This document shows positions 1 to 34,234 of a stretch of DNA of 34,234 nt, one piece after another; position 1 is the stretch's first letter; every line of letters begins with the position of its first letter. Below the pieces are notes generated by a model. The model saw only the letters and a program-made list of their open reading frames with translations, made no database searches and was not told where the DNA came from. The translations under genes were made by a program, and so were the position numbers. The stretch comes from Desulfoscipio geothermicus. GTDB taxonomy: Bacteria; Bacillota; Desulfotomaculia; Desulfotomaculales; Desulfallaceae. The stretch is taken from assembly GCA_016841905.1 (NCBI GenBank), contig JAENYF010000034.1:1-34234 (forward strand), given 5' to 3'.

Positions 1-117
1 TAGTTCTAATTTTGGCATTGAATTTTATGCTACAGCAATTATGCAAATTGCTTATATAGTTACTTTTTGGGAACTATAAACAGTGAACCTAGAAATATTT
101 TTTTTGGAGGCATCTTA

Positions 118-1092
118 ATGAACTTGTTAAAAAGCTCCAGGCAAATAGAATCAGTAAAGCTGGATGTTCATGAGGCATATACTATTTGGCGGTCTTTTAC
201 AGATAGAAATGCTTCAATAAATTACATGAGCATGTTAAAAAATTATATTCACGATGCTGATTTTGTAGTTTACTTAACAAAAATACTTGAAGATTTAAAA
301 AAGGAATGTCATGCCCTGGAGAAACTAATGCAAAAATACTCTATAGCCGGTCCTGATCCTGCTGTGGATAGACATATAAACGCAGGCAATTCAGAAATAG
401 TAATGGACCGGGAAGCAGCTCAAGTACTCAATCGATTTATTAGGCTGGACGTTAATTTAGCAGCCTTGAGTTTAAAATTCACACCTACCAATGATGATAT
501 TTGGTCATTTATGGTGACACTTACCAAATCCGCAATAAATAGGATTGACAATCTTATAATATATATGAAACTAAAAAACTGGCTTTATGTGCCCCCGCTA
601 TATCCCTATGTGCCATCAGATAACTCTGAGAAGGTTGCAATCAATTCAATTACTGTATTATGGGATCACTTGGTTTACAGATATCATAATCTCCGACAGA
701 CACAGGTTTTTTCAACATTAGCATCTGATCCCGATTTAATAATCCTATTAAAAATTGGCATTAAAATTCTACAAAAGAATATTAAAGTATTGGAAGATAA
801 GCTAATATATTTTGGATTAAGTTTGCCTAAGAGTTATTCCAATATTACTATTACTATAGAAGATAAAAATATGCTAGATGATAAATTTATACTTAATTTG
901 ATCAGGGCTGGCATGAGAGATGCATTATCACTGCATATCTCATCCATTCAGGAGGTCTTAGTTAATGATAAGTTAAGAAATTTTTTCATCGACCTGACAT
1001 TAAATGAAATTGATTATATAAATAAATTTACCAAATACGGAAAGGCCAAAGGTTGGGTATATCCAGCACCGCTATTTCGAGGTGGGAAATAA
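118..1092 (+). CDS. DUF3231 family protein, copy 1
   Basis: Encodes about 324 residues. The ATG at 118 is chosen because GGAGG lies at 106-110; an earlier in-frame start at 67 has no ribosome site. The protein is soluble and helical, and consists of two similar halves. Each half carries a W-x-F/L-M...TKSA...RIDN-type or LWDHLVYRY-type helix, and the motif KLKNW followed by PPLYPYVP sits between them. This matches DUF3231, a family found mainly in spore-forming Firmicutes; its ferritin-like helical fold and spore association come from family knowledge, and its biochemical role is unknown. A close paralogue follows 27 bp downstream, so the two are probably co-transcribed. Confidence 0.8.
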   Translation: MNLLKSSRQIESVKLDVHEAYTIWRSFTDRNASINYMSMLKNYIHDADFVVYLTKILEDLKKECHALEKLMQKYSIAGPDPAVDRHINAGNSEIVMDREAAQVLNRFIRLDVNLAALSLKFTPTNDDIWSFMVTLTKSAINRIDNLIIYMKLKNWLYVPPLYPYVPSDNSEKVAINSITVLWDHLVYRYHNLRQTQVFSTLASDPDLIILLKIGIKILQKNIKVLEDKLIYFGLSLPKSYSNITITIEDKNMLDDKFILNLIRAGMRDALSLHISSIQEVLVNDKLRNFFIDLTLNEIDYINKFTKYGKAKGWVYPAPLFRGGK

Positions 1093-1119
1093 TATTTAAA
1101 TCTCCCTGGAGGAATTAAA

Positions 1120-2088
1120 ATGATCTTTGGGAAAAACCCCAGGCAAGTGGAATCATTAAAACTAGATACTAATGAGGGCTATGCTCTCTGGCGGGCTTAT
1201 ACAGATATGAATCTCTCCATAGGCCACATGAGTCATTTAAATAATTATATTCACGATACTGATTTTTTAGTTTATTTATCAAAAACTATTGAGGATTTAA
1301 AGAAGGAATGCCATACCGTAGAAAAACTCATGCAAAAATACTCTATAGCCGGCCCTGAACCGGCTGTAGAAAAGCATAAGACCGCTGGCAATTCAGAAAT
1401 ATTAAACGACCAAGATTCCGCTGAGATCCTATATCGATTTATGAGACAAGATGTTAATTCAATGGCATTAAGCCTAAAATATCCCCCTACCAATGATGAT
1501 ATCTGGTTATTTATGGCCGGTCTTACCAAATCGGCCCTGTATAGAATTGACAATCATATAAAATATATGAAACTAAAAAACTGGCTTATAGAGCCACCGT
1601 TGTATCCCTATGTTCCACCAGATAATCACGAGAAGGTCGCTACCAATGAAATTGTTCTTTTGTGGGAGCATCTGGTAATTAGGTATCATAGTATTAGAAA
1701 GTTGCAAAATTTTTTAACGTTAGCTTCTGATACCGATTTAATAGCGTTATTGAAAATGACAATTGAATTAAATCAGAAAAATTCTAATACGTTAGAAGAT
1801 AAACTGGTATATTATGGGGTCAGTTTGCCGAAGCATTATTCCAATATTATTGTTAATTCTAAAGATAAAACTATGGTGACTGATAGATTCATATTTGGCA
1901 GTATGGCTCAAATAATAAGAGATGCCATAGTCCTGCACGTCTCATTTATTCAGGAGGTTGTTGTTAATGATAAGTTAAGACAATATTTCATTGACCTGTC
2001 CTTAGGAGAAATCGATTATATACATGAATTTAACAAGTTCGGAAAAGTTAAAGGTTGGTTATTCACAACCCCGATTTTTAGAGGGTAA
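1120..2088 (+). CDS. DUF3231 family protein, copy 2
   Basis: Encodes 322 residues, starting at an ATG preceded by TGGAGG about 6 bases upstream. It aligns end to end with the preceding gene: both share YNYIHD/NYIHD, KKECH, LMQKYSIAGP, KLKNWL and PLYPYVP, then diverge moderately throughout, so this is an old tandem duplication rather than a recent one. Same family as its neighbour (DUF3231, function unknown, typical of endospore formers). The gene ends 17 bp from the 3' end of arsM on the other strand. No clear terminator lies in that gap. Confidence 0.8.
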   Translation: MIFGKNPRQVESLKLDTNEGYALWRAYTDMNLSIGHMSHLNNYIHDTDFLVYLSKTIEDLKKECHTVEKLMQKYSIAGPEPAVEKHKTAGNSEILNDQDSAEILYRFMRQDVNSMALSLKYPPTNDDIWLFMAGLTKSALYRIDNHIKYMKLKNWLIEPPLYPYVPPDNHEKVATNEIVLLWEHLVIRYHSIRKLQNFLTLASDTDLIALLKMTIELNQKNSNTLEDKLVYYGVSLPKHYSNIIVNSKDKTMVTDRFIFGSMAQIIRDAIVLHVSFIQEVVVNDKLRQYFIDLSLGEIDYIHEFNKFGKVKGWLFTTPIFRG

Positions 2089-2104
2089 AATGAACTTGAC
2101 TTGA

Positions 2105-2893
2105 TTACTTAATGGCTTCAATGATATAAGAAGCAATATAGTCTTCATAATGCATATCCGGTGCCCATGACTGGACAATCTCTTTACTGTTATTCTTGGG
2201 GGCCATTTTAATCTTAGTAAAGCCGGCCTTTTGCAGCATGGCTTTGACATCTTCAGCCAGCTCGGCACCGCCAATACAGCAGGCGTTCAATGCCAAATCT
2301 TGTTTTATTTCCTCAGGCAGTGGCGCGGTAGCTACGACATCGGATATGGAAAGCCTACCGCCGGTCTTGAGCACCCGGTAAGCATCATTAAATACCTGCT
2401 GTTTATCCAGGGAAAGGTTGATCACGCAATTCGAGACAATCACATCCACTGTGCCATCGGCTACAGGCAAGTGCTCAATTTCCCCCAGCCGGAACTCTAC
2501 ATTGGCATAGCCGCTTTTTTCAGCATTTCTTCTGGCCAGCTTAATCATATCCGGGGTCATATCAATCCCGATGACATGGCCGGTTTCGCTCACCTGCATT
2601 CTTGCCAGGAAACAATCAAAGCCTCCGCCGCTGCCTAGGTCAACCACTGTTTCCCCTTCTTTAAGCTCCGCGATGGCAATCGGGTTGCCACAGCCCAAGC
2701 CCATGTTGGCTTCCGTCGGCACATTGGCTAAATCGGCTTCGGTATACCCGATTTGCAGAGATGCTTCAGTGACATCCAGCGGCACCGGGCTGCAGCCGCT
2801 ATCGCCGCTGCAGCAGCTTCCCCTGGCCCCGTTTACCGCAATAGCTGAATAATTTTTGCGAATAAATTCCCTTACGGCTTCTTTGTCTTCCAT
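2105..2893 (-). CDS. arsM: arsenite S-adenosylmethionine methyltransferase ArsM
   Basis: Encodes 262 residues. ArsM transfers methyl groups from S-adenosylmethionine to As(III) in the cytosol, giving mono- to trimethyl arsenicals. The SAM-binding motif VVDLGSGGGFDCF lies near residues 83-95. The arsenic-binding cysteines of the family are visible at about C68 (GLGCGNP), C156 (SNCVINL) and C205/C206 (ACCIGG). An extra Cys-rich segment (SCCSGDSGC) is at residues 27-34. The length is normal for bacterial ArsM. The start has GGAAGGTGAT upstream. It is divergent from an arsR, with about 320 bp between them, and the ArsP-type permease beyond arsR fits export of the methylated product. Confidence 0.94.
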   Translation of the reverse strand: MEDKEAVREFIRKNYSAIAVNGARGSCCSGDSGCSPVPLDVTEASLQIGYTEADLANVPTEANMGLGCGNPIAIAELKEGETVVDLGSGGGFDCFLARMQVSETGHVIGIDMTPDMIKLARRNAEKSGYANVEFRLGEIEHLPVADGTVDVIVSNCVINLSLDKQQVFNDAYRVLKTGGRLSISDVVATAPLPEEIKQDLALNACCIGGAELAEDVKAMLQKAGFTKIKMAPKNNSKEIVQSWAPDMHYEDYIASYIIEAIK

Positions 2894-2989
2894 TTAAATC
2901 ACCTTCCATTTTTTTTGGCCTTTAAGCTTTTCATATATTAAGACGCAGGCTTAAGAAAAAGGACGCAAATTTGGTTCGCATTTATTTGA

Positions 2990-3058
2990 GCAGTATTTGC
3001 AATGACTGTATTTATGTTAATAATCAAGATTACAGCAGTCCGTAAGCATTTCCTTCAA
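2990..3058 (-). pseudogene. relic of the 3' end of a SigZ-like sigma factor gene
   Basis: Read on the minus strand, this stretch translates as LKEMLTDCCNLDY, stop, HKYSHCKYC. The end of the intact SigZ gene at 6636 reads LKEMLLDCCHLEF...DYQHKCSDCKYC. The relic has lost about nine codons and one Gln codon has become TAA. No other part of a sigma gene is seen nearby. It therefore marks a former second copy of the sigma factor, or a rearrangement end point, inside the arsM-arsR spacer. Confidence 0.7.
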
Positions 3059-3141
3059 CGCTATTTAATATATTTGAACAACGAATAAAAAGTATATCTA
3101 TGCTTTAATCCGTTAAAATAAGAAAATTACATGTTTATATA

Positions 3142-3190
3142 TTTACATTCTGCATTTCCAGGGTGTATAGTATATTTGTCTAATCGATTA
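3142..3190 (+). promoter_or_regulatory. arsR promoter with palindromic operator candidate
   Basis: TTTACA (3142-3147) and TATAGT (3166-3171) are spaced 18 bp apart and resemble a vegetative promoter. Ten bases further on is the perfect palindrome TAATCGATTA (3181-3190), where an ArsR dimer could block transcription. The arrangement suggests autoregulation of arsR and the genes behind it. Confidence 0.5.
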
Positions 3191-3217
3191 CGCAAATTAA
3201 CGTATTGAGGAAGTGCT

Positions 3218-3601
3218 ATGGAAAATATCGTGGAAGTATTAAAAGCGCTATCTGACGAAACCCGCTTGCGAATCATCAACCTGCTTTACTGGGGGGAATT
3301 ATGCGTCTGTGACATTATGGAAGTGCTAGATATTACTCAGGCTAAGGCCTCACGGCATCTGGGGGTGTTGCGACGGGCGGGGCTTGTCACAGACCGTAAG
3401 AGCGCGCAGTGGGTTTACTACACCCTTGCTCCACTGGAAAAAAATAAATTTGTGGAAAGTATTATTTTGGATCACCTCCGGCAAACCGCTCTTTATACGG
3501 CTGATTTGCAAAACCTAGATAGCTGGCTGGCTGTAAAAAATAGCGGCCCTCATAAATACTCCAATGGGCCCAAGTGCTGCAATAATAGCCGTAATAAGTA
3601 G
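3218..3601 (+). CDS. arsR: ArsR/SmtB family arsenic-responsive repressor
   Basis: Encodes 127 residues, start preceded by TGAGGAAGTG. It is a winged-helix repressor that leaves DNA when As(III) binds. The N-terminal ALSDETRLRIINLL helix and ELCVCDIMEVL motif (about residues 27-37) place the classic CVC metalloid site at the start of the recognition region, followed by the helix QAKASRHLGVLRRAGLV. The C-terminal tail has a CC pair (KCCNNS) that could add a ligand. It sits between arsM (divergent) and an ArsP-type permease (63 bp downstream, same strand), so it probably controls both. Confidence 0.92.
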   Translation: MENIVEVLKALSDETRLRIINLLYWGELCVCDIMEVLDITQAKASRHLGVLRRAGLVTDRKSAQWVYYTLAPLEKNKFVESIILDHLRQTALYTADLQNLDSWLAVKNSGPHKYSNGPKCCNNSRNK

Positions 3602-3664
3602 TATTACACAAACAGGCGGTGGCACGCGCGGCGGTGACCATGCTTAAAGCAAGGGGGTGCTCTA

Positions 3665-4669
3665 TTGTCAATCTTTGCCTGGTTAAATGAACAACTGCTC
3701 CGAATGGAGTGGCTGTCCGACCTGGTGACCTTATTGGTTACCAACGGCTTCGGGTTGGATGTAAATACTCAGGTGGGCGGTAGCGTTCATTTTTACATTT
3801 ATGATGTGATTAAAATATTTATACTGCTCTCGGTTCTAATATTTACTCTTTCATATATCCAAAGCTTCTTTCCACCTGAAAAAACCAGAAAGACTCTGGG
3901 CCGCTTTACCGGAATTAAGGCTAATACAATGGGAGCGCTTTTAGGCACGGTCACGCCATTTTGCTCCTGCTCCTCTATACCTTTATTTATTGGCTTTACT
4001 AACGCCGGTCTGCCCATTGGGATTACCTTTTCCTTTTTAATATCTTCACCTCTGGTAGACCTGGCGTCGGTGATCTTAATTGCCAGCATCTTTAATTGGA
4101 AAATTGCATTTGCATACGTGGTTGTCGGCATTATCCTGGCCGTCATCGGCGGCTCTATTATTAATAACGCAAAGTTGGAAAAGTATGTTGAGCCGTTTGT
4201 TTATAACAATACTCTGATTGATACCGACCCTGAAGAAATGACCACTCGTGATCGATTAGATTTTGCTGTTGGGCAGGTTCGGGATATTGTTAAAAGAGTG
4301 TGGCTGTACATTTTTATCGGTGTCGGCATAGGCGCCGCTATCCATAATTGGATACCGGAATCAATTATCAGTGCTCTGCTCGGTCAGGACAAATGGTACT
4401 CTGTACTGCTGGTGACCTTAATCGGTATACCGATGTATGCAGATATTTTCGGTACATTGCCGATTGCCGAAGCCCTTGTGGGCAAGGGAGTGGGACTGGG
4501 CACGGTGCTGTCCCTGATGATGGCAGTAACAGCTCTTTCCTTACCATCACTGATTTTGTTGAAGCAAGTGGTAAAAATGAGACTCCTGGTAGTTTTTGTG
4601 GGGCTGGTTACTGCGGGCATTATTATTATTGGCTATACCTTTAATGCTTTTACTTATCTGTTCATATAA
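3665..4669 (+). CDS. arsP: ArsP-type permease (DUF318/PF03773), Cys form
   Basis: Encodes 334 residues with about eight hydrophobic segments. It starts at TTG, preceded by AAGGGGGTG. The family signature is TPFCSCSSIPLFIGF at residues 98-112, with C100 and C102, and a second conserved stretch GIPMYADIFGTLPIAEALVGKG lies near residue 255. Characterised ArsP members export trivalent organoarsenicals, which fits a position next to arsM; that substrate is inferred here. The residue at C100 is exactly where the paralogous permease at 12914-13846 has an in-frame TGA. A mini-thioredoxin follows. Confidence 0.85.
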   Translation: MSIFAWLNEQLLRMEWLSDLVTLLVTNGFGLDVNTQVGGSVHFYIYDVIKIFILLSVLIFTLSYIQSFFPPEKTRKTLGRFTGIKANTMGALLGTVTPFCSCSSIPLFIGFTNAGLPIGITFSFLISSPLVDLASVILIASIFNWKIAFAYVVVGIILAVIGGSIINNAKLEKYVEPFVYNNTLIDTDPEEMTTRDRLDFAVGQVRDIVKRVWLYIFIGVGIGAAIHNWIPESIISALLGQDKWYSVLLVTLIGIPMYADIFGTLPIAEALVGKGVGLGTVLSLMMAVTALSLPSLILLKQVVKMRLLVVFVGLVTAGIIIIGYTFNAFTYLFI

Positions 4670-4776
4670 ATAGTGCAATCTACAAAGGCATTCACGGTTG
4701 CATCTCTACTGGTATGATCCTTGACGCGGTCAGTGATTTAGTAAAGAATAAAATTAAAGGCTGGAGGTGTTATTAT

Positions 4777-5016
4777 ATGGAAATAAAGATATTGGGAACA
4801 GGTTGCGCCAAATGCAATGAGCTGTATAAAAGAGTCTCGGAAATAAACGGTGAGCTGAACCTAGGTGCCGAAGTGAAAAAGGTCGATGATTTAAGGGATA
4901 TTCTCGCCGCAGGGGTGATGAACACCCCTGCCCTGATGGTAAATGGCAAGGTTAAAGCTTCCGGCAAGGTACCCGATAAAAAGGCTTTGAAGAAATACAT
5001 CGAGCAGGAGCTATAG
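4777..5016 (+). CDS. mini-thioredoxin (redox-active disulfide protein 2 type)
   Basis: Encodes 79 residues. The ATG at 4777 is chosen because CTGGAGGTG lies at 4761-4769; an upstream in-frame start lacks a ribosome site. It has a thioredoxin-like fold with GTGCAKC near residues 7-13 and the cis-proline segment MNTPALMVNG. Members of this short glutaredoxin-like family often sit beside ArsP-type permeases and reduce disulfides, possibly of transport or ArsM partners. Here it follows the permease by about 107 bp and precedes a hairpin terminator, so it probably ends the arsR-permease operon. Confidence 0.85.
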   Translation: MEIKILGTGCAKCNELYKRVSEINGELNLGAEVKKVDDLRDILAAGVMNTPALMVNGKVKASGKVPDKKALKKYIEQEL

Positions 5017-5037
5017 AGACCATTTTAGATTTTGTTT

Positions 5038-5081
5038 AAACCTCCAAGCAGAAGTAAATAAGAGTTCCAACTTGGAGGTTT
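5038..5081 (+). terminator. hairpin terminator after the thioredoxin gene
   Basis: The arms AAACCTCCAAG (5038-5048) and CTTGGAGGTTT (5071-5081) are perfectly complementary, with a 22-base loop and a T-rich tail. A diverged relative of the element is at 6461-6496, with similar flanks (AGATTTTGT before it and TAAATAA in the loop). Confidence 0.6.
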
Positions 5082-5086
5082 TTATT

Positions 5087-5140
5087 ATGGCAAAGAACTG
5101 CTGGGAATGCTGCAAGATGCTGGGATTAATTATTTTGTAA
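5087..5140 (+). CDS. possible 17-residue Cys-rich peptide or gene remnant
   Basis: Reads MAKNCWECCKMLGLIIL then TAA. A GGAGG motif (5074-5078) precedes the ATG at a reasonable distance but is part of the terminator arm. The start MAKNCWE resembles the N-terminus of longer Cys-Trp-rich anaerobe proteins, so this may be a truncated remnant. Coding is uncertain. Confidence 0.2.
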   Translation: MAKNCWECCKMLGLIIL

Positions 5141-5185
5141 GCGTTCAATAACTTGAGCTATTTCGGATAATAAAGAGGTGAAATT

Positions 5186-5407
5186 TTGGATAAAAAGGTG
5201 CATGTACTAATCGCCATTGGGGCCAGTATTGCTGCAAACTGTCAACCGTGATTAACTTATCATTTCAACGCTGCCCGTAGGGCAGGAGTTACCGAAATTG
5301 AAATTAAAAAGGCCATTGCAATAGGAAAAATGATTCGCGGAAAGCCGCAAGAGCACATGCAAGATTTGCTGGATGAGTTGGAAAATGAGTTCAAGGACAC
5401 TAAATAA
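5186..5407 (+). CDS. AhpD/CMD-like protein with in-frame UGA (candidate selenoprotein, CxxU)
   Basis: Encodes 73 residues if the TGA at 5249-5251 is read as selenocysteine. It starts at TTG 5186, preceded by AAAGAGGTG. Residues 9-32 read IAIGASIAANCQP, U, LTYHFNAARRAG; members of the carboxymuconolactone decarboxylase/AhpD family have ANCQPCL(E/T)YH here, so UGA replaces the second Cys of the CxxC redox pair. The frame stays open for 51 codons after the TGA (EIEIKKAIAIGKMIRGK). A hairpin with SECIS geometry follows the TGA. AhpD-like CxxU proteins are a known selenoprotein class. The likely role is disulfide/peroxide or metalloid redox chemistry with the thioredoxin next door. Confidence 0.85.
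5267..5290 (+). promoter_or_regulatory. SECIS-like hairpin of the AhpD-like gene
   Basis: CTGCCC (5271-5276), loop GTA (5277-5279) and GGGCAG (5280-5285) form a perfect stem. AAC (5267-5269) and GTT (5288-5290) extend it past a small internal mismatch. The loop begins 25 nt after the TGA and its first base is G, matching the published bacterial SECIS model (loop 16-37 nt downstream, G in the first two loop bases). Confidence 0.75.
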
Positions 5408-5462
5408 TTTTATAATTTGAAAGGTAAAATTAGGGACACACCCCGTGAAGAGCTATAGCAAA

Positions 5463-5488
5463 GCCCCTGATGTTCAACCAGCAGGGGC
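5463..5488 (+). terminator. hairpin terminator after the AhpD-like gene
   Basis: GCCCCTG (5463-5469) pairs with CAGGGGC (5482-5488), followed by AATTATTTGGCTTATTTATTT. The weak T-tract makes it a moderate terminator. Confidence 0.5.
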
Positions 5489-5527
5489 AATTATTTGGCT
5501 TATTTATTTAATACTTAAGTAAGGTTA

Positions 5528-5624
5528 CTGGCCTCTATTTTTCCGTCGCATGCCGGTAGTTGTTTTCTAATTACATACTGGCGGTGGCTATACTGGCCGG
5601 ATATTTATTTAATTTTTTATTTAA
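5528..5624 (+). pseudogene. relic A: 3' end of a permease gene
   Basis: The bases match the last ~98 bases of the Sec-type permease gene ending at 12914: CTGGCCTCTATTTT, then GGCTATACTGGCCGGATATT versus CTATGCTGGCCGGATATTTC. Translation recovers LASIF, then after frameshifts VAILAGYLFNFLF against the intact VAMLAGYFFNLIF. The hydrophobic N-terminal extension that could be read in front of the next gene is therefore the ghost of this permease tail, not a genuine signal or membrane anchor. Confidence 0.75.
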
Positions 5625-5640
5625 AAAGGGGTATAGAGAT

Positions 5641-5928
5641 ATGGGCAGTTGCTGTGGTTATGATACAACAAAAATCTATAAGCTTGATGTTGACGGGAAT
5701 ATGATCGGGTTAGCGGGTGTGGAGCAGGCTTTTCTTGATGTATTGGCACTTGACTTAAATGGTGATGAAGCTGCTGAAAAACTATTGGAATTAGTGAAAA
5801 AAAGTAATTACGTACCGAAATGCGCAGAAACAGAATACAAGAAGGCAATATATGCTGACTATAAAAAATACATAGCAGATCCAAAAAAGCTGAGGACAAG
5901 TGATTCAGGTGCTTGCTGTCAATTATAG
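5641..5928 (+). CDS. small Cys-rich protein of unknown function, CC form
   Basis: Encodes 95 residues. The ATG at 5641 is preferred: AAAAGGGG lies just upstream and the N-terminal match to the paralogue at 6078 begins here. A longer start at 5560 only adds permease relic. Two CC pairs sit at the ends, GSCCG (residues 4-5) and GACCQL (92-93), with C61 between. The core KIYKLDVDGNMIGLAGVEQAFLDV and the helix EAAEKLLELVKK suggest a compact cytoplasmic fold. I do not recognise the family. The CC pairs and the metalloid-gene neighbours suggest thiolate binding of a metalloid, which is inference. Its paralogue carries TGA at the second Cys of the C-terminal pair. Confidence 0.75.
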   Translation: MGSCCGYDTTKIYKLDVDGNMIGLAGVEQAFLDVLALDLNGDEAAEKLLELVKKSNYVPKCAETEYKKAIYADYKKYIADPKKLRTSDSGACCQL

Positions 5929-5958
5929 AAACTAAGGATGAAAGTATAATTATCTATC

Positions 5959-6053
5959 CTGGCCTCCATTTTCCGCAGCAAGCCGATCGTTGCATTTGTA
6001 ATCACTATGCTGCGGGGCTATACCAGCTGGATATTTTTAATTTGATATTTTGA
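5959..6053 (+). pseudogene. relic B: 3' end of a permease gene
   Basis: Starts LASIFRSKPIVAFVIT, against LASIFRRKLIIAFVVT in the intact Sec-type permease (end at 12914). A frameshift follows, and then AGYF and the final bases TTTGATATTTTGA match CTGATATTTTAA. DNA identity is clear over about 95 bases. With relic A it shows that a permease-plus-small-protein unit was duplicated here and that the permeases were later lost. Confidence 0.8.
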
Positions 6054-6077
6054 AAAGAAGGGAGGGGTTAATCAGAT

Positions 6078-6374
6078 ATGAGCTGTAGTGATCCTAATAC
6101 ATCAAAAATATATAAGCTAGACGTTGGCGGAGATATGATAGGATTAGCTGGAGTAGAGCATGCTTTTCTTGAGGTAATGAAACTTGGCTTAACGGGTGAT
6201 GAAGTTGCTAAAAAATTATTAGAAATAGTTGGTAGAAGAAATTTTATCCCTGAAAGTGCTGAAAGGCAATACAAGTATGCTCTATATTTGGCATATAGAA
6301 ACTATATATCTGATCCAGCTACGGGAAAAAAGGCCATGGAATTTGAGCAGCAACCAGCATGTTGAGACACTTGA
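6078..6374 (+). CDS. small Cys-rich protein paralogue, possible C-terminal Cys-Sec
   Basis: Encodes 95 residues to the first TGA (6363-6365), or 98 if that TGA is selenocysteine and the next in-frame TGA (6372-6374) is the stop. GGAGGGG lies about ten bases upstream of the ATG. It matches the gene at 5641 throughout (KIYKLDV.G.MIGLAGVE.AFLEV, LLEIV). The paralogue ends GACCQL; this one ends PAC, TGA, DT, so TGA falls on the second Cys of the CC pair. A strong hairpin with a GGT loop follows 28 nt after the TGA. A C-terminal Cys-Sec pair recalls thioredoxin reductase. Evidence is good but the read-through tail is only two residues, so the TGA may be a plain stop. Confidence 0.6.
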
Positions 6375-6384
6375 TAGTATCCTC

Positions 6385-6405
6385 TTCTGTTTTGGTAAAA
6401 CAGAA
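6385..6405 (+). promoter_or_regulatory. SECIS-like hairpin after the small protein
   Basis: TTCTGTTTT (6385-6393), loop GGT (6394-6396) and AAAACAGAA (6397-6405) form a perfect 9-bp stem. The loop starts 28 nt after the TGA at 6363-6365 and contains GGU, as in the fdhF SECIS loop of E. coli. There is no T-tract after it, which argues against a simple terminator. Confidence 0.45.
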
Positions 6406-6460
6406 TTAATTTGTAAAAGTAAACTCGCCCAATTAGAACCGTTACAGATTTTGTGTATGC

Positions 6461-6496
6461 CTCCATGCAGATGCTAAATAATAGCATTGCTTGGAG
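6461..6496 (+). terminator. hairpin terminator after the small-protein gene
   Basis: CTCCATGCAGATGCT pairs in three blocks with AGCATTGCTTGGAG (ATGCT/AGCAT, GCA/TGC, CTCCA/TGGAG) around the loop AAATAAT, followed by ATTTT. It is a diverged copy of the element at 5038-5081. Confidence 0.5.
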
Positions 6497-6543
6497 ATTT
6501 TAAACTTTAACCATTGCCTGTCGGCTATGTAGATAGAATATTT

Positions 6544-6573
6544 AATCCCCACTTTGTAATCAAGGTGGGGATT
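6544..6573 (-). terminator. GC-rich hairpin downstream of sigZ
   Basis: AATCCCCACTTTG (6544-6556) pairs with CAAGGTGGGGATT (6561-6573), with one weak pair and a TAAT loop. It lies about 60 bp past the end of sigZ. No strong T-tract follows on either strand, so terminator activity is only likely. Confidence 0.4.
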
Positions 6574-6635
6574 ATGGTGCAGGTATTTAAAGTTTAAAGG
6601 ATGCGGATATGAGGATTGAACTAGAGATAGAGGGT

Positions 6636-7205
6636 TTAGCAGTATTTACAATCACTGCATTTATGTTGATAATCTATCACATTCCCTAAACGGTCAAATT
6701 CTAGGTGGCAACAGTCCAAAAGCATTTCCTTCAACATGCCCCGGGCCCTTTGCACCCTGGACTTCGCTCCGGACACCGATAAACCCAGGCGATCCCCCAA
6801 TTCCTTCCGGGTTAGCTGCTGGAACTCCGTTAAGATAAGCGCCTGTTTATATTTTTCAGGTAAGTCTTGTACCATGGTTTTTAAGCATTGGGCAATATCC
6901 TCGTTGGCGGTTTCCTCCTCCTGTACATCACTTAGCATTGTCTCCGGTAATTCTTCAGTGTACGAAGTATATGCATACCGGCTCGTTCGATAATAATCAG
7001 CGACGGCGTTCCTGGCTATTTGATATACCCAGGCCTGGACTTTGCCGGTTTCATTCAAGTTACTAAGGTTGTGGTGTATCTTATAAAACACATTTTGCAG
7101 AATATCCTCTACGTCTTGATCGTTATCTACCCGTCTTTTTATAAAACCCTTTAATGGTTGACTAAAATTTTCCCAGATGTTCTCAACACATATATCCATT
7201 ACCAT
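6636..7205 (-). CDS. sigZ: ECF RNA polymerase sigma factor, SigZ-like
   Basis: Encodes 189 residues. Region 2 is near residues 10-80 (VEDILQNVFYKIHHNL, AWVYQIARNAVADYYR) and region 4 near 110-165 (LPEKYKQALILTEFQQLTRKELGDRLGLSVSGAKSRVQRARGMLKE, shown as separate motifs in the family). The tail CCHLEFDRLGNVIDYQHKC then SDCKYC is Cys-rich and is typical of SigZ-type factors; CxxCxxC could bind metal or sense thiol stress. Two starts are possible (7205 and 7199), both served by GAGGGGTGAT. The membrane protein gene 80 bp upstream on the same strand may be a partner or anti-sigma-like regulator. A decayed copy of this tail lies at 2990-3058. Confidence 0.88.
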   Translation of the reverse strand: MVMDICVENIWENFSQPLKGFIKRRVDNDQDVEDILQNVFYKIHHNLSNLNETGKVQAWVYQIARNAVADYYRTSRYAYTSYTEELPETMLSDVQEEETANEDIAQCLKTMVQDLPEKYKQALILTEFQQLTRKELGDRLGLSVSGAKSRVQRARGMLKEMLLDCCHLEFDRLGNVIDYQHKCSDCKYC

Positions 7206-7285
7206 ATCACCCCTCTGTGGAGTTTTCCATCGGATAAGCAGTATCGTTTGCTAACTCCCTACGGGAGCTATTCATCACATTTTCC

Positions 7286-8077
7286 TCACCCTGATCCCAG
7301 ATTTGGTTCCGGAACCGGCGGTTCCGATGTTTCCGGCTTGGGGTCAGCATTGTTTTGTGCTTGATCTTGTTGCGGAGGATTTGTATTTGTTGGTTCATTA
7401 ACTACCGGACTAGTGGAGTCGGAACTTTGCTCCTCTTCCGGTATTACAGCAGCAGGCTGTTTATCTGTTATAGTATTCTTTTCTGTGAATGCATTATTAT
7501 TCACTTGCATCGTTTGATCTGTCTGAATTGCTTGTTCTTTTTCAATGGTATCCGTCTCTTGACTATCAAGGCCGGTATTTTCTGTGCCGTTATTGTTTTG
7601 AATTTCCTTTGTTGTTACATCCGCTGGAGTTGTTTCTTCCCCCACAGTTGCCGGCATTGTTAGCTTACCGTCTGTCTTACTGTGAGCAGGATGCGCATAA
7701 AAAATCATTGGCCAGGTATACCAGAAAGCAACTATTAAAAGGGCCGGCAAAACAGACACAGGTGTTTTCCACCAGGCCACAGCAGCAAGCAATGCGAAAC
7801 CTGCCGCTGCCACACAATATATACATGGTATAATTTCGTTGCTTTGCCAATCCCAAATTATGTAAATAAATAAAAGTACATGTACCACTACAGCAAACCA
7901 TAACAAAAGCGATGTTCTACGGTGGCTAATTAAAACTGCAATAGCACAAACTGTATAAAAAGCAATACCGAGATAAGCTAAATTATTGCCTTTATCATAT
8001 GCTGCTATGATCGCCCCTACAAGTGCCGCAATTACGACTAATTTTTTAACAATCAACAGGGGCTTATTACTTTCCAC
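7286..8077 (-). CDS. membrane protein with low-complexity acidic tail, unknown function
   Basis: Encodes 263 residues. About five hydrophobic segments occupy residues 10-125 (VVIAALVGAIIAAY; LAYLGIAFYTVCAIAVLI; LLLWFAVVVHVLLFIYIIW; CIYCVAAAGFALLAAVAWW; LPALLIVAFWYTWPMIFY), and a CxxC lies at the membrane boundary (IPCIYC). Residues 130-263 are hydrophilic, rich in Thr, Glu, Gln, Asn and Pro, and end in PVPEPNLGSG, most likely an extended extracytoplasmic region. No family is recognised. It lies between lpd (45 bp upstream) and sigZ (80 bp downstream) on one strand; a role as membrane sensor for SigZ is plausible but unproven. Confidence 0.7.
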   Translation of the reverse strand: MESNKPLLIVKKLVVIAALVGAIIAAYDKGNNLAYLGIAFYTVCAIAVLISHRRTSLLLWFAVVVHVLLFIYIIWDWQSNEIIPCIYCVAAAGFALLAAVAWWKTPVSVLPALLIVAFWYTWPMIFYAHPAHSKTDGKLTMPATVGEETTPADVTTKEIQNNNGTENTGLDSQETDTIEKEQAIQTDQTMQVNNNAFTEKNTITDKQPAAVIPEEEQSSDSTSPVVNEPTNTNPPQQDQAQNNADPKPETSEPPVPEPNLGSG

Positions 8078-8122
8078 ATGTATTCCCCCATTCTTTAATT
8101 TACTATTGGATTGATTAATAAC

Positions 8123-9535
8123 TTAACTCTTGTCCACCGGGTCCATGTGGATGGCCAGGCCCAGCGCTCCCTGTGCTGTCTCCAATATGGCTTCCGACAA
8201 AGTAGGATGGGCGTGGATGGTTTTCATGATACCCTTAACGCCTATCTTATTTTGCATAGCCAGGGCAATTTCGGCAATGAGATCCCCGGCATGCAGCCCG
8301 ACAATATGCCCGCCCAGGAGCTGTTCGGTTTTGCTGTCTATCACAAGTTTAACCATACCCTCCCAATCGCTTAGCGCCTGGGCCATGCCCAGCGACTTAA
8401 AGGGGAAAGTGACTGATTTGACATTAAACTGTGCTTTGGCCTCTTCCTCGCTTAGCCCCACCGCAGCGAATTCAGGGTTGCTGAACACACAGCGGGGCAC
8501 CACCCGGTAATCCATAGCTGCCGGGCGCCCCAGTGCGTGCTCGGCGGCTGTAATCCCTTCAGCAAAGGCCCCGTGGGCCAGCCAGGTTTTTCCGGCCAGA
8601 TCGCCCGCCGCGTATACACCGGGCACTCCGGTGAGCATGTGTTCATCCACCTGGAGTGGCTTACCGTCCACCGGCAAGCCGATATTTTTCAGGCCGATGT
8701 TCTCTGCATTGACTCTGCGGCCTGCGGCCTGCAGCAGCTTTTCCGCCGACAGGGTGTCACCCCCGGCCAGAGTAATCGTAACATTTTGGGCGCCATGCAC
8801 CTGCTCCACCCGCTCCACTTGCACACCGGTCAGCACTTTAACCTTGCGGTGTTTAAGCAAGGATTGCAGGTAAACAATCGCTTCGGCATCTTCCCGTGGC
8901 AGAATTCGGTCTTCCCTTTCCAGCAAGGTGACCTTGCTGCCCAGTTCGGCCATAATCACCGCCATCTCCACGCCCACAGCCCCACCGCCCAGCACCAGCA
9001 GCGAAGCAGGTGCCGTGGATATTTCGAGAATATCGTCGGTGGTCAGCACTGCCGGCAGATCGCCGGCCAAGAAGCCGGGGCGGGATGTACGGGAACCGGT
9101 GGCCAGCACCACTTTGCGGGCGTAAACTTTGGTTAGCTCATCCTCTCCGTTAACTTCCAGGACTCCGGGCTCTAGCAAACGCCCTGCCCCCTGGTACAAG
9201 TCGATCTTGTTATGATCTAATAAGTACTCGATTCCCCCGCGCAATAGTTCTACCACCCTGTTTTTACGGGCAATCATGGCCGGTATGTTGGGAGAAACGT
9301 TTTCCACATTGATCCCGAAAGACCTGCTCTTGCGGGCCAGGCGTAGCACTTCCACCGAGGCTCTCAGGGCTTTGGTGGGAATGCAGCCGCGGTTGAGGCA
9401 GACACCACCTAGGTATTCCTGTTCCACCACCGCCACCTTGCCGCCGAGCTGGGCGGCGCGGATGGCACCCTGGTAGCCGGCAGGCCCGCCGCCCAGAAAA
9501 ACGATATCATAACATTTGGGGGCATTTTCCGCCAT
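8123..9535 (-). CDS. lpdA: dihydrolipoyl dehydrogenase
   Basis: Encodes 470 residues, start preceded by GGAGGTACACC. It oxidises dihydrolipoyl groups and passes electrons through FAD to NAD, or runs in reverse to reduce a lipoyl carrier. Visible parts: FAD site FLGGGPAGYQGAIRAAQLG (residues 13-31), redox-active disulfide GGVCLNRGCIPTKAL (C46, C51), NAD site LLVLGGGAVGVEMA (about 180), second FAD site GVYAAGDLAG, and active-site HAHPTLSE near 440. It closes an operon with a GcvH-like carrier, acr3 and arsR, 41 bp behind arsR. No lipoate-dependent dehydrogenase E1/E2 or glycine cleavage genes are nearby, so its substrate is probably the GcvH-like protein. Confidence 0.93.
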   Translation of the reverse strand: MAENAPKCYDIVFLGGGPAGYQGAIRAAQLGGKVAVVEQEYLGGVCLNRGCIPTKALRASVEVLRLARKSRSFGINVENVSPNIPAMIARKNRVVELLRGGIEYLLDHNKIDLYQGAGRLLEPGVLEVNGEDELTKVYARKVVLATGSRTSRPGFLAGDLPAVLTTDDILEISTAPASLLVLGGGAVGVEMAVIMAELGSKVTLLEREDRILPREDAEAIVYLQSLLKHRKVKVLTGVQVERVEQVHGAQNVTITLAGGDTLSAEKLLQAAGRRVNAENIGLKNIGLPVDGKPLQVDEHMLTGVPGVYAAGDLAGKTWLAHGAFAEGITAAEHALGRPAAMDYRVVPRCVFSNPEFAAVGLSEEEAKAQFNVKSVTFPFKSLGMAQALSDWEGMVKLVIDSKTEQLLGGHIVGLHAGDLIAEIALAMQNKIGVKGIMKTIHAHPTLSEAILETAQGALGLAIHMDPVDKS

Positions 9536-9576
9536 GTGGTGTACCTCCTTGCTTCGTCCATTACGCTGCTCACCGG

Positions 9577-9945
9577 TTAATTGACTTTTTTGCTGTTAAA
9601 GGGCAACATTTCATCTTCAATGCGCATGCAAGCACCGTAATTGCGCTCCGTTTTCCGGTTGGCCAGGTTGTCAGCTATTTGGGCAAATAAGCCGTTATTA
9701 ACAGCTGCTAGCCTTAGCTTAAAAACATTTTCATTCAAGGAATAAAACACCCAACGGCCATCTTTGTCGTCAAGTACAAGATTGCTTTTCCTTAAAATCC
9801 TGAGGTGGTGAGAAACAGCCGGCTGGGACATAGCCAGCTCTTCCATAATTTCACAAACGCACAGATCCTGCCTGGATAACATCAAGATAATTTTCAACCT
9901 GGTTTCATCAACTATAACCTTTAAAAAATCCAACATTTCTTTCAT
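9577..9945 (-). CDS. arsR: ArsR family arsenic-responsive repressor (second copy)
   Basis: Encodes 122 residues. The ATG at 9945 is chosen because TTGGAGGAAAT precedes it; the longer open frame up to 10065 overlaps acr3. It is a winged-helix repressor with VDETRLKIILML, the metalloid site DLCVCEIMEEL, the recognition helix QPAVSHHLRILRKSNLV and the wing DGRWVFYSL. A C-terminal Cys (NYGACMRI) may add a third ligand. It lies 61 bp after acr3 and 41 bp before lpd, so it is an internal operon gene and probably autoregulates the promoter at 11807-11835. Confidence 0.92.
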   Translation of the reverse strand: MKEMLDFLKVIVDETRLKIILMLSRQDLCVCEIMEELAMSQPAVSHHLRILRKSNLVLDDKDGRWVFYSLNENVFKLRLAAVNNGLFAQIADNLANRKTERNYGACMRIEDEMLPFNSKKVN

Positions 9946-10006
9946 GGTATTTCCTCCAAAATATAGTGCCGGGAGAAGCGAGTGCCTCCCTGCTAACGAC
10001 TCGCTG

Positions 10007-11071
10007 CTACCTGGCCGGAAACGACTGTTGGTCAAAATATTTCTGTTTAAAAGATAGAGCAACACTGACTAGCCAGATCATAACGGGCACTTCAATCAGC
10101 GGGCCGATTACCGCGGTAAATGCCTGGCCGGAATTTATGCCGAATACGGCTACGGTTACGGCAATAGCCAATTCAAAGTTATTACTGGCCGCGGTAAAGG
10201 AAAGGGTAGTGGTTTGCTCATAGTTGATGCCCAGCTTTTTGCTCATGAAGAATGAAAACAAGAACATCATTAAGAAATATAGGGTCAGCGGTATGGCAAT
10301 CCTAACCACATCCATCGGCAGGGCAACGATATACTCGCCCTTTAAGGAGAACATGACGAAAATAGTAAACAGCAAAGCTATTAAGGTTGAAGGGCCGATT
10401 TTGGGCATAAACTGTTTGTCATACCACTCCTTGCCCTTTATCGGCATTAAGGTAAACCGGGTGATAACGCCCGCTATAAAAGGTATACCGAGGTAAATAA
10501 ACACACTCTTGGCCACCTCGGCCATCGAAATATTTACTTCCAAAGATTCCAGACCGAACCACCGGGGCATGATGGTGATAAAAAAGTACGCGTAAATCGA
10601 GAAGAAAATCACCTGAAAAATAGAGTTTAGAGCAACCAGGGCGGCAGCGTACTCGGAATCACCTCTGGCCAGCGTGTTCCACACGATCACCATCGCGATA
10701 CACCGGGCCAAGCCGATCAAGATCAGGCCCACCATGTATTCAGGGTAGTCCCTTAAAAATATGATGGCTAGAAAAAACATCAACAGCGGTCCGATAATCC
10801 AGTTCTGCACCAGGCTCAGCCCCATGACCCGGCCATTGGTAAACACTTTTCCGATTTCCTCATACTTTACCCTAGCCAGAGGCGGGTACATCATGATGAT
10901 CAGGCCGATGGCAATGGGGATATTGGTGGTGCCTACCTGGAACCGCCCCCAGAAGTCGGCGATTTGTGGGTAAAGATAGCCACCACCCACGCCAATGGCC
11001 ATTGTCAGGAAAATCCATAGCGTTAAATAACGGTCGAGAAAATTCAGTTTGCCGGTTATTGAATCAGCCAT
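10007..11071 (-). CDS. acr3: arsenite efflux transporter, ACR3 family
   Basis: Encodes 354 residues with about ten hydrophobic segments. It exports As(OH)3 across the cytoplasmic membrane using the proton gradient. Family hallmarks include the conserved Cys in [13 protein letters not shown] (about residue 133), [18 protein letters not shown] near the N-terminus and [17 protein letters not shown] (about 295). The last is the discontinuous helix shared with bile-acid/sodium symporter relatives. It sits between the GcvH-like gene (85 bp upstream) and arsR (61 bp downstream). Together with ArsM and ArsR it establishes arsenic as the substrate context of this region. Confidence 0.95.
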
Positions 11072-11156
11072 GCATTTTATTCCCCTATCATATAAAATAT
11101 ATCATCCTTATTCAATCATATCATTTAAGTCTGAACCATTTTAATAAAATTAAACA

Positions 11157-11663
11157 TTAATAAAACTCAATATCCTTGCCTTCATCTATAAATTTCTTTA
11201 TTACTATTTTAATCTTTTCTTCCATTATTGGGTAATAAGTTTTAGCATCCATTAGTTTCTGCTTTTCTTCAGCCCAGTTGGTAGGTTGAATTTTGCATAT
11301 CCAGCCTTCACCATAAGGGTCACGGTTGATTTGTACCGGGTCCTCTTCCATGTTGTCGTTGACATCCTTGATGACGCCACTTACCGGCGAAGTTAAGCCA
11401 ACAACAGTTTTGGCTTTTTTAGTGGGTTTTTTGGCTTCCAGGGTGCCTATTTCCCCACCCTCTTCAACTTCACTGCCGGCTTCACTAATCTCTGTAACCA
11501 TTACCATGCCACCGGTTGTCTGCAGATAATCGGTAACTCCTACCTTAATTAATCCGTTATCTTCCTCTTTTGCCCAGCACTCATCCTTGTGGTAAAGATA
11601 ATCTTCCCTAACCCGGAAAACAAACTTATCATAGACAAATTCCAAATACCCTTTTCCGCCCAT
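11157..11663 (-). CDS. GcvH-like lipoyl carrier protein of an arsenic operon
   Basis: Encodes 168 residues; normal GcvH is about 125-130. The core matches GcvH: IKVGVTDYLQTTGG, then EEGGEIGTLEAKK, TSPVSGVIKDVN and DPYGEGWICKI. The lipoylation lysine is probably K85 in KAKTVV, which aligns with the GcvH pattern VKAV before SPVSG; a Lys-rich insertion (EAKKPTKK) precedes it. N-terminal residues 1-35 and a ~40-residue C-terminal helix are extra. There are no glycine cleavage partners, but lplA lies upstream and acr3, arsR and lpd downstream. A dedicated dithiol carrier for arsenic or a redox partner is inferred. It has its own promoter. Confidence 0.85.
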   Translation of the reverse strand: MGGKGYLEFVYDKFVFRVREDYLYHKDECWAKEEDNGLIKVGVTDYLQTTGGMVMVTEISEAGSEVEEGGEIGTLEAKKPTKKAKTVVGLTSPVSGVIKDVNDNMEEDPVQINRDPYGEGWICKIQPTNWAEEKQKLMDAKTYYPIMEEKIKIVIKKFIDEGKDIEFY

Positions 11664-11750
11664 CTGAAAACGCTCCTTTTCGATTCTTCTTTGTTAAGTT
11701 GTTCCTTAACGGAGCCGATAAAAATTCCGACCAATCCGCTTCCTATACTT

Positions 11751-11835
11751 ACATAAAATATTATTTATGTATCCATGTAAAATACGTCATATAAAAGATT
11801 ACTTATATAATAATTACTTAGCACATTCATGTCAA
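11751..11835 (-). promoter_or_regulatory. promoter and operator of the gcvH-like/acr3/arsR/lpd operon
   Basis: On the minus strand TTGACA (11835-11830), a 17-bp spacer and TATTAT (11812-11807) form a near-consensus vegetative promoter. Just downstream, the inverted repeat ACATAAA (11751-11757) and TTTATGT (11764-11770) is a plausible ArsR site. This shows the downstream four genes can be expressed apart from marR, the permease and lplA. Confidence 0.65.
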
Positions 11836-11842
11836 CAACATA

Positions 11843-12859
11843 TTATAGCTTTAGCGTATTACAACCATCCGATAATAACAAACAGCTCATTAATTGTTCC
11901 GAAGTCAGCCCTCTAATGTATTGCGACACGTCAACCTTTTCCAGCAAAGACAGTAAACCTACCTCTTCGTAATGACGGCCGGTTAGGATGGCCTCTAGTT
12001 CTTGCACCGGCTGCTGCTCAAAAAAATCCCCGTAAAACTTGCACTCCTTGATCAGCCCGTGCTTGACATTGAAATTAATCGTCAGGCTGCCCCCGGAAAA
12101 GGTCAATTCTTTTTGATAAGCAAAGGCGGGAGCACTGCCGAAATTCCAGGCCCAGGTGCTGTACTTGTCTGCCACCAGCCGGTTAACCGCCTGGATATCC
12201 TTTGTGGTTAACTGATACTCCTGATACGACCGGTTATGGTAAGCAAAAATGCTTTTAGCCAGCATCTGCTTAAAGGTAGGCAGACTCATGCCGTCCGGCA
12301 GGTAGGGCTTGAGGTTGGTTACCAGACTTTGCACTGATCTTACTGCTCTGGATACGTATTTCTTTTTCGGCTTTAAAGCCTGGCCAAGCACGGCAAGATC
12401 GCTATCAAATAAAATGGTTCCGTGATGTAAAAGAGTGTTCTTATAGAGATACTGGGCGTTGCCGGAAAATTTCTTATAGTCCACGCCGATATCATTTCTG
12501 CCGTTAAATTCTGCCCGCACGCCCAAAGTGCTTAAACAATAAATGATCGGCTCGGCCAAAACAGAAAAATCAGTAGTAGCAAAATTATCACGGTTAAGGA
12601 GAAAAGTGAAATTAAGGTTGCCCGGATCATGATAAACCGCCCCGCCTCCGGTAAGCCGGCGCACCACCTGGATGTGGTTTTCCTGCACATAGGGGTAGTT
12701 GATCTCCGCCAGTGCGTTCTGGTGCTTACCAATGACGATGGTAGGCGCATTTTGCCAGAGAATCAATTTTTCATCGTCAAGAGCAGCCTGTTTCATTAAA
12801 TACTCTTCCAGGGCCAGGTTAAAGTAGGGATCGTTACTGTTGTTGATAATGTTCAGCAT
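11843..12859 (-). CDS. lplA: lipoate-protein ligase A
   Basis: Encodes 338 residues. The ATG at 12859 is chosen because GGAGGTG lies 6 bases upstream; earlier in-frame codons lack this. LplA activates lipoate with ATP and attaches it to lysine of carrier proteins. The motifs RRLTGGGAVYHDPGNLNF (about residues 68-85), WQNAPTIVIGKHQN and GVDYKKFSGNAQ (catalytic lysine region) are present, and the C-terminal accessory domain spans about 250-338. It is 54 bp behind the permease gene and 179 bp before the GcvH-like gene, its obvious substrate. Confidence 0.92.
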   Translation of the reverse strand: MLNIINNSNDPYFNLALEEYLMKQAALDDEKLILWQNAPTIVIGKHQNALAEINYPYVQENHIQVVRRLTGGGAVYHDPGNLNFTFLLNRDNFATTDFSVLAEPIIYCLSTLGVRAEFNGRNDIGVDYKKFSGNAQYLYKNTLLHHGTILFDSDLAVLGQALKPKKKYVSRAVRSVQSLVTNLKPYLPDGMSLPTFKQMLAKSIFAYHNRSYQEYQLTTKDIQAVNRLVADKYSTWAWNFGSAPAFAYQKELTFSGGSLTINFNVKHGLIKECKFYGDFFEQQPVQELEAILTGRHYEEVGLLSLLEKVDVSQYIRGLTSEQLMSCLLLSDGCNTLKL

Positions 12860-12913
12860 AGTGACACCTCCGCTTGGCAAGCTACGTTGAATTGAGTTAT
12901 ATCTGCTGCAAGC

Positions 12914-13846
12914 TTAAAATATCAGATTAAAGAAATATCCGGCCAGCATAGCCACAGTCACTATGGTAACCACAAATGCAATGATCAACTTGCGACGGAA
13001 AATGGAGGCCAGAATAATAACTTCCGGAATACTTGCTCCGGCACCGCCGATAATCAGAGCCATTACCGACCCGATACTCATACCTTTGCCTATGAGCACA
13101 TAACTGATGGGTATGATGGTTTCTGCTCTGATGTACATTGGTATGCCAATCACCGCTGCTACCGGTATGGCTAGTGGATTGCCGGGTCCAGACAATTTCA
13201 TGATCAGCGAATCCGGTACGAAGCCATAAATAAAGGACCCAATAGCTGCGCCCAGCATCAAGTAGAGAAAAACCTGCCGGAACAATGACCAGGCAGCCTC
13301 ACCGGCCTGCTTTAATTTAATTTTCATAGTATCTGGTTCCGGTTCAGCAGTTAAGTCAAGTGCCAGCATCTCTCCAGCAGTGTCGCCGCCCTTTTGGATA
13401 TACACTTTTTTATACTGGTCGGCCAGCCCTAATTTTTCCCACAGCATTCCAATAAAAACTGCAGCTATAAAAGTGATAGCAGCATAAGCTGCGGTAACTT
13501 TTAAACCCAGCAGACTCAAAAACAAAGCTATGATAACAGGGTTTAAAAGCGGTGAAGCGATTAAAAAAGACATGGTTGCTCCAAAGGGAGCACGGGCGTT
13601 TAACAGTCCTACCAGGACAGGTATGGTTGAGCAGCTTCAAAAAGGAGTAAGTGCCCCCAATGCGGCCCCGATGATATTGCCAATGAATTTTTTCTGCCTG
13701 GATATTACTTTCTGGACAGTCTCAGGTGGTATAAATTCTTGCAGCAGCCCAACCAGAAAGGAAATGCCGACAAATAATAGAATTAGTTCCCCGGCGATAA
13801 CCAGGAAAAATCTACCTGCGTCGGCTAAATTATTTAACTCAAACAT
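12914..13846 (-). CDS. ArsP-type permease with in-frame UGA (candidate selenoprotein)
   Basis: Encodes 310 residues if the TGA at 13639-13637 is selenocysteine (U70). It starts at ATG 13846 behind GGAGGTGGCC. Residues 66-84 read LTPF, U, SCSTIPVLVGLLNA; the paralogue at 3665 has VTPFCSCSSIPLFIG, so TGA replaces the first Cys of the CxC motif. The frame is continuous on both sides, with MSFLIASPLLNPVI following in family register and no indel. A SECIS-like hairpin lies 22 nt downstream. The protein has about eight membrane segments in two halves, with a hydrophilic loop near 150-180. It is between marR and lplA. Substrate is inferred to be a trivalent metalloid. A normal gene caller would split it in two. 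Confidence 0.85.
13604..13620 (-). promoter_or_regulatory. SECIS-like hairpin of the permease
   Basis: In the transcript, GUCC pairs with GGAC (13618-13615 and 13609-13606) around the loop UGGUA (13614-13610), extended past a U-U mismatch by C-G (13620, 13604). The loop starts 22 nt after the UGA, with G as its second base and a GGU core. This fits the bacterial SECIS model. Confidence 0.65.
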
Positions 13847-13926
13847 ATGGCCACCTCCCTCGATTAAAATCCGGTCAAAATTATTCCAGTCGATTCTTGT
13901 AAAATATCCCGGACTAAGTGAAAAAG

Positions 13927-14421
13927 TTAATTATCTATCGAAAATATCGACATGCCGCCTCCCCCCTGTGGTAATTTGCCGTGCAAAAGGTTCTCCTGTC
14001 TATGCACGGAATCTACCAGGATCTCCAAAACAGTTTTGATATTTTTGACCATCGCAGTATTCTGAGTTCTCAGCATTTCAGATACATAAGCCGAATACCG
14101 GTGAACTATTTCCAGGGCTGTTTCCGCCCCTTTGGCAGTTGTATTTACACAGCACACCCGTCCGTCTAATGAAGATATCTCACGTGTCACATAACCCTTA
14201 TTTTCTAAACGATCAATGATTTTGCTGGCCCCGCTCTTGGTAAAATTTAAGGCATGCCCTATTTCCTGCACAGTAATATTTTCCGAATCATTTATTTTTT
14301 TCAAGGCCATATATTCCACTAAAGACAAATCCCCACAGCACTCGCCATTAATGCCATGAGCACCAAAATACCATGATAATTCTTGAATTAGGTTGTAAAT
14401 ATTAACAAAATCTTTATCCAT
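13927..14421 (-). CDS. MarR family regulator with Cys pairs, probable metalloid/thiol sensor
   Basis: Encodes 164 residues, start preceded by AAGGAGC. It is a dimeric winged-helix protein with the helix ITVQEIGHALNFTKSGASKIIDRLENKGYV (residues 49-78 in the family pattern) and the wing SSLDGRVCCVNTTAKG. CC pairs at GECCGDLS (about 28-29) and RVCCVN (about 88-89) are unusual for MarR proteins and could form a metalloid or disulfide switch. It is the first gene of the block marR-permease-lplA and lies 80 bp before the permease. Direct repeats in its own promoter suggest autoregulation. Confidence 0.88.
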   Translation of the reverse strand: MDKDFVNIYNLIQELSWYFGAHGINGECCGDLSLVEYMALKKINDSENITVQEIGHALNFTKSGASKIIDRLENKGYVTREISSLDGRVCCVNTTAKGAETALEIVHRYSAYVSEMLRTQNTAMVKNIKTVLEILVDSVHRQENLLHGKLPQGGGGMSIFSIDN

Positions 14422-14444
14422 ATGAGTTAGCTCCTTAATAAATT

Positions 14445-14493
14445 TTAGTTTCCGTTAACAACCATTATACCGGGCCTTAGTTTCCGGTGTCAA
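14445..14493 (-). promoter_or_regulatory. consensus promoter of marR with two direct operator repeats
   Basis: Minus strand TTGACA (14493-14488), 18-bp spacer and TATAAT (14469-14464) are both perfect consensus boxes. The 10-base sequence CGGAAACTAA occurs twice in the same orientation: once in the spacer (14486-14477) and once just after the start site (14454-14445). This placement suits repression by the MarR protein. Confidence 0.7.
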
Positions 14494-14574
14494 CTATTAT
14501 GTCAAATTAGTTTTAATGTCTATGAACCATATTGTCAATATTATGTAACCAGGCAAGCAGACCAACGACAAATA

Positions 14575-14605
14575 AACCCCGGCAAGGAAAATTCCTCGCG
14601 GGGTT
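14575..14605 (-). terminator. terminator after the amidohydrolase chimera
   Basis: AACCCCG (14575-14581) pairs with CGGGGTT (14599-14605), with an inner GGAA/TTCC stem. On the minus strand it is followed by TATTTGT. It separates the chimera gene from the marR promoter. Confidence 0.65.
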
Positions 14606-14695
14606 GTTTTGTGGCCATATGGATTAGCTTTTCAGAGCTTTAGATTGCGCTACTGTTATTTTAATTAATGTGGCAACATGTGTACAATACAAGCC

Positions 14696-15496
14696 TTATA
14701 AATTTAACTTTAATAGTTTGATGGCATTCTCACGTCCAATCTTGTATCTGTCGTTCTCACTTATGGTGCAATTGTCAAACCAAACGCAAGCGTCTTCTAC
14801 AGTTTCAAACGGGAAGTCAGTGGCAAATAGCACCCTATCGGAATCAAATTCCATCATTGCATTCAACAGGGATGACGTATGATATTGGCCGCTGGTTGTA
14901 TACCACATGTTGTCCTGTATGTAATCGGGAAGGGGGCGCTTGGCGGGAATTCCTCTGCCGGTTTTGTTGATTCTGTTCTGCGCTCTCCAGATACAAAACG
15001 AGAGGGTCTCACCCAAATGCCCCAGGATATATTTCAGTTTGGGGAATTCATCAAAAACACCGCTGCACATTAGTCTGAGAGTATGAGTGGCGGTTTCTAC
15101 GCCAAAGGCCCAGGCAGCTCCTTCCAGCCATGGGTGGCCTTGCATTTGCTTCAGATTTTCAGGGTGGGGCTCACGGGGATGCATATAGAACGGAACGTCA
15201 AGTTTTTCAAGTTCAGCCCAGAAAGGACGAAAAATCGGATCGTCCAGGTATTTATAGTTGTCTGGAGTGTCAATCTGGGAGAAACCAATCAGGTTTTCTT
15301 CACCTTTCTCACTCCCAAGGACGTACTCTACTAATCTATTTATTATGAAATATAAATGAGCCGGTCTTTGCCCCTGCTCTACTATGACCGCTTCCTTGGG
15401 GTATTTAACATGGGGGCTATTTATGAAAATTTTGTGCCACCTTCTTAAACCAGATGGATCATATATAACTCTATAGTTCAGGAAAATCCCCCCCAT
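14696..15496 (-). pseudogene. chimera: Crp/Fnr sensor-domain fragment fused to an amidohydrolase fragment
   Basis: A 266-residue open frame made of two unrelated parts. Residues about 24-75 (YPKEAVIVEQGQRPAHLYF, then INRLVEYVLGSEKGEENLIGF) look like the cyclic-nucleotide-binding domain of Crp/Fnr regulators. From about residue 78 (IDTPDNYKYLDDPIFRPFWAELEKL) it is the C-terminal two-thirds of an amidohydrolase-2 family protein (VPFYMHPREPHP, LGHLGETLSFCIWRAQNR, RVLFATDFPFE). The metal-binding N-terminus of the amidohydrolase (ExHF/HxH) and the DNA-binding domain of the regulator are both absent. Most likely a deletion joined two gene remnants in frame. Catalysis is unlikely. Confidence 0.65.
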
Positions 15497-15636
15497 ATGC
15501 TCCCATCCCGCTCCGTTTCAGAACTACTATTCTTATCATAAGATTGTTGAGAAAGTTTTGTTATTTTCTAGTTCCATATTTTGGCGTTATATTCTTCCAC
15601 AAAATAACATAATAGCAGACTTGGCTTAATTTAAAA

Positions 15637-15673
15637 AAGACACCAGGCAAGTGCTTTACTAGGCTGGTGTCTT
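15637..15673 (-). terminator. terminator after the adenine deaminase locus
   Basis: AAGACACCAG (15637-15646) and CTGGTGTCTT (15664-15673) form a 10-bp stem. On the minus strand the stem runs into TTTTTT, so it is a clear intrinsic terminator about 45 bp after the stop codon. Confidence 0.75.
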
Positions 15674-15719
15674 AATACTAACATTTATCGTCATATTAAC
15701 TTATTAGCTCGGCCTCAGG

Positions 15720-17509
15720 TTAGGAAAATAAGACCTGTTTAGTGCGCACGTCATAAAGTCCCGAAGGGGTTATTCTGACAAAAGGAACCCCGGTATGGGA
15801 CAAGAAACACAGCGTAACCACTGGGCCGGATTGGCAGCCCCGGTCCAGGAGGTATTGTTCAATCACCTGTAATTCTTTATCCATAGTGCTTACATCCTGG
15901 TCTGACGTAATGCCGCCTACCACCATTGGACATTCCGCCTTAATTTCACCGCCGTCCACTAGCACGAGTCCACCGTTTATCTCTAGCAGCCGGTTAAAGG
16001 CCAGGGCCATATCAGTATCATTATTGCCGATTACATAGGGCGTGTGATGATCATGGGCGGTGCTGGTGGCTAGGCCGCCAATCGAAGCACCGAAACCCTT
16101 CAGAAAGGCGTTGGCAAACCTCTCCCTGCTTATGTGTAGCATACTAATTTTGAGTATATCTTCACCTGAAGCTACGAGGTTACCCGACTTTACCGGCAGA
16201 TTGGCTTGGTCCAGCTTGGTAATAGTGCGGTTAATCACCTTAATCACCGGAACCTGCTGGTATTCCCCCTCAGCTGCGCTGGCCTTAACGGCAAAATGTT
16301 CAGCGGTAGCCGTAAAGGTGGGTACCCGTCCAGGGCGCCAGTCCCGGGTGGTAAAGCTGGGGCAGTTTAAGGGTAATTTTTGTTTTAGCCGTCCCTGCTC
16401 GGCGATGATCTCACCGTTAACCATTACTTTTACCGGGTCCGGCAAAGACGGGTTGGCCAAAAACAATATATCGGCAAAACGCGACGGACCAATCCCCCCG
16501 ACGTAACGGTCAAGCCCCAGGTACAGAGCGGCATTGATGGTTGCCATTTGGATTGCTTTGATTGGCGGTATGCCGTATTCGATAGCCTTTTCCACCAGAA
16601 ATTTCATATATCCCGTGGCTAAAATATCGCTCGGGCTAAACCAGTCAGGGGTTAACATCAACCACCTGGTATCCAGCTCCGGGTCCGAGGTAATAGCGCC
16701 TACCAGGGGTTCCATATCGCTGATAATCGACCCGTGCCGCAGCATAGCGGGCAGGCCAAGATAAACCCTCTGCTTTATTTCTTCGGCGGTCATGGCCTCA
16801 TGGCAAGAGGTTATCCCAACATTGATTAAAGCATTTAGTGTTTCAGGCGAGCAGCCTGCCCCGTGGCCTTCCAGACGCTTATGCAGACGGCGCCCCAGCT
16901 CCAGCTTACTTAATAGCGTTTTATCGAGATCCAGAGCTCTGACAAAGGCAACCAGCTCGCTAATAGCCAGCACCCTGGGGTGCTTAAGAAATTTGGCAAA
17001 CTCCTCCATAGGAAGGCTGTCTTCACCCTCTAGTTCCGGGAAAAGTGGATTGGTGGCTGTAATACAATAAAAGAATTTCAACGGCAGATTTTCTGTCATT
17101 TCCAGTATAGCCTGGATACCCTGAGACTTTAATGCTGCTGTTTGTGATTTGTCTCGGTTAAAATGGTCGTTGTGCCGTGGGGAAGTATTTCGTTGGCCAA
17201 AGCGATGGGATTAGCGCCGAAATCGGTGTGCCCGTGGGGATCGATATAACCCGGCGCCAAGAAGAGGCCTTTAGCGTCGATAACTTCCGTATTTTTACCG
17301 ATCATGTTATCCTTGGTACCCACGTAAGCAATGCGGCTGCCCTTGATAGCCACCTTCAGGCCGGACTGTATTTTGCCGGCGTAGACATTAATTAATTCGG
17401 CATTGATAATGACTTTATCCGCGTAAGCTCTGCCCAAGGGCACTTGAATTAAAGCCTCATACTCTTCCCTATTCATATCATAGAGATCAAACTTAGCATT
17501 CATCTGCAA
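15720..17509 (-). pseudogene. ade: adenine deaminase, single frameshift
   Basis: Adenine deaminase converts adenine to hypoxanthine. The N-terminal part (17509-17129) has GLFLAPGYIDPHGHTDFGAN with the HxH metal site and TTTILTETNH. The remainder (frame ending at 15720) continues ALKSQGIQAILEMTENLP, then GHGAGCSPETLNAL, GITSCHEAMTAEE, ATINAALYLGL and the C-terminal domain with TSTAHDHHTP. The break is at about 17138-17146: one added A in CACAAACAG would restore a ~595-residue protein of normal length and register. This is either a real one-base deletion or a sequencing error in the short A run. All other signatures are intact, so decay would be recent. Confidence 0.8.
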
Positions 17510-17665
17510 GCACCTGATTTCTTAATTAATTTGTTAGTCTGTTTGTGGTTCTAAAACATGTTTTTTATTATATCAATTGGCACGGTCAGCCTCAATGGTC
17601 TGTTTATCTCTATCCTATATTGTATTGCGATCTAACCCAACCAAAGACAGAAAGAAATTATTAAT

Positions 17666-17702
17666 AATGTTTAAGTCAACATAAAGATATGACTTAAACA
17701 TT
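17666..17702. repeat. perfect 13-bp inverted repeat
   Basis: AATGTTTAAGTCA (17666-17678) and TGACTTAAACATT (17690-17702) flank an 11-base loop. It lies in the long leader upstream of ade. It could be a terminator or attenuator, or a fold-back repeat; no T-tract settles this. Confidence 0.55.
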
Positions 17703-17978
17703 ACTTTTGAGGACCCCAAACAGTAGTCCGTGAGCCGGACCCCATAGCATATATTAAATATACGGTTCCAACAAAATAAATTTTTGAAGATTTTTGTCTT
17801 TATCCCTAATCCAAATGCAAAATAATATTGCAAATTCGTATAGTAAGGAGATTAGACTTTTTTAGGGCAGTGTAATTTAAAACTTGGAACCGGGCGATAA
17901 GAAATTTCGTCCATAAACTTAATAAATGGTCTTAGAGGCCGTGGAGTAAATAATTGTAAGGCAAACAAATTTTTTGTG

Positions 17979-18056
17979 CACCTAGACAGGTGTCAACGCT
18001 AACCCCGTGTGTCGGAGCATGATTGGGTAAAAGTACAGGTATTGGCGTTAGTTTTT
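17979..18056 (+). promoter_or_regulatory. structured leader upstream of the acyltransferase gene
   Basis: CACCT/AGGTG (17979-17983, 17988-17992) forms a small hairpin. Next, AACGC (17995-17999) can pair with GCGTT (18045-18049), enclosing ACCC/GGGT (18002-18005, 18025-18028), and GTTTTT follows. Alternatively CTAAC (17999-18003 region) can pair with GTTAG. The choice between overlapping pairings and the T-run would suit a leader with two states, but I do not recognise a known riboswitch class. Confidence 0.3.
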
Positions 18057-18087
18057 ATGCTTAGCATAACGATGGGAGGATTGGCAG

Positions 18088-19104
18088 GTGCTGATAGATA
18101 ATTTGTCCGGTACCCCTGTCCGGGGTCGGTACAACCGGGATTATAGTCTTGATATCTTGCGGGGGATCGCCGTAATTTTAATGATTTTTCACCACGTGGT
18201 AACCTGGCTGTATACAGGTTCCATACGTGACATAATCATTATTATTGGTCGCATCAGTGTTGGAGACATAGCGGCACCCATTTTTTTTACTGTTTGCGGA
18301 ATGTCTCTCTACTATTCAATTAATGCCATGCAAACTAAACATCTGGGGACCGTTAATATACTAAAAAAGTTGGCGCAAAGAAACATAAGGCTTTATTTCA
18401 CCGGCCTGGTTCTTGGTCTTGTTTCTTTTGGGCATGCCAGTTTTTTCTATTGGGGGGTGCTGCAGTCACTGGCCGCAGCCGGCATTTTAAATGGAGTACT
18501 GTATCTTTTGCCGGCCCGGAAGATCGTGTTGTTATCTAACGGCTTTTTATCCTTGGCGGGGTACTACTTTTTTCATCCCTACGCTTATTTATTACCAGCT
18601 AAACTTGCCCGAATTTTATTGGGTGATTTTTCGCTGGTTCTTTTAACCGGGTTTTTATCTATAGGCCTATTTATGGCCACGTATGTTTTAACTGGTAATT
18701 ATAAACCCCAAACTATAGCCGCTGCAGGTTTATCATTTATGGCATTGGGCCTGGTGGGGCACTTTACCGGGTTTTTGCTCACCAGATTTCCTGCTTCACC
18801 CAGTTACATAATCTTTGTAGTTGGCCTGACATTGCTGATGTATGCAGCTTTGCTCTTTGTAAAGACAGATGGCGCACATGTTAATCCGGCTGTTTGGGCC
18901 GGCAGAAACGCCCTCAATATTTTTATTTTGCATTACCTAATCTATGTTTATGCCAAATATGCAGGCCTGCTTGGCTCATTTAACGGGCATTACTCGGTGC
19001 TGGTTGCCTTGGCAGTAACGGCTTTCTTTTTGTTTCTAAGCAAATGGATGGTCTGGCCGCTTGCAGGCCGCCACCGGAATAATATGTACCAATGCGGTGT
19101 TTAA
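18088..19104 (+). CDS. integral membrane acyltransferase-like protein (DUF1624/HGSNAT-like)
   Basis: Encodes 338 residues with about ten hydrophobic segments. It starts at GTG 18088, preceded by GGGAGGA. The N-terminal RDYSLDILRGIAVILMIFHHVVTWL (arginine-leucine-Asp pattern followed by a double His in the first membrane helix) is the signature of the DUF1624/heparan-glucosaminide acetyltransferase-like and related acyltransferase-3 proteins. RNIRLYFTGLVLGLVSFG and WAGRNALNIFILHYLIYV near the C-terminus also fit. It probably acylates an envelope glycan or lipid; the substrate is unknown. It stands alone, with a structured leader upstream and a hairpin downstream. Confidence 0.7.
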   Translation: MLIDNLSGTPVRGRYNRDYSLDILRGIAVILMIFHHVVTWLYTGSIRDIIIIIGRISVGDIAAPIFFTVCGMSLYYSINAMQTKHLGTVNILKKLAQRNIRLYFTGLVLGLVSFGHASFFYWGVLQSLAAAGILNGVLYLLPARKIVLLSNGFLSLAGYYFFHPYAYLLPAKLARILLGDFSLVLLTGFLSIGLFMATYVLTGNYKPQTIAAAGLSFMALGLVGHFTGFLLTRFPASPSYIIFVVGLTLLMYAALLFVKTDGAHVNPAVWAGRNALNIFILHYLIYVYAKYAGLLGSFNGHYSVLVALAVTAFFLFLSKWMVWPLAGRHRNNMYQCGV

Positions 19105-19156
19105 AAGTCACTAATTAATCTAAATATATTTTATTGGCTTCGGGGATGCCGGTCAC

Positions 19157-19187
19157 ATGATGTTTTTACATGTTTCTAAAACATCAT
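19157..19187 (+). terminator. weak hairpin after the acyltransferase gene
   Basis: ATGATGTTTT (19157-19166) pairs with AAAACATCAT (19178-19187). AT-rich and without a T-tract, so only a possible terminator. Confidence 0.35.
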
Positions 19188-19403
19188 TATAAGTCCTGAT
19201 TAAATTCAAAGATTGATATATTAAACTTAACTTGTAGTTAGTTAAAATATTCGATCTAATTATATTCCTTTTGAAAGAAACGTTGTCATGAACTTGATAT
19301 AAATTATAATAGAAAATAAAGAAGTAATAACATTTAATTCCAGTAAACGAGAAAGTAGTACACTGATGGAAGGTATGGTAAGCCTAAAGGAGGTTAAAAC
19401 AAG

Positions 19404-19628
19404 ATGAAGATAGAGGAACGTTATAAGAAAAGATATAAAGCAGGCGATATTCCATGGGATATTGGTAAACCTGATTTTAACCTTATTCAGACTGTATCCA
19501 CAATGGCCGTAACACCATGTAAAACACTGGATATTGGATGCGGAACTTTATTCATAGTAACCCCCCGAAGTAGTGGTTGTAAGGGAATGTGCCTGGATAG
19601 TTGTTATTTATTGGGGAGTTTTTGGTAA
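19404..19628 (+). pseudogene. truncated class I SAM methyltransferase
   Basis: Good ribosome site (AAAGGAGG) and a normal N-terminus: MKIEERYKKRYKAGDIPWDI then GKPDFNLIQTV and KTLDIGCGT, which is the start of a TehB/thiopurine-methyltransferase-like enzyme up to motif I. After about residue 48 the sequence (LFIVTPRSSGCKGMCLDSC) has no methyltransferase character, and it runs into the 3' end of the convergent stalk-domain gene. Around 150 residues of catalytic domain are missing, so it is a deletion remnant. Confidence 0.75.
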
Positions 19629-20467
19629 TTGTGTTCCAGTAGAGCTTTTAATGATGTCTCTAAGTCCCCACCTTCCTCCATGACAGTTCCCGTCCAAAGG
19701 ATGCCTATAAGCGATGTTTCGCCGCCCTTCCGGGATATGACCAGTTGCGGGCTGCCCATGCTGCAGGTTTCCATAAGCCTTCCGGCTTCATCGATCTGCA
19801 TACCACCGGCCAGAACCACCTTGCTCAAATCATCCGGCAACAGGCGATATTCCAGTGCATAAACATAAATGGGCGTATCCGCCAGCTGAGCAAACTCTTT
19901 AACTAATTCCAGGCGGATCATTTTACTATCGATGATCTTTACACTACCGCTTGATTCATGATGAGCAATATCGTTCCTAATAAACTCCCATGCAATACCA
20001 TTTACGTCATCCAGTGCTCCTGTCCCCAATTCCGGTTGGCCTGCTTGATTTATTTGCACTGTTCGGCTCTCGGCATCCCATTCTACTCTTGCACCTAATG
20101 CTTCAGAAACAAATCTCAGCGGAACCATAGTTCTTACCTGAAAGACTTTAGCTGGGGCATCTAAATGGATAGCTTCTTCGTTAAGATAACCATGTGTTGC
20201 GAATGTTTGCAGGCGTATTCTTGTCTGCCCTTTAGTAACAATGATAGTTTCAGTCGTTGCATCATAATCTACCACAGCGCCTAAAGCTTCAAAAACAGTT
20301 CGAAGAGGCACCAGTACCCGATCGTTTTCCATAACCGGTGAGGCATCAAACTGAAGTTGCTCATCGTTTAACATTACCGTAATCGGTTGAGCCGCCATAA
20401 CACTACCTGGTAAACTAGCTATTAAAAATACTCCAACTAACAAAAGTACTAACCACTTTCTTTGCAA
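19604..20467 (-). CDS. secreted protein with copper amine oxidase-like (stalk) domains
   Basis: Encodes 287 residues. Signal peptide: MQRKWLVLLLVGVFLIASLP, with cleavage after VMAA near residue 26. Two stalk repeats follow: ENDRVLVPLRTVFEALGA with VDYDATTETIIVTKG, and VRTMVPLRFVSEALGARVEW with SRTVQINQAG (residues about 27-142). The remaining 145 residues form an unrecognised C-terminal domain. Stalk domains are common on exported proteins of anaerobic clostridia and Desulfotomaculum relatives and have no amine oxidase activity. The start has GGGAGG upstream. It probably acts in the cell envelope; the role is unknown. Confidence 0.85.
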   Translation of the reverse strand: MQRKWLVLLLVGVFLIASLPGSVMAAQPITVMLNDEQLQFDASPVMENDRVLVPLRTVFEALGAVVDYDATTETIIVTKGQTRIRLQTFATHGYLNEEAIHLDAPAKVFQVRTMVPLRFVSEALGARVEWDAESRTVQINQAGQPELGTGALDDVNGIAWEFIRNDIAHHESSGSVKIIDSKMIRLELVKEFAQLADTPIYVYALEYRLLPDDLSKVVLAGGMQIDEAGRLMETCSMGSPQLVISRKGGETSLIGILWTGTVMEEGGDLETSLKALLEHNYQKLPNK

Positions 20468-20846
20468 ATCAAAAACCTCCCTTTTTTAAATTTACTGGTA
20501 AGACGGTAGAAACCAGTATTTTGTTCCCTAGCTTTTCGTCAAAGTACTCGCTAAGGTAGCGACAACAAAAATGTGTACAGGTGCTTGTGATATCATTGGG
20601 AATATTACCATTAAAAAGAAGGGTTTGACATTAGGCTGAAGAACTCGGCATGAATGCGTTAAACGATTCTTTGTAATTTAGGGATTTATATTTCTTATTC
20701 TCTGTGTGAAGTAACTACCTGCACCGTCTTGGGCCGGTTCATTGTTTAAATAATCCTGAAATGATATCAAACGTTTTCAAGCCTGTATTAAATTCCACCA
20801 GTATATTAGAGTCCCATATTTTTAAACAGCTAACATAATTAAAAGC
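20468..20846 (-). other. spacer between the Sec protein and the stalk protein genes
   Basis: No coding region is supported in these 379 bases. A short imperfect hairpin (GTACTCGCTAAGGTAGCGAC near 20550-20569) is visible. No known riboswitch or repeat is recognised. Confidence 0.5.
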
Positions 20847-21230
20847 TTAGCTTATCCTGTTAACCTCCAGAGCTGGATATCCCCTCCAATTGTTTAGGTT
20901 TATCTTAATTAATTGCGCTGAACGAAAGTACCCTTTTGGAGTGTAGGCTATAATACCGTCAGACAGAAATTCATTATAATTTTCAGGAACTTGTGGCTTG
21001 CCTGTATGCACGACAGGCTCACTGATACCACAACCTCAGCCAATGCCTATAGGTTCAAATTCCACGATAATGGATCCTTCTCCGGCAAGAATGTATGTCT
21101 TTGCGTCTACCGAAAATTCAAACTTGATGGTTTTTGGTGAATCGCCGGACGCTGGTTTACTTACCATCGTATTATTGGTGTCAGGGTTAATTAAAGACAT
21201 TTTAACCATCTCCCCTGGTTTAATTTTCAT
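20847..21230 (-). CDS. unrecognised protein with in-frame UGA in a U-G-C motif (candidate selenoprotein)
   Basis: Encodes 127 residues if the TGA at 21038-21036 is selenocysteine (U65). Without it the product ends at 64 residues, yet the same frame stays open for another 62 codons to TAA at 20849-20847 with protein-like composition (ISEPVVHTGKPQVPENY, GIIAYTPKGYF). Around the TGA the sequence reads EPIGIG, U, GCGISEP, a redox-like U-x-C site. A strong two-part hairpin lies in the SECIS position. The N-terminal half (MKIKPGEMVKMSLINPDTNN, then FEFSVDAKTYILAGEGSIIVEFE) suggests a small beta-rich domain. I do not recognise the family. An alternative start at 21200 (MSLINPD) has GGGGAG upstream. 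Stand-alone gene. Confidence 0.8.
20991..21033 (-). promoter_or_regulatory. SECIS-like hairpin of the unrecognised Sec protein
   Basis: In the transcript, GCCUGU (21018-21013) pairs perfectly with ACAGGC (21005-21000) around the loop CGUGCAU, and UUGUGG (21033-21028) pairs with CCACAA (20996-20991) to form a lower stem. The loop starts 23 nt after the UGA and its second base is G followed by U. It is the best-formed of the four hairpins here. Confidence 0.75.
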
Positions 21231-21403
21231 TAGTATACTCTCTCAACAAAAACCCTTCAATAACATTATAAAACCTTTTGTTGTTGTGCCGGAAGTGGAC
21301 CGTTGGATTAAACCATTGCTGCCAAACGATTTAACGACCGTTAACAGTGCTTGGGTTCTCCTGTGACTGCCGGTTAATCTGTATCCTGTGTTATAAAGCA
21401 GAT

Positions 21404-21457
21404 TTACCATTTGTCCGAAGAATCACATTGATAAGACATTTCTTCCAGCTTGGGCAT
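21404..21457 (-). CDS. possible 17-residue peptide or truncated gene start
   Basis: MPKLEEMSYQCDSSDKW then TAA, preceded by AGGTAGGAGAAGG at normal spacing. The good ribosome site and abrupt stop suggest the start of a lost gene. Coding today is doubtful. Confidence 0.2.
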   Translation of the reverse strand: MPKLEEMSYQCDSSDKW

Positions 21458-21639
21458 GTTTCCTTCTCCTACCTCTTTTCATTTTTAAAACGTGACAATA
21501 CCAAGCCGGATAGCATTAAACTGTTTTTGTTCTATGTTCGCGAAATAAAATGAGGCAAAGATTTAACTGGGTTTAACTGGAAAGGATAACTGAGAACTAA
21601 ATAAGAAGCACGTAACAGACAAAACCACATAACATGAAA

Positions 21640-21680
21640 ATTTTACGGTATTCAATATATTGTAATATTTCCCGTAAAAT
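21640..21680 (+). repeat. inverted repeat upstream of the hydrogenase gene
   Basis: ATTTTACGG (21640-21648) and CCGTAAAAT (21672-21680) with a 23-base AT-rich centre. Could be a hairpin or a regulator site. Confidence 0.5.
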
Positions 21681-21785
21681 GATTGTTGAACCATGTTATT
21701 AATAGTTATAAACTAACTATTGGTAGCGAAAAATATAAGTGTCCAGCTTGTTCTCGATACCTGCATCATAATTGATTAATGTGTG

Positions 21786-21798
21786 ACAACATGGTTGT
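21786..21798 (+). promoter_or_regulatory. palindromic operator candidate of the hydrogenase gene
   Basis: ACAACATGGTTGT is a perfect palindrome about a central ATG and ends shortly before the ribosome site (AGAGGAG). The inverted word AACCATGTT recurs at 21689-21697, about 100 bp upstream, suggesting a two-site operator for a dimeric regulator. Confidence 0.4.
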
Positions 21799-21819
21799 TA
21801 AGGAAAGAGGAGAAGCTAT

Positions 21820-24800
21820 ATGAAATCTATCTCAAAGAATAAACGAATCAAAGTCACGGTCAACGGCCGGGAGATGGAGGTCTATGATGATCTGACCATA
21901 CTCCAGGCACTCATCCAGGAAGATGTAGAGATACCGCACCTTTGTTATGATATACGGCTCGAAAGAGCTAACGGCAACTGTGGATTATGCGTTGTGGAAC
22001 TGGGTGAAGGGGCAGAGATGCGAGAAGTTAAATCCTGCCAGACACCCATCCAGGCAGGTATGATCATCAGGACCAACAGTGATCACTTGAAAAATTACCG
22101 TAAAGTTCGTTTGGCCCAGTTACTGTCCGACCACAATGCGGACTGCGTCGCGCCCTGTGTAAGCACCTGCCCGGATAACGTGGATATTCAGAAATACCTG
22201 CGCCATATCCAGGCCGGCAATTTTACAGAAGCACTGCAGGTGATTAAAGAAACCAACCCCTTCCCTGTTGTTTGCGGGCGGGTATGCCCGCATCCCTGTG
22301 AGGCTGCTTGCCGGCGCAATTTGGTGGATGCACCGGTGGCGATTAATTACGTTAAGCGTTATGTAGCTGATCTTGACCTCGGCAGTCCAAAACCATGGTC
22401 ACCCAAAGTGAAGCCTGCTTCAGGCAAGAAAATCGTTATCATCGGAGCAGGCCCCTCTGGCCTGACCGCGGCTTATTACAGCGCCATCAACGGTCATGAT
22501 GTGACCGTCTTTGAACGTCAGCCCCACGCCGGCGGTATGATGCGCTATGGTATTCCGGAGTACCGGCTGCCGAAAGCTACCCTGGATAAGGAGATTGAAC
22601 TGATCCGCAATCTTGGGGTCAGAATCGTTACTGGCAAAGCAGTGGGCACCCACGTCATGCTTACCGACCTGCAGCAGGATTTTGACGCGGTATATCTGGC
22701 CATCGGATCCTGGGGTACAACACCATTTCAATTGGAAGGTGTCTGGACAGGTATTCAGTATCTAGAGCAGAACGTCAAGGGATTGGACACCAACACTGGT
22801 AACGAAGTTGTCGTTATTGGCGGTGGTAACACAGCCATCGACTGTTCTCGTACGGCGCTGAGAAACGGTGCTGAAAAAGTAACTATACTGTATCGCCGCT
22901 GCAGAGAAGAAATGCCGGCTGAACCCTATGAGATCGAAGAAGCGGAGTACGAGGGAGTCAACATGATGTTCCTGATCTATCCGGAAAAGATCGAAATCAC
23001 GGGTGACAAAAAGGTTTTACGTTGTCTCAAAATGCAGCTGGGCGAACCTGACCGTTCCGGAAGAAGAAGGCCGATTCCCATCGAAGACAGCGAAATTATC
23101 ATTGAGGCGGATACAGTTATCGCAGCCATCGGTCAGAGCACCGACACTCGCTTCCTTTACAATGACTTGCCTGTTCGCCTGAACAAATGGGGCGATGTAG
23201 ATATCAACGGCAGGACCTTTGAAACTTCAGAAAGTAAGATCTTTGCCGGAGGTGACTGCGTTACCGGACCGGCCACCGTTATTCAGGCTATTGCAGCCGG
23301 ACGACATGCGGCAGAGTCCATGGACAGCTTCCTGACTGTTGGGTATGCTAAAGTCCACCACGAAGACTACAGCTGCAGTCGTGGTTTACTGGAAGATCTG
23401 CCCAGGTGGATGTATGATGACACGCCCAGGCTGCCCAGAGCAGTCATGCCGGCTCTGGATCCGGAGACCAGAAAGAGAAACTATGCCGAAGTGGAACTGG
23501 GCTTGTCCCAAGAGCAGGCGGTGGCGGAAGCTGAACGCTGCTTGCAGTGCGGCTGTAAATCCAGGTACGACTGCGACCTAAGAAACGCGGCCAGCGATTA
23601 TAACCTCGAATTTAAGAGGCCTGATTATGATCGGCCATATTTCCCGATTACTGATGATCACCCGTTCATTACCAGAGACCATAACAAATGTATTTCCTGT
23701 GGACGGTGTATTACTGCCTGTGCAGAAGTAGAAGGCCCGGATATCCTGACCTTTTATATGAAGCATGGCCGCCAGCTCGTGGGCACCAAGAGCGGTCGTC
23801 CGCTGGAGCATACCGACTGCATTAGCTGTGGGCACTGCGTTAACGCCTGCCCCTGCGGTGCGCTGCGATACACCAGCGAAAAGGGGAAAGTCTTCAGAGC
23901 CTTGCATGACCCGTCCAAAACGGTAGTAGCCTTTGTTGCCCCAGCTGCGCGGGCGATTATTGCCACTCGCTATGGTCTATCTCCTGAGGCAGCTACTCCA
24001 TTTATCGCCGGCCTGCTGAAACGGCTGGGCTTTGACAAAGTCTTCGATAACGCTTTTGCCGCCGACCTGACAATTATGGAGGAAACGACAGAATTTCTGG
24101 ACCGGGTGACCGGTCAGGGCGTGATGCCCCAGTTCACCTCTTGCTGCCCGGGCTGGGTCAATTTTGTGGAACGCAGGTATCCGGAAATTATTCCGCACCT
24201 GTCCACCTGTAAATCACCGCAGATGATGATGGGTGCCACCATAAAGAATCATTTTGCTCAAATGGCCGGCCTTGCCAGGCAAGACCTCTATGTTGTTTCC
24301 ATTGTGCCTTGCATTGCTAAGAAGTATGAAGCCAAACGGCAGGAATTTGCACCAGACGGCATTCCGGATGTGGATGCAGTGCTGAATTCTGTAGAAATGC
24401 TGGAAATGATGGATCTGAAACTGATTGACCCGGCCGATGTGATGCCACAGGAATACGATGAACCGTACAGAATGGTTTCCGGTGCCGGGATCCTGTTTGG
24501 TAATTCCGGTGGTGTAGCAGAGGCCGCTTTGAGAATGGCGGTGGAAAAACTGTCCGGTGTACCGCTGACCGACCACTTGGACTTCACTGAAATCAGAGGT
24601 TTTGATGGTGTCAAGGAGACCACCATCGAAGCGAATGGAGTCAAGGTGCGGGTGGCCGTGATCAGCGGGCTGCATAACGCGGAACCGATCATTCAAAAAG
24701 TAGCCCGGGGCGAGGAAGTCGGCTATGACCTGATTGAAATCATGGCCTGCCCGGGTGGTTGTATCTCGGGTGCAGGACATCCGGTACCTGAAAAGATCGA

Positions 24801-25254
24801 TTCTTTAGAAAAGCGTGAGCAGGTCCTTATCGACATCGATAAGTCCTCGAAGATACGTAAGTCCCAGGATAACCCGGACATCATGAAGCTTTACCAGGAG
24901 TTCTACGGTCAACCAAATTCACAGTTAGCCCATGAACTGCTGCACACTTATTATTACCAGGTGCAAGGAGATACCCTGGGTGCCAAGGTGCTCAAAAAAA
25001 GTGACTCGGCCTTCCTGACCAGTGAATTTGAAATTTGCGTCTGCGATGCTTGTTCGGCCCAAGGCTCGAAGGAGTTATACCAGGCTACCTATAATAGTAT
25101 TCATGCTCAGAAAATGGATGCTTTTGTTAAAGTTAGAACGACCCGCCTGAAGGCCGGCCATGCCGGAGAAGACATCCATGTGACGCTGGACGGCAAAAAA
25201 ATCGAAGCGGCAGAGCTAAGCAATATCTATAAGGCGATCCGGGCCAACAGATAA
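21820..25254 (+). CDS. FAD-dependent oxidoreductase fused to [FeFe]-hydrogenase (group A)
   Basis: Encodes 1144 residues, a whole electron chain in one polypeptide, cytosolic. In order: [2Fe-2S] domain (C42, C54, C57, C73); Cys cluster HNADCVAPCVSTC (105-117); GltD-like flavin oxidoreductase with Cys motif VCGRVCPHPCEAAC (151-164), FAD site IIGAGPSGLTAAYY (207-220) and NADPH site VVVIGGGNTAIDCSR (about 330); two [4Fe-4S] sites (C624-C634, C667-C677); H-cluster domain with L1 TSCCPGW (773-779), L2 VPCIAKKYEA (829-838) and L3 MACPGGCISG (975-984); hydrogenase small-subunit-like helix; and a C-terminal ICVCDAC segment like a thioredoxin-type [2Fe-2S] piece. It couples NAD(P)H with H2 formation or uptake. 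L2 has Val where Met is usual. A terminator follows. Confidence 0.93.
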   Translation: MKSISKNKRIKVTVNGREMEVYDDLTILQALIQEDVEIPHLCYDIRLERANGNCGLCVVELGEGAEMREVKSCQTPIQAGMIIRTNSDHLKNYRKVRLAQLLSDHNADCVAPCVSTCPDNVDIQKYLRHIQAGNFTEALQVIKETNPFPVVCGRVCPHPCEAACRRNLVDAPVAINYVKRYVADLDLGSPKPWSPKVKPASGKKIVIIGAGPSGLTAAYYSAINGHDVTVFERQPHAGGMMRYGIPEYRLPKATLDKEIELIRNLGVRIVTGKAVGTHVMLTDLQQDFDAVYLAIGSWGTTPFQLEGVWTGIQYLEQNVKGLDTNTGNEVVVIGGGNTAIDCSRTALRNGAEKVTILYRRCREEMPAEPYEIEEAEYEGVNMMFLIYPEKIEITGDKKVLRCLKMQLGEPDRSGRRRPIPIEDSEIIIEADTVIAAIGQSTDTRFLYNDLPVRLNKWGDVDINGRTFETSESKIFAGGDCVTGPATVIQAIAAGRHAAESMDSFLTVGYAKVHHEDYSCSRGLLEDLPRWMYDDTPRLPRAVMPALDPETRKRNYAEVELGLSQEQAVAEAERCLQCGCKSRYDCDLRNAASDYNLEFKRPDYDRPYFPITDDHPFITRDHNKCISCGRCITACAEVEGPDILTFYMKHGRQLVGTKSGRPLEHTDCISCGHCVNACPCGALRYTSEKGKVFRALHDPSKTVVAFVAPAARAIIATRYGLSPEAATPFIAGLLKRLGFDKVFDNAFAADLTIMEETTEFLDRVTGQGVMPQFTSCCPGWVNFVERRYPEIIPHLSTCKSPQMMMGATIKNHFAQMAGLARQDLYVVSIVPCIAKKYEAKRQEFAPDGIPDVDAVLNSVEMLEMMDLKLIDPADVMPQEYDEPYRMVSGAGILFGNSGGVAEAALRMAVEKLSGVPLTDHLDFTEIRGFDGVKETTIEANGVKVRVAVISGLHNAEPIIQKVARGEEVGYDLIEIMACPGGCISGAGHPVPEKIDSLEKREQVLIDIDKSSKIRKSQDNPDIMKLYQEFYGQPNSQLAHELLHTYYYQVQGDTLGAKVLKKSDSAFLTSEFEICVCDACSAQGSKELYQATYNSIHAQKMDAFVKVRTTRLKAGHAGEDIHVTLDGKKIEAAELSNIYKAIRANR

Positions 25255-25288
25255 TTGATACGGACAAGCTAATCATTCATATAGTTGG

Positions 25289-25314
25289 AAAAAGCCCTAA
25301 CTAAAGGGCTTTTT
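25289..25314 (+). terminator. bidirectional intrinsic terminator after the hydrogenase gene
   Basis: AAAAAGCCCT (25289-25298) and AGGGCTTTTT (25305-25314) form a strong stem with T-runs on both strands. It could serve the hydrogenase gene and the convergent oadB. Confidence 0.85.
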
Positions 25315-25432
25315 CACACTTAAATTGCATATCACTTGGCTGATCAGTTAATTAATTATCCTTCAGTTAGTTCTCTTTGTTCGCCATCAAAAATGATTTT
25401 TCATCGAACGTTTAGAAAGCTATACTAAACTG

Positions 25433-26545
25433 TTACGTTAATGCAGTAATAAACGCACCGGCCGCTACAGCCGTACCAATAACACCGGCCACGTTGGGCC
25501 CCATGGCATGCATTAGTAAGTAGTTTTGCTGATTGGCCTCCATGCCCATGTTCTGGACCACCCGGGCCGCCATAGGCACAGCAGATACGCCCGCAGCGCC
25601 GATAAGCGGGTTAACCTTGTTTTTGACTAACAGATTCATTAATTTGGCTAACAATACACCGAAGCCCGTAGCAAAGGCAAAGGCCACTACGCCCATGATG
25701 AATACGCCGATGGTTTTAGGAGTCAAGAAAACTGCCGCAGTCATAGTGGAACCAACTGCTACACCGAGAATAATGGTGACAATGTTCATTAAGGCATTAC
25801 GGCTAACATCGGTCAACCGCTCTACTGCACCACTCTCCATGAACAAGTTACCCAGCATAAACATAGCAATGAGCGGGGCTGACGCAGGTACCAGTAATAT
25901 AATAATGAGCGCCCCCAAAATGGGGAATAGAATTTTTTCCGCCTTGCTGGGCCAGCGATTCATTTGCATAACCATGGCCCGTTCTTCTTTGGTGGTTAAC
26001 ATCTTGGCAATAGGTGGAATTATAATCGGAACCAATGCCATGTAAGAATATGCCGCTACCGCAACCGAACCCATCATGTGCGGCGCCAAGTTGGCGGATA
26101 GGAAAATGGAAGTCGGGCCGTCGGCACCGCCGATAATACCAATACAGGCTGCTTCGTATACGGTGAAGCCCAGCAATAAGGCACCAAGGAAAGCACCGTA
26201 AACACCAATTTGAGCTGCCGCGCCAAGAAGTAGTGTTTTAGGATTCGCAAGCACCGGCCCAAAGTCGGTCATTGCACCCAGCCCTAGAAAAATAAGTGGC
26301 GGAATTAATTCATTAGCAATTCCGTAGTGGTAAAAGATATAAAAAAGCCCACCCTCTTCTAAAAGGCCGGTCAAAGGTAAGTTAGCCATAAATATCCCAA
26401 AGCCGATGGGCAATAGGAGTAATGGCTCAACCCCTTTTTTGATGGCCAGATATAAAAGGACAAATGCAATCAGCCACATGGCAATTTGGCCTATAGTCAC
26501 CTGCCATAAACCCCAACTACTTATAACCTCAGCTAATTGTTCCAT
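25433..26545 (-). CDS. oadB: sodium ion-translocating decarboxylase subunit beta
   Basis: Encodes 370 residues with about nine hydrophobic segments. It is the membrane subunit that couples decarboxylation of a carboxybiotin to Na+ export (oxaloacetate, methylmalonyl-CoA or glutaconyl-CoA decarboxylases). Family motifs: PLLLLPIGFGIFMANLP, GLGAMTDFGPVLANPKT, and the Na+-channel segment GIIGGADGPTSIFLS (about residues 137-151), plus AAGVSAVPMAARVVQ and HAMGPNVAGVIGTAVAAG near the C-terminus. The start has GGAGGAT upstream. The gamma-like subunit gene lies 86 bp upstream on the same strand. No carboxyltransferase or biotin carrier gene is present in the window, so which acid is used cannot be told. 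Confidence 0.93.
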   Translation of the reverse strand: MEQLAEVISSWGLWQVTIGQIAMWLIAFVLLYLAIKKGVEPLLLLPIGFGIFMANLPLTGLLEEGGLFYIFYHYGIANELIPPLIFLGLGAMTDFGPVLANPKTLLLGAAAQIGVYGAFLGALLLGFTVYEAACIGIIGGADGPTSIFLSANLAPHMMGSVAVAAYSYMALVPIIIPPIAKMLTTKEERAMVMQMNRWPSKAEKILFPILGALIIILLVPASAPLIAMFMLGNLFMESGAVERLTDVSRNALMNIVTIILGVAVGSTMTAAVFLTPKTIGVFIMGVVAFAFATGFGVLLAKLMNLLVKNKVNPLIGAAGVSAVPMAARVVQNMGMEANQQNYLLMHAMGPNVAGVIGTAVAAGAFITALT

Positions 26546-26631
26546 ACAAAATCCTCCTAATTATTATAACTACATTAACCCGGACTCCATTGTTAGAGCC
26601 CAACTTGAATCATTTTACCCTTGGCTAAAAA

Positions 26632-26781
26632 TTACCCGGTTTGTTTTTCTGTTTGTTTTTTAGCCAGGCTTTCTGTTACACTGCCGGTAATTGTCACTAC
26701 AATTTGCAAAACAAACAGTACCGCAAAAACAGATACTACTCCCGATACCGCCACCATTGTGGCTTGACCCCAGTCAACCAT
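26632..26781 (-). CDS. small OadG-like (gamma/delta) subunit of the Na+ decarboxylase
   Basis: Encodes 49 residues. ATG at 26781 behind GGGAGGTTATAT. A single membrane helix (VAVSGVVSVFAVLFVLQIVV, residues about 10-29) follows a short lumenal start MVDWGQATM, and a Lys/Gln-rich tail ends the protein (SLAKKQTEKQTG). Size, topology and position next to oadB fit the small anchor subunit that holds the decarboxylase complex at the membrane; it is shorter than typical OadG (about 80-110). Confidence 0.75.
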   Translation of the reverse strand: MVDWGQATMVAVSGVVSVFAVLFVLQIVVTITGSVTESLAKKQTEKQTG

Positions 26782-26935
26782 AATATATAACCTCCCTTCC
26801 ATTAATTTAATAAATACTTAACTTTCAGAGTTCGAAACTAACTAAAATTTAATCAAATAACTATTTAAAAAAATAAGCAAAGCACCTTTTTCTGTAATTA
26901 TGTAGTAAAGACTCGATTTACGGGATTTGAACACA

Positions 26936-27293
26936 CCTCGGTTTGATTGGCGAAAACTTTAACTTAAACTTGAAATTGGCGGCCGGATTATAAGATTTTT
27001 TTTTAACTGTGAGCAAATTGATGACCGTGCACATGGAATTATCTTTACCAGTTCTGCGATGAGGTTGTCGATATCGATTTGCGCAAGCTTTTTTACCTGT
27101 TAAATTTGCTTAAACAAGCTTTGCAAGAAAACCTGTTTTTGCCTGAACCTGTCGTGAGTGAATTTATTCCAAGGTTTACGGATAAATTGCCGAATTCTTG
27201 AAAGTTAGGTTATATCAGCAAACTGCATAATTATGATTTTGGGTCACTCCAAAAGTTAAGTTAACAGTCATCATGGCTTGTACTCAACATAAG
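26936..27293 (+). repeat. tandem direct repeat, copy 1
   Basis: About 358 bases from CCTCGGTTTGATTGGCG to TACTCAACATAAG, repeated 371 bp on. It holds a decayed reading frame: GAGGTTGTCGATATCGAT opens EVVDIDLRKLFYLLNLL, then KQALQENLFLPEPVVSEFI, interrupted by TGA shortly after RFTDKLPNS. No family recognised. Confidence 0.8.
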
Positions 27294-27306
27294 CAAATTG
27301 AACAAC

Positions 27307-27639
27307 CCTCGGTTTGATTGGCGAAAACTTTAGCTTAAACTTGAAATTGGCGGCCGGATTATAAGATATTTTTAACTGTAAAAAATTGATGACCGTGCAC
27401 ATGGAATTATCTTTACCAGTTCTGCGATGAAGTTGCCTTTACCTGTTAATTTGTTTAAACAAGCTTTGCGAAAAAACCTGTTTTTGCCTGAATCTGTCGT
27501 AAGTGAATTTATTCCAAGGTTTATGGATAAATTGCCTAATTTCTTGAAAGTTAAGTTATATCAGCAAACTGCATAATTATGATTTTGGGTCACTCCGAAA
27601 GTTAAGTTAATAGTCATCCTGGCCTGTACTCAACATAAG
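27307..27639 (+). repeat. tandem direct repeat, copy 2
   Basis: About 333 bases, high identity to copy 1, with small deletions (for example the segment around GTCGATATCGATTTGCGC is missing). The relic frame here continues LPNFLKVKLYQQTA to TAA. Each copy has a different frame-breaking change, so the pair is a duplicated non-functional gene end or a mobile-element remnant. Confidence 0.8.
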
Positions 27640-28395
27640 TATAATTTTGATCGCGTTAAATTGTTGACCAAAATCACATAATCATTGCGTAGGTAATCAA
27701 ATGAATTTAGAATTCAACCTACATTTAATTATTTTTCTTATTCCTTCTGTTTAAACTAAGCAACATTAGTACCAGATGTAATCCAATGTCCCGCTAGCCA
27801 GTATATCTTAACTATAAATTAAAGCTTAACACAGAATTCATAGCACTTGGCAAGGAGGCCTAAATTGCGCAGAGTTTTATATATTATGTAAATACTCATA
27901 CGAGACATTGCTGCAATTATATAGCGAGTTATATTCAATTAACACGAACGGCGATTCTACATGCATCATACAAAAATGCTTAAGCTAATGTAAGCTTTCA
28001 AAACCATGCAAAAATACATAGGTTATGTTGAAAAGCAAAGAAAAAAATTCTTAGCTTATTATTAATAATCATCCTTTCCTTATAATAACATTATCATTGC
28101 CAATTCAATACCCAGATCTTATTCAAAATGGCACAAGGTTCTCGAGCGTATCTCGGTATATACTAGGTTAAAATTCAACTATACATGGACCATCTGTGAT
28201 AAATTCGTGACCTCACCGAGCTTTAATGAACTGTAGGCTATTCCAACGAAATTGGAGTGTTCGGTTATAAACAGGACGCCTTACTGGAGCCAACTAAGCG
28301 GCCCATGCCTTAAAGCAGAACCAGTCCACCATCATACGCAAAATCAGCCGTCTTAATTCCAACGGCCTAACTAAATAAGCTAGGCCGTACGACTC
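27640..28395 (+). other. AT-rich gene-free stretch
   Basis: No supported gene in about 750 bases. An AAGGAGG ribosome-type site before TTG at 27866 leads to only eight codons (LRRVLYIM). Short hairpins occur near 28239 (TCCAACGAAATTGGA) and at 28362-28388. No tRNA, riboswitch or insertion-sequence ends are recognised. Confidence 0.5.
28362..28388 (-). terminator. hairpin after copZ
   Basis: ACGGCCTA (28362-28369) and TAGGCCGT (28381-28388) form an 8-bp GC-rich stem 7 bp beyond the copZ stop. The T-tract is poor. Confidence 0.5.
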
Positions 28396-28593
28396 CTAAC
28401 CCACTACTTCATAACCGGCTTGCCGGATAGCATCGGCTATCTGCTCCCGATCTGCAGAACCGATTATCTTGACCTCTTTATTAATTAAATCCACCTGCAC
28501 GTTTTCCACACCGGCAATGCCTTTAACCGCTTTTTTCACGGCCATTTCACAATGATGGCAGCTCATGCCTTCCACTCTTAGCTTCTGGTTCAT
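28396..28593 (-). CDS. copZ: heavy-metal-associated domain protein, copper chaperone-like
   Basis: Encodes 65 residues. The ATG at 28593 is chosen because AAGGAGGTGA lies upstream and the HMA domain begins at once; a longer open frame to 28824 lacks a ribosome site. The metal-binding loop VEGMSCHHCEMAVKKAV (CxxC at about residues 12-15, with His between the cysteines) and the second strand VQVDLINKEVKI are standard for CopZ-like Cu(I) chaperones. The HH pair inside CxxC is uncommon and may shift metal preference. No copper ATPase is nearby, so its partner is elsewhere. Confidence 0.85.
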   Translation of the reverse strand: MNQKLRVEGMSCHHCEMAVKKAVKGIAGVENVQVDLINKEVKIIGSADREQIADAIRQAGYEVVG

Positions 28594-28759
28594 CTCCGCA
28601 TTCACCTCCTTGCCATGCAGCTGAATACTAGATAAGACCCCATTGAGCAATAGAGCCTTATGATTGCTATGTTCATGGTTGCCTGCTTCCGGGCAATATT
28701 TATCCCCTGGCCTGGTTATAATAAAGTGTAGCAAAAATTTGGCCAGAGAGGTTAACACC

Positions 28760-28921
28760 ATGCAAACTGAAAATAGCAGCAAGTCAATCATTAAAAAAAG
28801 CAATCTCGATAAATACCATGCCAAATCAGTCCATATTAAGGATACCAGCGGACAAACTACAGCTCCTAACCATTACGGCAATAGCGCGGTATACGTAGCC
28901 AAGGAGGCCAAAGAAGACTAA
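28760..28921 (+). CDS. hypothetical small Lys-rich protein
   Basis: Encodes 53 residues (starts MQTENSSKSIIKKSNLDKY; ends VYVAKEAKED). AGAGAGG lies upstream. Charged and probably disordered; no domain or family recognised. On the opposite strand an overlapping hydrophobic frame exists, so the coding strand is not certain. Confidence 0.35.
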   Translation: MQTENSSKSIIKKSNLDKYHAKSVHIKDTSGQTTAPNHYGNSAVYVAKEAKED

Positions 28922-28977
28922 AAAGTGTAAACTAATATCAGCCTAACCCAGCAGACGCTCCGTGCCAACAAACGAAG

Positions 28978-29256
28978 TTATGATACCATTTGTTCGGTAA
29001 AAGAGATTACAATAGCCTCGTCAACCTGCTGCATTATCTCCGGCTTTGCGTAAAGCAGCCGGGCGGTATCTTCGAAAGAAAGCTCCGGGTCATCCTCGGC
29101 CAAAAGCGCCCAAACCACAGTAATAAAGGCATGCAAATTAACTTGCTTAAGCTCCTCAATAGCAGCTTCTGTAGACCCGTACTTTTCGTTAATCCGGGCT
29201 ATCGTTGCTTCTGTAAGCTTAAAATTACGTGCCCGATCCAGCATCACTTGCGCCAT
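28978..29256 (-). CDS. hypothetical protein, distantly phage tail-chaperone-like
   Basis: Encodes 92 residues, all helical in character: FKLTEATIARINEKYGSTEA then AIEELKQVNLHAF, TVVWALLAEDDPELSFED and ARLLYA. The pattern of an INEKYGS motif followed by a helix and LLWA-type segment resembles phage tail-assembly chaperone proteins, but no other phage genes are present. Only a weak ribosome site (AGGTGA, about 20 bases upstream) is seen. It lies between the copZ area and adhE. Function unassigned. Confidence 0.5.
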   Translation of the reverse strand: MAQVMLDRARNFKLTEATIARINEKYGSTEAAIEELKQVNLHAFITVVWALLAEDDPELSFEDTARLLYAKPEIMQQVDEAIVISFTEQMVS

Positions 29257-29531
29257 GACAGCAGCCTGGCTTTCACCTAGCCAACTTCTCTATCCTACCA
29301 GGCCTAACTCCCTTCTATAACGTATTTTTAATCATATCCTAACAATTATCAGGCCTTATTAAAGCAGCACTGCTTGCTGCCCGGGAGTGTCCCATTAACT
29401 GTATTAGCCAAATGTGCATACAGCCTGATTATGGCAATCAGCTGTTTTATATTAATCTATCATAAAAACCGGGGTTATCCAAGTACAGCAGATAAGAAAA
29501 AACGAGAAGCTGTTCCCCCTAATTTCACCAG

Positions 29532-32150
29532 CTAAGCGTGCGGGTGGTCGTAAGCCCGCAGTAAAATGCCGGCCAGTTCTTTAATCAGGGGCATGCGCGG
29601 GTTGGCACTGGTTGACTGGTCCTCAAAAGCATTTTCAGCCAGCTCGGGTACCTTTTGCTTGAACAGCGCTTCGTTAACGCCACACTGGGCAATGGTATCC
29701 GGTATGCCCACCCTTGCCCGCAATTTTTCTACGCCGGAGATTAGGCTGTTGATCCCCTCTTCCACCGTGCGCGCCGGCATACCAAGAAAAGCAGCCATCT
29801 GCCTATACTTTTCCGGGGCCTGGAAATATTCGTACTGCGGGAAAGAGGCGAACTTACTGGGCGACCCCGCATTATACCTGATCACATGGGGTAGCAAAAC
29901 AGCGTTAGCCCGGCCGTGGGTAATATGAAACTCCCCGCCCAGCTTGTGAGCCAAGCTGTGGTTGATGCCCAAAAAAGCATTGGTAAAAGCCATGCCCGCT
30001 ATACAAGAGGCGTTATGCATTTTGCTCCGAGCTTCAAAATTATCCTTTTCCCCATAACTGGCTGGCAAATAATCAAACACCAACTCGGTTGCCTTCATCG
30101 CCATCGCATCGGTATAGTCCGAGGCCATCACCGAAACATAAGCCTCCAGGGCATGGGTCAGCACATCAAGACCGGTGTCGGCGATAACCGCCGGGGGTAG
30201 TGTGACGACGAAGTCCGGGTCAATAATCGCCACATCGGGAGTCAGCTCATAATCGGCCAGGGGGTATTTGATATTTTCGCCCTTGTGGGTAATTACCGCG
30301 AAGGCGCTTACTTCTGAGCCGGTACCGCTGGTGGTTGGTATAGCAACAAGCTGAGCCTTCCTCCCCATTTTAGGATACTTGTAGGTGCGCTCGCGAATAT
30401 CCATGAATTTCAGGCGCAGAAAGTCAAACTCCACCTCTGGATGCTCATAAAACAGCCACATGGCCTTGGCGGCGTCAATGGGCGAACCGCCCCCCAGGGC
30501 GATGATGGCGTCGGGTCGGAACTGCTTCATCACCTCGACACCCTTCTGCACCGTTTCTACCGATGGGTCCGGCTCTACGTTGGAGAATATTTCTATACTG
30601 ACCGGGTTATTGCGTTTATTTAAATGGTAGACCACTTTATCCACAAAACCGAGCTTTACAATCCCCGGGTCGGTAACAATGAGCGCCCTGGTTATGCCCT
30701 GCATTTTTTGCAAATACTGCACCGAGCCTGAAGTGAAGTAAATGCGCTCGGGTACCCTGAACCACTGCAGCTTGTCCCGTCGACCGGTAACCCGCTTGAT
30801 ATTAATCAGATTATCCACACTGACATTGGAAGTAGTGGCATTGCGGCCCATCGAGCCGCAACCCAAGGTGAGTGAAGGTGTGTTGACATTGTAGATGTCC
30901 CCGATAGCCCCGTGAGTGGACGGGGAATTGATGATAATCCGTCCGGTGCGCATGCGCCGGGAAAATTCGGCCAGCACATCTTTATCTTCAGTATGCAGCA
31001 CCGCCGAATGGCCGAGGCCCCCAAAGCCTACAATTTCCTCACAACGCTTGATACCCTCCTGGTAACCGGCTACCTGGTAGCAAGCCAGGACAGGACTCAG
31101 CTTTTCCATAGACAGGGGATGTCCGAGCCCCACCTCCTCCTGAGGTGCCACCAGCACTTTGGTATCCATGAGCACTTCAAATCCCGCCAACTGCGCGATA
31201 GCAAAGGCAGATTGTCCTACAATGGCAGGATTTAAGGCACAGTTTTCACCTTTTACCGCCAACGCTTCAAGCTTATCGGTTTCTTGCTTGTTAAGGAAGT
31301 AGCAGCCATACTCTTGCATTAGGCTAGTGACTTCTTGGTAAATATCCAGGTCTATGATCACCGACTGTTCCGAGGCGCAAATCAGGCCATTATCGAATGT
31401 TTTACTTAATATCAAGTCGGTTACCGCCCGCCTAATATTAGCTGATTTTTCAATATAGCAAGGCACATTACCCGGCCCTACCCCCAGAGCCGGCTTGCCC
31501 GTGCTGTAAGCTGCCCGCACCATTCCTGCTCCCCCGGTAGCCAGGATCAATTGCACTCCGGGATGGTTCATCAGGTAGTTGGTGGCTTCCAGTGAGGGCT
31601 GTTCTATCCAGCTAATGCAGTTTTCCGGTGCCCCGGCGGCCAGCGCAGCGTTGTACATCACCCGGGCAGCTGACGCACTGCAGCTTTGCGCCCCGGGGTG
31701 AAAACTAAAAATCACCGGGTTGGCTGTTTTCAGGCAAATCAACGATTTAAACATGGTGGTGGAGGTGGGGTTGGTAACGGGCACCACGGCGGCAATCACC
31801 CCTACCGGCTCGGCCACCTCCATTAAGTCCTCTTCTTCATTGAGACTGATCACGCCGACAGTTTTTTTATATTTAATACTGTGATAGATAGATTCGGTAG
31901 CAAATATATTTTTTATCGATTTATCTTCATAAACGCCCTTTTTGGTTTCGTCCACCGCCAGCTTGGCCAGTTCCATGTGCCGGTCCAGACCGGCCAGGGC
32001 CATAGATTTGACTATACCATCAATTTGCTCCTGGGCTAAACGCAGTAAAGCCTGCTGGGCCTGCACCGCCTTTTCCACCAGCCTGTCCACCATTGACTCA
32101 TGCTCATCACCAATATGCTGGTTCTCCGACTTGTTATTTGGCTCGTTCAT
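29532..32150 (-). CDS. adhE: bifunctional acetaldehyde-CoA/alcohol dehydrogenase
   Basis: Encodes 872 residues. It reduces acetyl-CoA to ethanol with NADH in two steps, or runs in reverse, and forms long helical filaments in known cases. N-terminal aldehyde dehydrogenase domain (residues about 25-450) with VGVIAAVVPVTNPTST and catalytic Cys in LICASEQSV (C258). C-terminal iron-dependent alcohol dehydrogenase (about 465-870) with GGGSPIDAAKAMW, the metal-site helix DVLTHALEAYVS, and GINHSLAHKLGGEFHITHG. The length is normal. The ATG overlaps the stop of the BON gene by 4 bases, so translation is coupled. Expected in fermentative or syntrophic ethanol metabolism, linked to H2 through the hydrogenase. 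Confidence 0.96.
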   Translation of the reverse strand: MNEPNNKSENQHIGDEHESMVDRLVEKAVQAQQALLRLAQEQIDGIVKSMALAGLDRHMELAKLAVDETKKGVYEDKSIKNIFATESIYHSIKYKKTVGVISLNEEEDLMEVAEPVGVIAAVVPVTNPTSTTMFKSLICLKTANPVIFSFHPGAQSCSASAARVMYNAALAAGAPENCISWIEQPSLEATNYLMNHPGVQLILATGGAGMVRAAYSTGKPALGVGPGNVPCYIEKSANIRRAVTDLILSKTFDNGLICASEQSVIIDLDIYQEVTSLMQEYGCYFLNKQETDKLEALAVKGENCALNPAIVGQSAFAIAQLAGFEVLMDTKVLVAPQEEVGLGHPLSMEKLSPVLACYQVAGYQEGIKRCEEIVGFGGLGHSAVLHTEDKDVLAEFSRRMRTGRIIINSPSTHGAIGDIYNVNTPSLTLGCGSMGRNATTSNVSVDNLINIKRVTGRRDKLQWFRVPERIYFTSGSVQYLQKMQGITRALIVTDPGIVKLGFVDKVVYHLNKRNNPVSIEIFSNVEPDPSVETVQKGVEVMKQFRPDAIIALGGGSPIDAAKAMWLFYEHPEVEFDFLRLKFMDIRERTYKYPKMGRKAQLVAIPTTSGTGSEVSAFAVITHKGENIKYPLADYELTPDVAIIDPDFVVTLPPAVIADTGLDVLTHALEAYVSVMASDYTDAMAMKATELVFDYLPASYGEKDNFEARSKMHNASCIAGMAFTNAFLGINHSLAHKLGGEFHITHGRANAVLLPHVIRYNAGSPSKFASFPQYEYFQAPEKYRQMAAFLGMPARTVEEGINSLISGVEKLRARVGIPDTIAQCGVNEALFKQKVPELAENAFEDQSTSANPRMPLIKELAGILLRAYDHPHA

Positions 32151-32701
32151 AGTAGGCCCCCGCTTTTAAAAATTCTCAGCACATCGTTTTCCCTGTCATT
32201 GTTTACCTGGTGGTGGAAGATTTCTTCAATGCTTTCTTCATCATAGCCGCCATCCGGCTTAATTTTCAGCTGGCTGACCACCTTAATCACGCCCCGGGCT
32301 TTGGACGCGCTGGCTATCGCCTCCTGTTCCTCCTCCTGCGATGCTGCCCGGCCTACAAGGAAAACCGTACCGTCCACCGATTTGGCCCCCACATGGCGCA
32401 AGTTCACCTGGGAATTAGCCTCCAGTTCCTCCATGACCTCCATGGTCACCGCACTATCGTTAATTGCCCCGTCCGTGCTTACCGCCAGACCCAGTTCCAC
32501 CCTTTTCACCCCGGGCATCCCGGCAAGCTTTTCCCGCAGCCTGTTTTGCTCGGCTAACGCGTCCACCACGCCGCTTACCTGCACCTCACCATCGATCACA
32601 TTGGCCTTTAAAGCATAACCCCGTAAATCCTGATCCTGCTCAAGCATTTGTTGGACTTTCTGCTGCAGTGCTGTATCCTTGTCTTCAGATTTACCCGGCA
32701 T
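32147..32701 (-). CDS. BON-domain protein translationally coupled to adhE
   Basis: Encodes 184 residues. Two BON domains: about 10-75 (KVQQMLEQDQDLRGYALK then ANVIDGEVQVSGVVDAL and VKRVELGL) and about 85-155 (VEELEANSQVNLRHVGAKS-like, DGTVFLVGRAASQEEEQEA, GVIKVVSQL). There is no signal peptide, so it is cytosolic, unlike most BON proteins of outer-membrane bacteria. Its stop overlaps the adhE start (ATGA). Ribosome site AGGAAAGGA. The tight pairing with AdhE hints at a role in its assembly or localisation, which is inferred. Confidence 0.88.
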   Translation of the reverse strand: MPGKSEDKDTALQQKVQQMLEQDQDLRGYALKANVIDGEVQVSGVVDALAEQNRLREKLAGMPGVKRVELGLAVSTDGAINDSAVTMEVMEELEANSQVNLRHVGAKSVDGTVFLVGRAASQEEEQEAIASASKARGVIKVVSQLKIKPDGGYDEESIEEIFHHQVNNDRENDVLRIFKSGGLL

Positions 32702-32870
32702 CAGACACCAGTCCTTTCCTTATTTATATATTTAGATTGCTAACCCAAGTTGTCTCGATATTTTACAACTTAATGCTTATTATGGCCGGGCAATTATTTG
32801 TGTATGAGTAAAAAAAATGTGTTATGATATGAAGAAAACGATACAATAACAATCTTGGCGGGGGGCAGGC

Positions 32871-33989
32871 ATGGAAGGCATACTGGATTGGTACGAGTTC
32901 TGGCATAATTACCGGTACCATAACGAGGTAAATTTTCTCGTCTATATACCGCTATTTTTTTTGCTGCGGTACTGGATTTTAAAAAGGTTTAACGCTGCGC
33001 TGGCTAACAGAAGGGATAAAAAAGACCTGGCTCCTTATATACAGTCCCTGATAAACTGGGGTACATTTTACGCTATAATTATCTACGCCATTGTTTACTT
33101 CGAAAACACCTTCTGGCTAGATAAAACCTGGTTTAAAATTGGCAATACTGAGGTTAACACGCTAACCTTTATCGTCCCGGCCATCATCATCAGCCTGAGC
33201 ATTAAGTTTTCCAAATTCCTGTCCCGCTTCTTCATGCAGCGTGTTTATACCAGGCATGAAATGGACCAGGGCATGCAGTACACATTTAACCGGCTGCTGC
33301 ACTACATCATTATCGTCATTGCTGTTTTGGTGTCCTTGCCCTTGATTGGCTTCAACTTGAGTGCGCTCACGGTTTTCGCCGGGGTAGCCGGTATCGGGGT
33401 CGGCTTCGGCCTGCAGAACATTATATCAAACTTTATATCCGGTTTAATCTTGTTATTTGAACGCCCCATAAAAGTGGGAGATAAAATAATAATCAACGAC
33501 GTACCCTGCGATGTGCAGCAAATTAACATCCGCTCCACCGTGGTTTGCACCGGCAGAAATGAGCATATCATCATCCCCAACAGCCACTTTATCGAGAATC
33601 AAATCATCAACTGGTCTTACGGTGACCCTAAGATAATGGAAGCCATCCATCTTGGTGTGGCTTATGGCTCAAACGTGCGACTGTTGGAACATCTGCTGCT
33701 GCAGGCCGCCAGCGAGCACGAAAACGTGCTGGACAACCCGGAACCCCTGGTAAGATTCCTCAATTTCGGGGAGTCCTCGCTGGATTTCAGCCTGTTCTTC
33801 TGGGTAGGCGAACCCATGCTGCGTTACAAGGCCAAAAGCGACCTGAACTACCGTATTAACGAATTGCTGCAGGAACACGGCGTGGAAATCCCCTTTCCTC
33901 AGCACGACATTCACCTGCGCAGTGTCAATATTGCCCAGCTGAAACATATGCAATGGGAAATGGAAATTACTAATGATCAAGATTTGTAA
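32871..33989 (+). CDS. mscS: small-conductance mechanosensitive channel, MscS family
   Basis: Encodes 372 residues. ATG at 32871 behind GGCGGGGGG. Membrane helices lie near residues 22-37, 60-76, 93-112 and 135-155, then the pore helix [19 protein letters not shown] (about 168-186) and the beta domain [15 protein letters not shown] with [13 protein letters not shown]. It opens on membrane tension to release solutes during osmotic downshock. There is one extra N-terminal helix compared with E. coli MscS. It is divergent from the BON/adhE unit, and its 3' end overlaps the convergent larB by 20 bases. Confidence 0.92.
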
Positions 33990-34234
33990 TCGCGTTAGCC
34001 AGCGCGGCAGCCCCGAAACCATTATCAATATTAACCACGCCGACCCCGGGGGCACAGCTGTTCAGCATGCTGAGCAGCGCCGCTAACCCCTGGAAGCTGG
34101 CCCCGTAACCCACACTGGTGGGCACGGCAATCACCGGCTGCTCCACCAGCCCGCCCACCACGCTGGCCAGTGCTCCATCCATACCCGCCACCACAATGAC
34201 CACCTGCGCCCACTTAAACATCTCCAGCTGCTCA
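33970..34234 (-). CDS. larB: nickel pincer cofactor biosynthesis protein LarB, C-terminal part
   Basis: The gene continues past the window edge; the last ~87 codons are visible. They read [20 protein letters not shown] then [40 protein letters not shown] and [14 protein letters not shown]. This is the PurE-like core of LarB, which carboxylates and hydrolyses nicotinate adenine dinucleotide for the nickel pincer cofactor used by lactate racemase-type enzymes. The GYGASFxGLAALLxMLNSCA motif separates it from true PurE. Confidence 0.88.

Follow-up and report, generated by a model that had tools for sequence, protein, structure and literature searches.

When a permease gene is interrupted by a single in-frame UGA, is the gene broken, or does it encode a transporter that carries selenocysteine (Sec)? 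Most known selenoproteins are redox enzymes, and genes of this kind are easily called broken or shortened during annotation. The question is raised here by a gene on contig JAENYF010000034.1 of Desulfoscipio geothermicus (GCA_016841905.1), of which a stretch of 34,234 nucleotides, hereafter the window, was analysed; the open reading frame list of the window shortens the gene at 12914-13846 in just this way. We put the probability at roughly 85% that this gene encodes a selenoprotein permease handling a soft metal or metalloid. The features on which this reading turns are the following.

12914..13846, minus strand: putative Sec-containing permease of PF03773 (ArsP_1), 310 amino acids by UGA read-through, start ATG 13846-13844, stop TAA
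13637..13639, minus strand: in-frame UGA, codon 70, predicted to be read as Sec, aligned with the first Cys of a CxC motif
13634..13636, minus strand: Ser71 codon AGC, directly 3' of the UGA
13631..13633, minus strand: TGC codon for Cys72, the Cys of the U-x-C pair
13854..13860, minus strand: Shine-Dalgarno-like AGGGAGG 5' of the permease ATG, read from the sequence
3665..4669, plus strand: Cys paralogue from another PF03773 branch, with TPFCSCSSIP

A preliminary description of this DNA had reported a minus-strand frame broken only by the TGA at 13639-13637. This holds, as 13846-12914 is one ATG-to-TAA frame of 310 residues that needs no indel, and its sole internal stop is the TGA at codon 70, in the context LTPF-UGA-SCSTIPV. 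In a Pfam search, PF03773 matches residues 9-307 with 199 bits against a cut-off of 32.3 and is covered from position 4 to 293 of 294. The UGA had also been equated with the first Cys of a CxC motif, and the plus-strand permease at 3665 indeed reads VTPFCSCSSIPL at the aligned place; residues 67-73 are T-P-F-UGA-S-C-S in the window permease and T-P-F-C-S-C-S in its paralogue. Apart from residues 70 and 72, the window permease has no Cys-type residue.

In the mechanism that we consider most likely, SelB and tRNA-Sec would decode the UGA as Sec with the help of a short hairpin downstream. The product would be an inner-membrane ArsP_1 permease of 310 residues, with the U-S-C motif within the first of two related halves. 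The permease is predicted to export soft compounds that seek thiols, for example trivalent organoarsenicals. Its Sec-x-Cys pair would be the ligand that captures the substrate inside the membrane, and the selenolate may make exchange faster or tighter than it is with the Cys pair found in relatives. Trivalent organoarsenicals bind two soft ligands, which makes a U-x-C pair a plausible arsenical ligand. Alignment of one half of the permease with the other suggests that they are related (hhalign E about 2e-5, probability 77%), and in this alignment T-P-F-U-S-C-S-T-I-P faces the region P-M-Y-I-R-A-E-T-I-I-P. By analogy with other two-repeat transporters, we infer that the facing segments of both halves may form the substrate site. 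A sequence search for solved structures of relatives found none.

What the permease carries has to be judged mainly from its neighbours, which include the following.

13927..14421, minus strand: MarR-family regulator, directly upstream of the permease
8123..12880, minus strand: arsenic island adjoining the permease, with dihydrolipoyl dehydrogenase, ArsR, ACR3 arsenite exporter, GcvH-like lipoyl protein and lipoate-protein ligase
3218..3601, plus strand: ArsR-family regulator, 5' of the Cys paralogue
2105..2893, minus strand: arsenite methyltransferase (arsM; NF008823, 347 bits, cut-off 263)

Within about 11 kb of the permease there are arsM, two arsR, acr3 and an ArsE-like thioredoxin. Judged from this setting, the chances that the permease exports an organoarsenical are about even. 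A transporter for a different soft substrate, be it a metal or a chalcogen compound (organomercury, Cu, Zn, selenium or sulfur species), likewise a selenoprotein and with the arsenic genes as mere neighbours, has lower but appreciable odds. The two NCBIfam matches of the permease, SaoE and the SO_0444 Cu/Zn exporter, point this way, both under their cut-offs, and so does the second-half motif, which is IRAET in the window permease and mostly SNAAG or ADIFG in a second Sec branch of the family described below, so that substrates may differ between branches. The arsenic genes around the window permease argue against it, however, as do the arsR or acr3 relatives near the permease orthologue in several other loci.

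Expression of the permease is probably under the upstream MarR regulator. A MarR homologue lies upstream of the permease in all four Sec-clade loci; a search of 12 Cys-orthologue loci, several of them short, found none. One of the MarR genes (G002, L046:9089-9580, minus strand) has two in-frame stops. The island at 8123-12880 is possibly a lipoyl-based arsenic handling system; a literature search on a lipoyl-arsenic gene cluster found nothing. Relatives of lplA and gcvH recur in loci L046, L047, L051 and L064. Two related small proteins on the plus strand of the window (5560-5928 and 6078-6365) have no Pfam or NCBIfam match; their relatives, several with CC near the start, recur at Sec or Cys permease loci. 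On the minus strand, an adenine-deaminase-like amidohydrolase (15720-17509) is split by a frameshift and adjoined by an Amidohydro_2 reading (14696-15496) whose match is confined to the later part of the profile.

Returning to the UGA itself, we searched 100 related genomes for orthologues of the permease. Three other congeneric genomes have one (92, 91 and 89% identical), each with a single TGA at codon 70, so that, with the window genome included, orthologues of at least 89% identity have TGA at codon 70 in four of four genomes. Of the three relatives, one is an isolate, Sporotomaculum syntrophicum FB, and two are metagenome-assembled genomes (MAGs) recorded under Desulfoscipio geothermicus; a close orthologue was absent from three further genomes of the genus (G001, G005 and G006) in the same search. 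The next-nearest orthologues, from neighbouring genera and 78-80% identical, have Cys at codon 70. Across the six pairwise comparisons of the four Sec orthologues, dN/dS is 0.075-0.199 3' of the UGA and 0.031-0.119 5' of it, and the sequence behind the UGA is under purifying selection. Other stops or frameshifts in homologues at codon 70, which the preliminary description had named as evidence against Sec, were not seen; the only TAA and TAG observed in relatives sit elsewhere.

These data bear on two further explanations. In one, the locus makes two products: a short peptide from the upstream part and, after a restart at ATG 13573-13571, a separate downstream protein. This ATG is preceded by GGAG (13582-13579), but GGA GCA is also dictated by Gly-Ala codons, and the restarted product would lose the U-S-C motif. 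Moreover, the 21 codons from the UGA to this next ATG, which a restart leaves untranslated, contain 15 base differences between the window and its three congeners, 14 of which are synonymous. We regard this explanation as very improbable. In the other, the TGA is a nonsense mutation in a pseudogene, or an assembly error, and this is slightly harder still to uphold. Broken genes do occur elsewhere in the genome (the frameshifted adenine-deaminase-like gene; a SaoE-like fragment on contig C22), but this stop is common to four genomes, lies in front of sequence under purifying selection, is accompanied by no further stop or indel, and recurs, again as UGA, at the corresponding codon of another PF03773 branch. 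The shared TGA, the low dN/dS and the synonymous differences make a nonsense mutation or sequencing error very unlikely. Two other TGA-bearing PF03773 matches in the genome were rejected as candidates: the match on contig C22 (L062:8605-8995) is the frameshifted SaoE-like fragment, with CSC intact, and the match on C7 (4678-5555) consists of two short open frames, the match reaching an ordinary stop. A plasmid search for the permease gave two weak staphylococcal permease matches only.

The genome also has the means to decode UGA as Sec. selB adjoins selA, a tRNA-Sec gene scores 68.6 bits (UCA anticodon read by eye), and selD (401.6 bits) has its own in-frame TGA within SG-U-AAKIGP, which we take to be the SelD active site. 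All of selA, selB, selC and selD were therefore found, and the absence of selB or selC that would have counted against the preliminary description did not occur. SelB was found in 27 of 27 genomes searched, and as genomes with Cys forms have it too, the presence of the machinery does not discriminate between the two forms. Reading of the UGA by Trp-tRNA suppression or general reassignment, for which we found no supporting point, is extremely improbable, given that UGA ends three of the 27 window ORFs whose stops were listed, that the homologous residue is Cys, not Trp, and that the Sec machinery is complete. Hence, on the conservation of the TGA, the purifying selection, the Sec machinery and the Sec/Cys exchange described below, the gene is almost certainly a genuine selenoprotein gene; Sec insertion as a chemical fact is what we infer from these lines.

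The same codon carries UGA elsewhere in the family. A class-level protein search of 113 genomes gave 76 matches, of which 15 are full-length with one TGA, all at codon 70; the remaining stops are one TGA outside the motif, in a broken copy, one TAA at the alignment end and no TAG. The TAA is assigned to the alignment end since the family-search match is without it. Among the matches listed in the family search, there is one further gene with TGA at codon 70 (G009), and the TGA is at codon 70 in each of the 16 full-length TGA-bearing matches looked up from the class-level and family searches. The broken TGA copy of the class-level search, in G061, was rejected as a Sec candidate as its motif region is missing. 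The sole TAG among the family-search matches listed (G043) belongs to a broken gene of another PF03773 branch, with CSC intact and the TAG in the second half. A scan of named genomes for the motif G-x-x-T-P-F-UGA-x-C-S-x-[IV]-P returned 23 stretches, from Bacillota and two Actinomycetota, against a chance expectation of approximately one (our rough estimate from the information content of the pattern). Merged with the genome loci, these give 24 distinct Sec genes, in all of which the frame stays open for 231-269 residues 3' of the UGA; one of them is cut upstream at the end of its locus.

The preliminary description had suggested looking for exchange between UGA and Cys codons among homologues, and such exchange was found. 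We placed 60 proteins on a tree: the 24 Sec proteins, 30 Cys proteins (those fetched by the searches and fitting the motif, which is no full census) and 6 outgroup proteins. The window Sec group, of four rows (98/99), is nested within a larger group (99/99) that also has 15 Cys rows. A separate branch (98/95) unites the remaining 20 Sec genes and 15 Cys genes. The Sec/Cys label needs six changes on this tree, at least five of them on well-supported branches, where the tree has some long branches and two flagged long-branch joins, and gain of Sec is indistinguishable from loss. The Cys paralogue at 3665 belongs to a group of five whose sister group bears Sec and includes Thermincola MAGs. Desulfoscipio geothermicus DSM 3669 has both forms: Cys in its orthologue of the window gene, and the UGA in a neighbouring gene from the other branch.

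The second PF03773 branch with Sec, larger than that of the window permease (20 genes in loci L066-L088, for example L084:4682-5578 and L071:3242-4204), has members in Pelotomaculum, Thermincola, Desulfotruncus, Desulfoscipio, two Actinomycetota and others. It shares with the window permease the UGA at the identical codon and, in 18 of the 20 genes, an AGY codon after it. Its proteins are only 30-36% identical to the window permease (18 members aligned), and SECIS-like hairpins occur in part of its members, in a register that differs from that of the window gene.

The bases next to the UGA differ between Sec and Cys genes. Of the 24 Sec genes, 22 have AGC or AGT directly 3' of the UGA, one has ACT and one TCG, whereas the aligned codon of Cys genes is TCN in 27 of 30, GCA in three and AGY in none. 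Given that the AGY and TCN codons for Ser are two base changes apart, selection on the bases beside the UGA is indicated, and the pattern points to effects such as weakening termination or shaping a SECIS element. In bacteria, U as the fourth base favours release. Corrected for relatedness, the AGY switch comes down to five supported independent comparisons, of which three or four point the same way and none the opposite way (median p 0.125). Downstream of these bases lies a possible SECIS element.

13606..13618, minus strand: candidate SECIS hairpin GUCCU-GGU-AGGAC, 5-bp stem, 3-nt loop

The stem starts 18 nt after the UGA and the GGU apical loop follows after 23 nt. A hairpin beginning 22 nt after the UGA had been described before; the hairpin is there, but 22 nt is the start of its UGGUA loop and not of its stem. 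All five pairs form in four of four Sec orthologues and in none of the clade's 15 Cys relatives; in the three nearest of the Cys orthologues, the closing G-C pair is all that is missing. The bSECIS model set out in the accessible part of PMC13188914 has a loop of 3-9 nt, a stem of 4-16 bp, a G in the first two loop positions, a spacing of 16-37 nt and an energy of -7.5 kcal/mol or lower. Compared with the model as given there, the geometry of the candidate fits (5 bp, GGU, 23 nt), but its energy of -4.1 kcal/mol, or -5.3 kcal/mol with flanks, is shallower than the limit. The earlier claim of a SECIS hairpin closely 3' of the UGA is therefore sustained as to a GGU loop at a SECIS-like distance and falls short as to energy, and the candidate hairpin is the weakest link of the selenoprotein case.

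A bSECIS-like scan at -7.5 kcal/mol and 16-37 nt picks out 5 of 24 Sec and 4 of 30 Cys genes. When the spacing may reach 50 nt, the numbers are 11 of 24 and 7 of 30. As the scan fails to separate Sec from Cys genes, the limit was not used as proof. Relative to synonymous shuffles, the mean folding z is -1.65 for the 24 Sec genes and 0.03 for the 30 Cys genes. The 63 nt after the window UGA fold no better than their shuffles (z 0.19), and the orthologues of the three congeners have z of -1.91, 0.32 and 0.08, which makes one low value in the window group of four. An Rfam search of 13400-13900 found no SECIS and only a sub-threshold isrA match. For the hairpin of the second Sec branch (19 of 20 genes), cells changed on both sides number 10 against 3.1 in shuffles, with none of 500 as high, whereas pairs changed on both sides (2 versus 1.5) and pair types (9 versus 9.4) are not raised; 12 Cys homologues show nothing above shuffles.

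Taken across the family, these observations suggest a broader idea, which we offer tentatively and at a little under even odds: Sec may have been repeatedly gained or lost at one PF03773 codon, in two deep branches and in a listed SO_0444 form, because a selenolate-thiolate pair would be a better in-membrane ligand for toxic organometalloids, with the AGY codon as an accompanying RNA-level adaptation in more than one branch. If this is true, PF03773 is a recurrent selenoprotein transporter family in which Sec- and Cys-bearing permeases occur side by side in one genome. The window permease, with Sec and Cys two positions apart and no other Cys, would allow a clean test of selenium as a metalloid ligand in transport, and its natural Cys orthologues, 78-80% identical, allow a direct comparison of the effect of one atom.

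How new such a protein is depends on its wider relatives. The preliminary description had held that no PF03773-family selenoprotein was described and that Sec in a transporter would be a new use; neither statement is supported as worded. The accessible part of a 2026 review (PMC13188914) lists a homologous SO_0444 family Cu/Zn efflux transporter (NF033936, WP_014809615.1) as a UxC selenoprotein annotated in GenBank; YeeE/YedE, SaoP and others are also named there as Sec-bearing transport proteins. The parts of PMC12013277 and PMC9312934 available to us hold no such Sec permease, and the branch of the window permease was not found described in the literature searched, whose coverage excludes the Sao-system and later selenoprotein-neighbourhood papers. 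Hence, as far as these sources go, Sec in the wider permease family is already recorded, and the window branch is a variant not found described.

Like the window permease, the SO_0444 selenoprotein form has UxC and, in the part of the review at hand, is a predicted exporter; judged from the LLPxCSCGVIP of SaoE-like relatives, the U of WP_014809615.1 probably lies at the place aligned with Sec70. The window permease is homologous to the SO_0444 family (104.8 bits) but far below its equivalog cut-off of 300, and homologous to SaoE (NF040736, an NCBIfam efflux transporter family) at 124.7 bits, below the cut-off of 325; SaoE-like proteins have a CxC motif where the window permease has UxC. ArsP of Campylobacter jejuni exports trivalent organoarsenicals, not arsenite, according to the accessible text of PMC6205960. 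In that text it resembles the window permease, to which we liken it by family and gene context and not by direct alignment, in being a Pfam ArsP_1 permease encoded among ars genes with acr3 and arsM; the window permease differs from it in having Sec at the first Cys.
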